Below are positions 1 through 64,000 of a DNA stretch of 64,000 nt, in pieces; position 1 is the stretch's first letter, and each line of letters opens with the position of its first letter. Location: the NCBI GenBank assembly GCA_026014745.1, contig JAOZHS010000001.1, forward strand, positions 992,001 through 1,056,000, given 5' to 3'. The position numbers and the translations under genes are program-made. Source of the DNA: Candidatus Bathyarchaeota archaeon. GTDB taxonomy: Archaea > Thermoproteota > Bathyarchaeia > Bathyarchaeales > Bathycorpusculaceae. Under the pieces are notes generated by a model. It was not told the DNA's origin. It did not search any database and saw only the letters and a program-made list of their open reading frames with translations.

Positions 1-1
1 A

Positions 2-121
2 CAAATCTCCCTGGCAATGGGCGGACGCTTTCTGAAATTAGAAGAATTAAGCGCTGCCCCGATTGCCTCTGCGGTTAGGACAAAATTGTTTCCTGATCCA
101 AGGATAACGATAAACAATTAG
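2..121 (+). CDS. C-terminal end of an unidentified protein (partial)
   Basis: An open frame enters from the left edge and ends at TAG 119-121, giving 39 residues. The visible tail contains a Gly-Gly-Arg motif and ends in Asp-Pro-Arg-Ile-Thr-Ile-Asn-Asn. It lies 17 bases before the start of the corrinoid transporter operon on the same strand, so it may be the preceding operon member. I cannot name the family from this short piece. The frame has no internal stop and its codon use looks coding. Confidence 0.45.
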   Translation, partial: QISLAMGGRFLKLEELSAAPIASAVRTKLFPDPRITINN

Positions 122-138
122 GGCGGGAGGTGAAAAAA

Positions 139-1233
139 ATGAAAAAAACAACCATAATCGCAACCGTTGCCATCATCTGCATAGTGCTTATTGCCTCAGT
201 TTATGGTGTTTACAACGCCTACTATGCGTCTCCATCCAATTCTAACCCCTCGGCAAATAGCGTGACCGTCACTGACGGCGCAGGAAACACCATGAATATT
301 TCGCTTCCTGTGACCCGCATTGCTGCCCTTGACCAGAGCGTAGCTGAAGTCTTATGCGCCATGGGCGTCGAAGATTTAATCGTTGCTCGAACGGACAGTT
401 GCACAATGCCGCCCTCATTGCTAAACGTTACCTCTTATGGCGAAAACGACTATGCCCCCAACGTTGAGGGACTAATCGCGGCGGACCCTGATGTAATATT
501 TGCAAGTTCAATGTTGCCATATAACCCCACAGTATACCAGCAAATTCTAGATGCCGGTATCCCCGTTTACATCGTTGACACCACAACTCCTGAACCCGTC
601 AACCCCTCAAACATGACTAAAGATGAACTCTACGCATTACCCACGCAGATAGATACAACATGTGGCTTAATGCAGAACTTCACCAAGATTGTTGGTCACC
701 AAGAAAACGTCGATGCTTACGTGGCTTGGGCGCAGAACTACAACCAGATCGTTAAAGACCGCATATACAACCTAGAGCCTGACCAAAGAGCCAAAGTCTT
801 CATGGAATTCTATTCTTACCCCTACCAAACCTTCGTAACAGCATCTATCTACCAATCAGGGGGGGTCAACATAGCTGAAAACCAATCCATCTACTCCCCC
901 ACTCTAAACCCCGAATTTGTTGTTGAACAAAACCCCGACGTAATCATCGAAATGATCAGCAGCCCAACAAACGACTTAGCGGACTTCAAAGCAGCACTAA
1001 ACGACATAATGAGCCGAACAGCCACTAAAGGCACCAACGCAGTCAAGGAGGGTCACGTTTACATCTGTGACTTCTGCGCCAGAAACGGTGCCCGAAGCGT
1101 AGTTGGCTACGTTTATTGGGCCAAATGGATACAGCCAGACCTCTTCACCGACTTAGACCCCTCTGCCATCAATGCCGAGCTTAACCAAAAATTCTTCGGA
1201 ACTGACATAAACGGGACGTTTGCCTATCCATGA
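139..1233 (+). CDS. ABC transporter substrate-binding protein, corrinoid/iron-complex type (BtuF/FhuD-like)
   Basis: The protein has a hydrophobic N-terminal segment (about residues 5-25), which is a signal peptide or membrane anchor. A two-lobed periplasmic-binding domain of the TroA/BtuF superfamily follows, with the typical first-lobe pattern near residues 60-85 (AALDQSVAEVLCAMG) and second-lobe pattern 'NPDVIIEM'. I chose ATG 139 because GGAGGTG at 127-132 is a well-spaced ribosome site. An in-frame GTG at 130 would lie inside that site. The stop overlaps the permease start by 4 bases. Linkage to CobN and CbiZ homologues suggests a corrinoid as ligand, but heme or a siderophore cannot be excluded from sequence alone. 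Confidence 0.88.
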   Translation: MKKTTIIATVAIICIVLIASVYGVYNAYYASPSNSNPSANSVTVTDGAGNTMNISLPVTRIAALDQSVAEVLCAMGVEDLIVARTDSCTMPPSLLNVTSYGENDYAPNVEGLIAADPDVIFASSMLPYNPTVYQQILDAGIPVYIVDTTTPEPVNPSNMTKDELYALPTQIDTTCGLMQNFTKIVGHQENVDAYVAWAQNYNQIVKDRIYNLEPDQRAKVFMEFYSYPYQTFVTASIYQSGGVNIAENQSIYSPTLNPEFVVEQNPDVIIEMISSPTNDLADFKAALNDIMSRTATKGTNAVKEGHVYICDFCARNGARSVVGYVYWAKWIQPDLFTDLDPSAINAELNQKFFGTDINGTFAYP

Positions 1234-2312
1234 CCATAACCACAGCCGCGGACGTTAAAGAACTCTACAATACAGGCAAAAGAAAAAAACTCATTGTCAT
1301 TTTCTCTCTTTTTGTTATTTTAATAATAACCGCCTTATTTTCAATTAGTTTAGGCGCTGCCTCCCCCAGTTTTGGTTCAGCAGTGCAGGTCATCTTCTCA
1401 AAAGCGCTTCCTTTCCTCAATATCAATCCTGGAACAGACCTTGAACAAACAATCATCTGGTCCATACGATTACCCCGAATAATTTTAGCAATAATTGCCG
1501 GGGCAGGACTAGCAGCTGCAGGCGCTACAATGCAGGGTATCCTACGCAACCCCTTGGTGTCTTCCTATATTTTGGGGATTTCTTCCGCTGCAGGTTTCGG
1601 CGCAGCATTAGCAATAGTCTTCGGATTTAGCCTTGTCGGCTTCTATGGACAATACCTTGTAATCGGTAACGCCTTCATTTTTTGTTTACTTGCCATGGTC
1701 ATAGTTTACCTTATCGCACGAGTACGCGGCATGAGCACCGAAACCGTGATCTTAGCAGGAGTCGCTGTTGGGTTCCTTTTTTCGGCGCTCCTTTCTCTTG
1801 TTCAGTATATTTCGCCCAAACAAAACGCCATACAAGCCATCACTTTTTGGCTTATGGGTGGTCTCTATAATGCGAACTGGGAAAGCATTCTTGTCTGTGC
1901 ACCTATAGTTGCGGTTGCAATAATTGTGATGATTTTCCAATCTTGGAACATCAACATCATGAGCATGGGTGAAGAAGTCGCTGTAAGCCTCGGCGTAAAC
2001 TCCAAGCGAACTTTAGCGATAAACATGGTTTTAGAAACCGTTGCAACCGCAGCTATCATCGCCTTCACTGGCATCATCGGTTTTGTTGATTTAATCGCGC
2101 CCCACATAGCGCGTATGCTAATCGGCAACGACCACCGCTACCTTATCCCCTGCAGCATCGTGCTTGGTTCATTGATGCTGCTTTGCGCCGACACGGTGGG
2201 TCGCTTGATTATTATGCCTGCTGAATTGCCTGTGGGCATCGTTACCTCCCTGTTGGGAGTTCCATTCTTCATTTATCTTTTGATAAGAAAAAGGAGGCGT
2301 AGTTTCGTTTGA
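1230..2312 (+). CDS. FecCD/BtuC-type ABC transporter permease
   Basis: This 360-residue integral membrane protein has about nine to ten hydrophobic helices. It shows FecCD-family signatures: 'RLPRIILAIIAGAGLAAAGATMQGILRNPL' region at about residues 78-108 and the cytoplasmic 'GFVDLIAPHIARML' coupling segment near residue 285, which contacts the ATPase in this family. The ATG overlaps the stop of the binding-protein gene (ATGA), and its own stop overlaps the TTG start of the ATPase gene, so translation is likely coupled. It would form the transmembrane channel for the ligand captured by the preceding protein. Confidence 0.93.
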   Translation: MTITTAADVKELYNTGKRKKLIVIFSLFVILIITALFSISLGAASPSFGSAVQVIFSKALPFLNINPGTDLEQTIIWSIRLPRIILAIIAGAGLAAAGATMQGILRNPLVSSYILGISSAAGFGAALAIVFGFSLVGFYGQYLVIGNAFIFCLLAMVIVYLIARVRGMSTETVILAGVAVGFLFSALLSLVQYISPKQNAIQAITFWLMGGLYNANWESILVCAPIVAVAIIVMIFQSWNINIMSMGEEVAVSLGVNSKRTLAINMVLETVATAAIIAFTGIIGFVDLIAPHIARMLIGNDHRYLIPCSIVLGSLMLLCADTVGRLIIMPAELPVGIVTSLLGVPFFIYLLIRKRRRSFV

Positions 2313-3139
2313 AACTGACTATAAACAATCTATCGTTTAGTTATGGTCCAATCAATATCCTAAAAGACATCGAATTATGCGTTGAGTTAGGTGAAATGCT
2401 AAGCATAGTTGGCCCTAACGGCTCTGGCAAAAGCACCTTGCTCAAATGCATCAATGGCATCCTGAAAACCAAACAACACTCGATACTCATCGATGATTTG
2501 GACACCAACAAGTTTGAACTCAAAGAATTATGCAAAATGATGGGTTTTGTTCCCCAGACCACGACTAGCGCATTTCCCTTCACTGCCTTTGACATTGTGA
2601 TGATGGGAAGAAAACCCTACATACACTGGAGCATAGGCGAACGCGACAATGACATAGTTGTACACACCATGGAGTTCTTAGGAATTAGCCATTTAGCCAT
2701 GCGTCACTTCACTGAACTAAGCGGCGGCGAGCAACAAAAAGTCATCATTGCCCGCGCATTAGCCCAGCAGCCGCAGCTTCTGCTTCTTGATGAGCCAACC
2801 AGTTCCCTCGACATTAAACATCAACTTGAAATTCTCTGCATGCTCAAAGGCTTAGCCCACAGCAAAGAACGCTCAGTAATCGTCACCATGCATGACCTCA
2901 ATTTAGCCAGCCGATTCTCTGACCGCATGCTCATGCTCAAACAAGGCAAAATATACGCGTTAGGTTCGCCTGAAGAGGTTCTGACCAAAGAAAACGTTGA
3001 AGCAGTCTATGGCATAAAAGCCCACGTTTCCACCTCATTCACTGGCAAACCCCAAGTAACACCGCTGGTCGATGAATACGATTTTGCAGCAAAAGTGTCG
3101 CCTTTTCTTGAGGAGAAACATCAACAGGTTGGACACTAA
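2309..3139 (+). CDS. ABC transporter ATPase, FecE/BtuD type
   Basis: The 276-residue ATPase has a Walker A motif GPNGSGKST near residue 35, the signature LSGGEQQ, Walker B LLLLDEP followed by the D-loop SSLD, and the switch histidine in 'VTMHDLN'. It starts at TTG 2309 with AAGGAGG at 2291-2297, about 11 bases upstream, and overlaps the permease stop. The stop TAA shares its last base with the ATG of the CobN gene. With the two preceding genes it forms a complete importer. Assignment to corrinoid rests on neighbours. Confidence 0.93.
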   Translation: MKLTINNLSFSYGPINILKDIELCVELGEMLSIVGPNGSGKSTLLKCINGILKTKQHSILIDDLDTNKFELKELCKMMGFVPQTTTSAFPFTAFDIVMMGRKPYIHWSIGERDNDIVVHTMEFLGISHLAMRHFTELSGGEQQKVIIARALAQQPQLLLLDEPTSSLDIKHQLEILCMLKGLAHSKERSVIVTMHDLNLASRFSDRMLMLKQGKIYALGSPEEVLTKENVEAVYGIKAHVSTSFTGKPQVTPLVDEYDFAAKVSPFLEEKHQQVGH

Positions 3140-6100
3140 TGGCACACCTAAAAGTAGCCTTCGTAACCACCATCCCCATGGATGCCATACCCGCCATATC
3201 CGCAGCTAAGACCCTAAACCAAAAAACCCCCAACTCCGTAGAGCTGCATCTGCGCACAGGCGGAGACTTCCGAGACTTCGGCGCCCTCGACGATTTTATC
3301 GCTTTTTCAAAACGGTCTCACATAGTTCTTGTGCATTTGATGGGTGACTTGCCCGAGTTAGAACGGTTGCTCGCTGAACTCAAAGCGGCGCAGGTACCAG
3401 TTTTGGTTGCAGCCACGATGTTTGTGGGCAACAAAGACCTTACCGCATTTTCCACAGTAGCCGCCGAGGATAAACAAAAAATCTCCTATTACCTCAACTA
3501 CGGCGGAAAAAAGAACTTCGAAAACCTCCTACAATACCTCGCCAACCGCTTTGTCGGCGCAACCTACGATGCAGCCCCCCCGATTAAGCCTGACTGGGAA
3601 GGCATCTACCACCCCGACTTCGACTACATCCCAACCCTAGAAGAGTACCGCGAAAAGAAAATCCAGCCCAACCGACCCACCGTTGGAATCTGGTTCCATC
3701 AGGGTCACTGGCAGGGCGCAAACACTGGATATATCGATTGCATAATCCGTGAACTTGAACTGCAAGGCGCCAACGTTTTGCCCGTGTTCTTTAGTGGCTC
3801 AAAAAACGAGGCGCTTGGCATTAATGGTTTAGAATGGGTCATCGACCATTACTTCCTCTCAGACAATAAACCCACAGTCGATGTAGTCATAAGCGCCATG
3901 TCCTTTTCGTTCACGTCTTGTCTTTCGGGCGCGGACCCATCGGAGGCACTCAAAAAACTCAACGTAACCATAATCAAAGCTATCACCACCTGCAACACCT
4001 ACCAAGAATGGCGCGACACCCTGCAGGGCCTAAACATCCTCGACATCCCCGCAAACATCGCGATGCCAGAATTCGACGGCACCCTCATCACGGTGCCCAT
4101 AGCCGCCATGGACTTCTCCCAAACCGTCCCTTCAACAGGCACTCGGCTAATCATGTTTGAACCCATTGAAGAGCGCATCAAAAAACTGGTCCGCCTAAGC
4201 ATAAAATGGGGTAACCTTCGCTGCCTCAAGAATAGTGAAAAGAAAGTTGCCATAATCTTTCACAATTATCCCCCGCGCAACGATACAATTGGGCACGCTT
4301 TTGGGTTGGACTCGTCTGCTTCGGTGATGAATATTCTGCGTGGCTTTAAAGAGTTAGGCTACCGCTTGGATGAGTTGCCTGAGAGCAGCAAAAAACTCAT
4401 GGACACAATCGTTTCTGGGTTAACCAATGACCGCCGCTGGGCAAGCCCCAAAGAACTCTACGAACGCGCCCTAGACAAAATCGACGCCAAACAATACCGC
4501 GAATGGTTTGAGGAGTTGCCGCTAGATGTGGCGGATAAAATTTCTGCTGACTGGGGGGCTGCTCCGGGTAAACTGTTCTGTTACGGCGGCAAATTGGTAG
4601 TGGCGGGGATAAAAAACGGCAACATTTTCATTGGGTTGCAGCCGCCCAGAGGCTACATCGAGATGCCCTCCAGCATCTATCACAGCCCTGACCTCTCCAT
4701 GCCCCACCACTACCACGCCTACTACCGCTGGATACGTGACGTATTCAAAGCAGACGTAATCCTTCACCTTGGCACTCACGGCAGCCTCGAATGGTTACCC
4801 GGCAAATCCGTCGGGTTATCTGCTTCCTGCCAACCAGACATCGCCATATCTGATTTACCCAACATCTACCCCTATGTAATAACCAACCCCGGCGAGGGCA
4901 CACAGGCAAAACGGCGCAGTTACTGCTGCATCATCGAACACCTCGTCCCAGCCATGCATAACGCTGACTCCTACGAAGAACTAGCAAAGTTGGAGGTGCA
5001 ACTCCAAGAATACTACCGCTCCAAAACCACCGACCCCGATAAACTGCCTGTTCTGCAGAAGCTGATTTGGCAAGACGTTTTAGAAGCCAAACTCGACATC
5101 GACCTCGAAGTTACACAGGACGTTGCTTTTGCAGCTTTTGATGACTTTTTGGAGCGGTTGCATGCTTACATTAATGAGTTGTCGGATGCGCAGATTCGCG
5201 ACGGCCTACACATTATGGGTGAGGCGCCGACGGATTTGCGGCTTGACGAATTCATAGTAACCTTAACCCGCCTAAGCAACGGAGCAGTTCCGTCGCTTCG
5301 TCAATCCCTCGCCGAATTCAAAGGCTACGACTACGAAGACCTCCTCGCCCGCCGTGGTAAACTAAACGCTGATGGCAAAACCAACGGCGACCGCCTCAAA
5401 GAACTCAACGCGATTTCCCTAAAACTCGTAACACGCTTCCACGCAGCCAACTTTGACGAAGCCGCAATTCTGCCAACAATAACCGAAGTGCTTGGCACCA
5501 GCAACTTCAAAGTCTACAGTTGTCTCAGCTATATCAGCCGCTTTCTAGCTCCCGCATTAGCAAAAACCTCCGACGAATTAACCTACACTTTCTCCTCTGC
5601 TTCTGGAGGTTACGTTCCTTCTGGCCCCTCGGGTTCCATAACTCGGGGTATGGCTGACATTTTGCCGACTGGCAGAAACTTTTACTCTGTAGACCCTCGA
5701 ACCGTACCAACCGCAGCTTCATGGCAGGTCGGCATGTCTTTAGCGGACAACATGATACGCCGATACCTCAAAGAGGAAGGCAAATACCCCGAAAACGTAG
5801 GCATAGTCATCTGGGCAACCGACACCATGAAAACCAAAGGCGACGACATAGCAGAAATCCTCTACCTCATGGGCATGCGACCCGTCTGGGAAGCCTCCAG
5901 CGGCAGAGTCGTCGGAGTCGAAGCCATTCCACTAAAGGCTCTGAAGCGTCCCCGTATCGACGTAACTGTTCGCATGAGCGGCTTATTTCGCGACACCTTC
6001 CCAAACATTGTTCACCTAATAGATGACGCGGTGGCTTTGGCTGCTTTGCTAAAAGAGCCGCCTGAACAGAATTTTATAGCTAAACACATCGAAACCGAAA

Positions 6101-6882
6101 TCACCGAACGGGTAGCCGAGGGCGTAACCGCCGAGAAAGCACGCGAAGAAGCAAGCTACAGAATTTTCGGCGACCGCCCCGGCGCCTACGGCTGCGGCGT
6201 CAGTGAAGTCATCGACAGCAAAAACTGGAAGGACCAAAAAGACCTAAGCGACATCTACGTGAACTGGGGCAGTTACGCTTACACCCGAAAAACCTACGGG
6301 CTCCAAGTGCCAAAACAGTTTGAGCGGCGCCTAAGCAAAATCAACCTCACAGTCAAAAACCAAGACAGCCGCGAATACGACATCCTTGACGGCGACGACT
6401 GGTACGACGCGCATGGCGGCATGATAAACGCTGTAAAAACGCTTGGCGGGAACGCTCCCCGCTCCTACTGCGGCGACAGCTCCGACCCTGACCGCGTTAA
6501 AATCCGCAGCACCACCGAGGAAACCTGTCAGGTCTTCCGCTCGCGGCTCCTCAACCCCAAATACATAGAGAGCATGAAGAACCATGGCTATCAGGGCGCG
6601 GCGGATTTGTCTCGAACTATGGATTTTGTTTTCGGTTGGGACGCAACCGTTGAGGCGGTGGAGGACTGGATGTATGAGGCGTTAACCCAAAAGTACGTTT
6701 TAGATAAAGCCATGCAGGACTGGCTAAAAGACGTGAATCCCCACGCGCTTCAAAACATGGTGGAGAGGCTGTTGGAAGCAATTAACCGTGGCATGTGGCA
6801 GGCGCCTAAGAACATCAAAAATGAACTCCAAAAACTCTACCTAAACGTGGAGGGCTGGCTAGAAGGAGCCAATGAACGATAA
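3139..6882 (+). CDS. cobN: CobN-like cobaltochelatase/magnesium-chelatase large subunit homologue
   Basis: At 1247 residues this matches the usual CobN length and shows family motifs such as 'HLGTHGSLEWLPGKSVGLS' at about residues 535-553. CobN is the large, porphyrinoid-binding subunit of aerobic-type cobaltochelatase; related proteins (ChlH/BchH) insert magnesium. No CobS/CobT or ChlI/ChlD ATPase partner is present in the window. The gene is fused by overlapping start and stop to the FecCD-type importer and is followed 14 bases later by cbiZ. I infer a role in corrinoid or other tetrapyrrole metal handling after uptake, but the metal and partner ATPase are unknown. Confidence 0.9.
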   Translation: MAHLKVAFVTTIPMDAIPAISAAKTLNQKTPNSVELHLRTGGDFRDFGALDDFIAFSKRSHIVLVHLMGDLPELERLLAELKAAQVPVLVAATMFVGNKDLTAFSTVAAEDKQKISYYLNYGGKKNFENLLQYLANRFVGATYDAAPPIKPDWEGIYHPDFDYIPTLEEYREKKIQPNRPTVGIWFHQGHWQGANTGYIDCIIRELELQGANVLPVFFSGSKNEALGINGLEWVIDHYFLSDNKPTVDVVISAMSFSFTSCLSGADPSEALKKLNVTIIKAITTCNTYQEWRDTLQGLNILDIPANIAMPEFDGTLITVPIAAMDFSQTVPSTGTRLIMFEPIEERIKKLVRLSIKWGNLRCLKNSEKKVAIIFHNYPPRNDTIGHAFGLDSSASVMNILRGFKELGYRLDELPESSKKLMDTIVSGLTNDRRWASPKELYERALDKIDAKQYREWFEELPLDVADKISADWGAAPGKLFCYGGKLVVAGIKNGNIFIGLQPPRGYIEMPSSIYHSPDLSMPHHYHAYYRWIRDVFKADVILHLGTHGSLEWLPGKSVGLSASCQPDIAISDLPNIYPYVITNPGEGTQAKRRSYCCIIEHLVPAMHNADSYEELAKLEVQLQEYYRSKTTDPDKLPVLQKLIWQDVLEAKLDIDLEVTQDVAFAAFDDFLERLHAYINELSDAQIRDGLHIMGEAPTDLRLDEFIVTLTRLSNGAVPSLRQSLAEFKGYDYEDLLARRGKLNADGKTNGDRLKELNAISLKLVTRFHAANFDEAAILPTITEVLGTSNFKVYSCLSYISRFLAPALAKTSDELTYTFSSASGGYVPSGPSGSITRGMADILPTGRNFYSVDPRTVPTAASWQVGMSLADNMIRRYLKEEGKYPENVGIVIWATDTMKTKGDDIAEILYLMGMRPVWEASSGRVVGVEAIPLKALKRPRIDVTVRMSGLFRDTFPNIVHLIDDAVALAALLKEPPEQNFIAKHIETEITERVAEGVTAEKAREEASYRIFGDRPGAYGCGVSEVIDSKNWKDQKDLSDIYVNWGSYAYTRKTYGLQVPKQFERRLSKINLTVKNQDSREYDILDGDDWYDAHGGMINAVKTLGGNAPRSYCGDSSDPDRVKIRSTTEETCQVFRSRLLNPKYIESMKNHGYQGAADLSRTMDFVFGWDATVEAVEDWMYEALTQKYVLDKAMQDWLKDVNPHALQNMVERLLEAINRGMWQAPKNIKNELQKLYLNVEGWLEGANER

Positions 6883-6896
6883 CAGGAGAAAAAACA

Positions 6897-7649
6897 ATGA
6901 ATGACTCAACAATAAAAGAAACCAAGCTAAACCTGCAACTAAAAGATGCAGACGCAAAAATAGTGTACCTCAGATACACAGGAATCGAACTAAACACTAC
7001 CCTTGTTCACTTCGCAGAAAACCGCCGTGTCCTCTCAACCCTTGACGGCTACAAACGCGTCAACAACGTCGGCAACGTCTTTGTCCCTACCCCTCTCTCA
7101 GACAGAATAATGACCCTAAGAAAATACGCCACCTTCCAGAGACAACTTCCCTCCATTTTAGGCATCCCCCGCAAAAACATCACCTTCCTAAGCACCGGCG
7201 TCGACATGGAAAAAGTTGCAGTCGACGAACAAACCTACGATAACTTCCACATATGCGTCATTGCAACCGCTGGCGCACGCAACAACGCTTTACGAATGGG
7301 CGTCGATGTAGGCGGCTGGGTGGAAACCGATAAGAGCTTCCAAGCAGCATCTGGCACCATAAACATTCTTCTCTTAACCAACGTTACCCTAACGTGGGGC
7401 GCCATGGCACGTGCCATCATGACCGCCACCGAAGCTAAAACCGCTGCGCTCCAAGACCTCGACTACCGAAGCACAGTTTCTCCACAAATCCAAGCCACTG
7501 GCACTGGAACAGACAGTATGATTGTTGTTTCTGGCATAAACCGAGATATCGTAATCCGCCACACTGGAGGCCACACAAAGATGGGTGAATTGATTGGTGT
7601 TGCAGCAAAAAACGCAGTAACCGAGGCGTTAAAAAAACATGACAACTAG
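6897..7649 (+). CDS. cbiZ: Adenosylcobinamide amidohydrolase (CbiZ family)
   Basis: The 250-residue protein carries CbiZ-family segments: 'AGARNNALRMGVD' (about residues 123-135), 'GTINILLLTN' and the late 'ATGTGTDS' motif. CbiZ cleaves the amide bond that holds the nucleotide loop of imported cobamides, releasing cobyrate that the cell can rebuild with its preferred lower ligand. It begins at ATG 6897 with AGGAG at 6884-6888. Its place directly after an importer and CobN supports corrinoid salvage and remodelling. No other cobamide assembly genes are visible in the window. Confidence 0.87.
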   Translation: MNDSTIKETKLNLQLKDADAKIVYLRYTGIELNTTLVHFAENRRVLSTLDGYKRVNNVGNVFVPTPLSDRIMTLRKYATFQRQLPSILGIPRKNITFLSTGVDMEKVAVDEQTYDNFHICVIATAGARNNALRMGVDVGGWVETDKSFQAASGTINILLLTNVTLTWGAMARAIMTATEAKTAALQDLDYRSTVSPQIQATGTGTDSMIVVSGINRDIVIRHTGGHTKMGELIGVAAKNAVTEALKKHDN

Positions 7650-7659
7650 GAGGTCCCCG

Positions 7660-8517
7660 ATGGATTTTATCTACACCGAGAATTTAACAAAAAACTATGG
7701 CGTCACTAAAGCCATTAACAATTTGGATTTGCAGGTTAAGGCTGGAGAAATCTTTGGTTTTCTAGGCCCCAACGGCGCAGGAAAAACAACAACCATCCGT
7801 GTCTTAACGACGCTTACACGTGCGACGTCTGGGTTTGTTTCAGTTGGCGGATTTGACGTGAAGCAGGAACCTGAAAAAGTCAAAAAAGTAATCGGCGTAG
7901 TTCAGCAGCATCTAAGCCTAGACCGCGACTTAACAGTCCGCGAAAATATGGAGTTCCACGCGCGCATTCACCATCTGGATTCTTCTACTCGCAAAAGGCG
8001 CATTGCTGACCTTCTTGAATACGTTGAATTAACTGATTGCGCAGACAAAATGGTAGATACCCTCTCAGGTGGAATGAAGAAGAAAGCCGCTATCGTTTGT
8101 AGTCTGTTGCATGAGCCAAAGCTGCTGTTTTTAGACGAACCCACGGTGGGTTTGGATGCTCAGGCTCGTCGCCGCCTATGGGATTTGGTGCGTCGCCTAA
8201 ACCAGGATGGCACAACAATCTTTTTGACAACCCACTATATTGAAGAAGCCGAAGTCCTCTGCAACCGCGTCGGCATCATGCATCACGGCCGCCTAATCGC
8301 AGTAGACAAACCACTAGCGCTACGCCAAAAAGTAGGGTCTACGGTTGTTGAGACTCTTGTGAACAAGCAGACGCATTACCAGTTTTTTGCTGACCGTGAA
8401 GCCGCAACCAACTATGTCCAAAGTTTGCCTTCTGAAGCCAAAACTGTGATTATACGCGAATCAAACCTTGAAGATGTGTTTTTAGAGCAAACAGGCGAAA
8501 AAGTGGGGGATGTATAG
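7660..8517 (+). CDS. ABC transporter ATPase, DrrA/ABC-2 exporter type
   Basis: The ATPase shows Walker A GPNGAGKTTT, signature LSGGMKKKA, Walker B LLFLDEPTVGLD and switch region 'LTTHYIEEAE', followed by the short C-terminal extension typical of drug-resistance DrrA and lipid/Nod-factor exporters. I chose ATG 7660 rather than an upstream in-frame ATG at 7639 because AGGAGGT at 7648-7654 is ideally placed. It begins just after the cbiZ stop and its own stop overlaps the permease start by one base. The exported substrate is unknown. Its proximity to the corrinoid operon may only reflect co-transcription. Confidence 0.88.
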   Translation: MDFIYTENLTKNYGVTKAINNLDLQVKAGEIFGFLGPNGAGKTTTIRVLTTLTRATSGFVSVGGFDVKQEPEKVKKVIGVVQQHLSLDRDLTVRENMEFHARIHHLDSSTRKRRIADLLEYVELTDCADKMVDTLSGGMKKKAAIVCSLLHEPKLLFLDEPTVGLDAQARRRLWDLVRRLNQDGTTIFLTTHYIEEAEVLCNRVGIMHHGRLIAVDKPLALRQKVGSTVVETLVNKQTHYQFFADREAATNYVQSLPSEAKTVIIRESNLEDVFLEQTGEKVGDV

Positions 8518-9266
8518 TGGTTACGTCTATTTCTGATGTTTACTCGGTTCTTTGGGTTGACTTACGTAACATGAGGCGTCACTGGAAATCCACCATTGCA
8601 ACCAGCCTTGTTTTGCCCCTGCTGTATCTGGTGGCTTTCGGCTACGGTTTAGGCCGCGACATCACCATCGACGGCGTAAGCTACCTCGCGTTTGTCATCC
8701 CCGGCATCGTCGCGTTAACCTCCTTCTCCATCAGCTTTAACGGCGCCGCCTCAAAACTCCAAGTAGACCGATTCTTCTACAAAAGCTTCGACGAACTCTT
8801 AATGTCCCCTGTCAGCCTTGAATCCATCATCATAGGCAAATCCCTAATCGGAGTACTGCGAGGCATGATTAGCTGCCTTGCCGTGTTCGCCGTCGGCTTA
8901 TTCTTGGCCCCAACCTTAGCAGTCAACTTGCCCTTCTTCTTGATGCTGCTGCTCTCATGCTTCGTATTCGCAATTTTTGGTGTACTCATAGCTTTAGTCA
9001 TAAACTCACATCAAGGCATGGCAACTTTTAGCACAGTGGTGATGCTGCCGATGACTTTTCTTTGCGGTACCTTCTTCTCGCTAAACCAACTCCCAGACTT
9101 CGCCAAAACCATACTGTATCTTCTACCTCTAACGCACGCCAGTGAAGTTCTGCGGGCAACCGTGCTGGATCAGCCCTTCCCTTGGATATCGTTTGGGGGG
9201 CTTTTGGCTTTTGGCGTGGCTTTTTTTGTGGCTGCCCTTTGGGCGCTCAAAAAAACCAGTGTCTGA
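8517..9266 (+). CDS. ABC-2 type exporter permease
   Basis: The 249-residue protein has about six hydrophobic helices and ABC-2 family features: an N-terminal amphipathic stretch with 'RNMRRHWKSTIATSLVLPL', the central 'DELLMSPVSLESIIIGKSL' loop, and 'GTFFSLNQLPDFAKTILYLLPLTHASEVLRA' near the C-terminus. It starts with GTG 8517, whose first base is the last base of the ATPase stop. Together the two genes encode a DrrAB-like exporter. A T-rich stretch at 9284-9293 shortly after the stop may terminate transcription. Confidence 0.87.
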   Translation: MVTSISDVYSVLWVDLRNMRRHWKSTIATSLVLPLLYLVAFGYGLGRDITIDGVSYLAFVIPGIVALTSFSISFNGAASKLQVDRFFYKSFDELLMSPVSLESIIIGKSLIGVLRGMISCLAVFAVGLFLAPTLAVNLPFFLMLLLSCFVFAIFGVLIALVINSHQGMATFSTVVMLPMTFLCGTFFSLNQLPDFAKTILYLLPLTHASEVLRATVLDQPFPWISFGGLLAFGVAFFVAALWALKKTSV

Positions 9267-9398
9267 GCAAAACGGCTCCTCCCTCTTTTTTTATTTCTGG
9301 TCACCCAAGGTGCCTAAGCATTTTCAGCAAAACCCAAAGATGAATGATAAGAACACTATGATAGTTTGGTATTGATTATGGGGCTTTTGGTTCAGCTG

Positions 9399-9860
9399 TC
9401 ACTTTTTGTTTTTTGTTCGCCATGTTGTAGCACTAAAGAGGGTTAGCCCCAACAGAGCTACGAAAACTGCAGCTTTGACAACACTGAAATCTAGCAGGGT
9501 GGCGTATAGCGCGAATGCCGCTGGGAAAGCCCCGATGTAGAGGGTGAAGAATATTGCTGTGGGGAGCTTGTAGCTGTATTTGTAGTCTTTAAAGATACGT
9601 CTGCCAAAGTATAACGCTGCCAATCGTCCCATGCCGTGAGTGCATTTTATGCAATTATAACATGGTCTTAGACAGCCGAGTATATGCAGTACACCATAAA
9701 TCAAGATTAGCGTCAAGATGAAAAACACAACGCCTGTGATTAGATCGTAGAGTGCAAAAGCGGCGGTATCAAGAACAATCCATATAAAAAGAGCAAGATT
9801 GCCTAAGATAACTAGTTTTTCGGGGAAGAAAATTGGTCGCCCATTTTTTGGTTCTGCCAT
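9399..9860 (-). CDS. Small multi-pass membrane protein with Cys cluster
   Basis: About 153 residues from Met at 9860, with four hydrophobic segments and a Cys-rich loop (C-x3-C-x2-C-x2-C within 'GCLRPCYNCIKCTHG') between the second and third helices. I prefer ATG 9860 over an in-frame start at 9917: a TATA-like CTTATATGC lies about 26 bases upstream of 9860, which fits a leaderless transcript. The Cys cluster could bind a metal or take part in thiol chemistry, in keeping with the adjacent thioredoxin and Cys-rich protein. The family is not recognised. Confidence 0.6.
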   Translation of the reverse strand: MAEPKNGRPIFFPEKLVILGNLALFIWIVLDTAAFALYDLITGVVFFILTLILIYGVLHILGCLRPCYNCIKCTHGMGRLAALYFGRRIFKDYKYSYKLPTAIFFTLYIGAFPAAFALYATLLDFSVVKAAVFVALLGLTLFSATTWRTKNKK

Positions 9861-9887
9861 GTCAGCTGAGTGCAAGCGATGGCATAT

Positions 9888-9907
9888 AAGGTTTATAGAT
9901 AAACCTT
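9888..9907. promoter_or_regulatory. Perfect inverted repeat over the promoter of the Cys-cluster membrane protein
   Basis: AAGGTTTAT-AG-ATAAACCTT is a perfect 9-base inverted repeat with a 2-base spacer. It sits immediately upstream of, and overlaps, the BRE/TATA zone of the minus-strand gene starting at 9860, and lies before the end of the TrmB/MarR-like gene. This position is typical of a repressor site. The cognate regulator is not known. Confidence 0.5.
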
Positions 9908-9946
9908 CAGTGCCCAAAATTTTCTGTCTTGAGCAGTTTGGGATTG

Positions 9947-10324
9947 TTATTTGAGGTGTTTTTGGAGGTCCAATTCAAAGTTGTCGATGAGTGTTTGGAG
10001 GCTATCAGTGATTTCTTTTACGCGTTCTTGGGCGTGTTTTTTGATTGTTTGGGGGTCTTGCATGGTGTAGGTGTGGTAGTATCCTCCGCCTTTGAGCGTT
10101 TGTGTTTGTTTGTTTACTATGTTTATGCTTACTAGTTTGGAGAGGCAGCGGTGTACGGAGCTTCGGTCTTTTTGAACTATTTTTGCGATTTGATCGAGGT
10201 TTGTGTTGGGGTTTTTTGCAACGGCTAGGAGGATTTCTGTGTCGGCGGGTTTTAGGTTGTAGAGGCAGGTGAGGAGGTCGGTGCATGAGGCGCCTTTTCT
10301 TGTGAGTTGGTTGATGTTTTCCAT
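9947..10324 (-). CDS. TrmB/MarR-like winged-helix transcriptional regulator
   Basis: The 125-residue protein has a winged helix-turn-helix at residues 20-85 ('LAVAKNPNTNLDQIAKIVQKDRSSVHRCLSKL' region) and a C-terminal helix that may dimerise. The frame is open upstream, but ATG 10324 lies 26 bases downstream of a TATA box (TTTATATG around 10345-10354), so a leaderless start there is best. It is divergent from the small Cys protein and thioredoxin genes, and the intergenic space carries a 15-base palindrome that is probably its operator. It may be an autorepressor controlling the thioredoxin operon. Confidence 0.75.
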   Translation of the reverse strand: MENINQLTRKGASCTDLLTCLYNLKPADTEILLAVAKNPNTNLDQIAKIVQKDRSSVHRCLSKLVSINIVNKQTQTLKGGGYYHTYTMQDPQTIKKHAQERVKEITDSLQTLIDNFELDLQKHLK

Positions 10325-10355
10325 GGGTAGTGATTGTTTGTTGTAACATATAAAT

Positions 10356-10380
10356 GGTATTGTTTGGTATTGGCAATACC
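10356..10380. promoter_or_regulatory. Operator-like palindrome plus extra half-site between divergent promoters
   Basis: GGTATTG-G-CAATACC (10366-10380) is a perfect palindrome, and a third GGTATTG half-site at 10356-10362 is placed exactly 10 bases (one helical turn) before it. The minus-strand TATA (10345-10354) and the plus-strand TATA (GATATATTT, about 10385-10393) flank the element, so a bound protein would cover the BRE of both promoters. Confidence 0.6.
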
Positions 10381-10433
10381 GCAAGATATATTTGTACCCG
10401 GCCCCCATTACTATACTATAGGAAGTGCAATAT

Positions 10434-10538
10434 TTGGAGAAAAAAATAGAATGTCCCCGGGGCATCCCCGAAGAATACTGCGACCACGCCCCGCACTGTA
10501 ACGTCTGGAAAATGCGAGAAAAACTAAAACAACATTGA
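10434..10538 (+). CDS. Small Cys/His protein upstream of thioredoxin (34 residues)
   Basis: An uninterrupted frame begins at TTG 10434 (GGAAG at 10421-10425 is a ribosome site) or at an in-frame GTG 10425, and ends at TGA 10536-10538. It contains three cysteines and two histidines: Cys-Pro-Arg-Gly, then Glu-Tyr-Cys-Asp-His-Ala-Pro-His-Cys. The spacing could bind a zinc ion or take part in disulfide exchange. Its stop overlaps the GAGGG ribosome site of the thioredoxin gene, so the two are likely co-translated. The family is not recognised. Confidence 0.55.
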   Translation: MEKKIECPRGIPEEYCDHAPHCNVWKMREKLKQH

Positions 10539-10548
10539 GGGTAAAAAA

Positions 10549-10965
10549 ATGTTTGAAGGAGACGAATTAGAACATATGCGACAGAAAAAAATCGAAGCAA
10601 TGCTTCAAAACGCTGAAAAAACCCGGTCACCCGCCCTAAATCAGCCTCTGGTTCTAAATGACAGCAGCTTCTCTGAGGTTATCAGCAAAAACGAGCTGAT
10701 GGTTGTTGATTTTTGGGCTCCCTGGTGCGGTCCATGCCGCTCAGTCGGTCCAATAATCGAGCAACTTGCAGCCGAATATGCAGGCAAAGTAGTATTCGCC
10801 AAGATGAACGTCGACCAAAACCAAGCGGTTGCACGCAGCTTCGGCGTAATGAGCATACCCACAATAATAGTCTTCCATAAAGGGCGTGCCGTTGAAAAAA
10901 TAGTCGGTGCCTACCCCAAAGCTGACATTAAAGCCTTATTCCAACGCTACCTTAACCTTGGCTAG
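10549..10965 (+). CDS. Thioredoxin
   Basis: The 138-residue protein has a thioredoxin fold with active site WAPWCGPCR at about residues 54-62 and the cis-Pro segment 'SIPTIIVF'. A charged, helical N-terminal extension of about 30 residues precedes the fold, longer than in typical 105-residue thioredoxins. GAGGG at 10537-10541 is the ribosome site. It would reduce protein disulfides in the cytoplasm. It sits downstream of a small Cys protein and opposite a regulator, suggesting one regulated redox operon. No thioredoxin reductase is present in the window. Confidence 0.95.
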   Translation: MFEGDELEHMRQKKIEAMLQNAEKTRSPALNQPLVLNDSSFSEVISKNELMVVDFWAPWCGPCRSVGPIIEQLAAEYAGKVVFAKMNVDQNQAVARSFGVMSIPTIIVFHKGRAVEKIVGAYPKADIKALFQRYLNLG

Positions 10966-11112
10966 CTTTGAGGTAGTTTTTTTGTTTTGAATTTGAGCAA
11001 TTAAATGCAATAAAAGGGGCACCTACGGCAAAGCATACTTTTCAAAAGGTGCGCAAACAATCTGTAACTGCTCAAAATTTCTCTAGCACGTATGTGGGGT
11101 GGTGAATAACAG

Positions 11113-11187
11113 CGGGTCCGACGGGAGTTGAACCCGCGACCCTCGGATTAAAAGTCCGATGCTCTAGCCTGACTGAGCTACGGACCC
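11113..11187 (-). tRNA. tRNA-Lys (UUU)
   Basis: Read on the minus strand, acceptor GGGTCCG pairs with CGGACCC. T8-A9 and a GCTC D-stem start follow, then anticodon stem TCGGA/TCCGA with loop CTTTTAA (anticodon UUU), and T-arm GCGGG-TTCAACT-CCCGT. The discriminator is G, CCA is not encoded, and there is no intron. A TATA-like run (GCTAAAAAACC on the minus strand, near 11226-11236) lies about 40 bases upstream. Confidence 0.95.
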
Positions 11188-11285
11188 GCTCATTGTTCGT
11201 TGCGGCTCATAGAAATACACAGGGGTTTTTTAGCGTTTCGATTCCGAGGGGCAAAAAGGTGATGCTGTTCGGCTCTTGTTTGAGC

Positions 11286-11669
11286 TTAAAGGAGCGTGCT
11301 TAGCAAGCTTTTGATTTTTTCTTGGCTGTTGTGTATGGTTTCGATGGTTTGGGTGCCTTTTAGGGTGAGTTTGTAGATGCGTTTGCGTTCGATCCAGATG
11401 CCTTCGACGAGTTCGTTGCGTTCGAGGCTGTAGAGGAGGCTGTAGACTGTGCCGCTGCTGACGAGGCAGCCGTAGCGGTTGTGGATGTAGCTGATGACGT
11501 CGTAGCCGCTTAGCGGGCCGTTTTGGAGTTCTGACATTATGATGGTGTCCATGAAGCTTTTTATTACGCGTTCATGCATTTTTTTGATTATTCGGGCTTC
11601 GGATTTTTCTCCATTTACGCTTATGGTTAACGCAACCATGTTTTGCACACTCGCTATCTGTTTATTCAT
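11286..11669 (-). CDS. PadR-family transcriptional regulator
   Basis: The 127-residue frame contains a PadR winged helix: 'MDTIIMSELQNGPLSGYDVISYIHNRYG' then 'SSGTVYSLLYSLERNELVEG' and the wing 'RKRIYKLTLKG', with a short C-terminal helix. The start is uncertain. A strong TATA (AAATTATATATAT, about 11675-11690) lies only about 10 bases upstream of ATG 11669, so transcripts would begin near 11656 and Met at about 11639 may be the true start. The target and ligand are unknown; there is no adjacent exporter gene. Confidence 0.8.
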   Translation of the reverse strand: MNKQIASVQNMVALTISVNGEKSEARIIKKMHERVIKSFMDTIIMSELQNGPLSGYDVISYIHNRYGCLVSSGTVYSLLYSLERNELVEGIWIERKRIYKLTLKGTQTIETIHNSQEKIKSLLSTLL

Positions 11670-12013
11670 GTTTAGATATATATAATTTATTCGGAATTAG
11701 AATAAACATGTTATAACAAATCAGAAAAAATATGAACAAATCTCAAATCCCGACAAACCGATAAACCGCCGAAACCGCGGCATAGACAACAAAATAACCT
11801 CTCACCAACAATTCCCAAGTTAACATAAACCCCTCACAAAACAGCCCCTAAACTCCAAAATATTGCACTCTAACCATGCAATAACCCCAAATGCATACTC
11901 TGGAATTTGACGGTAAAATATCCATTTTTTTACCCCAAAAACCGATTTTATTAGTTACCGATATATGTACATGTTAACAAACGTTATCTCTCATCACGCC
12001 GTACCCACCTACG
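11670..12013. other. Intergenic region with divergent promoters
   Basis: About 340 bases without a convincing gene. The left end holds the PadR TATA box. The right end has a TATA-like GATATATG at 11960-11967 with an overlapping palindrome core TGTACA, about 50 bases before the GTG of the CdvA-like gene. Between them the sequence is A- and C-rich, with no clear hairpin or frame. Confidence 0.5.
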
Positions 12014-13606
12014 GTGCCTAAAGTGATCTCATGGAAATATACATTTAAACGGTTAAATGAAGAATACGAAATCGCCAAGAAGAAGAAGCAAGCCCTCGAC
12101 CACCTCTTCGAAACTGGCAAAATTTCACAAACTACCCGCGATTCATTCACCGGTGACATAACCGCGGCAATCGCAGAAATCGAAAAACAACGCCAAGACC
12201 TTGCGGAAAAAATGCAGCTGAAAACCGCCGAACTAGAAGGCCAACTAAAAACTCTAGAAACTCTCCTTGCTAACTATGAAATCCAGCATGTCGTCGGAGA
12301 AATCGATGAGGAAATTTATCAACGAGAAATCACTCTCCTCACAACAAGTCTTGATACGACCAAAAATGAACTCGGCGTCATAAAACTAGCAGTGGAGCAA
12401 ATTTTTCCCTCCGCTCAGCCTATCCCCGCTCCAGTTGCACCTGAACCAATCGCAACCGTTGCTGAAACACTCGTAGCAGCGGAACCTGTTGTAGAACAAG
12501 CGGCAGCCGAAGTTCCAGTTGAAGCCGCGCCTATTCCAGCCCCAATTTTGGAAACTCCACCTGTTGAGTCTTCTCCAATTGTTGAAACCCCTATTGAGTG
12601 TCCAATCGAAACTCCCATTGAAGTAGCCCCAATCGAGGCTCCAGTGGAGCAACCAGTAGTTGAAGCAGCTCCAGCCGAAGTTGCAGCCCCCGTAGAAGTA
12701 GCCGCCCCTGTAGAGGAAGTTGCACCCATAGAAGCCCCAGTCATTGAGCCTCAAGTTGAGGTTGTAGTAGTTGAAGCTGCCCCAATCATTGAGGAAGCTC
12801 CAATTGAAACTGCACCAGTTGAGGTCGCCCCAGTCATTGAAGCGCCTCCAGTAGTTGAAGCAGCACCCGTTATTGAGGAAACTCCCATAGCTGAAGCTCC
12901 CATTGAAGTTGCCCCCGTCGAAGCAGCGGTTGTTGAAGTACCCATCGAGGAAGCAATCGCAGTTGAAGCTCCAGTCATCGAAGAGACCCCTGTAGCAGTG
13001 GAAGAAGCCCCAATTGCTCCAGCAGAAACCGAAGTCCCCGTTGCTGAACCAGCAGTAGAAATTTCACTAGAAGAGCCAGCAGTTATCGCTGAACCAGTCG
13101 TTGAGGAACCAACCGAACCAACCTTAACAATCGAAGCTCCAATCGAAGAACCCTCAGTTGAAGTCCCAATTGAAGAAGCAACTGTTGAAGTTCCTGTTGA
13201 GGATGTTGCGCCAATCGAGGAAGCCCCAGTTGAAATTCCAGTTGTTGAAGAAGTTCCAGTAGTTGAAGCTGCCCCAATCATTGAAGAAGCTCCAGTAATT
13301 GAAGCTCCCGCAATCGAGGAAGTTCAGGTTGAAGAATTCGTTCCAGTTGAGGAAACTGCAGAAATCATCGAAGAACCCTCAGTTGAAGTTCCCCTTCAAG
13401 CCTTCGAAGTAACAGAGCATGCCCCAGTAGAGACCACACTCGAACAACTTATCCAACCCATGATGGACACAGTTACTGTAGAGGAGTCTCAAACTCAAGC
13501 CCACCCTTTAGAAGCGCCTACGCAGGCGCATCTGGAAACAGAACAGGCCGCTCAAGACGAAAACACCGACACAACAGAAACCGACGACTCAGATAGTCGC
13601 CAATAA
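12014..13606 (+). CDS. CdvA-like coiled-coil protein with long Pro/Glu/Val/Ala-rich tail
   Basis: Residues 1-135 form a charged coiled coil. A 79-residue stretch starting near residue 28 aligns without gaps to the coiled coil of the CdvA at 50573-51322; near its end 'ANYEIQHVVGEIDEE' matches 'ANLEIEHEIGKVDEE'. The CdvA PRC-barrel is absent. Residues from about 137 to 500 are a low-complexity, strongly acidic repeat of short units such as 'APIEEAPVEV', likely disordered, followed by a Thr/Asp/Glu-rich end. The start is GTG 12014 without a clear ribosome site. I infer a CdvA paralogue that could bind CdvA or ESCRT-III polymers, with the tail as a spacer or binding region. The repeat DNA creates long open frames on the opposite strand, which are artefacts. 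Confidence 0.8.
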   Translation: MPKVISWKYTFKRLNEEYEIAKKKKQALDHLFETGKISQTTRDSFTGDITAAIAEIEKQRQDLAEKMQLKTAELEGQLKTLETLLANYEIQHVVGEIDEEIYQREITLLTTSLDTTKNELGVIKLAVEQIFPSAQPIPAPVAPEPIATVAETLVAAEPVVEQAAAEVPVEAAPIPAPILETPPVESSPIVETPIECPIETPIEVAPIEAPVEQPVVEAAPAEVAAPVEVAAPVEEVAPIEAPVIEPQVEVVVVEAAPIIEEAPIETAPVEVAPVIEAPPVVEAAPVIEETPIAEAPIEVAPVEAAVVEVPIEEAIAVEAPVIEETPVAVEEAPIAPAETEVPVAEPAVEISLEEPAVIAEPVVEEPTEPTLTIEAPIEEPSVEVPIEEATVEVPVEDVAPIEEAPVEIPVVEEVPVVEAAPIIEEAPVIEAPAIEEVQVEEFVPVEETAEIIEEPSVEVPLQAFEVTEHAPVETTLEQLIQPMMDTVTVEESQTQAHPLEAPTQAHLETEQAAQDENTDTTETDDSDSRQ

Positions 13607-13674
13607 ATCCCTAATTCTTCATTTTCTTCCTTTTTGTTTTCATCTTTTTGTTAGGCATCTTTTGGTATGAACTA

Positions 13675-14091
13675 TTATTGTTGCCTTAAGCCATATTTTG
13701 CTTTGAGGCAATCATTGCAAAAGTTTTGCCTGTACTTTCTTATCCGTCGCGGCTGAAACATTTTTTTGCATCCGCTACACCTGATAAGTTTATTTTGGTT
13801 GGGATCAATGAGTTTTAGCCTTCGCTCTATCTCCGATCTGACGTCAGCATCTCTTTCGCTTTTTAATGCGTCATTTAGTAGTTCTATAGCGAAATCTACG
13901 CTTTTATCTCCAAAAAGCTCCTCAAACACATTTCCGATTTTCTTTTTCCCTAAGCATACCTTTACGGGTAGCATGCAAACAAAATTTGTAGGATAACTTT
14001 CGGATCGGCTTAAATCAAGAATTGCAAAGCGGTATGTCCGTGATGAGTTGTTGTCCGTTTCTTGTTTGAAAACTTGCAGCTTACACTCCAT
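13675..14091 (-). CDS. Hypothetical protein with C-terminal zinc ribbon
   Basis: The 138-residue protein ends in a C-x2-C-x16-C-x2-C motif (Cys-Ser-Gly-Cys, then Cys-Asn-Asp-Cys), a likely treble-clef or zinc-ribbon fold with basic residues between, suited to nucleic-acid binding. The N-terminal 90 residues show mixed beta/alpha character and no family I recognise. It is a single gene on the minus strand, with no operon partners. Confidence 0.65.
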   Translation of the reverse strand: MECKLQVFKQETDNNSSRTYRFAILDLSRSESYPTNFVCMLPVKVCLGKKKIGNVFEELFGDKSVDFAIELLNDALKSERDADVRSEIERRLKLIDPNQNKLIRCSGCKKMFQPRRIRKYRQNFCNDCLKAKYGLRQQ

Positions 14092-14368
14092 AAAACCAAC
14101 ACGAAAGAGTGAAAAAACTTGGGGCTGCTAACTAATAGGTATATCTGTGGACGCACCCGCTCTTGTATAGTCAAGTGGCTTTCTCAAAACTTGTCAGCCT
14201 ATCCAGAAGTGACGCCGTCGCCATAGCCTTAGTAAACCTAAATGTTTTCCTCTTTAATGTAATTGAGACCATTTTTCTTATTTTGAGAAACCGTGCGCTT
14301 GGTGTTGAAAACCAAGGGCATAGATGCAATAATAAAAGGTTCAAACTGCTGTAATTTAAAATGCTCTG
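14092..14368. other. Intergenic region without a supported gene
   Basis: Several short frames exist on both strands (for example 14171-14272 minus, 33 residues), but none has a promoter or ribosome site that stands out, and adjacent minus frames overlap. I see no stable hairpin. Confidence 0.4.
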
Positions 14369-15283
14369 CTACATGGCTGTTTTGTTGCTAAGCTCTCTTC
14401 GTCGCATTATGTCCACACCAACCATTAGACCGATTCCAAAAATCGCCATAGCTATCAAAATGATAATGGGCCAATTTTGAATGGGGGGTCTACTGCTAAT
14501 TTGTACCTTCGTTGTAGGCGTATCAGTAAAAGGCGTTGAAGAGACGGCAGGTGAAGTGGACGCTGTTGGACTATCTCGGGTCGTACTGCTGCTTAGCTGC
14601 GTCATCACAAACTCCGTTGGATAGCTAGCAGAAATTATAGTTGTTGAAATCCCACAAGCGTGGACGACCGTACTTCTGCTTCTTTCCTCACCAAATTCTG
14701 GTTGTTCCTTGAAAGAAACTTGGATGTCAAAAGCGTTTGGCCCATACACCATAATATTATATTGACAATCACTATCAACCGCGGGCGGAGAGCCAATTTT
14801 CACAATATCATAACGGACCAATTGATCAGGTAGAGTATACGTGAATCTTCCGGGGGGTAACGTAGGCACTGGAGACTTTGTTGGACGAGGCGGATCGTTA
14901 CCTATTTGTTTCATCGTTATGTTCGTTGGATAACTCTTACAAGATATTGATAGTGAGACGTAATCCATAGTCAAAACCGCACTTTGTTGACCTTTGTCGT
15001 AATAGTTAATTTCGATTGGAAAAGGGGGCGGTCCATATACAAAAAGTTGGTAAACCTTACCATCAGCATCAGGATAAATGGGATCCCACGGCGCGTCGGT
15101 TGTTTTGATAGTGTAGTTGACTGTGTAATGTGGCAGTATATACTGGAAGTTTTCTTCAATATCCGTATCCCGTGGATATCCGAGAATGTGTTGTGCGGAT
15201 GCACTTGGCATAAGCAAAGAAGAGCAAACCGCCATCAAGAATACAACAACGCAGGGGAGTAAATTCTTCTTTAACTTAGCCAT
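14369..15283 (-). CDS. Secreted, membrane-anchored surface protein with two similar domains
   Basis: From ATG 15283 the protein has a signal peptide (basic 'MAKLKKN', hydrophobic core, cleavage near 'ASA-Q'). Two related modules follow (about residues 40-125 and 140-225), both containing 'VYGP..F.I' and ending with 'SYPT...MTQ'-type strands. A Ser/Thr/Pro-rich stalk comes next, then a C-terminal membrane helix with a basic tail 'MRRRELSNK'. An in-frame TTG at 15304 is less likely as start. The duplication suggests a beta-sandwich repeat. The function is not known. Confidence 0.7.
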   Translation of the reverse strand: MAKLKKNLLPCVVVFLMAVCSSLLMPSASAQHILGYPRDTDIEENFQYILPHYTVNYTIKTTDAPWDPIYPDADGKVYQLFVYGPPPFPIEINYYDKGQQSAVLTMDYVSLSISCKSYPTNITMKQIGNDPPRPTKSPVPTLPPGRFTYTLPDQLVRYDIVKIGSPPAVDSDCQYNIMVYGPNAFDIQVSFKEQPEFGEERSRSTVVHACGISTTIISASYPTEFVMTQLSSSTTRDSPTASTSPAVSSTPFTDTPTTKVQISSRPPIQNWPIIILIAMAIFGIGLMVGVDIMRRRELSNKTAM

Positions 15284-15395
15284 AGCTATTCTACCAATAT
15301 CCAAAAGCTTAGTTGCATGTTAAAAGCATATTCGTAAAAAAGTTTTGACCAAAATAAGTCAAGATTTCTTGACTAACCGACAAATGTGAATCGAT

Positions 15396-16130
15396 TTACT
15401 TGTCCAGCAGTGTTTGTAGTAGTCTTATGGCTGCCCATGCTGCAAGAGCGCTGGTGTGAGGGTTGTCAGGGTGCGGGTCGTTAGCAAATCGCATGTTCAT
15501 TTCGCCGAAGCGCCATTTCACATAGATTTCGTGGGTGTTGCGTGTGACTTTGGGGTCGGCTACGACTTTAACTTTTACTTGGACGGGTTTAACTGTTAAT
15601 GCGAGGGTGGCTGCGACGTTCATTTCTTTTGGGAATTGGCGTGCGGCTTCTTTTGCGTATCCCTCATAGATTGTGGCTTCTTCGGTGAGGGTTTTGCCTA
15701 GTGCTTTGGGGTTTTTGCGTGTGGTCAGCGTGATTTCGTCGATGCCTGCGTTGGCTGCCGCCGCGATGGCGTCTAAGCCTCCGATTGCGCCTGCGGGGAA
15801 ATGCACGTTGGGGCTGTCAACATTTAGCGCCAGCAACGCGCCTGTGCTCATGATGATTATTTGGGCGTTGGATGCAACTAGTTTATCGTAGTAATCACGT
15901 ACCGCCTGCTGCCCCGCTGCTTCCACAACTACTTTGGGTTTAGCAGCCAGCAACTCGTCTACACTGGAGGCAATTTTAACGCGGAACTGCAGTTCACGTT
16001 TGAGTTTTTGGGCTCTCGCGGCGTCGGTGTCAAAAACGACCAGTTCATCACAGACAACCAGCTTGCGCTCGATTGCTTGTGCAAGTACGGTGCCGATGGC
16101 GCCGCAACCAATCAAACCAACTTTAACCAT
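15396..16130 (-). CDS. nadX: L-aspartate dehydrogenase
   Basis: The 244-residue protein begins with a Rossmann motif GLIGCGAIGTVLA and has the NadX C-terminal domain, including 'NTHEIYVKWRFGEMNMRFANDPHPDNPHTS', where the late His/Asn-Pro segment forms the active site in this family. NadX oxidises aspartate to iminoaspartate, the substrate of quinolinate synthase in NAD synthesis. It follows valS by 10 bases on the same strand and is probably co-transcribed. nadA and nadC are not in the window. Confidence 0.9.
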   Translation of the reverse strand: MVKVGLIGCGAIGTVLAQAIERKLVVCDELVVFDTDAARAQKLKRELQFRVKIASSVDELLAAKPKVVVEAAGQQAVRDYYDKLVASNAQIIIMSTGALLALNVDSPNVHFPAGAIGGLDAIAAAANAGIDEITLTTRKNPKALGKTLTEEATIYEGYAKEAARQFPKEMNVAATLALTVKPVQVKVKVVADPKVTRNTHEIYVKWRFGEMNMRFANDPHPDNPHTSALAAWAAIRLLQTLLDK

Positions 16131-16140
16131 GTTTTTCGCC

Positions 16141-18609
16141 TCAATACTCCGGTTTTATGGTAACTTCGCTTTGCCCCACTTGGCGTCCTTCTGCTTTTTC
16201 AGCGACCACTTGGATTTTTTCGATTTTAAGCGTCGCGGCAATGTCTACGCAGCCCGGTTGGATAGCTTTGGCAGTGGCTTCGTCTTTGGCATAGATTGTT
16301 AATTGTTTGATGGGGGCGTTTAGGGGGAGTTTCTTTTCGGCTTTGTCGCGGCGGACTTCGCTCATGATGGCGGTGACTAAGTCGCCGTCCCGTTCTGCTG
16401 CTTCGTCGATTAGTGCGGGGTTGTATTTGGGCCAAGCGGAGACTTGGATACTTGGGTAGCCTTTGCCGTCTTTGTACATGTACTGGTAAATCTCCTCAGT
16501 CATGTGCGGCACCACAGGCGACAACAGTTGAAGCATGCGGTAGAGCACCTCATAGAGGGTGCGTTGTGCTGCTGCGGCGTTGGCTTCTCCGTAGGCTTCG
16601 GGGCGGTAGAGGCGGTCTTTGACGGCTTCCACATAGAAGTCGCAGAACACGTGCCAGGTGAAGTTGCGGATGTCTTCCACTGCGATGTTGAATTGGCATT
16701 TCTCGAAGGATTCGGTTACTTTTTTGGTGATGTTTTCGGTTTTGCTCAAAATCCACCTGTCGAGAAGTTGATACTCGGGTTGGACTGTGCTTTTAGGGTC
16801 ATAGTTAGCAAGCAGGTTGCTTGCAAATCCCGAAGCATTCCAAAGCTTAACCAGAAAACGTCTGCCGTATTCGACGTCTTGGACGCGGTAGGGGATGTCT
16901 GAGCCTGTTGCTCCTCCGCCTGCTGCCCATTGGCGTACTGCGTCGGCGCCGTTTTTGTTGAGTGTTTCGGGTGCGGCGGCGTAGTTTTTGAGTGATTTGC
17001 TCATTTTTCTGCCGTCTGCGCCAAGCACCATGCCGTTTATGAGTACGCTGTTGAAGGGGCGCTCATCGAAAAGCGCAAGGTGGCGAACCATGAGGTAGTA
17101 TGCCCATGTGCGGATGATGTCGGTGCCTGAGGGGTGCATGCTTGCGGGGAACAGGTGGCGCCAGTCGGGTCGGTCGGGCCAGCCAGCGTGGACGGCACAG
17201 GTTATTGAGCTATCCATCCAGGTGTCCATGACGTCTTGTTCGGGTCGGAAGTCTTTGCCGCCGCATTTGGGGCATGCATCGATTCTGGGGCCTTCGAGTT
17301 TGGGGTCAATTGGAACCCATTCGGATTTGGCGACGATGACTTCGCCGCAGCCCCTGCAGTACCAAACCGGAATCGGAGTGGCGAATAATCTTTGTCGGCT
17401 AATCACCCAGTCCCAGTCTAATGCTTTTGCCCAGTCGATTAGGCGGTTGCGCATGTAATCTGGGTACCAGGGTATGGCGTTAGCGTTTTCCTCAACTTTG
17501 GCGGTTAATTCCATGGTTTTCATGAACCACTGCTTAACCTCGAGGATTTCGACGAGCGTTTTGCATCGTTCGCAGACGCCGACTTCATGCTGAATTTTGT
17601 CACTCTTCTCAAGTAACCCTGCCGCTTTGAGGTCCTCAACTATGGCTGTTCGGGCTTGATTAACGTAGAGACCCGCGTATTTGCAGCCTGCTTCGCTGAT
17701 TTGCCCGTTCTGGGTTATTAGGCGGATGACTGGGAGTTTGTGTTTTATGACTGTTTTGACGTCTTCTTTGTCGCCGTAGGTGCAGATTTGCATCGCTCCC
17801 GTGCCGAACTTGGGGTCAACGGCTTCGTCGGCTATAATGGTGACTTCCCGATTCATCAGGGGCACAGAGATTTTTCTGCCCACATATTTGCTGTAGCGTT
17901 CGTCGTTGGGGTTAACTTCGACGGCGACGCATGCAGGGATGAATTCGGGGCGTGAAGTGGCAATCAAGAGGTAATCTTGGCTGCCTGCAAGGTAGAATTT
18001 GATGTAGTGCAGCATACCTTCTTTTTTGATGTGGTCAACTTCAGCGTCAGCTATGGCGGTTTCGTCTCGGGGGCACCAGTTCACAGGGTGCGTGCCTTGG
18101 TACATGAAGCCTTTTTGGTAAAGTTGGATGAAACTGAGCTGTGTGCGACGCCAATAATCGGGGTTCATCGTTTTGTACTCTGTTGTCCAGTCGATGGATG
18201 CGCCGAGTTTGAGGATGCCATCTTTCATCATGGCAATATACTTCTCGACTAAAGCCATACACATGTTGCGGAATTGGTCGGAGGGCAGGTCGCGTTTGCG
18301 GATGTTATTGGCTTTTTCAACTTGGATTTCTATGCCTAAACCGTGGCAGTCCCAGCCCTGTGGGAACAGCACGTTGTAGCCTTGCATGCGTTTGAAGCGG
18401 GCTACCATGTCAAAGTAGGTCCAGTTCAAAACGTTGCCCATGTGGAGTTCGCCGCTGGGGTAAGGAGGCGGCGTGTCGATGCTAAATGGCTGGCGGGTTT
18501 TGTCGTTCCAGTCGTAGTGGTAGATGCCCATCTCTTCCCATTTGGCTTGCCATTTGGCTTCGATTTCGTTGTGATTGTATTCTTTAGGCAAAGGCTGCAT
18601 GAATATCAT
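16141..18609 (-). CDS. valS: Valyl-tRNA synthetase
   Basis: The 822-residue class I synthetase has the HIGH-type motif in 'PYPSGELHMGNVLNW' near residue 50 and KMSKS in 'GRKMSKSLKN' near residue 540. An inserted editing (CP1) domain and two zinc-binding Cys pairs (CERC; CRGC ... CPKCGG) lie between them, followed by an anticodon-binding domain from about residue 620. The length fits archaeal ValRS. It starts at ATG 18609, with a second in-frame ATG at 18600. It is upstream partner of nadX. Confidence 0.96.
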   Translation of the reverse strand: MIFMQPLPKEYNHNEIEAKWQAKWEEMGIYHYDWNDKTRQPFSIDTPPPYPSGELHMGNVLNWTYFDMVARFKRMQGYNVLFPQGWDCHGLGIEIQVEKANNIRKRDLPSDQFRNMCMALVEKYIAMMKDGILKLGASIDWTTEYKTMNPDYWRRTQLSFIQLYQKGFMYQGTHPVNWCPRDETAIADAEVDHIKKEGMLHYIKFYLAGSQDYLLIATSRPEFIPACVAVEVNPNDERYSKYVGRKISVPLMNREVTIIADEAVDPKFGTGAMQICTYGDKEDVKTVIKHKLPVIRLITQNGQISEAGCKYAGLYVNQARTAIVEDLKAAGLLEKSDKIQHEVGVCERCKTLVEILEVKQWFMKTMELTAKVEENANAIPWYPDYMRNRLIDWAKALDWDWVISRQRLFATPIPVWYCRGCGEVIVAKSEWVPIDPKLEGPRIDACPKCGGKDFRPEQDVMDTWMDSSITCAVHAGWPDRPDWRHLFPASMHPSGTDIIRTWAYYLMVRHLALFDERPFNSVLINGMVLGADGRKMSKSLKNYAAAPETLNKNGADAVRQWAAGGGATGSDIPYRVQDVEYGRRFLVKLWNASGFASNLLANYDPKSTVQPEYQLLDRWILSKTENITKKVTESFEKCQFNIAVEDIRNFTWHVFCDFYVEAVKDRLYRPEAYGEANAAAAQRTLYEVLYRMLQLLSPVVPHMTEEIYQYMYKDGKGYPSIQVSAWPKYNPALIDEAAERDGDLVTAIMSEVRRDKAEKKLPLNAPIKQLTIYAKDEATAKAIQPGCVDIAATLKIEKIQVVAEKAEGRQVGQSEVTIKPEY

Positions 18610-18759
18610 TATCCCTAATTACTGTTACTGCTATTACTGTTTTGACTTTAGCAAGACGAAAATAGCACCTAAAAACATTACCCCACGCAAAAAAGGAAAG
18701 CGGTTTTTCGGAGGGTAAAAGCATATTAGTGCTCAAAAAAAATACCTACAGGGATATTA

Positions 18760-19317
18760 ATGGATGGACAAATCGCTGAAGTTACCAAAAAGCCATCTTT
18801 GAGGAAACTAAAACAGTTCATTGATAAGGGCGGTTATTCGACTTTGGAAAGAATGGGCGAGGGCAAAACTTCTGAAGAGCGCCAGATTGATGGATGGAAA
18901 CAACATGGAATAATAACCCTGCTTGTAAAACAGACAGGCATCGCTGAGAGCACCTTGACAATGATAAAGACCCGTTTTCCCACCTCAAAAACTGCGGGAT
19001 TAGACCTAGTCTGGATTAACAAAGAAAACCTCGAGAAGCTCAACCACGCCAGAGAGAAGTTATTAGTGGCAGAAAAATACCTAGAACGTATCAATAGTAT
19101 TGTTTCTCGGTCTATAATTGTTGATTCTAACCTGATTAGAATGCAGCAGGTGGTTGCAGGCAAAAGCGCCGATGAAGCCTTCAAAAATGCAGTTAGCGCA
19201 GCTATTGCAAATATAGATAAACATCCAATAAGTGAATTAACAGCTAACATCTTGGTTGATTTAAGAAATACTCGCTCTATAATTAGCGATGTTCAATTTA
19301 GCGCTAAAACCTTATGA
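18760..19317 (+). CDS. Hypothetical helical protein
   Basis: The 185-residue protein is predicted mostly helical and charged, without a signal peptide or membrane segment. Residues 40-90 resemble a helix-turn-helix ('ITLLVKQTGIAESTLTMIKTRF'), so DNA binding is possible. It starts at ATG 18760 with only a weak ribosome site. It is a single gene divergent from valS. I do not recognise the family. Confidence 0.6.
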   Translation: MDGQIAEVTKKPSLRKLKQFIDKGGYSTLERMGEGKTSEERQIDGWKQHGIITLLVKQTGIAESTLTMIKTRFPTSKTAGLDLVWINKENLEKLNHAREKLLVAEKYLERINSIVSRSIIVDSNLIRMQQVVAGKSADEAFKNAVSAAIANIDKHPISELTANILVDLRNTRSIISDVQFSAKTL

Positions 19318-19393
19318 TTTATGGATTACTGGGCGTAAATTACCACATCATTATCCCGAGGGTCGTAATGCTTTAACAAGACTCCGTTAGAAC

Positions 19394-19530
19394 CTAAAAA
19401 CATACTATCCCCGTTATTGCGGCAGCAATTGATAATCCCACAATTATTATCCATTCAAAAGAAAAGCCATTTGGCTGTTTGTTTGATGTAGCGTTTGTTT
19501 GCTGATCTGCCCTTTTGGGTTAACCAGCCG
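19394..19530 (-). pseudogene. Possible remnant of a surface-protein C-terminal anchor
   Basis: On the minus strand a frame of about 40 residues encodes a polar Asn/Thr/Gln-rich stalk followed by 'FSFEWIIIVGLSIAAAITG' and a stop at 19394-19396. This is the stalk-plus-membrane-helix design of surface proteins elsewhere in the window. An in-frame stop precedes it and no start or secreted domain is seen upstream, so it looks like a decayed fragment. The rest of the gap from 19318 to 19642 holds nothing I can support. Confidence 0.3.
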
Positions 19531-19642
19531 CCGCCAAAGCCTCCGAGAAGAAGCTGAACACGCAGTACAGTCCCCTGCCCATGTTGCCAAAAAAGCCTTT
19601 TTTTGCATTGACAATTTTCGCAGTCAAAAAACCCTAAATCTG

Positions 19643-20398
19643 ATGACCAACAAAGCATCTCCCATGAGCAGCGACCTATCAAACCTCTACAAAATCCTCA
19701 AAGACCCAAATCGCCAAACCATCATCGGCATCCTTCAAGCCAAAGGTGCCGTCTCCTACACGGAGCTACTTGAAGCCAGCGAATCTGGCAGTACGGGGCT
19801 ACTAAACTACCATCTAAAAGTACTAGGTGACCTTGTGGAGAAAAACGGCGACGGGCAGTACAGGCTAAGTGAGAAAGGCAAAGTCGCCTCTTCAGTGCTG
19901 CACAGTTTCCCACCCCAAGCTGAATTAGCACGCAAACGCCGAGCCCAAAAAATTTACTGGTCTCTTTTGGCTGTGGGGCAAATTGTGCTTCTGGCAAGCT
20001 TTGTCGTAGTCTACTTTCTGGGTTTAATCGACGTTTTCAGGCTTGTTCAGGCATGCATTGCTTGCGCCGTATTTTTGCCGATGTCGTATTTTGGGTACAA
20101 GTCAATGGTTAATCCGCCGCCGTTTGGCTCGGACCGCATGAAACGCCGTATGCGCATCGTTTACCCTTTTGGTGGAGCGATACTGGCTTTTACCTTGGCT
20201 TTTCTGGGTGTTGGGCTGGTGCTGGGCACCTTTGCAAGACCGCTTCTTAGGTACTTCTGGACTACCGAGTACTGGGTGTTCATGGTAGTTGTTGCTCCCG
20301 CCTTGGGCGCCGCTTTGGGATACTGGGTGGGAAAACGCAACGGGTTTAACAAGCCGAAGTGGGCGGTTTGGATAGACGAAAAAACAGGCTTCTCTTAA
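19643..20398 (+). CDS. Membrane-anchored ArsR-like winged-helix regulator
   Basis: From ATG 19643 (or ATG 19664) the protein has an ArsR-type winged helix at about residues 10-85 ('LYKILKDPNRQTIIGILQAKGAVSYTELLEA', then 'GLLNYHLKVLGDLVEK'). A C-terminal region with four membrane helices follows from about residue 105. The frame is open back to 19499, but that extra part looks non-coding. It could sense a membrane signal and act on DNA close to the membrane. The targets are unknown. Confidence 0.7.
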   Translation: MTNKASPMSSDLSNLYKILKDPNRQTIIGILQAKGAVSYTELLEASESGSTGLLNYHLKVLGDLVEKNGDGQYRLSEKGKVASSVLHSFPPQAELARKRRAQKIYWSLLAVGQIVLLASFVVVYFLGLIDVFRLVQACIACAVFLPMSYFGYKSMVNPPPFGSDRMKRRMRIVYPFGGAILAFTLAFLGVGLVLGTFARPLLRYFWTTEYWVFMVVVAPALGAALGYWVGKRNGFNKPKWAVWIDEKTGFS

Positions 20399-20463
20399 TT
20401 ATTGGTTTTAAATGGTATCGTAAAACTAATATCTTCCAAACCTGCATTAAATCAATCTTAGTT

Positions 20464-20551
20464 CTTGGGGAGCTGGGAAATGACCCGGCTGAGAGGACAG
20501 TCCCTTCTGTCGACCCGATGAACCTGAACCAGGTAATACTGGCGGAGGGAA
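20464..20551 (+). ncRNA. TPP (thiamine pyrophosphate) riboswitch
   Basis: The leader of the thiT operon has the THI-box core: GGGGAGC, then CTGAGA at about 20489-20494, a side hairpin GACAG/CTGTC, ACCC, GAACCTGA, and the closing GGTAATACTGGCGGAGGGA. A TATA-like TTTTAAATGG at about 20405-20415 fits transcription starting shortly before the aptamer. The 3' conserved GGAGG (20544-20548) is also the ribosome site for the GTG at 20559, so ligand binding should hide it and block translation directly. Confidence 0.92.
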
Positions 20552-20558
20552 ACACATA

Positions 20559-21119
20559 GTGCAAACAAACAATCCAGACTCTACGTATAAGAAAAATAAT
20601 TATCAAACCTCTTTTAAAAACCCAAAAGTTTTAGCTGAAATGGCTATCTTCACCGCGTTGGCGACGGCGCTAAGCGCAATCGTTGTTTACGTGATGCCTC
20701 AGGGTGGCTCCATCACTTTGGCTTCCATGGTGCCCATCATTTGGTTGGCGCTGCGCAGAGGACCCAAAGTCGGCATAGTCACCGCCTTAATCTATGGCTG
20801 CATACAATTCGCAATGCTGCCCTACGCAATAGACCCCGTGCAGGTGCTGCTCGATTATCCCTTAGCGTTTGGCGTTTTGGGACTCGCTGGCTTCTCCCCA
20901 AGGCACCCTGCAGTTGGCGCAACCGTGGGCGTCTCTCTGCGGTTTGTCATGAGCTTCATCTCAGGCGCCGTCTACTGGGCACCCATCTATGCCCCAGACG
21001 TTAACCCCTACATTTACTCTGCAGTCTATAACGGAAGCTATATGCTGCCCGAGTTGGCTATTACAGTGTTTGTAATTTTGCTCTTACAAGCAAGCAAAAC
21101 GCTGAAGGTTTATCTCTAA
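20559..21119 (+). CDS. thiT: Thiamine ECF transporter substrate-binding protein ThiT
   Basis: The 186-residue protein has six hydrophobic helices and ThiT-family segments 'MPQGGSITLASMVPIIW' and 'LDYPLAFGVLGLAG', which line the thiamine pocket in this family. It starts at GTG 20559, 8 bases after the riboswitch ribosome site. It would need an ECF energising module (EcfA/A'/T), which is not in the window. The TPP riboswitch upstream independently supports thiamine as substrate. Confidence 0.92.
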   Translation: MQTNNPDSTYKKNNYQTSFKNPKVLAEMAIFTALATALSAIVVYVMPQGGSITLASMVPIIWLALRRGPKVGIVTALIYGCIQFAMLPYAIDPVQVLLDYPLAFGVLGLAGFSPRHPAVGATVGVSLRFVMSFISGAVYWAPIYAPDVNPYIYSAVYNGSYMLPELAITVFVILLLQASKTLKVYL

Positions 21120-22121
21120 ATGGGCAAGCTGTCCGCGGAAGAACTCCAAAAAATGCTCGGATGCATCAAACCCGACCCAAGGGTGATAATTCCGCCCCTG
21201 ATAGGCTACGATACGGGGGTGCATCGCATAGGCGACCAATATCTTGTGGTAGCCACAGACCCCTGCACAGGCGTCCCCCCTGAGTGGTTCGGCTGGTTAC
21301 TCATCAACTACGCCGCCTCAGACGTAGCCCTCTCGGGCGCCAAACCCCAATTTTGTACCATAACCCTGCTTGGACCACGCCCCACAGCACCCGAGAAATT
21401 TCAAATGCTGATGAAGCAGACTTGCCAAGCCGCAGACGAACTCGATATTGCCATCGTGAGGGGTCACACGGGCATGTATGACAGCCTAAAAGACCTCCTC
21501 GGCGTCTGCACTGTATATGGCACCGTGGAACCCAAGCGGCTAATAACTTCTGGTGGAGCCCAACCCGGCGACCTCATCTTGTGCACGAAGCCTTTGGGGT
21601 TAGAGACACTCACAAACTTTGCTCTGACCCACACTCAAGTTGCAGAGCGGCTTTTTGGGAAAGAACGTTCCTCTGAGTTTGCGGGGTTGGTTCGGATGCA
21701 GAGCTGCGTTAAAGAAGCCCTTGAACTCGCAAAAATAAGCGGGGTTCATGCGATGCATGATGCCACGGAGGGCGGGTTCGTATCGGCACTCAACGAACTG
21801 GCTGGGGCATCCAAAGTTGGGTTACGATTAACTTGGACAAACATACCTGTGCCCGTGGAGGTTTCTGCGCTTAAGGTGCATTTTAGTCTCAGCGATGAGC
21901 AGGTGTTGGCGTTGTCTTCGACGGGCACCATACTTGGGGCGGTAGCGCCAGAAGCCAAAGCAGCCGTAGTGGCGACCTTGGAAAAGTTGGGGTTACGCGC
22001 CAGTTTTATCGGAGAATTCACCCCAAACAAAGAAGAAAGAATCTTGGTCAAGGAAGCCGTGGACTTGGCATTTCCCAACCGAGCCGACGACCCCTACACC
22101 ATGATGATGGCTACCGCTTAA
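21120..22121 (+). CDS. PurM/HypE-fold AIR synthase-related protein
   Basis: The 333-residue protein starts immediately after the thiT stop, so it is in the riboswitch-controlled operon. It carries PurM-superfamily marks: 'VVATDPCTG', 'NYAASDVALSGAKPQF' and 'MHDATEGG' (the HypE/SelD/ThiL-type Asp-Gly element). Members bind ATP and include thiamine-monophosphate kinase ThiL and hydrogenase factor HypE. It lacks the exact ThiL and HypE C-terminal signatures I know. The thiT linkage and riboswitch suggest a role in thiamine metabolism, but this is inference. Its end overlaps the convergent ATP-grasp gene by 11 bases. Confidence 0.75.
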   Translation: MGKLSAEELQKMLGCIKPDPRVIIPPLIGYDTGVHRIGDQYLVVATDPCTGVPPEWFGWLLINYAASDVALSGAKPQFCTITLLGPRPTAPEKFQMLMKQTCQAADELDIAIVRGHTGMYDSLKDLLGVCTVYGTVEPKRLITSGGAQPGDLILCTKPLGLETLTNFALTHTQVAERLFGKERSSEFAGLVRMQSCVKEALELAKISGVHAMHDATEGGFVSALNELAGASKVGLRLTWTNIPVPVEVSALKVHFSLSDEQVLALSSTGTILGAVAPEAKAAVVATLEKLGLRASFIGEFTPNKEERILVKEAVDLAFPNRADDPYTMMMATA

Positions 22122-22989
22122 GTTCTGAGAGCACAAACTTGACGAGTTCATCGCCAATGTTAACTTTAGAGACGACTTGTAGCCCTTTCCAGCCGGGTTG
22201 ACTATTCACATCCACAATTCGTGGGCCATTTGGTCCTTCCAAGATGTCTACACCTGCAACTTTGCAACCCACTGCCTTTGCGGCTTTGATGGCTATCTCT
22301 TCATATTCTTTACTTATCTGCTCGGGCGCTGGGCGGGCTCCTTGGCTGTAGTTGGTTTTCCAGCCTGTGGCTACGCGACGCATGGATGCGATGACTTGGT
22401 TGCCTAAGACGAAGGCGCGTATGTCGCTGTGACCGTGTTCAACGAATTCTTGCATGTAAATGACGCCGTGATGGAATGTGATGGCTTTGAAGATGGTGTC
22501 GGCGATGTCTATGTCGTTGACGCGTGTGGCTCCTTGTCCGCGGCTGCCAAAGATGGGTTTGACGACTACGTCGCCGCCGAGTTCATGGAATGCCTTGATG
22601 GCTTCATTCACGCTTTCCGTGGCGAGGGTGCGGGGGACTGGGACGCCTACGTCTTCGAGCAGGGCAAGGATGTCGTATTTGTCAACGCAGTGCTCAATTG
22701 CGGTTGGTGGGTTGACCATGTAGAAGCCTTGGCGTTCCAGCTTGTAGAGCATATCCATGCGAAAAACGAGTTCTTCGAGGCTGCCGCGTCCGATGGGGCG
22801 GATAATTAGCGCGTCGAGGTCGTCGATTATGCTTGTTCCGTTAACTTTAAAGTAGGGTCTGTAGGCTATGCGCGCTACGAGGCGTGGGAAGGTGAAGCAT
22901 TCGTAGGGGATGCCGCGTTTGGTTAGGGCTTCGCGGACCTGCGTGCTGCTCCAAGCTTCGGGGTTACGGGTCATGATGCCGAATTTCAT
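22111..22989 (-). CDS. RimK-like ATP-grasp glutamate ligase (MptN/CofF-like)
   Basis: The 292-residue protein has an ATP-grasp fold: the 'VVVKPIFGSRGQGATRV' phosphate-binding loop at about residues 138-154, 'RAFVLGNQVIASMRR', and the metal-binding end 'PRIVDVNSQPGWKGLQ'. Close families include tetrahydromethanopterin:alpha-L-glutamate ligase (MptN), coenzyme F420 gamma-glutamyl ligase CofF and RimK/LysX. The overall pattern looks nearest to MptN, which would add glutamate to make tetrahydrosarcinapterin, but sequence alone does not settle the acceptor. Confidence 0.8.
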   Translation of the reverse strand: MKFGIMTRNPEAWSSTQVREALTKRGIPYECFTFPRLVARIAYRPYFKVNGTSIIDDLDALIIRPIGRGSLEELVFRMDMLYKLERQGFYMVNPPTAIEHCVDKYDILALLEDVGVPVPRTLATESVNEAIKAFHELGGDVVVKPIFGSRGQGATRVNDIDIADTIFKAITFHHGVIYMQEFVEHGHSDIRAFVLGNQVIASMRRVATGWKTNYSQGARPAPEQISKEYEEIAIKAAKAVGCKVAGVDILEGPNGPRIVDVNSQPGWKGLQVVSKVNIGDELVKFVLSELKR

Positions 22990-23107
22990 TGAGGTCGGTC
23001 CTTGGGTAGAAAGATGCTGAGGGATTAAGCTCTTAAAGTTTCCGTGGCAAAATGCTTGTTAATTCAAACTTCTGGCTTCATGCAAGAATATGATAGCTAA
23101 AGTTTGG

Positions 23108-25075
23108 TCACATCTTAATTTTTTCTAGTCGTAGGGTGTTTAGGAGTAGGAGCATGGTTAAGCCGTCGTCGCCTGAAGCCACCGTAAACCACAGCGGCGT
23201 CAACCCCAACATGCCCAAAGCGCCCAACACAAACTTGATGATCAGCGACGCGGCGATGTTTTGTTTGGCGATGACCATGGTTTTTTGGCTTAGCCTGAGC
23301 AGATAGGGGATTTGGGCAAGTTCATCTTTGACCAGCACCACATCGGCTGACTCTAAAGCAACATCTACTCCCCGCGCCCCCATGGCAATGCCCACATCAG
23401 ACGCAGCTAAGGCGGGTGCATCGTTGACTCCGTCGCCCACCATAGCCACCAACCCATCCTTACCCTTCATGTCCTCTATGCATTGCAGCTTATCTTCAGG
23501 GAACAAGTCGGCGTGTACGTCATCGATGCCTATTGACTGGGCGGTGTCTTTGGCGATGGCTTCTTTGTCGCCTGTTAGCATGGTGGTTGTGATGTGTTGA
23601 TGCTTTAGTAGGCGTATTGAGCGTTTGGCGTCTTCTCGGACTTCATCTATCACGCAAACCGCCGCCATAGTCTGCTTCCCAACCGAAATGCAAACCGCCG
23701 TATGCATATCTCCCTCTTCAAGCATGAAAGGCTCGTTGCAGTTGCATTCCAACTCCTTCATGAATTCGAGGTTGCCGATGGCTACGTGTTTGTCTTCAAC
23801 CATGCCCACAATGCCTTTACCGGGGACTTCTACGATGTCGGTGACTTTGACTTTGCTAAGATCTATGCCCCGTTCTACGGCTCGGCGCACGATAGCTTGG
23901 GCAATGGGGTGGTTGGAGTATTGGTCAAGGGCAGCCGCGTAGGTTAGGGCTTCGTTTTCTGCACGGGAAATATCCACTCGCCGTACTTCGTGCACGGCTT
24001 GGCGTCCCAGTGTGAGGGTGCCTGTTTTGTCAAATACGACCCGTTTTACCTGTGCGAGTTTTTCGATGAAGATGCCGCCTTTGATGATTACGCCCCGTTT
24101 GGCTGCGATGGTTATGGCTATGAATATGGTTGCGGGAACCGAGATGATGAATGCGCTGGGGCAGGAAACCACGAGCAGGATAAGGCTGCGGTAGAACCAT
24201 GTTTGGAAGTCGCCGCCCGCCAGATACGGCATCGCCACCGCAGTAAAAACCGCCAAGGCGATAACGATGGGCACGTAAATCTTTGCAAAGCGATCTACCA
24301 GCCGCTCAATGGTGGCTTTGCGTTTCTGCGACTCAATCACCAACTGCACAATCCGCGAAACCAACGTCTCCGTCGATTTCTTGGTGACTTCAACACGTAA
24401 AACGCCTGTGCTGTTGAGGGTGCCCGCATAGACGCAGTCGTTAACTCTTTTGGGCACTGGCACCGACTCACCCGTAACCAAAGCTTGGTCTACATGGGAG
24501 AAGCCTTCGATGACATTGCCGTCAAGGGGGATACGTTCGCCGGGTCGCACCAAAATCACCGCGCCCGTGCCTACGTCGCTGACGTTGGCGCTTTTTTCTC
24601 CGTCTGCGGTTATGATGCGGGCGCGTTCGGGGATAACTTTGCTGATTTTCTCAACGGTGCGTCTGGCGCGGAGTTGTATGTAGCCCTCAAAATATTCTGC
24701 GAGACAGTAGAGGAACAACACCGTGGCGGCTTCGAAGCGGTAATCGAGGTAAAGCGCGCCTAGACCCGCGACGGCCATGAGGAATTCGACGCTGAAGCGT
24801 TTCTCTATGACGAGTTCTTTTATGCCTACTACGCCGATGTAGATGGCTACCGTTAGGATGGCTATGTAGTAGAGAATTAGCGAGACTGTGGCAGGTGTGT
24901 TGAGGAGGGGTAGGGTGAAGCCGAGGGGGACGCCTGCGAAGAAGAGGTCGAGGATGCCGCTTATGATTATGGTGGCGATTAGCCATGCGGCGAAGCCTAT
25001 GAGTAAGCTTCGGTTTTCTGCCTCTTCGCCTATTATTTGGGTTTCTGTTTGGGGTTTTTCTTCGCAGGTGGTCAT
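23108..25075 (-). CDS. Heavy-metal P1B-type ATPase with CPS in place of CPC
   Basis: The 655-residue pump has the actuator 'VTGESVPV', phosphorylation motif DKTGTLT, nucleotide-binding 'GNL' region and hinge 'MVGDGVNDAPALAASDVGIAMG'. The transport helix reads 'SCPSAFIISVP', so the second Cys of the usual CPC is Ser. The last helix has 'GDDGLTMLLLLNTLRL', like the GDEGVT region of Zn/Cd/Co pumps. There is no N-terminal metal-binding domain. It is divergent from nikR across 120 bases, so nickel or another divalent ion is a possible substrate. Confidence 0.9.
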   Translation of the reverse strand: MTTCEEKPQTETQIIGEEAENRSLLIGFAAWLIATIIISGILDLFFAGVPLGFTLPLLNTPATVSLILYYIAILTVAIYIGVVGIKELVIEKRFSVEFLMAVAGLGALYLDYRFEAATVLFLYCLAEYFEGYIQLRARRTVEKISKVIPERARIITADGEKSANVSDVGTGAVILVRPGERIPLDGNVIEGFSHVDQALVTGESVPVPKRVNDCVYAGTLNSTGVLRVEVTKKSTETLVSRIVQLVIESQKRKATIERLVDRFAKIYVPIVIALAVFTAVAMPYLAGGDFQTWFYRSLILLVVSCPSAFIISVPATIFIAITIAAKRGVIIKGGIFIEKLAQVKRVVFDKTGTLTLGRQAVHEVRRVDISRAENEALTYAAALDQYSNHPIAQAIVRRAVERGIDLSKVKVTDIVEVPGKGIVGMVEDKHVAIGNLEFMKELECNCNEPFMLEEGDMHTAVCISVGKQTMAAVCVIDEVREDAKRSIRLLKHQHITTTMLTGDKEAIAKDTAQSIGIDDVHADLFPEDKLQCIEDMKGKDGLVAMVGDGVNDAPALAASDVGIAMGARGVDVALESADVVLVKDELAQIPYLLRLSQKTMVIAKQNIAASLIIKFVLGALGMLGLTPLWFTVASGDDGLTMLLLLNTLRLEKIKM

Positions 25076-25162
25076 GGCTTTTCATGCTTCAAAGGGCAAA
25101 AGCGGATATTAAGTTGATGCTAATTTGGCATAGCAAAATATTAATCCACTATTAACTCTAAC

Positions 25163-25172
25163 AACATATGTT
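25163..25172. promoter_or_regulatory. Palindrome in the nikR/P-type ATPase intergenic region
   Basis: AACATATGTT is a perfect 10-base palindrome just before the nikR TATA-like TTAATAATAAATTG (25171-25184), which lies about 20-25 bases before the nikR ATG at 25196, suggesting a leaderless message. A second weaker inverted repeat, TGCTA...TAGCA, lies near 25120-25137 toward the ATPase promoter. Either could be a NikR operator; known NikR sites vary in sequence. Confidence 0.35.
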
Positions 25173-25195
25173 AATAATAAATTGGTTGATCACAC

Positions 25196-25594
25196 ATGAC
25201 CGTAATCAGCATAACCCTACCCCCCGAGTTACTCCACAAATTCCAAACCTTCATAGACAACAAAGGCTACTACAGCCGCTCCGAAGCTTTCCGAGATGCC
25301 ATTCGCGGTTTGCTCGCTGAATCTGAACTCGCCCAAATCCAAACCGAAAAGGTAGCCGCCACCATCATGGTCACCTGCGACTACGAACGCAAAGACGTCG
25401 ACCTAAAAATGAGTGAATTACGCCACGAATTTGATGACGTTGTTATTGAGAATGTGCACCGCCACATTGGCGAAAAATACTGTCTCGAAATCTTCATAGC
25501 GCAAGGCAGCAACAGCCGCATCGCAACTTTGATAAATCGGCTCCGCGGGATGCATGGGATCCAACAGGTAAAATCCCTCTTCATGCTGCTCTAA
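25196..25594 (+). CDS. nikR: Nickel-responsive regulator NikR
   Basis: The 132-residue protein has an N-terminal ribbon-helix-helix ('VISITLPPELLHKFQTFI', then 'SRSEAFRDAIRGLL') and a C-terminal ACT-like nickel-binding domain. All four residues that bind high-affinity nickel in E. coli NikR align: His in 'LRHEF' (equivalent of H76), the His-x-His pair in 'VHRH' (H87, H89) and Cys in 'KYCLEIF' (C95). It should repress its targets when nickel is plentiful. The divergent P1B ATPase is the obvious candidate target. Confidence 0.95.
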   Translation: MTVISITLPPELLHKFQTFIDNKGYYSRSEAFRDAIRGLLAESELAQIQTEKVAATIMVTCDYERKDVDLKMSELRHEFDDVVIENVHRHIGEKYCLEIFIAQGSNSRIATLINRLRGMHGIQQVKSLFMLL

Positions 25595-25664
25595 AAGGGG
25601 CACACAGCATAATATTGGGCGGAATCGGCAAAACAATAAAAGGCAACACATCCTACCCAGATGC

Positions 25665-26498
25665 ATGAACCAACCTGTTTCCGTGGTTCTGCTTCTAACG
25701 CTTCTGACAGCATCAGTTTTTAGTGGTGGCTTTTTCGGTTCTACATCCGCAAACCCAAGCAGTACGACGCTGCCGTTTTCTATGCCCCTTGAGCACGTCA
25801 ATTACACCATCACAACCATAGACGGCGCCTTGTGGGCAAAAATCGACGGCGAATACCCCATTAGCATCCACACCAGTCCCGACTGCACCTTTGATGGGAC
25901 GATGCCGATGGTTTATCCTATGCCGCCAAACACCACTAACATCCACGTCTATCTCGACGGAGCAGAAGTCGATTGGAGCAACTACACAAAGGCCTTTCCC
26001 TCAGAGTTACATAAAACCGCCATCGGCGACTGGTGGATGATATATGTACCCCTCACCCTGCCCGAAACCTTTACGCTAACAATCCACTATGAGCATCCCT
26101 TAGAAGTCGTTAACAGCACCCGCTACCTCTTCCTATATGACCTAAACATCATAACCTACCTCTCCCCCGAACATCCCGAATCTAGCTGTGTCTACACCGT
26201 GCGGTTAGAGGGCAACTTTTCGGATTTAGCAGTCTACACGGCGAAACCTGATAGTGTGCCCAGTCAATGGCAACCCCTCAATTATACCACCACCCAAGAT
26301 GGCGACATTCAGGTCGTCACCATAATTCAGCATTCTACCTACGAGGAGGCTGTGGGCGCTGGATTGCCCGGTGACATGGTGGTCGAATTCTCAGCCGCTA
26401 GCGCTGTGCCAGAATTTCCTGTATGGATCTTGCTGGTGATGTTGTTTGTATCGTTAGCGCTAGGGGTTGGTATGTTTATTTGGAGAAGAAAGGGTTAG
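25665..26498 (+). CDS. Secreted protein with PEF-type C-terminal membrane anchor
   Basis: A signal peptide (residues 1-30, cleavage near 'TSA') is followed by about 215 residues of beta-rich extracellular sequence with several N-glycosylation sequons. The end is 'VPEFPVWILLVMLF' plus a basic 'WRRKG' tail. This Pro-Glu-Phe plus membrane helix plus basic end is the design of archaeal PEF-CTERM-like sorting signals. The cognate archaeosortase is not in the window. The extracellular function is unknown. Confidence 0.7.
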   Translation: MNQPVSVVLLLTLLTASVFSGGFFGSTSANPSSTTLPFSMPLEHVNYTITTIDGALWAKIDGEYPISIHTSPDCTFDGTMPMVYPMPPNTTNIHVYLDGAEVDWSNYTKAFPSELHKTAIGDWWMIYVPLTLPETFTLTIHYEHPLEVVNSTRYLFLYDLNIITYLSPEHPESSCVYTVRLEGNFSDLAVYTAKPDSVPSQWQPLNYTTTQDGDIQVVTIIQHSTYEEAVGAGLPGDMVVEFSAASAVPEFPVWILLVMLFVSLALGVGMFIWRRKG

Positions 26499-26557
26499 TT
26501 TTTGTTTAGCAAAACTGCTACTAAAACCCGCCGACCACTAAACAGCTTGGGCGGAGC

Positions 26558-26668
26558 TTAGCGGGTCTGTTTGTGACCTGGTGCCAATCCCATGGCTCTT
26601 TTTTTGGGGGTAGCCGGTAGCTCATATTCAAAAAGCGGCGTCTTTTTCATGACACGCACCTTCTCCAT
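26558..26668 (-). CDS. Small basic protein, 36 residues, leaderless
   Basis: From ATG 26668 a frame of 36 codons ends at TAA 26558-26560 and encodes a basic peptide with 'KKTPLFEYELPATPKKRAMG' at its centre. A TATA-like ATGTTTTAAACC at about 26690-26701 lies 26-28 bases upstream of the ATG, the spacing expected for an archaeal leaderless message. An internal Met (26650) with upstream GGAG is an alternative start. It is cytoplasmic by composition. The family is not recognised. The rest of the 26499-26834 gap holds only a short inverted repeat. Confidence 0.5.
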   Translation of the reverse strand: MEKVRVMKKTPLFEYELPATPKKRAMGLAPGHKQTR

Positions 26669-26834
26669 CAAGGCATGCGTTGGTTGGGTTTAAAACATTT
26701 ATGGCAACTCATAGCTTTTTGATATGAATAACAATTCAAAAACCCCTATACAGGCTGTACACTATGCGTAGTGTGGTTTGGGGAGCAAAAGGTGTTGTTG
26801 TCAAAGAAAAGGCGGGGAAAAGGCCCCGTCAGGT

Positions 26835-27701
26835 TTATGCGAGTATGTCTTGTACTACGCTAAGGATGGTGTCTGAGGGTACTGCGAAGCCTAAGCCGTC
26901 TGAGTTGCTAACGATTGCTGTGGTTATGCCGATTACTTTTCCGTTGTAGGTCATGAGAGGTCCGCCGCTGTTGCCTGAGTTGATGGGTGCGCTGGTCTGT
27001 ATGAGTCCTGTCATTTCGTAGCTGCCGCTTGTTTCGGTGACGGTTATGGTTCGGTCAAGTGCGCTGATGATGCCGCTGGTCATGGTTCCAGTTAATCCAT
27101 ATGGGCTGCCTAAGGCTACGACTGCGTCGCCTACACTAAGCGTATCGGATGATATGATGTCGAGGGGGTAGTACTCGCTGGTCGGGGCGTCTGCTTTTAG
27201 CACTGCGATGTCGGTGGATGCGTCGGCTCCCAGTAGTGTGGCGGTGTAGCTGTTTCCGTCTGCGAAGGTTACGGTTATGGTGGATGCGTCTTCGATGACG
27301 TGGTTGTTGGTTATGATGACCATTTCGCCGTTGTATTGGTAGACAAATCCCGAGCCCTGCGCTGAAGATGTGGTTGATGTTTGTCGCATCCAAGGCATGT
27401 TTGAGTATTGGACGATGGTGCATTCGATTGTGACTACAGAGTTTTCTACGGCGTCATAGAGGTTCGAGAGTGAGGTTTCTGATGCGACGGTGGTTACGTC
27501 GCCGCTGTACTGGCTGGTCTGCACGGTGGACTGTAAACTGGCGATTTGACTTTGAAGTGAAGAGACTTGTTCGTTGAGGCTGTAGATGCCTGCTGCGCCG
27601 ACTAGGCTTACTGTTAGTAGCACTGCGACGATGACTGCGGGGAATACGTTTCTGGGCTTTGCTTTCTCGGTGGGAGGTTGAGTTGTTTCCATCTTTGTCA
27701 C
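26835..27701 (-). CDS. HtrA/DegP-like membrane-anchored serine protease without PDZ
   Basis: The 288-residue protein has an N-terminal membrane anchor (residues 18-42), a short coiled coil ('LNEQVSSLQSQIASLQ') and a chymotrypsin-fold protease domain. The catalytic His is in 'ITNNHVIED', Asp in 'ASTDIAVLK' and Ser in 'NSGNSGGPLM'. It stops directly after the protease domain, so the PDZ domain usual in HtrA is missing. It probably faces the outside and handles envelope proteins. A short, strongly T-rich region lies upstream. Confidence 0.88.
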   Translation of the reverse strand: MTKMETTQPPTEKAKPRNVFPAVIVAVLLTVSLVGAAGIYSLNEQVSSLQSQIASLQSTVQTSQYSGDVTTVASETSLSNLYDAVENSVVTIECTIVQYSNMPWMRQTSTTSSAQGSGFVYQYNGEMVIITNNHVIEDASTITVTFADGNSYTATLLGADASTDIAVLKADAPTSEYYPLDIISSDTLSVGDAVVALGSPYGLTGTMTSGIISALDRTITVTETSGSYEMTGLIQTSAPINSGNSGGPLMTYNGKVIGITTAIVSNSDGLGFAVPSDTILSVVQDILA

Positions 27702-27823
27702 TTCCGCGTTTGTTCCTTTTCAAAAACCCAAGGGTCAATTGTAAATTAAGGCATTTTCCAACATTGACCCACATTTAAAACCCAAATTTGACCAAAATAA
27801 ACACAAATTCCCACCAAATCCTA

Positions 27824-29854
27824 TCAAGCCCCAACCTGCTTGGTGGGCAGTTTTATCAAAAACTTTGTGCCCTGCCCAAGGGTGCTCTCAAAACTGATGC
27901 TGCCGCCCTGCGCCTCCACGAGCCGCTTAACCACCGCTAACCCTAAGCCTTGCCCCTTGGCTTTGGTGGTGAACATGGGCGTGAAGAGTCTGCTTTTTAC
28001 TTCATCTGTGATGCCCGAGCCTGTGTCAGCTATGGAGATGAAGACGTTGCTGTCTTGTTGGTAGCATCCGATTTTGAGGGCGCCGCCGTTTGGCATGGCT
28101 TGGATGGCGTTGTTGATGAGGTTGGTTAGGGCTCGTCGGGTGAAGGTGGGGTCAAGGTTTATGGCTGGTAGGGTTTCGATGTTGATGCTGAGTTTGATGT
28201 CGGCGGGCAGATAGACGGTTTCAAATATCTCCACAATCAAATCCGATAGGTTCACTGTTTGGTATTCAGGCGTGAGTTTTCGGGAGTAATCTTGCAGGTC
28301 GGCGACGATTTTGTTAATGTAATTTATGTTCTGTTCGATGCTGTTTAGGCTCTCGTTTACTTCCTGTTTGGCTTCTTTTCCGGGGAGGTCGTTTAGGGCG
28401 GTTTTTATGAGGTACACTTCGCCAGTCAACGCCTGCAGCGGATTGCGGATGTCATGCCCCACCATGCCTGCGGTTTGGCCGATGGCGGCTAAACGTTCAT
28501 ACTCAACGAGTTGCTTGGTGCGTTCTTTTACGAGTTCTTCGAGGTGTTTGCTGTATTGCTCTAGCTGTTGGTGGTCTAGGGTCCGCTGGGTAATGTCGCG
28601 GACTCCGCCGATGAACATCACGGTTTTTCCTTTGCTGTCTTTGACGGCTTTGGCGGTGTCTTTGACAACAATGTAGTGGCCGTTTTTGTGTCGAAACCGG
28701 TATTCCAAAACGTATTTGTCGATGTTGGGGTTCTCTGTTGCTTCTTTTAGGGTTTCCACTACATGTTGGACGTCATCGGGGTGCATGTGGTTTAACACCC
28801 AATCAACAGTGATGTCGATTTCTTCTGGTTTGTACCCTACGAGTTGCTCGATGCCTCTTAGAACTTTGATTTTGCCCGTTGGAATGTCCGTTTCGTAAAC
28901 CATAATGTTAGCTGCTTCTGCCACTGCCCGAAAACGTTCCTCGCTTCTGCGCAGCGCTTCTTCTGCTTGCCACTGTTCGGTTACGTCTTGGTCGACGCCG
29001 ACGACGACTTTGGCTTTGCCCTCTGCGTTTACTTCTACGACTTGACGCTGAGCATGCAACACCCGAACGGAGCCATCTCGGCGTATGATGCGGTAATCAA
29101 AATCTTCGCGGTGGTTAAGCGGCGAATTCATCATAATCTGTGCGTTTTTCTTGGCGGACTCTACACTGTCAGGGTGCAGAAAGCTAAGGTACTCTTCCCA
29201 GCTGAGGCTAAGCTCTTGAGGGTCCACTCCAAAAATCATAAACATCCCTGGCGACCAAATAGCCCTAGTCTGGGTTAGGTTAAGTTCCCAGCTGCCAAAA
29301 TGCGCCACCGCCTCTGCTAGCGCAAGAAGCTTTATGTTTTCATCAGATTCTTGTTGGGCTATTCTTTGCTCAGTTACGTCTTGGTCGACACCCACAACAA
29401 CCTTCAGCTCGCCACTCTTGGTGACTTCTTTTACTTGCCGCTCAGAATGAATTATGCGTACTGAGCCGTCTTTTCGGATTATGCGGTAGTCGAGTTCTCC
29501 TTTCTGGTTCACTTGTGGTTTGGCAAAGATGGTTTGCATTTTTCTGGTGACTTCTTCTAAGTCGTCAGGGTGGATGAAACTCCGAAATTCCTCTAACGTT
29601 AACCCCTCAGATTGGGGGTTTAGTCCAAAAATCCGAAACATCTCCGCAGACCAAATCGCTCTGGGTTTAGTTATGTCCCATTCCCAGCTGCCGAAATGCG
29701 CGACCTGTTCAGCCATCGCCAAGAGCTTTGTCTCTTCATTTTCAGCGCAAGGTGACGCAGCGTTGCTGTCCGTTCGATGATTGCGTGGTCTGCGTTTAGA
29801 AGTCACCAAAGAATCAGGAGCCGAGGCAACCAAACACAAAGCCCCAACAAACAA
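27824..29854 (-). CDS. Sensor histidine kinase with three PAS domains
   Basis: Two near-duplicate PAS/PAC modules (about residues 45-165 and 170-290, both with 'AHFGSWE' and 'DYRIIR(K/R)DGSVR') are followed by a third PAS domain (300-430). A HisKA dimer helix follows with the phosphoacceptor His in 'GMVGHDIRNPLQA' near residue 470, then an ATPase domain with 'NLINNAIQAMP', 'DTGSGI' and 'GQGLGLAVVKRL'. There are no membrane helices, so sensing is cytoplasmic. The start is uncertain: the frame opens with TTG 29854, and GTG 29806 is also possible. No response regulator lies nearby. Confidence 0.88.
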   Translation of the reverse strand: MFVGALCLVASAPDSLVTSKRRPRNHRTDSNAASPCAENEETKLLAMAEQVAHFGSWEWDITKPRAIWSAEMFRIFGLNPQSEGLTLEEFRSFIHPDDLEEVTRKMQTIFAKPQVNQKGELDYRIIRKDGSVRIIHSERQVKEVTKSGELKVVVGVDQDVTEQRIAQQESDENIKLLALAEAVAHFGSWELNLTQTRAIWSPGMFMIFGVDPQELSLSWEEYLSFLHPDSVESAKKNAQIMMNSPLNHREDFDYRIIRRDGSVRVLHAQRQVVEVNAEGKAKVVVGVDQDVTEQWQAEEALRRSEERFRAVAEAANIMVYETDIPTGKIKVLRGIEQLVGYKPEEIDITVDWVLNHMHPDDVQHVVETLKEATENPNIDKYVLEYRFRHKNGHYIVVKDTAKAVKDSKGKTVMFIGGVRDITQRTLDHQQLEQYSKHLEELVKERTKQLVEYERLAAIGQTAGMVGHDIRNPLQALTGEVYLIKTALNDLPGKEAKQEVNESLNSIEQNINYINKIVADLQDYSRKLTPEYQTVNLSDLIVEIFETVYLPADIKLSINIETLPAINLDPTFTRRALTNLINNAIQAMPNGGALKIGCYQQDSNVFISIADTGSGITDEVKSRLFTPMFTTKAKGQGLGLAVVKRLVEAQGGSISFESTLGQGTKFLIKLPTKQVGA

Positions 29855-29976
29855 TACAAAGACTAATCAGATAATAAAATCTTTCAAAAAATCCTTGCAA
29901 GTGTGCAACTGCAGTTAAATAAATATACTTATTTTACTTTAATGAAACAACCCATAGCCTTCGAGCAGGTGTCAGC

Positions 29977-31251
29977 ATGATTGACGAAACACCGACAATC
30001 AATCGGTTAGTAGCGCAACAAAAGGATTGCGAGTTTTCGCTAAGATATGCGCTTAAAAAACAAGAAAACAACTGGAAAAATTGTTTTATCCTTTTCAAGC
30101 TGATTAAAAAAGGTAGTAGAACCGCAGTAGATTGGGATTATGGAAATTACTTGTTTGGTGAACAGTTTTTAGAAACTCGAGAAGCGCTAGAAATTATCTC
30201 TAATTTTTATAAATCCCAAAAACTAAGAATCCCTGATGTTTTTGAATTTAACCTTTGTCCGTCACATGAGCAGCTTAAGTTTTTGGGAAGTAAACAAAAA
30301 TATGGTCTGCACAGAGCTGAGTGGCCTATGTTTCATTGCGATTTTATGGTTATTCCAGAGGAAAAAGGCGATTCCTCTGGCCATTCAGAATTACTACGTA
30401 AAAATTTGCCCTATTACCCAGACGTTACATATGGGATACTTAATTTTTTTGGATTACCTGTTGATTTTTTTAATTCGTACGGGGCTGTAAATGTTCAAAT
30501 TTGCGATTATCGCGCTCGTATTGTCTCTTTAAGACTCAGTTTTTCTAAAGTTAATTTGGTTGTCGAAACCCCTGAGCTCAAACCTGAAAATATGGTTATC
30601 AAGGCTTTTGCTATTAAGGACAAAGTGAATAAAATTCTGCCAGATGTCTACGCTACGAAAGGGCATGCTGACTTTGACATAGGATGTTCTCCTGACAATC
30701 TGCATTTGGCTTTTCTCTCAAAACCCGACAATGCGAAAATTGACGGCAAGGAAATTGGAACTTGGAGGGCCGATGGCGACGACAGTATTACTATTGAAAG
30801 GCCAAATGAAGAGTTATTATTTCTGGCGCAGAAAGGGGAGGACCAGCATTTGGAGTATAAGGAGCATGCCAGTGATCAATCAAAGAAGAATGATCTTATA
30901 GAAACAGTAGTGGCTTACTCGAATTCGGAAGGGGGTTTAATTTTAATTGGAATTTCAGATACTGGAGCCATCGTTGGATGCAACCATAAACCAGAGGACT
31001 TGACAAAAATTATTCATGATTGCTGCGATCCGCCACCTCAAGGATTAAAGGTTGAGCAGAAAATACTCAGTTCATTCAATGTTATTCTCATAGACGTTCC
31101 ACCCGGCTCTAATGGACCGTATCAATCTAAGCGCGATAAAAACTTCTACGTGAGGCACAACGCAACGGATATGAAAATTGAACGTTCCGAATTATTGGAT
31201 CTACTGGAAAGGAGGAAAGACTCCACTAGTGATTTGCCAGAATATTGCTAA
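29977..31251 (+). CDS. AlbA_2 (Schlafen-type) domain protein with novel N-terminal region
   Basis: The 424-residue protein has a C-terminal AlbA_2/Schlafen-like domain from about residue 285 ('HLEYKEHASDQSKKNDLIETVVAYSNSEGGLILIGI' pattern, then 'VRHNATDMKIERSEL'). The N-terminal 270 residues are unrecognised. The gene is more AT-rich than its neighbours, which may indicate transfer. AlbA_2 domains occur in regulators and in defence proteins, binding nucleic acid or nucleotides. AGGTG lies 7 bases before ATG 29977. It is a single gene. Confidence 0.75.
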   Translation: MIDETPTINRLVAQQKDCEFSLRYALKKQENNWKNCFILFKLIKKGSRTAVDWDYGNYLFGEQFLETREALEIISNFYKSQKLRIPDVFEFNLCPSHEQLKFLGSKQKYGLHRAEWPMFHCDFMVIPEEKGDSSGHSELLRKNLPYYPDVTYGILNFFGLPVDFFNSYGAVNVQICDYRARIVSLRLSFSKVNLVVETPELKPENMVIKAFAIKDKVNKILPDVYATKGHADFDIGCSPDNLHLAFLSKPDNAKIDGKEIGTWRADGDDSITIERPNEELLFLAQKGEDQHLEYKEHASDQSKKNDLIETVVAYSNSEGGLILIGISDTGAIVGCNHKPEDLTKIIHDCCDPPPQGLKVEQKILSSFNVILIDVPPGSNGPYQSKRDKNFYVRHNATDMKIERSELLDLLERRKDSTSDLPEYC

Positions 31252-31367
31252 AACTAACAATTTTGATTTTTGAATGCTTGTGCATTTCTAAATTTCTTTG
31301 TAATTGCTAAATTCAAGTATTTTTAAACTAAGACGTCTGTTTCATGTTTGAGTGATAAATTTATTAC

Positions 31368-32918
31368 ATGCAGAAAGCTACAGTGAATTGTATGCCTTTT
31401 TTTGCATATTTAGGAGTCGCTTTTGGGTCTAAATGGTTTAATCCCCACCTGTCCATCCTTGTTTCGGTTTTTAGCGTATTTTTGCTTGACATCTTATCGT
31501 TTGTCCTCATCCAATACTACACCCTCGCGGGCGGATTAGACTACTATACAGCGGCTATGCTGGTTTTGCCCTTAACCCACAGCCTAGTCATGGCAATAAC
31601 TTGGTCCATTGTGGCGGCACTCGTGGCTGGGTTAATTTTGTTTTTGCTCAACAGAAAACGCCCAACAAAAACCAAATCTGTCATTTTAAAAATCTGCCTC
31701 ACCATCGCAATTCTGGTTTTTAGCAGTTGGCTAATAGATTTAATCACCCTGTCCAGTTATGATTATTCTGGGTTGCCGATAGCCTTTGGAACTGACCAAA
31801 TCAGCGGTTTAGGTCTGGGCGACAGCTTGATTGGCGTGTACGCGTTTGAGTTTATCCTGTTTGCCGCTGGACTTGGCCTCTACATACAATACCACCGAAG
31901 CCACCAAACCCTTGCTAACCTCAAAAAGCGCCTCGCCAACAGCCGAACTTGGCAAACCCACAGCCCCGGATTGTTCAAAGCCTTTCTTGTCACGTTTGCA
32001 TGCAGTTTCATTTTTGTGAGCATAGGTCTCTTTTTTATCCTGAACGCTGTTGCCAGCTCTCCTGATTTATCTCCAGATGTTGACGATGATTCATCCCCTA
32101 ACTTCTTGACTGAACCCGTCAACATTTCCCAGCAATTCCTCCTAAACGTCCCCGAGCAATATTTGGACCGCAATTTGCCTGTCAACTTAACCATTGAACT
32201 TTCAAGTGAAAGTTATTTTGCGCAAAATACCCTTATCCAAGTGAATGCCTCCGCATGGCATTATTCGACGCCTCAAGACACCATCGACGTTGTGGGCATA
32301 ACAGTTCAGCCACTAAATGCTTACACTGTTTTTCCTAACCAATACTCCGCAGCGGGCTTTACAGACTACTATTTTGATAACCCCTGCGTACTCTTCCTCT
32401 ATGACCCCCACATCCAAAATGGCGTCGCCAATTTTTCGGAGGTCTCGGACTTCTGCAAATTCACCACTGCTGGACCCATATCTTTTCTTGTTAACTGCAC
32501 CCGAACCATAAACACGCAGGCGTCCTCTGAGGCTGCTACTTGGCAAACTGCAGAATCAAGTGGGCGACAGGAAAAATATTCTGTGGTGATTCCTTCCAAC
32601 TTCACCATAAAAGCGTATTCGGATTTGACGGAGCAGCAACGGCAGGATTTGCAGTCGTTGGCTAATCAGAGGGAGGCTTCTTTGCAGGTTAGGATGCAGT
32701 CGATTCAAGCCGCCATCCTTGAGCAGCAGGAGGCTAACCAAGACCGCAACGACATGATTAATCTGGGGTTTACGTTTGTGATTATTTTTCTGACTTTGGT
32801 GGAGATTTCTTTTGTCTTCTACGAGCAAAGCAAAGATGAGGAACGCAGCAGAGAATACTATAAGCGCAAGAAACGCAAAGAGAAAAACTCTGATTTGGAA
32901 CATCATTTGCATTGGTGA
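31368..32918 (+). CDS. Multi-pass membrane protein with extracellular beta domain
   Basis: The 516-residue protein has about five membrane helices in the first 220 residues. An external domain with N-glycosylation sequons follows (about 225-410), then a helical segment rich in Gln ('LTEQQRQDLQSLANQREASLQVRMQ') and a final membrane helix near 465-490 followed by a highly charged Lys/Arg/Glu tail. The layout suggests a sensor or anchoring protein. I do not recognise the family. The next promoter (GTATTTATATTTC at 32963-32975) belongs to the downstream cassette. Confidence 0.65.
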   Translation: MQKATVNCMPFFAYLGVAFGSKWFNPHLSILVSVFSVFLLDILSFVLIQYYTLAGGLDYYTAAMLVLPLTHSLVMAITWSIVAALVAGLILFLLNRKRPTKTKSVILKICLTIAILVFSSWLIDLITLSSYDYSGLPIAFGTDQISGLGLGDSLIGVYAFEFILFAAGLGLYIQYHRSHQTLANLKKRLANSRTWQTHSPGLFKAFLVTFACSFIFVSIGLFFILNAVASSPDLSPDVDDDSSPNFLTEPVNISQQFLLNVPEQYLDRNLPVNLTIELSSESYFAQNTLIQVNASAWHYSTPQDTIDVVGITVQPLNAYTVFPNQYSAAGFTDYYFDNPCVLFLYDPHIQNGVANFSEVSDFCKFTTAGPISFLVNCTRTINTQASSEAATWQTAESSGRQEKYSVVIPSNFTIKAYSDLTEQQRQDLQSLANQREASLQVRMQSIQAAILEQQEANQDRNDMINLGFTFVIIFLTLVEISFVFYEQSKDEERSREYYKRKKRKEKNSDLEHHLHW

Positions 32919-33014
32919 ATTGGTGAATTTGTTTGTAAATTTTTCAATTGCTAAATTTCGTGAGTATTTATATTTCAGATACGCTGTTGGTTTCTTGTTT
33001 GAGGACTGAAAGGC

Positions 33015-33422
33015 TTGAAGGATAAAGAAATCATCAACCAAATCAAAAACCTAACCGCAGGCGACCTCGTCTGCATAGAATGGTGCGACGCCAGCATCGG
33101 CAAAAGCCTATCTAACGGCATCGGCGGCATCGACGTACCCGTCAAAAGCTGGGGCGTCTACATCGGCGTCTTGGGCAAACGGCGCGAACACGTCATTTTG
33201 GCGCAGAACTGTTTCCGCTACAACGACGGACTCTACGACATCGACTACACCGCCGTACCCCTACCCTGGGCAACCAACGCATCCGTAGTCGAAGCAGGAC
33301 ACGTCCAAGCAGAGGAGGCGCAGGTGCTGCTAAACAGCTTCACCCTAAACGAGAAAGCCAAAGGCGGCGAAAAAACCACATACAATCGCTCAAGGTGCCA
33401 ACGGAGAGTGCGTAACCATTGA
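33015..33422 (+). CDS. First gene of the terminase cassette, unknown function
   Basis: The 135-residue protein starts at TTG 33015 and has a compact alpha/beta pattern with 'AGDLVCIEWCDASIGKS' and 'VKSWGVYIGVLGKRREHVILAQN'. The 'GDLV' start plus a central Gly-Val-Tyr-Ile-Gly beta hairpin resembles small NlpC/P60- or LRAT-like folds, but the catalytic residues are not clear. A TATA at 32963-32975 drives it. Its stop overlaps the TTG of the next gene, so all five genes to 36906 form one unit. Confidence 0.6.
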   Translation: MKDKEIINQIKNLTAGDLVCIEWCDASIGKSLSNGIGGIDVPVKSWGVYIGVLGKRREHVILAQNCFRYNDGLYDIDYTAVPLPWATNASVVEAGHVQAEEAQVLLNSFTLNEKAKGGEKTTYNRSRCQRRVRNH

Positions 33423-33667
33423 CGGACTTCGTCAAGAAAGCCTTAACCCGAAAAATCAGCCGCAAAAAAGGCCTCATCGAAACCGTTGAACCCGACGGGC
33501 GGCTTGTGTTAGGTACCAAATTCGCTATAGCCGCCACGTTTTGCCTCTCAGCCATAGAAATCGCCAACCTCGCCGTGCTGGGCACATGGAACAGCGAAGT
33601 CTTCGCCGCCATCACAGGCTTGACGGGCACGATTATGGGCATCTTAATCACCCAAAAAACCAGCTAG
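33419..33667 (+). CDS. Small two-helix membrane protein (holin-like)
   Basis: 82 residues with a basic N-terminus, a first membrane helix ('FAIAATFCLSAIEIANLAVLG'-like, residues 35-55) and a second ('VFAAITGLTGTIMGILI', 61-78). The start is TTG 33419, overlapping the previous stop. Size, topology and position before terminase genes are holin-like, but many unrelated small membrane proteins look the same. Confidence 0.55.
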   Translation: MTDFVKKALTRKISRKKGLIETVEPDGRLVLGTKFAIAATFCLSAIEIANLAVLGTWNSEVFAAITGLTGTIMGILITQKTS

Positions 33668-33704
33668 AGGAGCGCCGACATATTTGGAGCCTAATAGAGG
33701 TTCT

Positions 33705-34034
33705 ATGTTGAAACCTATAGGGGGTAGGTCAAGGCGGCAACCTCCAAACCGTTTCATAGAACGAAGAATTTCCAATTTAACGGAGAAATTCGATGGAGAC
33801 ACTCAACAGATACGTTCTCAACTTATTCTCGAATTGAAAGGTCTCCAAGAGATGGCTATAGAGCAGGTTCAATCGGCAACTTGGAGAAAAGGCAAAGAAC
33901 ATCAAGAATGGGCAAGACTAGCCACTTACATTAGCCAAGTTATCAACAGCATAAGCAAAACTTACGATATATCTCAAATCAAGGCTGAACTTGAGGAACT
34001 TAAAAAGACCGTTGGAGAACTTGAGAAACAATGA
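33705..34034 (+). CDS. Candidate small terminase subunit (TerS-like)
   Basis: 110 residues from ATG 33705, chosen over the in-frame TTG 33684 because GAGG at 33697-33700 is close before it. The protein is basic at the N-terminus and helical, with a C-terminal coiled coil ('AELEELKKTVGELEKQ'). Small terminase subunits are short helical DNA-binding oligomers encoded directly before the large subunit; here the stop overlaps the TerL ATG (ATGA). No sequence signature confirms the role, so it is assigned from size and place. Confidence 0.55.
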   Translation: MLKPIGGRSRRQPPNRFIERRISNLTEKFDGDTQQIRSQLILELKGLQEMAIEQVQSATWRKGKEHQEWARLATYISQVINSISKTYDISQIKAELEELKKTVGELEKQ

Positions 34035-35464
34035 CTATGGCGCAGTTTCAGCGGGAAATCAAACAAATAAAAGAGGACGCCGCCAAAAAACGAAAAATCC
34101 AAGTTCCCCCCGACCCAACGGTGTTCTGCCAAGAAACCCTCGGCTTCACCCCCACCGCGTATCAGGCTAAACTCATCGAACAATTCCAAACCAACCAATT
34201 CGTCGCCGCACGCTGGGCACGCCAAAGCGGGAAAAGCCACACCCTAAGCGCCCTACTCCTCCACTACGCCCTCACCAACGCAGGCAGCAACATAGCCATC
34301 GTAGGCCCCAGCTGGCGCCAAACCAAACTCATAATCAAAACCATAAACGGCTTCTTACCCAAACTCCCCAAAGGCACCTACAAAAAACCCCAAAAAACCG
34401 CCGTAGCACTCGCCAACGGCAGCAACATCGAAGCATACCCCAACAACCCCGAAACCATCCGTGGCCCCAAACTCCACATAGTCTATGCTGATGAATTCAA
34501 CTTCATCCCCAATGACGAAGAACTCTACGACGCCATGCTCTTCACGTTGGGCACCACCAACGGCAAATTCATCTGCACCAGCACACCATGGCGGTCCGAT
34601 AGCATTTTCTACAAAATATTCCATGACTCAACCTTTGACGATTACGCCAAAAGCCACGTAACTTTTGAGCAGGCGCTCGAACCCAACGGACCCCTCAAAC
34701 CCCAAATCCTCAACCGCATCCGACGCCAACTCGAAGGTGACCCCAGCCGATGGCGCCGCGAAATGGAAGCCCAATGGGCAGAAAACGAAAATGCTTGGCT
34801 TAGTCAAGCACTTATCACACAATCCATCGATCATACGCTTGATTATTCACCTTTTGGGGCAGAATTAGACGGCGACTTCTACGCTGGACTCGACTTAGGC
34901 AAGCATCAGGACCCAAGCGTACTCGCCATAATCAAAGCAGACCCCCAACACCTGCGACTAATCCACATCCACCGTTTCCCCCTCGAAACCCCTTACGCCA
35001 GCATCATCGGCTACGTCAAAACCATAAGCGACCGATGGCAAACCATCCATCAAATCCTCGTTGACCAAACAGGCGTCGGCGAATACATAACCGAAGACAT
35101 GACCAACACCGGTCTTGACAACACCCAAGGCGTCACCTTCACCGCCCAATCCAAACAGGAGATGGCGCAGCATCTAAAACAAGCCCTAACCGAAAAACGA
35201 CTACTAATTCCCTACGATAGTGAACTCATCGCGGAACTAAACGTAGAGCAGTTTGAGTTGACAAAAGACGGTAAAATCAGCCTAAGACATCCTCAGGGTA
35301 CACATGATGACCGTTTCTGGGCGCTTGCGTTGGCAGCGTATGCAGCAAGAAGTCGGACGGCGGCACCGAAATTCTGGGTCATCAAAAAAGCATTCCAGAA
35401 AAGTGGCATGCAGGGTCTAAGGCAACGGCTCCAAACCCACCCCCAAGGAGGCGCAAATCGTTGA
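34031..35464 (+). CDS. Phage-type terminase large subunit
   Basis: The 477-residue protein has an N-terminal packaging ATPase with Walker A 'ARQSGKSH' (about residues 61-68), Walker B 'LHIVYADEF' and the coupling motif 'CTSTPW'. A C-terminal RNase H-like nuclease follows, with acidic residues in 'GLDLGKHQDPSV', 'LVDQTGVGE' and 'HDDRFWALALA'. All key residues appear intact, so it is not an obvious relic. It translates DNA into capsids in phages, but no portal, protease or capsid gene lies nearby. Its stop overlaps the next gene. Confidence 0.9.
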   Translation: MTMAQFQREIKQIKEDAAKKRKIQVPPDPTVFCQETLGFTPTAYQAKLIEQFQTNQFVAARWARQSGKSHTLSALLLHYALTNAGSNIAIVGPSWRQTKLIIKTINGFLPKLPKGTYKKPQKTAVALANGSNIEAYPNNPETIRGPKLHIVYADEFNFIPNDEELYDAMLFTLGTTNGKFICTSTPWRSDSIFYKIFHDSTFDDYAKSHVTFEQALEPNGPLKPQILNRIRRQLEGDPSRWRREMEAQWAENENAWLSQALITQSIDHTLDYSPFGAELDGDFYAGLDLGKHQDPSVLAIIKADPQHLRLIHIHRFPLETPYASIIGYVKTISDRWQTIHQILVDQTGVGEYITEDMTNTGLDNTQGVTFTAQSKQEMAQHLKQALTEKRLLIPYDSELIAELNVEQFELTKDGKISLRHPQGTHDDRFWALALAAYAARSRTAAPKFWVIKKAFQKSGMQGLRQRLQTHPQGGANR

Positions 35465-36906
35465 CGCGGCGTCGCCCCGAAACCTTCCACATCCAGAGCC
35501 TCAAACGCACCTACAACCGCCAAACCGACACATTCACCATAAACCTCAGCTACACCACCGCCCCGCCCACCCTAACGCCCCGCACCAAAGAAGTCGCCGA
35601 AGCCTTCGGACTTGGCGCGGATCAGACCCGCGAGTTCACCCTCTACCAAGACCTCGCCATCCACATCCGCCCCACAGACCTCGTGCTCATCACAGGTGAC
35701 AGCGGAAGCGGCAAAAGCGCACTGCTCAAAGCCCTCAAAGCCGATTTAGGCGCCGACGCAGCAGACGCAGACGACCTAAAAATAGACCCAGACACCCCAA
35801 TAATCGAAACCATCGGAAAAAACACATCCGACGCCATCGAAGCCCTTAGTCAAGTCGGCTTAAACGACGCCTTCCTTTTCTTGCGTCCGTATCGGGAACT
35901 TAGCGAGGGACAAAAACACCGCTACCAAACCGCGCTTTTGGCGGCGTCGGGGAAGCCGTTTTGGGTAATTGACGAATTCACCAGCACGCTTGACCGTGAC
36001 ACCGCCAAGATTTTAGCCTTTAACCTACAAAAACAAGCCCGCCGCATGGGCGCCGCAGTCATAGCCGCCACCACGCATCGTGACCTCCAACGCGACTTCG
36101 CCCCCAACGTACACATCCACAAACGCTACGGCAAAGAAGTCACCGTAAAATACCACCCAAACGCCCACACAGATGCCTGCAGCCTAACCCGACAAATGAC
36201 TATCCAAGCAGGCACAACCGCCGACTACAAACAACTCAGCCAATTCCACTACCGCACCAGCAGATTGCCGCCTCCCAAAAAAGTGTTTTGCCTAAAACGC
36301 AAAAACGAACTCTGCGGCGTCATCGTCTACAGCAACCCCCCACCGATGTGCTTTGGACGCAAAAAAGTCTGGCAAGGCAACTTGCAGCAACTCAACCGAG
36401 AAGTCGCAGCAATTAGCCGCGTGGTGATGCATCCCAAATATCGCAGCATAAGCCTCGGTGCCAAACTTGTCCACGATACCTTGCCCTTTGTGGGGGTAGC
36501 CAACGTGGAGGCGGTTGCGGTTATGGCGAAGTATAACCCGTTTTTTGAGAAGGCAGGCCTAAAAAAAATCGCCCAAAGCAGTCCCAATCGACACGTAAAT
36601 GAGGCGTTGGCGCGGCTTGAAGCGTTAGGTTTCGACGCTGCTTTGATGGGTTCGGAAGGCTACAACCTACAGAAGCTTCGATGCATCGGGGTTGAAGCGG
36701 TGGTTGAGTTGTTGGTGGAGCTTTCTTTGCGTGACGCGACTATCCGACGCCGACTGGTAAGCCTACACGATGTTTATCCTCGTCATGACGAGTTTGTCGC
36801 CAAAATCGCTGACTGCAATGTGGAGGGGTTGGCGGCGGCGTTGAAGCGGCTTAGTTTTTGTGCGCAACCAAAAGTGTACCTGTATTGGAGCCAAAAAGAC
36901 GCTTAA
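35461..36906 (+). CDS. ABC-type ATPase fused to GNAT acetyltransferase domain (COG2401-like)
   Basis: The 481-residue protein has an ABC ATPase (Walker A 'GDSGSGKSALL', signature 'LSEGQKHRY', Walker B 'FWVIDEF', switch His 'TTHRDL') joined to a GNAT domain from about residue 235, with the acetyl-CoA loop 'HPKYRSISLGAKLV'. There are no membrane helices, so it is not a transporter. It starts at TTG 35461 over the TerL stop; GGAGG at 35446-35450 serves it. Fusions of this kind are known as the COG2401 family, whose role is undefined. Its position suggests an accessory to DNA packaging or processing. Confidence 0.85.
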   Translation: MTRRRPETFHIQSLKRTYNRQTDTFTINLSYTTAPPTLTPRTKEVAEAFGLGADQTREFTLYQDLAIHIRPTDLVLITGDSGSGKSALLKALKADLGADAADADDLKIDPDTPIIETIGKNTSDAIEALSQVGLNDAFLFLRPYRELSEGQKHRYQTALLAASGKPFWVIDEFTSTLDRDTAKILAFNLQKQARRMGAAVIAATTHRDLQRDFAPNVHIHKRYGKEVTVKYHPNAHTDACSLTRQMTIQAGTTADYKQLSQFHYRTSRLPPPKKVFCLKRKNELCGVIVYSNPPPMCFGRKKVWQGNLQQLNREVAAISRVVMHPKYRSISLGAKLVHDTLPFVGVANVEAVAVMAKYNPFFEKAGLKKIAQSSPNRHVNEALARLEALGFDAALMGSEGYNLQKLRCIGVEAVVELLVELSLRDATIRRRLVSLHDVYPRHDEFVAKIADCNVEGLAAALKRLSFCAQPKVYLYWSQKDA

Positions 36907-37004
36907 AAGAGTTAGGCGTCTACTTTTTGGTGTTCTTTTTTTGAAAGAATATTAATATTCTGCCTAGAATCATACCATTTGTTTAGGAGGCTGATGATGG
37001 GTCT

Positions 37005-38498
37005 ATGTCTTCTAGTGATTCAGAAATCCAGCAGACCCCCCTGCAAACGGTGCCCGCCTCCTTTTTGGTGTTAAACCCTACCCCAATTATCGAAGCAGAC
37101 TTTAAAGGCAACCTCCTATTCACAAACCCCGCCGCAAGGAACTATTTTCCGGGTCTGGATGGAGCAGGGAACGTTTTTGAGTTGTTTCCCGACTGGCGTC
37201 AGCTTGTAGCCATCTTTTTGGATGAGGCTAAGCGGAGTGTTCAGCGTGAGATGCAGGTTGGCGGGAACTGGTTTTTGGAGCAGATTTTTCGTGTTCCCAA
37301 TGATCAGCGGATTCGTGCTTATTTAGTTCCGATTAATGATTTGAAGCGTGCTCAGCAGGCGCTTGAGCGCGAACGTAACCTTCTGCAAGCCATCATGGAC
37401 GGAACCAAAAACTGTCACCTTGTCTATTTGGACCGCGACTTTAACTTTGTTCGCGTTAATGCGGCTTATGCTAAAACTTGTGGTTTTGCTACGCCTCAAG
37501 AGATGATTGGTAAAAACCACTTCGACCTCTACCCCCAAGAAGACAATGAGATCCTCTTTAGGAGAGTCCGTGACACCGGCGTCGCCATCGAAGTGAAGGA
37601 TAAGCCTTTTGTTTTTCGTGACCAGCCGGAGCGGGGAGTGACCTATTGGGATTGGGGTCTAGAACCCCTCAAAAACGAGAAGGGCGAAGTGGAGGGGTTG
37701 GTGTTTTCTTTGGTAGAGACCACCGAGCGGAAGCGGATTCAGATGAAACTGGAGGAGAACGCGTGCCTGTTAGAGGAGTATGCGAATCAGATGGAGGCGC
37801 TTGCGGAGGAGCGGGCTAAGCAGCTGGCAAATGCGGAGCGGTTGGCTGCGATTGGGCAAACGGCGGGGATGGTGGGGCATGACATCCGTAATCCTTTGCA
37901 GGCTATTGCGGGTGAATTGTATTTGGCTAAGGAGGAGTTGGCTTCTATGCCTGAATCTGTCCCCCGTAAGAATCTTCAGGAGAATCTCGCTAACATAGAG
38001 CAGAACCTCTACTACATTGACAAAATCGTCGCGGACCTCCAAGACTTTACCAAACCCCTCAAACCTTTCAAAGAAAAAATCACCATAGAAAAAGCCATAG
38101 AAGAAGCCCTGCTAATTGTCACCATACCCAACAATCTCCAAATATCCATAACCGTAGTCGACTGCCCCAAATTCTACGCCGACCTCTCCATGCTCAAACG
38201 CATACTCATAAACCTCATCCAAAACGCAGTTCAAGCCATGCCCAAAGGAGGCGACCTAAAAATCCGCGCCAAATGCGACGATAAACAAGCATACGTAAGC
38301 GTACAAGACACTGGCGAGGGAATTCCTCTGGATATTAAGGACAAACTTTTCACGCCGCTTTTCACAACCAAGTCAAAAGGACAAGGCTTTGGGTTGGCAG
38401 TGGTGAAGCGTCTTGTGGATGCGCAAGGGGGCACAATCAATTTTGAGAGCGAACCAGGCAAAGGCACCACCTTCACAGTTGCCTTGCCGCTCCAATAA
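37005..38498 (+). CDS. Sensor histidine kinase with two PAS domains
   Basis: The 497-residue cytoplasmic kinase has PAS domains at about residues 15-110 and 125-245, a coiled linker, a phosphoacceptor His in 'GMVGHDIRNPLQA' near residue 290 and an ATPase domain ('NLIQNAVQAMP', 'DTGEGI', 'GQGFGLAVVKRL'). The catalytic half is very close to the kinase at 27824-29854, indicating a recent paralogue. The AGGAGG at 36985-36990 lies 14 bases before ATG 37005; two nearer ATGs (36994, 36997) are out of frame. No response regulator is adjacent. Confidence 0.88.
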   Translation: MSSSDSEIQQTPLQTVPASFLVLNPTPIIEADFKGNLLFTNPAARNYFPGLDGAGNVFELFPDWRQLVAIFLDEAKRSVQREMQVGGNWFLEQIFRVPNDQRIRAYLVPINDLKRAQQALERERNLLQAIMDGTKNCHLVYLDRDFNFVRVNAAYAKTCGFATPQEMIGKNHFDLYPQEDNEILFRRVRDTGVAIEVKDKPFVFRDQPERGVTYWDWGLEPLKNEKGEVEGLVFSLVETTERKRIQMKLEENACLLEEYANQMEALAEERAKQLANAERLAAIGQTAGMVGHDIRNPLQAIAGELYLAKEELASMPESVPRKNLQENLANIEQNLYYIDKIVADLQDFTKPLKPFKEKITIEKAIEEALLIVTIPNNLQISITVVDCPKFYADLSMLKRILINLIQNAVQAMPKGGDLKIRAKCDDKQAYVSVQDTGEGIPLDIKDKLFTPLFTTKSKGQGFGLAVVKRLVDAQGGTINFESEPGKGTTFTVALPLQ

Positions 38499-38711
38499 CC
38501 TGTCCATTTAGGTTAAGAGGCACCTCAAGCACCCTGCCCCTTTATTATTGAAAGTATATTAAAACAAGATCAGCGGGGGTTTTGGTTATTTTGTGTATGG
38601 TTTTTTGATATGTAATGTTTTTAATGTGGTTTTTTCACGGTTATCTGATGTATTTAATGCCACTATTTAATATAGGCTGATTTAGAGGCCGATAGGGGAG
38701 AAAACAAACAA

Positions 38712-40682
38712 ATGACCACACGATACGACCAACAATACACAGAACCCATCATAATCGACTCCACACCCAAAAAACCCCTAACCAAAGAAAACGTAATCGC
38801 CATCCTACGATACCACCACGTTGTCAAAACATCCTCCGTAGAAAAATCCGAAGTCACCCTCGAAAACATCATCCCCACCCTAAAAAGAGCCAAAGTAAAC
38901 CTCCCCGAATCCTTCTTCAAAGACCTCGCAGACGAATGTAACTTAACTTTTCTTTCCTACACTCAAGTTAGAGAAATCTACCAAAGCGAAGAAGCCAGTA
39001 AACTAATAACCGTCCTACCCTATCCCATCATAAACAAATACAAAATTATCCCACTAAAAATACGCGGCAAGATAATCGACTTAGCCGTAGACAACCCTCT
39101 TGACCGTCGCGTCTTAGTCACGGTACAGTACCTCTTTAGCGCTTGGAAGATTAATCTGCAAGTGGTCTCCACCAAAGCCATTGACTGGGCAATCGACAAC
39201 ATCTACAGAGAAATCCATCGAAACTCTGCAATGCTGGACCTATACAACCGTACCCCCGACCAATCCGCCCACAAAGTTCTCTACCCAAACCAAAAATACT
39301 TCATCATAGGCGCCATAGCAGCGGTTGCCGTTGCCGCCCTGATTAATGCAGTTTTGACGTTTGCGGTGTTATTTGCCACTATTAGCGTTCTCTATTTTGT
39401 GTTTAACCCCATCAAAATCTACATTTCCCTACGAGGCTTCAAGGGCGCCCGTTCTCTAACTAAGGTCAGCAAAACCGAAATGAAAGAGGTCACCGATGCA
39501 GAATTACCCGTCTATACCGTGTTGATTCCTGTCTTTCATGAATCGGAAATGCTTGCTCGCAACCTCAAAAACATGTATAACATTAACTATCCCAAGAACA
39601 AATTAGACATCAAAGTCTTGATGGAAGAAAGTGACGAAGAGACCATCAATGAAGCCAAACGGATTGGGCTGTTTGGCTCCACCGAAAAAATGGTTGAAGG
39701 CATCCCGCCCGAAGAATACACGAATTTCTTAGAGCTCTTCGACCCAGTCGTGGTGCCCGCCGCCAAAATCACCACCAAACCCCGCGCCTGCAACTATGGG
39801 CTGCTCCGCGCAAAAGGCGAACTCGTCGTCATTTACGACGCCGAAGACAAACCCGACCCCGACCAGTTACGCAAAGCCGCCATTGTGTTCCTGCAATCAC
39901 CCAAGGAACTCATGTGTTTACAGTCTAAACTTAACTTCTACAACGCCGACGAAAACGTCCTAACCCGATGGTTCTCCATCGAATACGCAAACTGGTACGA
40001 ATTCTACTTGCAGGGGCTCGACTGGATAGAAGCACCCATCCCACTGGGAGGCACCAGTAACCACTTCCGTAAAGAAAGCCTCGATGAACTCGGCAGATGG
40101 GACCCCTACAACGTCACCGAAGACGCCGACATCGGCATCCGCTTAGCACGCAGAAACCTAAAAACCGAAATGATAGACTCCTACACCTACGAAGAAGCCA
40201 CCACAAACGTGAAAAGCTGGATTAAGCAACGCTCACGATGGTACAAGGGACATGTGCAAACCTACTTTGTGCATATGCGCCACCCACGCCAACTGCTCAA
40301 AGATTTAGGTACCTCAAAATTCCTCAAACTCCAATTCACATTCGGCACAAGCGTGCTCATACCCATCATAAACCCAATCCTCTGGGTCATAACCGCCGCG
40401 GCTCTGCTCTTGCCAATCAATTTGTCATGGTTGACGCCGGGCATTTTGCAAATCATCTGTATGCTAAACCTATTTGTGGGCAACGCATCCTATTTGCTAA
40501 TCTACGTGATAGCCTGTGCTAAACTCAAACATTACCGGCACATACCCTACGCGTTGATTATGCCGATTTATTGGGCGCTGCTAAGTATCGCCAGTTGGAG
40601 GGGACTCATTCAACTTATAAAGAACCCCTTCTATTGGGATAAGACAAGCCATGGCGTGTCTAAAACCGTGGCGCACAAGTAA
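38712..40682 (+). CDS. Membrane GT2 glycosyltransferase with N-terminal GspE-N (MshEN)-like domain
   Basis: Residues about 25-160 resemble the type II secretion GspE N-terminal/MshEN domain ('LADECNLTFLS...' and 'ITVLPYPIINKYKIIPLKI' then 'DLAVDNPLDRRVL'). Two membrane helices follow (about 200-245), then a cellulose-synthase-like GT2 domain: 'TVLIPVFHESEM', 'DAEDKPDPDQL', 'TEDADIGIRLARR' and 'QRSRWYKGH', and C-terminal helices. It should polymerise or transfer a sugar across the membrane. In bacteria MshEN domains can bind c-di-GMP; whether that holds here is unknown. GGGGAG precedes ATG 38712. Confidence 0.85.
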   Translation: MTTRYDQQYTEPIIIDSTPKKPLTKENVIAILRYHHVVKTSSVEKSEVTLENIIPTLKRAKVNLPESFFKDLADECNLTFLSYTQVREIYQSEEASKLITVLPYPIINKYKIIPLKIRGKIIDLAVDNPLDRRVLVTVQYLFSAWKINLQVVSTKAIDWAIDNIYREIHRNSAMLDLYNRTPDQSAHKVLYPNQKYFIIGAIAAVAVAALINAVLTFAVLFATISVLYFVFNPIKIYISLRGFKGARSLTKVSKTEMKEVTDAELPVYTVLIPVFHESEMLARNLKNMYNINYPKNKLDIKVLMEESDEETINEAKRIGLFGSTEKMVEGIPPEEYTNFLELFDPVVVPAAKITTKPRACNYGLLRAKGELVVIYDAEDKPDPDQLRKAAIVFLQSPKELMCLQSKLNFYNADENVLTRWFSIEYANWYEFYLQGLDWIEAPIPLGGTSNHFRKESLDELGRWDPYNVTEDADIGIRLARRNLKTEMIDSYTYEEATTNVKSWIKQRSRWYKGHVQTYFVHMRHPRQLLKDLGTSKFLKLQFTFGTSVLIPIINPILWVITAAALLLPINLSWLTPGILQIICMLNLFVGNASYLLIYVIACAKLKHYRHIPYALIMPIYWALLSIASWRGLIQLIKNPFYWDKTSHGVSKTVAHK

Positions 40683-40693
40683 AGGTAAGCAGG

Positions 40694-41641
40694 ATGCGTT
40701 TAGAAACCACAGTAATCGGCAGTTTCCCCAAACAGAATAAGCCTCTACCTGAGGCTATCCGTGACATGGTAGAATTACAGTTACACTACGGCGTAGATTT
40801 GATTACGGATGGCGAACAGCGCGGCGGCATGATTCGCTACTTCGAACAGGTCCCCGGCTTAGATGGTGCAGGCGGCAATCTTCGTATCGCCCAAAAAATC
40901 CGTCCCATTGATGCTGATAAACTTGACGAGTTTTACAAAATTCAAGATTACCAAACCATACGCCAAATCCTCCAAGAGACAGGCCGCACTGCGGCGAAAG
41001 CCAAAGTCACCCTAACCGGACCCATGACGTTGGGTACCATATGCGCTTCAAATGCCATCGAAAGCGCCAGCCAACACTACAACCTCGACGACGAAGCTGC
41101 CCTGTTCAGGGACTTCGCAAACATGCTTGTCCCAATCGCCAAACGCGCCCTAGAACTGGGTGCCTACGTGCAAATCGACGAACCCCTGCTTTCAACAAGC
41201 AAAGTCACCCTGCAAACTGCAGTAGTAATCCTCAAATCCTTCACCGCAAAACTGCCCAAAGAGGCATTTGCCGAGGAAAAAATCAGCCTCCACGTCTGCG
41301 GCTCCATAAAAAGCATCCCCGGACTCTATGAGACACTGCTCTGGCTGGATTTCCCGATCCTCAGCCTCGGATTCAGCGGTTCCGACGAGAAAGAAAACCT
41401 TGACCTTCTCACCCGCGCCTCACTCGAAGAGCACGGCAAAAAGTTAGGTGCAGGTTTCTGCTCAAACATCACCGTCGAAGAAACGCAGACGATGCTGGCG
41501 CGTTACCGCCAAATCGAAGCCGCCGTAGGCAAAGAAAACATAAAATATCTGCATCCTGACTGCGGATTCGGCTTAACAAAACTCGAGAAGGTCACGCAGA
41601 TTTTGGGCAACATGCAACAAGCCGACCAAACCATCGGCTAG
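40694..41641 (+). CDS. Core MetE-type methionine synthase (MetE C-terminal domain only)
   Basis: The 315-residue protein is a single TIM-barrel of the MetE catalytic domain, with 'TTVIGSFPK', 'DGEQRGGM', 'QIDEPLL', the zinc ligands His and Cys in 'SLHVCG', and the late Cys in 'LHPDCGFG'. The folate-binding N-terminal half of full MetE is missing. Such short archaeal enzymes transfer methyl groups from methylated corrinoid proteins or related donors to homocysteine. The corrinoid operon at the left end fits this need. It begins 11 bases after the GT2 gene. Confidence 0.85.
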   Translation: MRLETTVIGSFPKQNKPLPEAIRDMVELQLHYGVDLITDGEQRGGMIRYFEQVPGLDGAGGNLRIAQKIRPIDADKLDEFYKIQDYQTIRQILQETGRTAAKAKVTLTGPMTLGTICASNAIESASQHYNLDDEAALFRDFANMLVPIAKRALELGAYVQIDEPLLSTSKVTLQTAVVILKSFTAKLPKEAFAEEKISLHVCGSIKSIPGLYETLLWLDFPILSLGFSGSDEKENLDLLTRASLEEHGKKLGAGFCSNITVEETQTMLARYRQIEAAVGKENIKYLHPDCGFGLTKLEKVTQILGNMQQADQTIG

Positions 41642-42450
41642 CTTGGCGGGGTTCCAAAGCTAAACCCGTCTCCATCCTTTTGCAAGTGAATTTCCTGTAA
41701 GACAAGGTTATGCACGGGGTTGGTTATGGTAGTTGGTTCTTCCCCGATGACGGTGACCCAGCCTGCTCTTTGCAGAGTCACAGTGATGGCGTTGGGGGTG
41801 CCGTTGCTCCACAAGCCCAGACTGCTGTTTCCGCTTCCATATGATACGCTGTTGGGGACTTGTCCGGTGATGACTTGTCCAACGTGTAGATTCGCGCGGA
41901 AAGCAATCGTCTGTGGGGGACCGCGGGGTGAACCTGGAAAAGGCGCTGAGAACGGGGTTGTGCACGAGGCGTTAAAGTTTGTTCCAAACCAACCCAGATA
42001 CACCTCTTTAACACCAGTGTCAGAGGTGAAGTTGAGGAAGTAGCCTTCAAATTTTTGGTCCCAACTCTCGTCTTGGGGGTTGCCCAGATAGGTTAAACTA
42101 AACAGGGCATAAGGCGGATAGAGCGTTGAAGGATGCGTCTCTACACCAAAGCCAAAGTGGTCATGGCCTTCGCCGGTGCTGTTTGTTCGCCCCACATAAA
42201 CATAAGTCAGTTCTGCATCGTAGAGGTCGGTGAGTTCTACGGTTCCGCCATACGCGGGGATTTTGGGGCCATAGATTGTTTGGTCAGGGGTCGCTTGAAT
42301 CCAAGGCCAAGTGGGCGTAGGATGAGTCTCTGTAATTGCTTCGTCTGCCAGTTGCGGTGGGTAAGAGGCGATTAATGCGGAGGCTGAAGCAATAATCACA
42401 CAAGCCAAAACAACTCCAACAACCACTGCGATTCGGTTCATTTCAATCAA
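41638..42450 (-). CDS. Secreted hypothetical protein
   Basis: 270 residues with an N-terminal signal peptide or anchor (residues 5-28) followed by beta-rich extracellular sequence with N-glycosylation sequons ('NST', 'NFT', 'NAS', 'NSS'). There is no C-terminal anchor. ATG 42441 (Met4) is an alternative start. It overlaps the end of the convergent core-MetE gene by 4 bases. The function is unknown. Confidence 0.6.
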   Translation of the reverse strand: MIEMNRIAVVVGVVLACVIIASASALIASYPPQLADEAITETHPTPTWPWIQATPDQTIYGPKIPAYGGTVELTDLYDAELTYVYVGRTNSTGEGHDHFGFGVETHPSTLYPPYALFSLTYLGNPQDESWDQKFEGYFLNFTSDTGVKEVYLGWFGTNFNASCTTPFSAPFPGSPRGPPQTIAFRANLHVGQVITGQVPNSVSYGSGNSSLGLWSNGTPNAITVTLQRAGWVTVIGEEPTTITNPVHNLVLQEIHLQKDGDGFSFGTPPS

Positions 42451-42583
42451 TTTGCCAATGCAGTGTTTCAGATATAATGTTTACTGTAAAACTTTCTTGA
42501 CTATTCTGCACAAGAATTCCTGACCAAACCTGATAGGGCAACACAAAAGAGCCCCAGCCACCATAACACGCAGGGAAGCAACC

Positions 42584-43786
42584 ATGAAACCCGGCGTCTA
42601 CATCGAAGAAGTCTCCTCAACCGCAAGATCAATCAGCGGCGTATCAACCTCCGTTACCGCATTTGTAGGAACCACACAAACAGGTCCCCTCAACCAACCG
42701 GTTTTAATCCACAGTTTCACCGAATTCACCGCATCCTTTGGCGCCCTTTGCAAGGACAGCAGCCTCGGCTACGCGGTTAATCATTTTTTCATAAACGGTG
42801 GCTCCCACGCCCTAATCATCCGTGTAGGCGCCCAATCTGCGCAAGCGGTGTTGGGTAGCCCTGACGAAAAAACCGGTTTGTACGCTCTTGAAAAAGCCGA
42901 CATTTTCAACCTCCTCTGCTTGCCCGGCTTAGGCGCTTCCGAGGACACCCGAAAAGCCGTCTATGCCGCCGCTGAAGCCTTCTGCGAACAACACAACGCC
43001 TTTCTGCTCATTGACCCCTCGCCTCAGTGGACTACAAAAACCGCTGCGCTTGACGCCATCAAAGTCTTTCCCAAAAGCCGCAACGCCGCAGCCTATTTTC
43101 CCCGCATAGAAGCCACTGACCCCCTCACTGGAACAATAGCCGAGTTTGACCCCTGTGGTGCTGTGGCAGGCGTGATTGCGCGCACAGATGCGCAGCGAGG
43201 TTTTTGGAAAGCGCCCGCAGGTACAACAGCTACTTTGATGGGGGTTTCGGGATTAACCGTGGCGCTTAGCGAGGGGGATGTCTCAGACCTAAACTTTGCG
43301 GGTTTAAACTGCATCAGAATGTTGCCTTCTGTTGGGTCTGTGATTTGGGGTGCCCAGACGCTTCGTGCCTCCCAGGATGCTGAGTGGAAATATGTTCCTG
43401 TGCGGCGGTTAGCGCTGTATTTGGAGGAAAGCATTCGTCGGGGTACGCAGTGGGTGACTTTTGAAGCCAATAACGAGGCGTTATGGAGCAAAATCCGCCT
43501 TTCCGTTGACTCTTTTATGCACAGCCTATGGTTGCAAGGCGCTTTTATGGGTGCAAAATCCGCCGAAGCTTACCTGATAAAATGTGATGCTGAAACCAAC
43601 ACTCAAGCCGACCTCGAAGCCGGAAACCTAAACATAATTGTTGGGTTTGCGCCTCTGAAACCTGCAGAATTTGTTATCATAAAAATTCAGCAAAAAACCG
43701 CTTCTAAAACCCCCAGCACTGCGGCTAATCTGCCAAAAACCTTGCCGCCTAAATCCAACTTAACCCTAAGAAAACTAAAACCCTGA
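42584..43786 (+). CDS. Contractile tail sheath protein (orphan)
   Basis: The 400-residue protein opens with the sheath signature 'MKPGVYIEEVSSTARSISGV' and 'VTAFVGTT', and ends with the conserved sheath C-terminal domain ('RRLALYLEESIRRGTQWVTFE', 'NEALWSKIRLSVDSFMHSLW', 'NTQADLEAGNLNIIVGFAPLKPAEFV'), plus a Lys/Pro-rich tail. Such proteins form the contracting outer tube of phage tails, R-type pyocins and contractile injection systems. Neighbours on both sides are unrelated, with no tube, baseplate, spike or AAA ATPase gene. GGGAAGCAACC before the ATG gives a plausible ribosome site. Confidence 0.9.
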   Translation: MKPGVYIEEVSSTARSISGVSTSVTAFVGTTQTGPLNQPVLIHSFTEFTASFGALCKDSSLGYAVNHFFINGGSHALIIRVGAQSAQAVLGSPDEKTGLYALEKADIFNLLCLPGLGASEDTRKAVYAAAEAFCEQHNAFLLIDPSPQWTTKTAALDAIKVFPKSRNAAAYFPRIEATDPLTGTIAEFDPCGAVAGVIARTDAQRGFWKAPAGTTATLMGVSGLTVALSEGDVSDLNFAGLNCIRMLPSVGSVIWGAQTLRASQDAEWKYVPVRRLALYLEESIRRGTQWVTFEANNEALWSKIRLSVDSFMHSLWLQGAFMGAKSAEAYLIKCDAETNTQADLEAGNLNIIVGFAPLKPAEFVIIKIQQKTASKTPSTAANLPKTLPPKSNLTLRKLKP

Positions 43787-43791
43787 AAGGG

Positions 43792-45003
43792 TTACTCGAT
43801 TTTTCTACTGATTTGCCTCTTCGCCACCACTTTGATTACAGGAATCATCAGTTTGGTTCTGGTTCCGCCAAGGCAACTATTGACGTTTTTGAGTTCCTCG
43901 GGGATGTTGATGTGCTGGGGGCACTTCTTGACGCATACGCCACAGTTTTGGCAAAGCGACGCATCAGAGCGTTTCCCATCCATGACGCCCATCAGGGTTA
44001 CTACATACATGCCGCGGTCCATGAATTTGTTATCGAACATGTTGTATTGGTTGTAGAGATTAAAGTTCGAGGGGATGTTGACGCCGTTAGGGCAGGGCAT
44101 ACAATACGCGCAGCCCGTACAAGGCACCTTCATAAGACGCCGATACGTCGAGGCAACTTTGCCCACGATTGAAAGTTCTTCTTGACTCATCGAGTTGGGC
44201 AGCGCGGTTTCTGCGGTGGCGATGTTTTCCTGTATCTGTGCTTCGTCGTTCATGCCTGAGAGAACCACAGTGACTTCAGGATGATTCCAAACCCAACGCA
44301 GCGCCCACTCAGCCGCTGTCCGCTTCATTGGCGCCTCGTCATAGATTTTTTTAACATCCTTCGGCAGCTTACCCGCCAAGGAACCGCCCCGCAAAGGCTC
44401 CATAACCATAACCGCAAGCTTCTGAGAAGCCGCATAGCGCAGTCCTTCCGTGCCTGCCTGCATTTTTTCGTCCAAAAAGTTGTATTGAATCTGGCACATG
44501 GTCCAGTCGTTTGCTTCTATGATTTCGCGGAAGGTGGCTTGAGAACCGTGGAAGGAGAAGCCAGTATTGATGATTTTGCCTTCCCGCTGGGCTCTTTTAA
44601 GAAAATCTAGTACGTTGAAGCCTTGAAGTCTGCGCCACGATGCAGCGTCCAGTGCATGTAACAGGTAATAGTCGATGTGGTCGGTTTGCAGTTTGCTGAG
44701 TTGTAGGTTGAGCATTTTTTCCATGTCTTCGGGTTTTGTTAGCATGAAATGAGTGAGTTTGGTGGCGATTTTGACTTTTTCTCGGTAACCGTCTTGGAGT
44801 GCTTTACCCAATATCCGCTCGCTCTCACCTGCATGATAGGGCGGCGCAGTGTCAAGGTAATTGATGCCGCTGTCAATGGCTAAATGCACTTGGTTTATGC
44901 TGCGTTCTTCATCGACTTTTAGGTTCTTCTGCGGAAGCCGCATCAACCCAAAGCCTAATACGGACAGTTTGTCACCGTTTTTTGGAACAACCCGATACTG
45001 CAT
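43792..45003 (-). CDS. Aldo/keto reductase with C-terminal 4Fe-4S domain
   Basis: From ATG 45003 the 403-residue protein has an aldo/keto reductase barrel ('GFGLMRLP', catalytic Asp/Tyr region 'YLDTAPPYHAGESE', Lys in 'IATKLT') and a C-terminal ferredoxin-like domain with 'CTGCAYCMPCPNGV' and 'CQNCGVCVKKCP'. The open frame extends upstream to 45090, but that part looks non-coding. This fused family is common in anaerobes; it probably reduces an unknown carbonyl using electrons through the clusters. It converges on the tail sheath gene with a 5-base gap. Confidence 0.85.
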   Translation of the reverse strand: MQYRVVPKNGDKLSVLGFGLMRLPQKNLKVDEERSINQVHLAIDSGINYLDTAPPYHAGESERILGKALQDGYREKVKIATKLTHFMLTKPEDMEKMLNLQLSKLQTDHIDYYLLHALDAASWRRLQGFNVLDFLKRAQREGKIINTGFSFHGSQATFREIIEANDWTMCQIQYNFLDEKMQAGTEGLRYAASQKLAVMVMEPLRGGSLAGKLPKDVKKIYDEAPMKRTAAEWALRWVWNHPEVTVVLSGMNDEAQIQENIATAETALPNSMSQEELSIVGKVASTYRRLMKVPCTGCAYCMPCPNGVNIPSNFNLYNQYNMFDNKFMDRGMYVVTLMGVMDGKRSDASLCQNCGVCVKKCPQHINIPEELKNVNSCLGGTRTKLMIPVIKVVAKRQISRKIE

Positions 45004-45140
45004 AGCCCAGCGCTCCTGACCATTTTTTCCCTTAATTGGGTGTTGGGAGGGCTGCTTAAAAGAATTGTGTGTTAAGAAATACGAAGACACATCAAATAAA
45101 AATTTTAAAAAATGGGGTTATTGTCAAGTTTTCTGTTGCT

Positions 45141-45869
45141 CTAACTTGCTGGCGGAATATAATTTGTTGTATCGTTTAGTGCCATGCTACCGACGGTTTC
45201 GATTGGGGTTGGTCCAAGCCATGTTGGGATTGCAACGCGGACCCAGGCGGGTGTATCAGTGTAAGTTGAGTTTATTGTCCAACCTGAGAAAATGGGTTTA
45301 GGTAGTGTCCACGTTTCGCTGTTGGTGAAGCCCTGTGCGATGGGTACGAACCATAATGTCATTGGTGGTAGGGTGATGTTGCCGCCCCACGCCGAGGGTA
45401 GGGCGATGGTTATTGGAACCGTTAGGTTAGCCATAAGCATTGGTCCATTCATCCACACGTAGAGTTGGTTGGTTGTAAGGTTGACAATGTTCATCATGGC
45501 GGGTGGTGTCCATGCAAGGGTGTTATTGAGGACGCTTTGGATCATGCTGATAGTCGCATTGTCCTTGTAGGTGGTTAATACTGCGACTGGCAGATACTGG
45601 TTTGTGTTGGGGTCCCATAGGTGGATCTCCATCATGCTGTTGCCCATGGGGTCTGATTGGTTAACTGTGTTTGATACTGCAATGTAGAGGTTCGTTGGAT
45701 GGTTTGGTGTGCCCTGCGGTAACTGGACAATCACGAATCCATCATTACTGTGATAACTTACCGCAGCAGCCTGATTGGCAAGTTGAGATTGACCCGCCGC
45801 AAAAATCGCCACACTAATTGATGAAGCTAAAAGAATCATAATCATAAACGCGACAATTGTTTTCCTCAC
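45141..45869 (-). CDS. Secreted hypothetical protein
   Basis: About 242 residues from GTG 45869, chosen because AAGGAGGTGA lies directly upstream; an upstream ATG at 45887 would put that site inside the gene. A signal peptide (to about 'IFAAG') is followed by a beta-rich extracellular domain with many N-glycosylation sequons and no C-terminal anchor. The function is unknown. The upstream gap (45888-46207) holds the hairpin listed next but no gene I can support. Confidence 0.6.
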   Translation of the reverse strand: MRKTIVAFMIMILLASSISVAIFAAGQSQLANQAAAVSYHSNDGFVIVQLPQGTPNHPTNLYIAVSNTVNQSDPMGNSMMEIHLWDPNTNQYLPVAVLTTYKDNATISMIQSVLNNTLAWTPPAMMNIVNLTTNQLYVWMNGPMLMANLTVPITIALPSAWGGNITLPPMTLWFVPIAQGFTNSETWTLPKPIFSGWTINSTYTDTPAWVRVAIPTWLGPTPIETVGSMALNDTTNYIPPAS

Positions 45870-45996
45870 TAATTCACCTCCTTCCAAGGCACAACAAAAA
45901 ACACGGACTACACAGCGTTTTTGAGACTCAAAGAGTCACCGTATAGTCCAAACCCTCTAGGGGGCGGATTTATTTATGGATATTTTCAACCTCTCA

Positions 45997-46024
45997 AGAC
46001 CCAGACAGAACCCTGTCTGTTGTC
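45997..46024. other. Stem-loop in the 45.9-46.2 kb gap
   Basis: CAGACAG (46002-46008) and CTGTCTG (46013-46019) form a perfect 7-base stem with an AACC loop, extended by AGAC/GTCT across a small internal loop. It lies in a gene-free stretch between the secreted-protein gene and the small gene at 46208. It could be a terminator for minus-strand transcripts or part of a small RNA; no T-run follows on the plus strand. Confidence 0.35.
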
Positions 46025-46207
46025 TCACCGTTCCATTTGGGTATGGCTGTGTTGCTACAATAATGTAAATAAAGTTGGGGGCATCCCTAACGTTTGGACG
46101 ATGAGAAAATCGAGGTACGCTGAAGCTGAAGGCGGGGAAATTTAAGCTGGAGGCTGGTGAGTGCTTTTTCCGCTATTGAGTCCACTATTAACCCAAAAAC
46201 GAACCAG

Positions 46208-46333
46208 TTATTCTTTGAGCCACTCAAGCGCTTTGTTATAATAACGAATGTCTAAGATTTTCACTCTAACTTTTGGGGAGCCGAATGGTGTTATTCTTGA
46301 AGGAAAAATCTGATGAAGCCTTTTTTGAGCCAT
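46208..46333 (-). CDS. Small basic protein, 41 residues, leaderless
   Basis: From ATG 46333 a 41-codon frame ends at TAA 46208-46210 and encodes a basic protein with 'RITPFGSPKVRVKILDIRYY' in its centre and an amphipathic helix 'NKALEWLKE' at the end. A TATA-like TATTAAATG (46354-46362) lies 26 bases upstream of the ATG, as expected of a leaderless transcript. It is divergent from the acyl-CoA synthetase gene. The family is not recognised. Confidence 0.5.
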   Translation of the reverse strand: MAQKRLHQIFPSRITPFGSPKVRVKILDIRYYNKALEWLKE

Positions 46334-46417
46334 ATTTTAAAAAGTATCCTAGCCATTTAATACGGTCTCAAAGCGCAAGCTAAACAGAGGAGTTGAGGGT
46401 CCTTCACACCTACCATC

Positions 46418-47953
46418 GTGGAAATGCTTGAAGAAAACGCCCGCGCCTACCCCGATGATGTGGCGTTAATTGAGCTAACACCCAGCCAAAACATCCGCAG
46501 ACAAATTACCTGGAAACAGTTCAATCAGCAAGCCAACTGTATAGCCAATTACCTCCTGCAGAGAGGGCTTAGAAAAGACGATAAAGTAATCCATTGGATG
46601 CGCAACTCTATCGATTGGTTGATAACCTATTTTGGCATTATCAAAACTGGCGCTTGGGCGGTGCCGCTGAATTTTCGTTTCAACGCGCTGGATTTTAGGT
46701 TCTGCACCAACATCGCGCAAGCCAAAGCGATAATTTTCGAGGACTTTTTCCTCAAAACTGTACAGGACGTAAAGCCCTCCAGCATCCAAGAGTACATCTA
46801 TCTAGGTCCCAATCTCCCCCAAGGCATGACTAACTACACCGAGATTTTAGAGTCAGCCAACGTCGAAGACCCAAAAATTGAGTTGACACCCACCGATGAA
46901 TGCGGCTTATACTTCACCTCAGGCACCACAGGCGACCCCAAACCCGTACTGCTAACCCATAAAAACATGAGCTTCGCCGCAGAAGTCGAACAGAAACATC
47001 ATTACCAAACACACAATGATAATTTTATTCTGTTGCCTCCGCTGTATCATACTGGCGCCAAGATGCATTGGTTTGGCAGCCTCATTTCTGGAGCTAAGGG
47101 CACAATCTTAACTGAATTTAGCCCCAAAAACGTGCTAGACGCAGTCAGCAAGGAGAAGGGGACTATTGTGTGGTTGCTGGTGCCGTGGGTTCATGATATT
47201 TTGGTGGCTCTCGATAAAGGGGAACTTAAGCTGGAAGATTATGCTTTGGATTCTTGGCGTTTGATGCACATCGGAGCCCAGCCTGTTCCGCCTGTCCTTG
47301 TGCAGCATTGGCGGGATTATTTCCCAACAATGGCGTACGATAATAATTATGGGTTAAGCGAAGCCACGGGTCCCGGTGCAGTGCATCTGGGGCTGGAAAA
47401 TGCGTTTCGGGCTGGAGCTGTAGGTAAAGTCGGCTATGGTTGGCAGCTCAAAATTGTAAGTGTGGACGATAACAGCGATGTTTTGCAGTCGATGGTGGGT
47501 GAGTTATGCGTTAAGGGTGATGGGGTAATGCGTGAATATTACAAAAATCCCGCCTTAACCGACAAAACAATCATTGACGGCTGGCTGCACACAGGGGACA
47601 TGGCGCGTATTGACCAAGACGGCTATGTGTATCTGGTTGACCGCAAAAAAGACCTAATCATTGTCGGCGGTGAGAATATTTATCCCATCGAGGTTGAAGA
47701 CGCCATTCACAATCATCCTAAAGTTTATGATGTGGCCGTTATAGGGGTACCCGATAACCGTCTGGGCGAAATTACCTGTGCTGTCATCGATGTTAAGCTC
47801 GGAGAAAGCCTGACTGAAGAAGAAATTATGACTTTTCTTGAGGCTCTGCTACCGAAATATAAGCGTCCACGCAAAATCATTTTTGATAAAATACCGCGCA
47901 ACCCCACAGGAAAAATCGAAAAAACCAAACTAAGAAGCAAATACGCAAAATAA
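46418..47953 (+). CDS. AMP-forming acyl-CoA synthetase
   Basis: The 511-residue enzyme shows the adenylate-forming superfamily motifs: P-loop 'YFTSGTTGDPKP' near residue 165, 'YGLSEATG', 'LHTGDMARIDQDGY', 'DRKKDLIIVGGENIYP' and the C-terminal lysine in 'NPTGKIEKTKL'. It activates a carboxylic acid (probably fatty or aromatic) to an acyl-CoA through an acyl-adenylate; the substrate cannot be read from sequence. It starts at GTG 46418, with an ATG two codons later as alternative. An in-frame stop at 46394 limits the N-terminus. Confidence 0.9.
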   Translation: MEMLEENARAYPDDVALIELTPSQNIRRQITWKQFNQQANCIANYLLQRGLRKDDKVIHWMRNSIDWLITYFGIIKTGAWAVPLNFRFNALDFRFCTNIAQAKAIIFEDFFLKTVQDVKPSSIQEYIYLGPNLPQGMTNYTEILESANVEDPKIELTPTDECGLYFTSGTTGDPKPVLLTHKNMSFAAEVEQKHHYQTHNDNFILLPPLYHTGAKMHWFGSLISGAKGTILTEFSPKNVLDAVSKEKGTIVWLLVPWVHDILVALDKGELKLEDYALDSWRLMHIGAQPVPPVLVQHWRDYFPTMAYDNNYGLSEATGPGAVHLGLENAFRAGAVGKVGYGWQLKIVSVDDNSDVLQSMVGELCVKGDGVMREYYKNPALTDKTIIDGWLHTGDMARIDQDGYVYLVDRKKDLIIVGGENIYPIEVEDAIHNHPKVYDVAVIGVPDNRLGEITCAVIDVKLGESLTEEEIMTFLEALLPKYKRPRKIIFDKIPRNPTGKIEKTKLRSKYAK

Positions 47954-48085
47954 CACCGTCTAGCGGATACTTTTTTTCTGCTTTCGTCCTTTAAGCACAT
48001 AGTGAGTGTTCCTGTTTTGGAACGATTTGTTCCCTGAATAGAACTAAATAATTGTACTCTCCAATCGAGGAATGGTGAACTCAGA

Positions 48086-49090
48086 ATGGGGACATGGCTT
48101 CAAAAGTATGGTGATTCTTACCGTTTCTGGATTTTAGTTGTTGCCTGCACCTACTTTGCCTACGCAGTCTACTACATGGCAAGTGGCATGCGTGACAGCA
48201 TTGGCATGTTAAGCAACCAATGGCTCTACTCTTCTCTCTCAGTCAATCCGTGGTGGTGGATGGTGCTCTTCTACAGTAGCGAAGGCGCCGGCGGTTCAGT
48301 CGCAATAATTGTGCGTGCAGTTGCTGGAGTATTTGCAGTGTATGGCGCTTACCTGTTTTGGCGCAAAAAAGATACCCTTATGCCCCGCATAAAACGCTGT
48401 CTCAGCATCTTTTTGCTACTCGAAGCCGTCTTTTACCTCACCCTAATTCCCTCAATTATCGCAGCAGCCGTCTACAACCTCGCCGCCGACCCCACTCTCT
48501 TCTACTTCGGCCACACCCCCGAAGCCCTGCTCCTCTACGTCACCTTCATCCCTTGCACAGCCATCGTTTTGGTAGTTCCGCCACTGCTCCTAAAACTCCG
48601 AACAACCATCAACCACAACGCATCCACAGCAGAAATCGGCAAATGGGCAAGCCTAGCAGGCGTGGGCTACCTGTTTGTGGTTTTTTGGTTTAACTTTTCG
48701 ATGATGTGGTCGGGCGTTGCGGTGCCTTACACGCGGGTTTATGAGCAGTATGGCTTGGATTTTATGCTGCAACCCGCCAACCTTTTCAGTTTTGTGCTGA
48801 CTGTTTTTGGCTTGCTTGCCGTAGCCTTAACCGCGTTGTTTGCGACTTTGCCTCTCATCAAACAACAGCCCAAAAAGCCCAGTTTAGCTGGGGTCGGCGC
48901 AGCTTTGGCAGGATTAGGTGGCTACTTCATCACAACTGCCGTTTACTACTATGCAACTGGTGGTTATAGCGCTCATCCCAGTGTGTGGTACGAAGTGATA
49001 GGTCCGCTTCATAACCCTAATTTGTGGGTTATTTCGCTGGTTTTCTTGGGATTATCTCTTATTTTTTACCGCAGAAACTCTGAAAAGTGA
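48086..49090 (+). CDS. Multi-pass membrane protein of unknown function
   Basis: The 334-residue protein has about eight to nine hydrophobic helices with short loops, rich in aromatic residues. No transporter or enzyme motif is recognised. It starts at ATG 48086 and lies 132 bases after the acyl-CoA synthetase on the same strand, with its own likely promoter. Confidence 0.65.
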   Translation: MGTWLQKYGDSYRFWILVVACTYFAYAVYYMASGMRDSIGMLSNQWLYSSLSVNPWWWMVLFYSSEGAGGSVAIIVRAVAGVFAVYGAYLFWRKKDTLMPRIKRCLSIFLLLEAVFYLTLIPSIIAAAVYNLAADPTLFYFGHTPEALLLYVTFIPCTAIVLVVPPLLLKLRTTINHNASTAEIGKWASLAGVGYLFVVFWFNFSMMWSGVAVPYTRVYEQYGLDFMLQPANLFSFVLTVFGLLAVALTALFATLPLIKQQPKKPSLAGVGAALAGLGGYFITTAVYYYATGGYSAHPSVWYEVIGPLHNPNLWVISLVFLGLSLIFYRRNSEK

Positions 49091-49227
49091 GGCTGTTTAT
49101 CGCCTTCTTTGTCTTTTTTCAGTATTTTTTTTATCTTTTGTGTGGGCGTGGCGGTTTACGGGACACAACAAGATAGCAGCTGGCAGCGGTTGATTTTTAA
49201 GTTTACAATGCTTCTAAGCGTCTGTTA

Positions 49228-49335
49228 CGGTGTGGCATAACCGAATTTTACCACACCCCCAACATAGAGGAATGTTGAAGCAGTCGCCATGTGCGTGTGG
49301 GAGTATGTATGGGCTGGTTTTTTCTCCACACGACC
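49228..49335 (+). ncRNA. Candidate structured RNA with three hairpins and alternative pairing
   Basis: Three consecutive stems are visible: GGTGTGG (49229-49235) with CCACACC (49251-49257); CAACAT (49260-49265) with ATGTTG (49272-49277), loop AGAGGA; and CGTGTGG (49294-49300) with CCACACG (49326-49332), extended inward by AG/CT across a bulged G. Because stems one and three share the same halves, exchange of partners is possible. A TATA-like TTTTTAAGTTTA (about 49192-49203) would start transcription near 49228. The surrounding 49091-49448 gap has no supported gene. Confidence 0.45.
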
Positions 49336-49448
49336 TCTGAGTTGGGGAAACATGGAGATGAAAAAAGAAAATGTGTTTGTGGCTCGCACCACGCTTGTTG
49401 GTATAGCCTATTGGCTATTTAACAAAGAAAGGAAGGGTTGGGGCTTCT

Positions 49449-49673
49449 TTAGTAGGGGTCTTTTTTGCCTGTCATGTATGCCCAAACGCTGACGATAGCA
49501 ACCGTTAGGACTGCGCCAACACATCCTGAGATGATGAAGCTTGTTGCATCGCCGAGGAGGGGTAAAACGCTCATGAACCAGGGGATGAAATAGGTTGCGG
49601 CGACTTGTGCGATTATGCCTGCTAGGAAGCCTATTACAGCTATTATTGCGAATACTTTAATTCTGCTGCCCAT
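49449..49673 (-). CDS. Small two-helix membrane protein
   Basis: 74 residues with two membrane helices separated by an aromatic loop ('FAIIAVIGFLAGIIAQVAATY', then 'FIISGCVGAVLTVAIVSVWAY') and a basic end. AAAGGTG lies just before ATG 49673. It is divergent from the Cdv cluster across 225 bases. The function is unknown. Confidence 0.6.
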   Translation of the reverse strand: MGSRIKVFAIIAVIGFLAGIIAQVAATYFIPWFMSVLPLLGDATSFIISGCVGAVLTVAIVSVWAYMTGKKDPY

Positions 49674-49898
49674 TTGTTACACCTTTTGATACTGTGTTGC
49701 TTAGCGATTCTTTTTAGTCTAACTAACATGTTTATGTATAAAATCACCATATATGAATCCAACTTTTAGTCTAAAAGTTAAAGCAAAACGCCAAATCCCC
49801 TGCAACGTATAGCTGTACATATATACGTCCATATTTCGGTCATATTAACAATGTATAACTCTGTTTTCGGCATTCACTGCGTGATAGAGGTAATAATA

Positions 49899-50558
49899 AT
49901 GTCTGAAAGATTCGCTAAAAAGTGGGAAAGTAAACGGGAAGATGAGCCCTTCGCAAACCGCATTAAAGACGCAGTGAAGCCGCCAGGACCCCTAAAACCA
50001 AGACTGGACTTCGCCGTCAGACGTATCGAACTTCAAGTCCAAAAATTAGATCAAGCAACCGACAGATTTAGCCAAAGAGACAAAGCAATCTTCGCACGCA
50101 TCGTTGACGCCTACACAAAACACGACAGTGCACGCGCAAACGTCTTCGCAAACGAACTAGCTGAAGTTAGAAAAATGTCCAAATTAATCATGAACGCTAA
50201 ACTTGCTCTCGAGCAAATCACATTACGGTTACGAACCGTTTCAGAATTAGGCGACGTAGTCAGCACACTCGGCCCCGCCGTCGGTGTTCTACGTTCAGTA
50301 CGTGCAGGCTTGACAAGTGTTTTCCCAGAAGCAGAAAATGAACTGGGAGAAATCGGCAACATGCTCAGCGGAATAATGATTGAAGCAGGCCAAGGCAGCG
50401 GCATGACACTCAACTTCGACACAGTTAACGAAGATGCATCAAAGATCCTAACCGAAGCAGCAACAGTCGCAGAGCAAAAAATCAAGGACAAATTCCCAGA
50501 CCTACCCGCAGGAATGCCATCTACTCCAGCTTCACAAGCAGAGAGAACAACATTCTAA
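49899..50558 (+). CDS. cdvB1: ESCRT-III-like CdvB paralogue without winged helix
   Basis: From ATG 49899 (AGAGG at 49886-49890) the 219-residue protein has a charged N-terminal helix and a Snf7/ESCRT-III helical core: 'AVRRIELQVQKLDQATDRF', 'RDKAIFARIVDAYTKHDSARANVFANELAEVRKM' and acidic helices to about residue 165. The C-terminus is short and lacks the winged helix seen in the CdvB two genes downstream. Paralogues of this kind act with CdvB in membrane constriction during division. The upstream frame to 49851 is unlikely to be translated. First gene of the Cdv cluster. Confidence 0.88.
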   Translation: MSERFAKKWESKREDEPFANRIKDAVKPPGPLKPRLDFAVRRIELQVQKLDQATDRFSQRDKAIFARIVDAYTKHDSARANVFANELAEVRKMSKLIMNAKLALEQITLRLRTVSELGDVVSTLGPAVGVLRSVRAGLTSVFPEAENELGEIGNMLSGIMIEAGQGSGMTLNFDTVNEDASKILTEAATVAEQKIKDKFPDLPAGMPSTPASQAERTTF

Positions 50559-50572
50559 AAGGAGCCTGAAAA

Positions 50573-51322
50573 ATGTCCAACACCAATCTTTTTCTTTCTA
50601 TTGGCAAACCCGTTAAGAACGAGTATGGCCGAGTAATAGGCAAAGTCGCATCATTCGCATTAACACCCAGCGGAAAATTTGACGCTGTCTTCATCGAGTT
50701 CGGTGACGGTCAATTTTCCAAGCAGCCCATGGAAAGCCTACGATTCAATGGCGCTGACATTACATTCATCACAAAAATCAAAAACACCGCTAACATGCTT
50801 TGTGACCAAATTCCCTTGATATGGCGCAAAGATGAAGCCCTAAAGGACCTTGCTGAAAAGAAGAAAATCACCCCTGAAGTCTACCAGGATCTTCACAGCA
50901 GCTTCAGCAACGTCTTGACCCAACTTAAAAAAGACGCACAAATCATAATCGACGACGCCGCCATCGAAATCGAACGATGCCAAGAAGAAATATCCTCTCT
51001 GAGCTACGCCGTCGCAAACCTAGAAATTGAACATGAAATCGGCAAGGTTGACGAAGAAAACTACAAAGCCGCATTTGCCCTACTACAAGAGACACTTCGA
51101 CGTGCCAGTAGCGAGAAAGCTGACTATGAAGCAACCAAGAGCAAAGTCTCCAATGTACTGTTAGGCGACTCACTACAGTTACCACCAAAACCCATCGCTT
51201 CCCCAATCGCTTCTCCAATACCCAACAAAGTCTACGCTGAAACAGTCTCAAACGGCGCAACTAAACTTCCTGAACCCCCAGTTGTTGTTTACGTGAAAGA
51301 AACTGGGAGAACTGGCATCTAA
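50573..51322 (+). CDS. cdvA: Cell division protein CdvA
   Basis: The 249-residue protein has an N-terminal PRC-barrel-like domain (residues 5-75, 'IGKPVKNEYGRVIGKVASFALTP') and a central coiled coil (80-200), then a Pro-rich C-terminus where CdvA proteins bind the CdvB winged helix. CdvA binds membrane and DNA and recruits CdvB to mid-cell. It starts 14 bases after the first CdvB paralogue with AAGGAG as ribosome site. The coiled coil is shared with the protein at 12014-13606. Confidence 0.93.
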   Translation: MSNTNLFLSIGKPVKNEYGRVIGKVASFALTPSGKFDAVFIEFGDGQFSKQPMESLRFNGADITFITKIKNTANMLCDQIPLIWRKDEALKDLAEKKKITPEVYQDLHSSFSNVLTQLKKDAQIIIDDAAIEIERCQEEISSLSYAVANLEIEHEIGKVDEENYKAAFALLQETLRRASSEKADYEATKSKVSNVLLGDSLQLPPKPIASPIASPIPNKVYAETVSNGATKLPEPPVVVYVKETGRTGI

Positions 51323-51367
51323 CCCGGTTCCAATCAATGGATGGGGTATGGGAGGGACTGAGCAATC

Positions 51368-52276
51368 GTGAGTTTTACTAACCGTAACTCTCCCCCTATC
51401 CGTGAAGTTGCTACAAAGTCTATTTATACCCTAAAAGTTCAACAAAGCAAACTTGAACAGGCCAGTTTCCGCCTCAAAGAACGCGACCGAATCCTGTTCG
51501 AAACCTGCATGGGCGCACTCAAAAAGAACAACAAAGAAAGAGCCGCCATATGCGCAACTGAAATTGCGGAAGTCCGCAAATTAGTCAAATTCCTCTACAA
51601 CGTTCAATTAGCTATTGAACGTGTTATTATGCGTCTTGAAACAATCAAGGAACTAGGCGACATCGTTTCGGATCTTAAGCCTGCGTTGAAGTTGCTTCAA
51701 GGCGTTTCTCAAGAGCTTTTCCAAGTTTTACCTGACGTTAGCACTGAACTTAACAATGTTAACTCAGCCATCCAAGATACGCTCCAACAAACTAAACTTA
51801 CCACTGATGAGAACATCGTTGGCGTGGGCAGAAAAACAGAAGCCGGCGAAGAAGTCCTCAAAGAAGTCCACTGCTTTATGGAGCAGAAACTCAGTGAAAC
51901 TTTGCCTGAACCACCTGTGTCGGCGCCTGTTAAGCAGAAAGCCCCTGTTGCTCCTGTTCGGGAGATGGTGGCGTTGGCTGCGAGTACCTCTCAGGTGTTT
52001 GGTACCAAAACCACTGAGGAGGAATCAGGGTTTGACCCCGAGAAGGCCCTGTTCTCCTATAAGAAGTCTGAAATTAAAGAGTTCCAGCTAAAAGTGCAGA
52101 AACCTAAACCCAACCTTGAAGAAGTCCTCTTAGATTATGTGCGAAAGATGAATGGCGAAATCGATTTAGGCAGATGCAGTAGTGAATTGCAGACATCAAA
52201 CGAAGAAATTGAACGTGCCCTCGAAGGTTTGGGGGCCAAAGGTAAAATCAAGATAGAGTTACGGTCGCCTGAATAG
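51368..52276 (+). CDS. cdvB: ESCRT-III-like division protein CdvB with winged helix
   Basis: The 302-residue protein has an ESCRT-III core (residues 10-165, 'RDRILFETCMGALKKNNKERAAICATEIAEVRKL'), a Pro/Ala-rich linker where CdvC MIT-binding motifs lie in this family, and a C-terminal winged helix from about residue 245 ('LEEVLLDYVRKMNGEIDLGRCSSEL', then 'EIERALEGLGAKGKIKIEL'). The winged helix binds CdvA in known systems. It starts at GTG 51368 with GGAGG about 10 bases upstream. Confidence 0.93.
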   Translation: MSFTNRNSPPIREVATKSIYTLKVQQSKLEQASFRLKERDRILFETCMGALKKNNKERAAICATEIAEVRKLVKFLYNVQLAIERVIMRLETIKELGDIVSDLKPALKLLQGVSQELFQVLPDVSTELNNVNSAIQDTLQQTKLTTDENIVGVGRKTEAGEEVLKEVHCFMEQKLSETLPEPPVSAPVKQKAPVAPVREMVALAASTSQVFGTKTTEEESGFDPEKALFSYKKSEIKEFQLKVQKPKPNLEEVLLDYVRKMNGEIDLGRCSSELQTSNEEIERALEGLGAKGKIKIELRSPE

Positions 52277-52297
52277 GCATAAAGGAGAAAACATGAC

Positions 52298-53488
52298 GTG
52301 AGCGCTTCAAACGAACTTGAAAAAGCAGCAACAGCCTACGCCCTTGACGCGGTACGGCTTGATAAGCAGGGACAGAAAGGCAGAGCAATAACCCTCTACC
52401 AAAAAGCTATAGAGAGCCTTCTGCAGCTCGTCCAACTTTACCCCGAATATGGTTTAAACAAAGTCTACGTTCAACGCGCAATCGCGTATCAGGAACGTAT
52501 CAAAGCCCTTCAAGGCGCAGTTTCCTCCCAAGAGATGAATCAGGCAGCTAACGAAGACAGCGATGGCGGCAATGGCGGCGCAACCATGGACGGCAGCAAC
52601 GGCGGCGGCTTAGCAAAACCCAACGAGGAACTCGTAGTCACCGAGAAACCCAAAGTGAGCTGGGCAGAAGTCGTCGGGTTAGATGTTGCCAAAAAAGCCG
52701 TAAAAGAAGCCATCGTTTACCCTGTGCAGCGTCCAGATTTGTTTCCGCTGGGTTGGCCACGTGGCATTTTGCTGTTCGGTCCTCCGGGCTGTGGAAAAAC
52801 TCTTTTGGCAGCGGCTGTTGCAACTGAAATCGACGCCAGCTTCTACTCTATTGATGCAGCTTCGATTATGTCGAAGTGGCTTGGTGAGGCAGAGCAGAAT
52901 GTTGCTAAGCTCTTTGGGTCGGCACGTAAAAACGCTACAGACGGCAAACCTTCAATCGTGTTCGTTGATGAACTTGACTCATTGATGGGTACTCACAGTA
53001 ACGAGGTCGGCGGCGAAATCCGCGTTAAGAACCAGTTCCTCAAGGAAATGGACGGTATCGTAGACAAAGGAAAAGCACTCCACGTCTACGTCATCGGCGC
53101 TACCAATAAGCCTTGGGATCTTGACTGGGCTTTCATTCGACGGTTCCAGAAACGTATCCTTGTGCCCCTCGCTGACCACGGGACACGGCTTAACATGCTT
53201 AAGCATTATTCCAGTAACCTGCAGATTAGTTCCGATGTTGACTTGCATGAACTTGCACGCCTCTCAGAAGGATTCAGCGGCAGCGACATTCGCGACGTTT
53301 GCCAATCTGCCCAGCTGAGCCTTATCGGCGAGTTCTTTGAGTCGGGCAAGGCTATGGACAAGGCAGCGACGCCTCGGCCTTTGACGATGGCTGACTTCCG
53401 CCAAATCCTTGAAGAACGCAAGCCTTCGGTTTCGCTGGATATGCTCTCGATGTATAACCGCTGGTTTGAGGCATTCAAGGCACTATAG
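52298..53488 (+). CDS. cdvC: Vps4-like AAA ATPase CdvC
   Basis: The 396-residue protein has an N-terminal MIT domain (residues 3-75), a Gly/Asn-rich linker, and an AAA ATPase with Walker A 'GPPGCGKT', Walker B 'IVFVDELDSL', sensor 'VIGATN' and Arg finger region 'FIRRFQKR', ending with the Vps4-type C-terminal helix. It remodels and disassembles CdvB polymers. It starts at GTG 52298. The ribosome site AAGGAG (52282-52287) also serves an ATG at 52293 that opens a two-codon frame whose TGA overlaps the GTG. Confidence 0.94.
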   Translation: MSASNELEKAATAYALDAVRLDKQGQKGRAITLYQKAIESLLQLVQLYPEYGLNKVYVQRAIAYQERIKALQGAVSSQEMNQAANEDSDGGNGGATMDGSNGGGLAKPNEELVVTEKPKVSWAEVVGLDVAKKAVKEAIVYPVQRPDLFPLGWPRGILLFGPPGCGKTLLAAAVATEIDASFYSIDAASIMSKWLGEAEQNVAKLFGSARKNATDGKPSIVFVDELDSLMGTHSNEVGGEIRVKNQFLKEMDGIVDKGKALHVYVIGATNKPWDLDWAFIRRFQKRILVPLADHGTRLNMLKHYSSNLQISSDVDLHELARLSEGFSGSDIRDVCQSAQLSLIGEFFESGKAMDKAATPRPLTMADFRQILEERKPSVSLDMLSMYNRWFEAFKAL

Positions 53489-53520
53489 ACGCAAAATAAT
53501 ATGGAGGGCAAAAAGAAAAG

Positions 53521-53633
53521 CTGGCATGGGTTGGGTGGACAGGTTTGGAGAACAATAATTTTTTCTCGCTCTCCCTTCTCCCCCCTCAAACTATCTCCAG
53601 ACCCCACAAACCTCTAAATCCAACCCATGCCCC
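53521..53633 (+). ncRNA. Candidate structured RNA or elaborate terminator after cdvC
   Basis: GGCATGGGTTGG (53523-53534) pairs perfectly with CCAACCCATGCC (53620-53631). Nested inside are AGGTTTG (53541-53547) with CAAACCT (53607-53613), and GAGA (53548-53551) with TCTC (53594-53597), giving one long interrupted hairpin with a large T- and C-rich loop. A TATA-like AAAATAATATGG at 53493-53504 would place transcription start close to 53521-53530, where the outer stem begins. It lies between convergent genes, so a terminator role is also possible. The rest of the 53489-53767 gap holds no gene. Confidence 0.5.
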
Positions 53634-53767
53634 CACTATGTTTTAGCTTCTTAGCCTTTTGAGAATCCCCTATTGACCTCAAAGACCGCCCCCTATATCA
53701 TTTAAACTATAACTATGCTGTGAGCCTTTAGGGCATTTTTATGTCGCTGTGTGGACGAAAATGTCTT

Positions 53768-54643
53768 TTAGTGACTTTCCAAGTTTTCTATTCTGCGCTC
53801 TAATAACGAAATTCTGCGACGCATTATTGCGATAATAACTACCAAAGCTATCACAACAACCGTTGTTACGGTTGTAACCATTATCGTCCCGTTTTCTGGC
53901 GATCCTTTTGGTTGGGTGGCTTGTTGGTTTGGGGTTGCTGGGGGGTTTTGTGTGGGTTGTGTTGTTGGTTTTGGTGAAGCGGAGGAGCTTGGGGCTGTTT
54001 CAACTTGTGTTGGTGGGTACCAACCTGGACCTGGCGGTAAGTTTCCAGCGTAAACCATTCGACCGTCAGTCCAACCACTTGATACACCTGTGAAACTGAA
54101 AGTAGGTTTGAATCCTGGAACCGCGGATGTTACCGTGTAATATCCAAATACTGCTTGTACACGGAACGCCATCCACCTTCCCGAGTTATGTGGGAATAAC
54201 AGTATATGGTCTTCCCACATGCGATAGTCTCCAAAATAAATGGTTAAAGTCGTGTCTTCTGAGGTAGATGGCTGCCTACCCATAGCATAATAATTTAACC
54301 ACTGCGCATTCGCTGTTTCGGGTAATATGATATTTAAATTATTTTCATCGGTGAAGTTTAATCCTCTTAGGGGAAAATATTCTGCATCGGGAAAAGTATA
54401 GCTAACATTAAAGTACAGTTCATAGTCTTGACCCGTAACTGGGTCCTTGTATGGCGCAACGTCTTGGTTCTTCACACAGATATGGACAACATGGGCCTCG
54501 CCGTAGTGATCATCGTATTTAATCGATATAATTTCTGGTGTCGCTGGTTTAGGGGCAGAAGCGTGTGCTGGTTGAACTGTTAAGGTCATAGTTACTGTAA
54601 GAAAGAGCATTAATAGTGACGTAAGCGTCTTGTAGTCTGCCAT
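53768..54643 (-). CDS. Secreted, membrane-anchored surface protein
   Basis: 291 residues with a signal peptide (cleavage near 'AHA-S'), a beta-rich external domain of about 190 residues, a Pro/Thr/Gln-rich stalk (about 220-250), a membrane helix ('TTVTTVVVIALVVIIAIM') and a short cytoplasmic coiled tail ('RRRISLLERRIENLESH'). The design matches the proteins at 14369 and 25665. The external domain is not recognised. Confidence 0.7.
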   Translation of the reverse strand: MADYKTLTSLLMLFLTVTMTLTVQPAHASAPKPATPEIISIKYDDHYGEAHVVHICVKNQDVAPYKDPVTGQDYELYFNVSYTFPDAEYFPLRGLNFTDENNLNIILPETANAQWLNYYAMGRQPSTSEDTTLTIYFGDYRMWEDHILLFPHNSGRWMAFRVQAVFGYYTVTSAVPGFKPTFSFTGVSSGWTDGRMVYAGNLPPGPGWYPPTQVETAPSSSASPKPTTQPTQNPPATPNQQATQPKGSPENGTIMVTTVTTVVVIALVVIIAIMRRRISLLERRIENLESH

Positions 54644-54801
54644 ACATTTTTCTTAGGTTTCGGTAATAATAAGAAGGTTTCAGTTAAGGTTTCTTGACTA
54701 TTTTTAGTCAAATTATTTTGACCAACCTTTTCATATTTTAGGGGGAAATTTGCATAAATAGTAAATATTGGTTGTTTCATATTTGATTCTGGTGCTACGT
54801 T

Positions 54802-54975
54802 GTGGTTGAATACGTCAAGGGTCCTGAACCTGACCGGTGGCACTGGTACAAATCCTGCATGCAGTATCCCCGCGTTGCAATCAGTCGACGCATCAACCGA
54901 CCCTCCTCTGACCTTTGTGACGAATGCCTCGATATAGAAGCCAGAGAACTTAGAAAAGCAGCCGTTGTCACCTAA
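54802..54975 (+). CDS. Small Cys-containing protein, 57 residues
   Basis: From GTG 54802 a frame of 57 codons ends at TAA 54973-54975. It encodes aromatic 'WHWYKSCMQYP', a basic stretch 'SRRINRPSSD' and 'LCDECLDIEARELRKA', giving a single Cys followed by a C-x2-C pair, compatible with a partial zinc knuckle. A TATA-like GCATAAATAGTAAATA near 54752-54767 lies upstream. It is divergent from the surface-protein gene. The family is not recognised, and it was too short for simple length cut-offs. Confidence 0.5.
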   Translation: MVEYVKGPEPDRWHWYKSCMQYPRVAISRRINRPSSDLCDECLDIEARELRKAAVVT

Positions 54976-55036
54976 ACAGCGTTCATCTAAAAAATTTCAG
55001 AAGAAAAGATAGAATACTTCCTATTCAGGAAAATAG

Positions 55037-55138
55037 CTATTGTTTGCCTGCTTTCTTGGCGCAGGCGTCGCTGCAATATTTCTGTTTAGCGTTAAAGGTG
55101 GTGTAGGCTTTTTTGCATATTGGGCATTTCTTCTCCAA
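55037..55138 (-). CDS. Tiny treble-clef zinc-finger protein, 33 residues
   Basis: On the minus strand TTG 55138 is preceded by a strong GGAGG with a 7-base spacer, and the frame ends at TAG 55037-55039. The product has C-x2-C at residues 5-8 ('KCPICKKAY') and C-x3-C at residues 22-26 ('KYCSDACAKK'), a compact treble-clef finger with a basic end. The whole protein is one zinc finger. It lies 55 bases downstream of the membrane protein gene on the same strand and may share its transcript. Confidence 0.65.
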   Translation of the reverse strand: MEKKCPICKKAYTTFNAKQKYCSDACAKKAGKQ

Positions 55139-55193
55139 ACAACAACCTCCTACACCACAGTGTGCCTCTGCGGGGTAAAAGTTTTTCCCAACT

Positions 55194-55973
55194 CTACGCC
55201 CCAATCAACGCATGCCCAATCAGAAGCACCGCATACAAGGCAGCGCCCAAAAGGAAAAACGCCCAGCTATTCCGCCGAAAACTCGACGGCAACTCATTAC
55301 GTATGGCGTGATAGAGAATAACGCCTGAAACGAATGCAAGCATAACGTAGGCCGTGGCGATGGTTTCAGGCCAAAACACAGACGCAGCCCAACCCAAAAG
55401 CGGAACCACCGCCATAACGTAACGACCCACCCCAATTTGGAGGCGTTTGTAGTGTTCCAGCATAGATTCGTTCTCGATGAAAAGATGCATCGAAACTGCT
55501 ACAAAAAACAGCAAGGCGGTTACGGTTCCCGTGTCGAATTCAAAGATGAAGATGAAACTAACTATGAAGTTGGGTAAGGCAACGGTGAAGAGGTGAATGT
55601 AAAAGACGCGTTTTGAGGCTTGCGTGCTCTTTATGTCCTCTCCTTGGGTTGTGCGTTGCCGCCGTGACTTAACCGCCACATGCTCTAAAACAAAAAACAG
55701 CAAAAACCCAACCAGCACAACCAAAAAGATGGCGTCTTCATAGAGCGCGATTAAGGGTACACTGTTGCCTAACTGTTTTAGGTATAGGCTGGATTGTTCA
55801 AGGCTGGGCAGTAAATCCAAAAACACGTAGCTAACGGTTATGCCGCCAAAAAAAGATAAGACCTTGGTTTTGTGTTCGCCTATATAGTGGCTTATTTTGT
55901 AGGTGAAAAAATTGATTAATGCAAAAACAACCGCGCCTATAAACGAGAAAACGATTACTTCAGGAGTCGGCAT
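55194..55973 (-). CDS. Multi-pass membrane protein, possibly ZIP-like
   Basis: 259 residues with seven to eight hydrophobic helices and a charged cytoplasmic loop ('VAVKSRRQRTTQGEDIKSTQASKR') in the middle. The pattern 'GGITVSYVFLDLLPSLEQ' and the acidic/His helix 'MHLFIENESMLEHY' resemble ZIP metal transporters, but the classical HN-x3-D and HE-x2-HE metal motifs are absent. The function is therefore uncertain. It lies 17 bases downstream of the next gene. Confidence 0.6.
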   Translation of the reverse strand: MPTPEVIVFSFIGAVVFALINFFTYKISHYIGEHKTKVLSFFGGITVSYVFLDLLPSLEQSSLYLKQLGNSVPLIALYEDAIFLVVLVGFLLFFVLEHVAVKSRRQRTTQGEDIKSTQASKRVFYIHLFTVALPNFIVSFIFIFEFDTGTVTALLFFVAVSMHLFIENESMLEHYKRLQIGVGRYVMAVVPLLGWAASVFWPETIATAYVMLAFVSGVILYHAIRNELPSSFRRNSWAFFLLGAALYAVLLIGHALIGA

Positions 55974-55990
55974 AGAAACTGTCCTGAGGC

Positions 55991-56290
55991 TTAAACGGGC
56001 TCCGTGGATTCTGTGGATTCTGGCGCTGGGGTTTTAGGAGCTTCCGGCGAGGCTTTAGGCTTAAATGACAAATTCAACTTCACCGACAAATCATACTGAC
56101 CGTTTGATTTGCTTAACGAAAAATTGAATCCCTCCACCGTCACCTTCATCGGTTCTCCACTCGGCGACATATCCCGGATGCTATCCACAAAACTCCGCAC
56201 CTTACCAATTATTTCATTCACATCTAAGCTGCTGCTTTCAACTTTTTCTGTGTCTGATTCTGACTTGCGAACCTCTATCTCAACCAACAT
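55991..56290 (-). CDS. Hypothetical 99-residue protein
   Basis: Acidic N-terminal helix, a central beta-rich segment ('VTVEGFNFSLSKSNGQYDLSVKLNLSFKP') and a Pro/Ala/Glu/Ser-rich disordered tail. No signal peptide or membrane helix is seen. AGGTG lies just before the ATG at 56290. It may be in an operon with the membrane protein downstream. The family is not recognised. Confidence 0.6.
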   Translation of the reverse strand: MLVEIEVRKSESDTEKVESSSLDVNEIIGKVRSFVDSIRDMSPSGEPMKVTVEGFNFSLSKSNGQYDLSVKLNLSFKPKASPEAPKTPAPESTESTEPV

Positions 56291-56369
56291 TTCACCTCCA
56301 AAACGCCAAGAAATAGAGCAATAAAAACAGGTTTAAAGATGTGTGACTGCGCAGGCACAAGCACACGTT

Positions 56370-56828
56370 TTAACGTACGATTATAACTGGGCAGGGCGCC
56401 GTGTGAGCGACTTTTTCGCTTATGCCGCCTAAGCCAAGAAACTCTTTCATTCGACCAGTCCCCGCATGACCAACCACAACCACGTCGAAGGCGCCGTCTT
56501 TGGCTTCTGCCGCTATTTCTGTGGCTGCTTCGCCTTCTCGGAGCTTAAACGATGTTTGAACCTTCGATTTTGTCTCTTCAACGTGTGTTCGGGCTCTGTT
56601 GATGATTTCTTCATGAAACTCCCAAAGGTCCCTTGCCATAGCCGCGGAGCTTTCATTTACGTATCCTTCAGGACCTACTTGCGGAAGAACCGCAACCACC
56701 GCTGAAGACTCAGAAACATTGAGCACCTCTAAGGCGGCGCTGTATTTTTCTGCAAAATCTAAAGCGAAATCTAGTGCTTTCCAGGAATTATCGGAACCAT
56801 CCACTGCAACCAAAACTTGCTTAATCAA
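56370..56828 (-). CDS. Universal stress protein (UspA family)
   Basis: The 152-residue protein has the Usp fold: 'VLVAVDGSDNSWKALDFALDFA' at the start and the ATP-binding motif G-x2-G-x9-G-x-S near the end ('GHAGTGRMKEFLGLGGIS'), followed by 'CPVIIVR'. It probably binds ATP and acts in stress or persistence. It is a single gene, possibly the first of the minus-strand series to 55037. Confidence 0.92.
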   Translation of the reverse strand: MIKQVLVAVDGSDNSWKALDFALDFAEKYSAALEVLNVSESSAVVAVLPQVGPEGYVNESSAAMARDLWEFHEEIINRARTHVEETKSKVQTSFKLREGEAATEIAAEAKDGAFDVVVVGHAGTGRMKEFLGLGGISEKVAHTAPCPVIIVR

Positions 56829-56964
56829 AGTTTACCACAAAAAAATACTGCTTTTTACGCATTTAGCTCTTTGCGTCCTTGCTGATTTCGGGTTTAATTG
56901 TGGTTAGCCTTTAATAAGTGTGAACTGTAATCTATAACTCAACAAGTTCACTGAGGGCTCACCG

Positions 56965-58608
56965 ATAAATAAGCATAACAAACTCCTATCTGTACTGCTT
57001 ATTTGCCTAGTGGTATTACCCATATTCTGCGCGGTTTCCTTTGTTCCCGCTTCTACAGCCGCAACTGAGGATACTAAAAAGGCAGGCACTTGGAGCACCT
57101 TAGCCGAGATGCCAACCCCCCGTGCAGGCTTCGGTGTTGCCGTGGTAGGTGGAAAAATCTACGCCATCGGCGGCACAAGCGGCGACAATGAATACCTCAA
57201 CACGGTTGAAGTGTATAATCCTCAAACTAACATTTGGTCAACATGTATGCCTATGCCTACTCCCCGAAGCGGCTTTGCCATCGCAGTCTACAACAACAAA
57301 ATCTATGTTATAGGCGGCACAGTGGGCAACGGCTACTTAGGCAACAACGAAGTCTATGACACCGTAACCAATTCTTGGCAAACCAAAACCTCCATGCCCA
57401 CGCCCAGAGCCGACTTATCCGCCAGCGTCGTTGATGACCAATTCTATCTTATCGGCGGAAAAAAATACTCAGGCATAAACCCCTACTACAAAGAAACTGA
57501 CCTAAACGAAATCTACAACCCCGTCAATGATACTTGGACCACGGGGCCATCTATGACTACCGCCGTGGAAGGCTACGCTTCTGCGGTGCTTAACGGCAAA
57601 ATCTACATCTTAGGCGGCTCCTCCCAGTCCGCTGCAGCAGATAACAGCGTGGTGACGGATGCAAGCCAAGTTTTCGACCCTCATACAGGCATCTGGAATT
57701 TAACAACAAGACTGCCCGATGCAACCAGCTCCGCCGCGGCTGTAGCCACCACGGGGCTTATGGCGCCCCAAAGAATCTACTTCCTCGGCGGCTACACGGA
57801 CGAATTCTCAGCACAAACCGTAGTGTACTTCCCAGAAAACAGCTCTTGGAACCTCGCCCAAGACATGCCCACTGCCAGAGCTAACCTGTGCGTTGCCACG
57901 CTCAACGACTTAGTCTATGCGATTGGCGGTTTGAGCGGTGGAGAGGTTTTAGCAACCAACGAGGTTTATACGCCTTATGAATTTGGTACGGTTGCGCCCA
58001 AACTTCAGATTACTTCCCCAACAAACAAAACCTACGCCTCTGTCACCCTTACATTCACAGTCAATCGGGGCGCACAGTGGCTGGGTTACAGTGTTGATGG
58101 CGGCTTAAATGTCACAGTTACTTCGGCTACGCAGCTGTTTGGTCTCGCACAGGGCGGACACCGCGTAGTCATGTACGCTAACGACAGCGCCGGTAACATG
58201 GGTGTTTCAGACACGGTGTACTTCTCGATTGACACTTTGCCCCCCACAGTAAACATAATCCTGCCACAGAACGTCTCTTACCAAGAAACTGATATCCAAC
58301 TCCAATTCATTACCAACGAAAACGTGACTTCGCTGGCTTACTGCTTAGACAACAAAGAAAACGTCACCATCGTCGGTAACGTCACGCTACCCGCGCTTTC
58401 TGAGGGTTCCCATAAACTCACGCTTTACGCCAGCGACGAATTAGGCAACTCTGACTCCTACACTGTATACTTTAGCATCACACCCTTCCCAACAGTTTTG
58501 GTCGTGGCTATAATTACCATTGCAATCATCATCGGCGCCGGCGGCTACATATTCATAAAACGCAGAAAAACCCCCACAGCAAACCTCACCACCACTTCAT
58601 CGACATAA
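56965..58608 (+). CDS. Kelch-repeat surface protein, probably starting at ATA
   Basis: The mature protein has at least six kelch blades (residues about 45-330, each with 'I.GG' strands), a region with Ig-like extracellular modules (340-500, 'SPTNKTYASVTLTFT'; 'LPPTVNIILPQN') and a C-terminal membrane helix with 'KRRKT' tail. The first standard start is GTG 57010, but that removes the positive end of the signal peptide. The frame is open back to 56938, and ATA 56965, 7 bases after GAGGG (56953-56957), would give a complete signal peptide 'NKHNKLLSVLLICLVVLP'. I give the ATA start as the more likely one. Confidence 0.75.
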   Translation: MNKHNKLLSVLLICLVVLPIFCAVSFVPASTAATEDTKKAGTWSTLAEMPTPRAGFGVAVVGGKIYAIGGTSGDNEYLNTVEVYNPQTNIWSTCMPMPTPRSGFAIAVYNNKIYVIGGTVGNGYLGNNEVYDTVTNSWQTKTSMPTPRADLSASVVDDQFYLIGGKKYSGINPYYKETDLNEIYNPVNDTWTTGPSMTTAVEGYASAVLNGKIYILGGSSQSAAADNSVVTDASQVFDPHTGIWNLTTRLPDATSSAAAVATTGLMAPQRIYFLGGYTDEFSAQTVVYFPENSSWNLAQDMPTARANLCVATLNDLVYAIGGLSGGEVLATNEVYTPYEFGTVAPKLQITSPTNKTYASVTLTFTVNRGAQWLGYSVDGGLNVTVTSATQLFGLAQGGHRVVMYANDSAGNMGVSDTVYFSIDTLPPTVNIILPQNVSYQETDIQLQFITNENVTSLAYCLDNKENVTIVGNVTLPALSEGSHKLTLYASDELGNSDSYTVYFSITPFPTVLVVAIITIAIIIGAGGYIFIKRRKTPTANLTTTSST

Positions 58609-58617
58609 AAACTTGTG

Positions 58618-58640
58618 CCCAAAGAGTTTCTTGGGTTTTT
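58618..58640 (+). terminator. Hairpin plus T-run after the kelch gene
   Basis: CCCAA (58618-58622) pairs with TTGGG (58631-58635), extended by a short inner match, and is followed by TTTTT (58636-58640), 10 bases after the kelch stop. This resembles an intrinsic terminator. Confidence 0.55.
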
Positions 58641-58692
58641 AGGAGTAAATTTTAAGTAAACATAAATCAACCCCTACGAGTAGGTCATTAGT

Positions 58693-58944
58693 GTGCCATA
58701 CGCAATCGATTACGCCCTAGGTGAACAAGCCGACTGCAGCTCCCAAATAGTCATAGCTGACCGCATCTTCTACGTCAAACTCTTCAACTCCACTGCTCCT
58801 CGTTACTTTTCAGGCGACCAACAGGGCATAATTCAAAAAGAAATCTCTCAAACGGAATTTGAGCTTTGGATAAACGTCTTAGCTGACAGCGACTCTGATG
58901 TAGCCGAAATCCAACGAAAACTTGCAGTAGGCAAAAAATATTAA
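58693..58944 (+). CDS. Hypothetical 83-residue protein
   Basis: A small soluble protein starting at GTG 58693, mixed alpha/beta, with one Cys and no clear motif. Its stop abuts the stop of the convergent Fe-S protein gene. A TATA-like TTTTAAGTAAAC at about 58650-58661 lies about 30 bases upstream, consistent with a near-leaderless transcript. The family is not recognised. Confidence 0.55.
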   Translation: MPYAIDYALGEQADCSSQIVIADRIFYVKLFNSTAPRYFSGDQQGIIQKEISQTEFELWINVLADSDSDVAEIQRKLAVGKKY

Positions 58945-59868
58945 CTAATTCTCAAGTAGTGCCGAGAGGTTTCGTGGCATCTCGTTGAAGTAATCAGTTA
59001 ATCCTAATTGTTTTATCTTCTCCAATAGGTTTCTGGGTGCCTGCTCGGGGGATGTGCCTTTGAGTAGCATCGTGGTGTCTTCTTGGGTGAATTCCACTGT
59101 TTCCTCCACTTTTGCTATGTAGGACTTATTTTCGGGGCATGCGGTTTGGCATCGAGTACAGCCCACCAAACAGTTGTGCCACTGCGGTTTTATCCACTCA
59201 GGAAAGGGGATTTTGCCGTCTTTTTCGTTGTGATAAGTGAGGCATCTGTCTTGGTGCAGTAAGAACCGTTCTTTGTCTATGGCGCCGGTGGGGCAAGCGT
59301 TTCTGCATAAATCGCACTCGATGCATTGGTCAAGCATTTTTGCTTCTTGCCAGAGGGTTTCTTCGCTTGGCATATCTGAGTACAGCGCGGTGAAGCGCAC
59401 AAAACTTCCCATACCCTCCACGTAGGCGATGTTGTTGCGCCCATACCTCGCCAAACCACTTGATACTGCCAACAGCTTTAGCGGCAAAAAAAGCGGGGCT
59501 GTTCTAAACCCCACTTGCCCAACCGCCTCGGTGACCAACTGCTCCACACGCATCCGCTTCTCGTCAAACGCCGAGTAAATCGGAGGCACAATAAACGTAT
59601 GCTTCTTGTTTTTCCAATCAAAAATTGCCTTCTTAGGTGACCGCGGCATTGCAACAATAATTAGTGATTGGGCATCTTTGAGTTCTGGCGGCGGAGTAAA
59701 TTTGAATCGGGTTAGGATTTCTTTTGTGAATGCCTCGTCAAACTCTTGTCCCTCGCTGCGTCGCTTGAGTTCTTTTTGCATCTTGGCTAGGCAACTTAGC
59801 GATGTAACGGTTACTTTGTTTTCTTCGCGGGTAAGTTTTTGAAAATTGCATTTCGCAGCCATAAACAT
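58945..59868 (-). CDS. QueG-like double 4Fe-4S protein
   Basis: 307 residues. The N-terminal half resembles epoxyqueuosine reductase ('RYGRNNIAYVEGMGSFVRFT' in place of the cobalamin-binding QueG segment), and the C-terminal half has two 4Fe-4S motifs: 'CIECDLCRNACPTGAI' and 'CLVGCTRCQTACP'. It lacks the HEAT repeat of long QueG forms. A reductase using an electron chain through both clusters is likely; cobalamin use and substrate are unproven. ATG 59862 (Met3) is an alternative start. Confidence 0.75.
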   Translation of the reverse strand: MFMAAKCNFQKLTREENKVTVTSLSCLAKMQKELKRRSEGQEFDEAFTKEILTRFKFTPPPELKDAQSLIIVAMPRSPKKAIFDWKNKKHTFIVPPIYSAFDEKRMRVEQLVTEAVGQVGFRTAPLFLPLKLLAVSSGLARYGRNNIAYVEGMGSFVRFTALYSDMPSEETLWQEAKMLDQCIECDLCRNACPTGAIDKERFLLHQDRCLTYHNEKDGKIPFPEWIKPQWHNCLVGCTRCQTACPENKSYIAKVEETVEFTQEDTTMLLKGTSPEQAPRNLLEKIKQLGLTDYFNEMPRNLSALLEN

Positions 59869-59963
59869 GATTGGTTTTGTAGCCTTATTTGTGTATGTCC
59901 TTGGAAGCGTACTCCTTTTATAGCGTGTCTACTTGACTAAGAACTGTTATTGGGGAATCGACT

Positions 59964-60986
59964 TTGAACGTCCATTTATTACCTTGGGATACGAACCGCA
60001 ACCTGCATTTGGAAGCAAACCGCCTCTACGACGAAGCCGGAACCTTCGACTGCATAAGCAAAGGCGACTTGGTCGCCATAAAAATACACGTCGGCGAATT
60101 GGGCAACCCCTACTATGTACAACCCTTTTTTGTGCATGACATAGTCCGACGCGTCAAGGAAGCGGGCGGTAAACCCTTCCTAACAGACGCCAATACATAC
60201 TACAACGCGCTTCGAAACAACGCTTACGACCACATGCAAACCGCGTTGATGAATGGTTTTAACATGGCGCCTTTCATCGTTGCGGATGGTCTTAAAAGCG
60301 AGAACTTTCAACTTATCAAGACCCGTGGTATCTTGCCTGAAGTTGAGGTTTCAGGAGCTATAGTTCAAGCTGACGCCATGATAGCTGTTAGTCACTGTAA
60401 AGGTCACGAATTATCAGGGTTCGGCGGCGCCATCAAAAACTTGGCTATGGGCTGCACCTCCAAAGCAGGTAAGCTTCGTCAGCACCGTGCTGTTGGTCTT
60501 GAGATTGATACCTCAAAATGTGTTGGCTGCGGTAAATGCAAAGAGGTGTGTCCTATGGGTCTCCCAGAAATCATCGAGGGTAAAGCCTACAATAGCTCCG
60601 CGGCGTGCATGCGTTGTCCCTTCTGCGTTGCCTCATGTCCGATTGAAGCCATCCGTTTTGTGGGTAAAGAAAATTTGTCTTTAGCTTTGGCATCGGCTGC
60701 GTATGGCGTTCTCTCTACGTTTGCCCCCGACAAGGTCAGCTATGTGAGTTTTGCTAAAGACATCGCGGAAGCCTGCGACTGCGCCCCCAACCCCGGAGGC
60801 ATAGTTTTAGGTGACCTCGGTATTCTTGCTGCGGATTCGCCTGTTTCTATAGATGCTGCGTTTCTGCGTTCGGTGAATTACAAAGTTTTCAATGACCATT
60901 CTCATGTGGACTGCATGTTACAAGTAGAGGAAACCCAGCGGCTTGGCGTTAGCGGCGATTTGAACCCTAACATCATCACGGTTTAA
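59964..60986 (+). CDS. DUF362-type Fe-S protein
   Basis: 340 residues from TTG 59964, with a DUF362 domain ('GDLVAIKIHVGE', 'PFLTDANTYY', 'HCKGHELSGFGGAIKNLAMG') and a C-terminal pair of 4Fe-4S motifs ('CVGCGKCKEVCP', 'CMRCPFCVASCP'). Proteins of this type are frequent in anaerobic archaea and bacteria but lack a defined reaction. It is divergent from the QueG-like gene, and the two may work in one redox route. Its end overlaps the convergent DedA gene by 11 bases. Confidence 0.85.
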   Translation: MNVHLLPWDTNRNLHLEANRLYDEAGTFDCISKGDLVAIKIHVGELGNPYYVQPFFVHDIVRRVKEAGGKPFLTDANTYYNALRNNAYDHMQTALMNGFNMAPFIVADGLKSENFQLIKTRGILPEVEVSGAIVQADAMIAVSHCKGHELSGFGGAIKNLAMGCTSKAGKLRQHRAVGLEIDTSKCVGCGKCKEVCPMGLPEIIEGKAYNSSAACMRCPFCVASCPIEAIRFVGKENLSLALASAAYGVLSTFAPDKVSYVSFAKDIAEACDCAPNPGGIVLGDLGILAADSPVSIDAAFLRSVNYKVFNDHSHVDCMLQVEETQRLGVSGDLNPNIITV

Positions 60987-61779
60987 CAATCGTTTGAGCT
61001 TTTTTCTTTCTTTTTCTTCTACTATACAAGTAAAACGCAGCCGCCGCCACCAACCCAGCGCCGACTACAATTATAATGTATTCGGAGAAGCCCGCGACCT
61101 CTCTCCAATTCGACCCCAAATAGTACCCCACATAAATCAACAACGTATTCCATATCAAGCAGCCTGCGGCTGTATAGGCAACAAATTTTGTTAGTGACAT
61201 TTTGGCAGCGCCCGCTGGGAACGAGATAAGTGTACGCAGCACGGGGACTAGCCGCGCCAAAAACACCACCGCGGAGCCGTACCGTCTAAACCATCTGCCT
61301 GCAACCTCTAGCTGCTCCATTGAAAAGAGGCTGTGACCTAGGATGCGGTGTTTGGTGAGGGTTTCGACGCCTTTGTAGCCAATGTAGTAGTCAATGAGGC
61401 TCCCGATGATAGCGGCTATGGTGGCAACCGCCACTGTTAGGGTGATGTTGAGGTTTGTTTGCCCCATTGAAATTATGCATCCTGCGAAGGGGAGCACGAT
61501 TTCGCTTGGGATGGGTAGTGAGCTGGCTTCTAAAATCATGAGGATAAAGATGCCGATGTAGCCCCATGTCGAGACGGTTTCGGTTACGTTGCCAGTGAAG
61601 GCGACGATGGCGCCGATGAGGGGACCACTGGTTAGGGAGCTGCCATTGACGAAGATGTCAACTAGAACCTCAACCAAAACGTACACAAATAAGGCGACAA
61701 CTAAGGTAACAATGATGATTTGCGGAGCTTTTCTGCGTAGTTGCCCCCCTTTTGTCTGTGCATCCATGGTTCTCTTCAT
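60976..61779 (-). CDS. DedA/SNARE-associated family membrane protein
   Basis: 267 residues with five to six helices and DedA-family marks: 'LEASSLPIPSEIVLPFAGC', 'GSLIDYYIGYKG', and the 'FLARLVPVLRTLISFPAGAAKMSLTKF' segment with the conserved Arg. DedA proteins handle lipid-carrier flipping and membrane homeostasis. Several charged residues precede the first helix. It converges on the DUF362 gene. Confidence 0.88.
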   Translation of the reverse strand: MKRTMDAQTKGGQLRRKAPQIIIVTLVVALFVYVLVEVLVDIFVNGSSLTSGPLIGAIVAFTGNVTETVSTWGYIGIFILMILEASSLPIPSEIVLPFAGCIISMGQTNLNITLTVAVATIAAIIGSLIDYYIGYKGVETLTKHRILGHSLFSMEQLEVAGRWFRRYGSAVVFLARLVPVLRTLISFPAGAAKMSLTKFVAYTAAGCLIWNTLLIYVGYYLGSNWREVAGFSEYIIIVVGAGLVAAAAFYLYSRRKRKKKAQTIVKP

Positions 61780-61897
61780 TAATCTACAAGTAACTGCGAT
61801 TTAACCTAACCGATAAAAAACCAACATACTTCCCTTTAGCTAAATGAAATATTTTTATGGGTGAGCTTCAACTATTGTGGTTTGACTAGACCTCGGT

Positions 61898-62073
61898 GGG
61901 GTTGTAGTCTAGACAGGTATGACGACGGGCTCCAGAAGCAAACACACACGGGTTTGCTGACTCCGCGAGGAGAATGACGAATCTCTGGAGCGGTCATAGA
62001 GAAACCCGTAAACAGTCGACTATGCGCGGCTGTTGGGCAAAGGTCGTCGGTTCAAATCCGGCCAGCCCCACCA
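61898..62073 (+). tRNA. tRNA-Trp (CCA) with two introns and encoded CCA end
   Basis: Acceptor GGGGTTG (61898-61904) pairs with CAGCCCC (62063-62069), followed by discriminator A and an encoded CCA. The anticodon stem is ACGGG (61925-61929)/CCCGT (62005-62009), with loop CTCCAG-A, anticodon CCA at 61932-61934. T-arm is GTCGG-TTCAAAT-CCGGC. Intron 1 occupies 61936-62003 (68 bases) at the usual 37/38 site. The variable region 62010-62045 is 36 bases instead of about 5 and folds AACAG/CTGTT, so it holds a second intron of about 31 bases. A TATA-like AAATATTTTTATG lies near 61848-61859. Confidence 0.9.
61936..62003 (+). other. tRNA-Trp intron 1 with C/D-guide-like elements
   Basis: The 68-base intron contains hairpin AGCAAAC/GTTTGCT and a box D'-like CTGA at 61957-61960. 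The upstream ACGGGTT (61948-61954) pairs with exon AACCCGT so that the fifth base before CTGA faces position 39. TCTGGAGC (61984-61991) pairs with GCTCCAGA of the anticodon arm, so that C34 faces the fifth base before 61993-61996 (GTCA). ATGACGA (61974-61980) resembles box C. In other archaea this intron guides 2'-O-methylation of positions 34 and 39. Confidence 0.5.
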
Positions 62074-62145
62074 CTTTTCATATAAGCTAAGAGCTGACAA
62101 GTATTCCTGAAAGGGTCCCTGAATTTTAAGGGCAAATAAATCCTG

Positions 62146-63270
62146 TTAGGCAAACTCGACTCCAAATTGTTTAAGGTCATTTTTTATGGAGTTGTTTAGT
62201 AGTGGTAACGCGACGGCTTCATTGTACTCTGAGGCTAATTCGCCTCTGAAGTGAAGTCCAATAACCTGATTTAGTTTGACATCGACGATGCATGATCCAG
62301 AATTTCCCCCGATTGTTGAACAATCATGCCGCAAAACGTTATCCACATTTTTAACTGAGTTGAATATTCCTGGTTGCAGACGTTTGACTTCATATACGTC
62401 TCCGAAAACATCTTGAAGTTGCTTGGTGGTTTCCCTAGTGTCAAAAAAAGGGTAACCTACGGCAAAGACCTTTCGGTGCCCATTTGGGTCGACATCTGAA
62501 TCTTCAATTGGGTCTGGCATGCTGTCTGCTATGACTAATGGGGTTGGATGTTCTCTTTCTTGGGATGTTTTTGCGACTTTTAAGAGTGCAAGGTCAGGGT
62601 CAGGCGGATCATAGATTTTTAGGATTTTCTTTATTTGAAACTCTCTTGATGGCGAAGTATTGTTTTCCTCACAGTAATCTATGCGTTTTCTGGTAATTTC
62701 TGTTTTGAAAATGTATTCACCTGTTTGCATGTCTTTTTCACAAAAGTACTCTGCTACATGACGGTTTGTCATTATAACGTCTTCGGCGACAAGAAAACCT
62801 GTGCCTCCATATTTCTCGGTATCGGAGTGTTTGAATTCGATTCTTCCAACGCTTAAAGCTGCCTTTTCTATCATGCCGCGATATGGTTCGAGAAAATTGT
62901 TCCAATCTATATCGCTGCTTGTTAGGGGTGGCTTGGCTTGGAGGTATGTGTCGTTTTCAATAAGTATCGCAGGTCTGGTGGTGAGTATGATAGAACACAA
63001 AATGCTGTTATTTTCGGATGGGGTAAGGTTTGCAAGCTCACCAAATTTTTTAATTTTTTCTAAGGCTGAGCTTGTAGCTTCAATTGTTTTCATTCTCATC
63101 AGTTTTCTTTTCTCGATCCCTAAAGGAAGCGTCTCATGCTTTATGGGAAACATGATGGGGTACGCGGTTTCGGTTTTCTCAAAAAATTGTTGTGCTTTGG
63201 TTAAATCTGGATAAAGCCGCATAATTTTTCGTATTAAAGGGCTTGTTTCTGCAGCCAAATGTTTCACCAA
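62146..63270 (-). CDS. Cytoplasmic trypsin-like serine protease with helical N-terminal domain
   Basis: The 374-residue protein lacks a signal peptide or anchor. An N-terminal helical domain of about 130 residues is followed by a chymotrypsin-fold protease: His in 'IMTNRHVAE', Asp in 'DPDLALLKVA', Ser in 'GGNSGSCIVD'. Similar intracellular trypsin-like proteases appear as effectors in conflict and signalling systems, but no partner gene is visible here. It lies just after tRNA-Trp on the other strand, a common integration neighbourhood. Confidence 0.8.
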   Translation of the reverse strand: MVKHLAAETSPLIRKIMRLYPDLTKAQQFFEKTETAYPIMFPIKHETLPLGIEKRKLMRMKTIEATSSALEKIKKFGELANLTPSENNSILCSIILTTRPAILIENDTYLQAKPPLTSSDIDWNNFLEPYRGMIEKAALSVGRIEFKHSDTEKYGGTGFLVAEDVIMTNRHVAEYFCEKDMQTGEYIFKTEITRKRIDYCEENNTSPSREFQIKKILKIYDPPDPDLALLKVAKTSQEREHPTPLVIADSMPDPIEDSDVDPNGHRKVFAVGYPFFDTRETTKQLQDVFGDVYEVKRLQPGIFNSVKNVDNVLRHDCSTIGGNSGSCIVDVKLNQVIGLHFRGELASEYNEAVALPLLNNSIKNDLKQFGVEFA

Positions 63271-63439
63271 ATTAAAAAGAAATGCGGCAATATTTAACCC
63301 TTGATGCCCGTCTTGCTGTTTAGAAATCGCTGCATTTTAACATAAATATTGGCGCATATTTGAAAGCTTTTAAATGCTATCCAACAAAAAACATTACAGC
63401 GCATACAAAAAATAAAGAACGGTTTTAGGCGAAATACAC

Positions 63440-64000
63440 TTGGACAAGATTCTAGAAGAAAAGGGCGGTAGGATCCGAAAAAAAATTGAAACCGTGTTAT
63501 TTTCAGGTGTCAGCGATCCTGAATTTTTATGCATCTTAAAAGAGATTAGCCGCAATTGGAAGGATGTTTATAGGCCTGCCTTAACTGCACTATCCTGTGA
63601 GGCCGTAGGTGGATCGCCAGAAGCAACAGATGATGCCGGACTTATGTTCGCTCTTGCTTCAGCAGGATTTGGTCTTCACGATGACATTATTGATCGCTCC
63701 AAAAGGAAACACTTTGGCACGACCGTTCTTGGACGCTATGGACTTCGAAGCGCTTTGCTCGTCGGCGACCTCTTAATTGTAAAAGCTTGGGCCTCTATTC
63801 AAAACAGGAACATGAGCCTTCCCATAGAGAAGCTTGAGGTTGTGGTTGAAGAGTATGGGCGGTTAAATGTGGAAATTTGTGAAGCTGAGTTTATGGAAAA
63901 TGGATGCCGAAAAAAGCTGAAAACTGATTTGAAAACTTATGAGACTATTTTGTGGAAGGCAATGGCTGAGCTTGAAGCTTGCACGAGAATCGGGGCAATT
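63440..64000 (+). CDS. Polyprenyl (geranylgeranyl-type) diphosphate synthase, N-terminal part
   Basis: An open frame from TTG 63440 runs off the right edge (187 residues visible). It shows the first Asp-rich motif in 'GLHDDIIDRSKRKH' and the following 'LVGDLLIVKAW' helix of trans-prenyl synthases. The motif is DDIID, as in short-chain synthases making C15-C25 chains. The usual early 'GGKRLRP' substrate motif is altered ('WKDVYRPALT'). It would supply isoprenoid chains for archaeal lipids or quinones. A TATA-like CTTTTAAATGC lies near 63368-63378. Confidence 0.85.
   Translation, partial: MDKILEEKGGRIRKKIETVLFSGVSDPEFLCILKEISRNWKDVYRPALTALSCEAVGGSPEATDDAGLMFALASAGFGLHDDIIDRSKRKHFGTTVLGRYGLRSALLVGDLLIVKAWASIQNRNMSLPIEKLEVVVEEYGRLNVEICEAEFMENGCRKKLKTDLKTYETILWKAMAELEACTRIGAI

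Follow-up and report, generated by a model that had tools for sequence, protein, structure and literature searches.

A PRC-less relative of CdvA in Bathyarchaeia that keeps the residues of the end-to-end filament contact

Introduction

In Sulfolobus, CdvA initiates the ESCRT-type division ring, and purified CdvA filaments do not bind membrane (PMC12818579). In S. islandicus CdvA, the PRC barrel makes the cross-strand contacts that link the two strands of the filament, and introducing aspartate at A90, L94, I100, I149, M153 and I156 abolishes filaments while leaving the fold unchanged (PMC12818579). CdvA without its PRC barrel is cited in the same paper as failing to polymerise.

Several CdvA-like proteins other than CdvA have been mentioned. 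A single sentence of a 2024 survey of ESCRT systems mentions additional CdvA-like proteins of Bathyarchaea that have a tail rich in Glu and are encoded outside the cdv locus (PMC11188069). KPV61682.1, from that survey, is similar to the protein described here in being bathyarchaeal, in having a CdvA-like domain fused to an unstructured Glu-rich part and in lying outside the cdv locus; the survey gives no anatomy for it, and we take the two to be one family from its description only. The Thermoproteales families arCOG03733 and arCOG03734 (PMC11188069) are likewise extra CdvA-like coil proteins beside CdvA, although arCOG03733 differs, by description, in its N-terminal Zn ribbon and long coil. 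OLD03897.1 also joins a CdvA-like N-terminal coil to another C-terminal part, but there the second part is a folded domain, a Cren7-like Zn ribbon (PMC5906684), whereas the tail of the present protein is predicted to be disordered.

Here we analyse one such gene in a 64,000-nucleotide stretch of bathyarchaeal DNA (the window), which also contains a cdv operon (Table 1). The basic finding is already known, in the one sentence of the survey, and the word 'undescribed', which a sequence-only reading of the locus had used, was wrong. Our additions are the conservation of the filament interface, the C-terminal tail motifs, the pairing with a PadR-like gene and a wider PRC-less group, none of which we found in the literature searched. 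Like CdvA (S. islandicus structures 9s9g and 9s9h, and the copy in the window), the paralogue has a predicted three-helix coil and the interface residues, and it aligns with CdvA without a gap. Unlike CdvA, it lacks a PRC barrel and a recognisable E3B peptide and has a long acidic tail, and its gene is unlinked to the cdv genes.

Table 1 Features of the paralogue and the cdv operon in the window
Feature	Position	Strand	Basis or remarks
Divergent PadR-like regulator	11286..11669	-	PF03551, 38.8 bits; adjoins the gene in 17 neighbourhoods
Upstream block ATGTTAACAAACGTTAT	11971..11987	+	Conserved in most genus orthologues; single copy in the window
PRC-less CdvA-like gene	12023..13606	+	527 aa; GTG start; PF18822 match; ORF listing opens at 12014
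CdvA-like three-helix coiled-coil domain (predicted)	12023..12412	+	With interface residues A27, L31, I37, A86, I90 and V93 (numbered from 12014)
Acidic Pro/Glu/Val/Ala spacer, predicted disordered	12413..13390	+	Composition; AF2 pLDDT <50 over nearly all; length varies between orthologues
Tail motif PLQAFEVTEHAPVETTLEQLIQP	13391..13459	+	Conserved; core pattern in 15/20 genus and near-genus tails
Tail motif AHPLEAPTQA	13499..13528	+	Pattern in 19/20 tails
cdv operon	49851..53488	+	Two ESCRT-III-like genes, CdvA, Vps4-type ATPase; Snf7, AAA, MIT and Vps4_C matches
CdvA of the cdv operon	50573..51322	+	PRC-like N terminus, coil, LPEPPVVVYVK end; PF18822 32.2 bits; NF041007 best match

Results

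Gene and start codon

The open reading frame at 12014-13606 (+) was confirmed, and the gene is real and kept among orthologues. The sequence-only reading had placed the start at 12014. Almost every orthologue has an ATG, GTG or TTG start codon three residues ahead of an invariant tryptophan, and comparison of the orthologues showed a conserved GGTG a few bases 5′ of this codon. Because the start position is conserved and GTG 12014 sits inside the upstream GGTG, the true start is GTG 12023. Just 3′ of the gene, positions 13675-14091 (-) encode a 138-residue protein with C-terminal CxxC pairs and no Pfam match.

CdvA identity of the coil

By sequence comparison and structure prediction, the first ~130 residues form a genuine CdvA coiled-coil domain. 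The gapless alignment of 79 residues to the CdvA of the window, on which the sequence-only reading was built, proved to be longer, extending over 112 residues at 24% identity (E 1e-9), and CdvA was the sole second match of the coil in the whole genome (E 1.7e-7). PF18822 scored 39.4-42.7 bits on the paralogue, above the Pfam gathering cut-off of 30, and it matched 45/45 orthologues at E <= 0.001; the similarity is thus present throughout the orthologues, contrary to the absence that the sequence-only reading had named as a refutation. Profile-profile alignment with CdvA by hhalign gave a probability of 98.8% (E 1e-16, 126 columns). A profile search, which that reading had proposed as a check, singled out CdvA: run against all chains of the PDB, the family profile matched CdvA at E 7.8e-14 and 5e-7, and the next chain, from among other coiled coils, at 0.057. 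The match to 9s9g was gapless over 125 residues (CdvA 69-193, E about 8e-14) and placed the invariant tryptophan on W70. AlphaFold2, with nine sequences, predicted a coil of three helices (pLDDT 89). When this predicted structure was searched with Foldseek, the best nine PDB matches were all CdvA, with TM-scores of 0.75-0.78 by query length, and the tenth match had an E of 0.22. The NCBIfam equivalog NF041007 (cut-off 350 bits) gave 29.5 bits; as the operon CdvA of the window itself reaches only 44, this cut-off is narrow and does not decide the matter.

The likeness to the CdvA coil is therefore stronger than had been claimed. False matches are frequent with coiled coils and simple repeats, but a chance likeness between coiled coils in an ordinary low-complexity protein is hardly credible here, because the profile, PDB and fold searches pick CdvA over all other coiled coils; we rejected a generic coiled coil on these grounds.

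Absence of the PRC barrel and the E3B peptide

The PRC barrel is absent: the protein starts three residues before the tryptophan that aligns with CdvA W70, that is, past the barrel. The sequence-only reading was right in describing a coil that lacks the PRC barrel and continues into a long acidic tail, which is probably disordered (pLDDT <50 over nearly all of it). Its description of the barrel as membrane-binding is unsupported; what the barrel makes is the cross-strand contacts of the CdvA filament (PMC12818579). It had also called the barrel 'gone'; absence is correct, but loss may be the wrong history, since support is good for a group of PRC-less coils that extends into other lineages (see below).

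We also searched the tails for an E3B (CdvB-binding) peptide, and the best windows did not exceed those of shuffled tails. A hidden E3B-like peptide in the tail was rejected because its scores fall within the shuffled-tail range. In the alignment, the operon CdvA of the same order ends in LPEPPVVVYVK.

Residues of the end-to-end interface

The six CdvA positions that are essential for filaments, A90, L94, I100, I149, M153 and I156, align with A27, L31, I37, A86, I90 and V93 of the paralogue (numbered from 12014). The residue is hydrophobic at 6/6 of these positions in the paralogue and in 99.6% of cases across 45 orthologues. Mean entropy in these orthologues was 0.46 at the six interface columns versus 1.33 at 39 further columns with hydrophobic residues in CdvA, and permutation with random six-column sets gave p values of 0.0001 for hydrophobicity and 0.0005 for entropy. 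Most of the interface residues are equal to those of CdvA, in which positions 90, 94 and 100 are mostly the same A, L and I. Both halves of the CdvA end-to-end filament contact are, at the residue level, kept, and the paralogue would on this residue evidence be able to form CdvA-type end-to-end contacts. At some of these columns, conservation may serve folding rather than contact.

Position 156 is Glu in 25 of 29 CdvAs of the same order and Val or Ala in the paralogue, and in most tail-less relatives from other lineages position 90 is Thr and position 156 is Ser. Contacts, whether mixed or homotypic, may therefore differ. At position 152, CdvAs of the order carry Glu and most other TACK CdvAs carry Lys; the paralogue also has Glu152.

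The acidic tail

The sequence-only reading correctly described an acidic tail rich in Pro, Glu, Val and Ala, but its length of ~370 residues was an underestimate: by composition count the tail has ~397 residues, with 23% E, 17% V, 16% P, 16% A, 0.3% K+R and a net charge of about -96. Although that reading called it a repeat, it is a diverged PEVA-rich sequence with no clean tandem repeats in the DNA. Among complete genes of the order, tail length ranges from 8 to 475 residues. Long Pro/Glu/Val/Ala tails occur in the genus of the window and in some other lineages, and short Glu-rich tails elsewhere.

Near their ends, tails of the genus carry the pattern PLQ[AV]FEVTE...ETTLEKVME, the core of which was found in 15 of 20 tails (shuffled expectation, 0.002), and AHPLEAPxQA, found in 19 of 20 genus and near-genus tails (shuffled expectation, 0.03). 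In the alignment, both motifs were restricted to the genus and one near genus. They have the look of binding motifs. Of the proposal that the tail is a disordered brush or spacer, the predicted disorder holds up, but a bare brush does not, since the tails of the genus end in these conserved motifs.

Occurrence and ancestry

In a class-wide sample, the gene was present in 50/57 genomes of its own order, and 0/94 genomes of other orders had a match at its level. Genomes with the paralogue mostly have CdvA as well, and several genus-mates have CdvA without the paralogue. Other lineages of the phylum have a second group of PRC-less coils, which are 142-156 residues long and have no long tail (for example, the nearly tail-less CdvA-like proteins at L114-L120 and L140, from other families), and the genomes checked with such coils also carry a PRC-bearing CdvA. 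Other architectures were seen as well: a PRC-less CdvA-like coil with a C-terminal Cys-rich, Zn-ribbon-like part (L157:409-1158 and L160:535-1191) or with an N-terminal Zn ribbon (L158:616-1527), in genomes that have several CdvA-like genes each.

A tree of 124 coils separated the 62 PRC-less rows, without exception, from the 62 PRC-bearing ones (support 100/95; 998/1000 bootstraps). It is unrooted, is based on few columns (127) and excludes five long-branched rows whose architecture was odd or whose class was doubtful. A recent duplication of CdvA within the order was disfavoured, though only marginally (AU test, p 0.044). The gene product is best explained, on sequence grounds, as belonging to a branch of the CdvA coiled-coil family that has no PRC barrel.

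Genomic setting

The paralogue lies outside the cdv locus, at 12.0-13.6 kb in the window versus 49.9-53.5 kb, a distance of ~37 kb. Within the genus, a close orthologue of the divergent PadR-like gene (E < 1e-40) was present in 7/10 tested genomes with the paralogue and in 0/8 without it (Fisher p 0.004, uncorrected for relatedness). In another family, one genome (G058) carries the PadR gene without the paralogue. Because the two genes are divergent neighbours that tend to be present or absent together in the genus, the PadR-like protein is the likely regulator of the paralogue.

The conserved block ATGTTAACAAACGTTAT upstream of the gene is probably a promoter or operator. Its assignment as the PadR operator is doubtful, as genome G004 retains the block without a close PadR. 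We looked for the block at the cdv operon and did not find it, and no promoter element common to the paralogue and the cdv operon emerged.

We rejected a link to arcadin, since almost all genomes of the order have arcadin-1, including ones that lack the paralogue, and in the genome of the window it lies ~650 kb away. In one other family, a coil-only gene (L142:7746-8198) is arranged tail to tail with an Arcadin_1 gene (PF18653; L142:8195-8527) and is divergent from a gene for a 337-residue protein (P0003) with no Pfam match. In about a dozen neighbourhoods, all outside the genus of the window, a histone-deacetylase-like gene (PF00850) lies directly 3′ of the gene in the same direction (for example, L033:9256-10326 and L032:10144-11226).

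Discussion

The model that we tentatively favour, at somewhat less than an even chance for the whole of it, is one of end-to-end chaining, alone or with CdvA, by a protein that bears a long charged tether and is controlled by a PadR regulator. The coil is predicted to fold like that of CdvA, and subunits would add head to tail, to one another or to CdvA protofilaments. Because the PRC barrel is missing, no cross-strand pairing would be expected, and the products would be single strands or interrupted CdvA double filaments. Each subunit would project a strongly negative, disordered tether of ~400 residues, spacing the polymer from other surfaces, and in the genus of the window this tether may present its conserved C-terminal motifs to a partner. 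ESCRT-III recruitment in the manner of CdvA is not expected because the tail has no recognisable CdvB-binding peptide. Several observations speak against this model: the gene lies apart from the cdv genes, at whose operon its upstream block was not found, some CdvA-bearing genus-mates lack the paralogue, and the C-terminal motifs are confined to the genus and its near genus.

In a rival reading, the protein would use the kept interface to build a filament or scaffold of its own under PadR control, with a job outside division such as cell shape or envelope upkeep. The gene has its own conserved upstream region away from the cdv operon, it comes and goes with the divergent PadR gene in the genus, it is missing where genus-mates retain CdvA, and its position 156 is unlike that of CdvA in the same order. 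However, genomes with the paralogue mostly have CdvA too, most interface residues match those of CdvA, and we found no independent functional link; we regard such a scaffold as possible but somewhat unlikely.

An inhibitor or length controller of CdvA, in which the coil would cap protofilament ends and the bulky negative tail would block growth or strand pairing, seems improbable. It would account for a kept interface in a protein that lacks the barrel needed for double strands and has a long, acidic tail. Both halves of the interface are retained, though, when a pure cap requires just one, and relatives with a short tail or none exist.

More broadly, in an unlikely and speculative reading, several TACK lineages would have, besides CdvA, an old second polymer of the CdvA type. 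Its PRC-less protofilaments would co-assemble with CdvA or cap it and would carry, in Bathyarchaeia, a long acidic tether with a partner-binding motif at its end. The authors of the CdvA structure expect CdvA to have partners still to be identified (PMC12818579), and the PRC-less proteins may possibly be one of them. A PRC-less relative with a kept end-to-end contact is a concrete candidate for a CdvA partner or regulator, and it offers six named residues and named tail motifs for testing.
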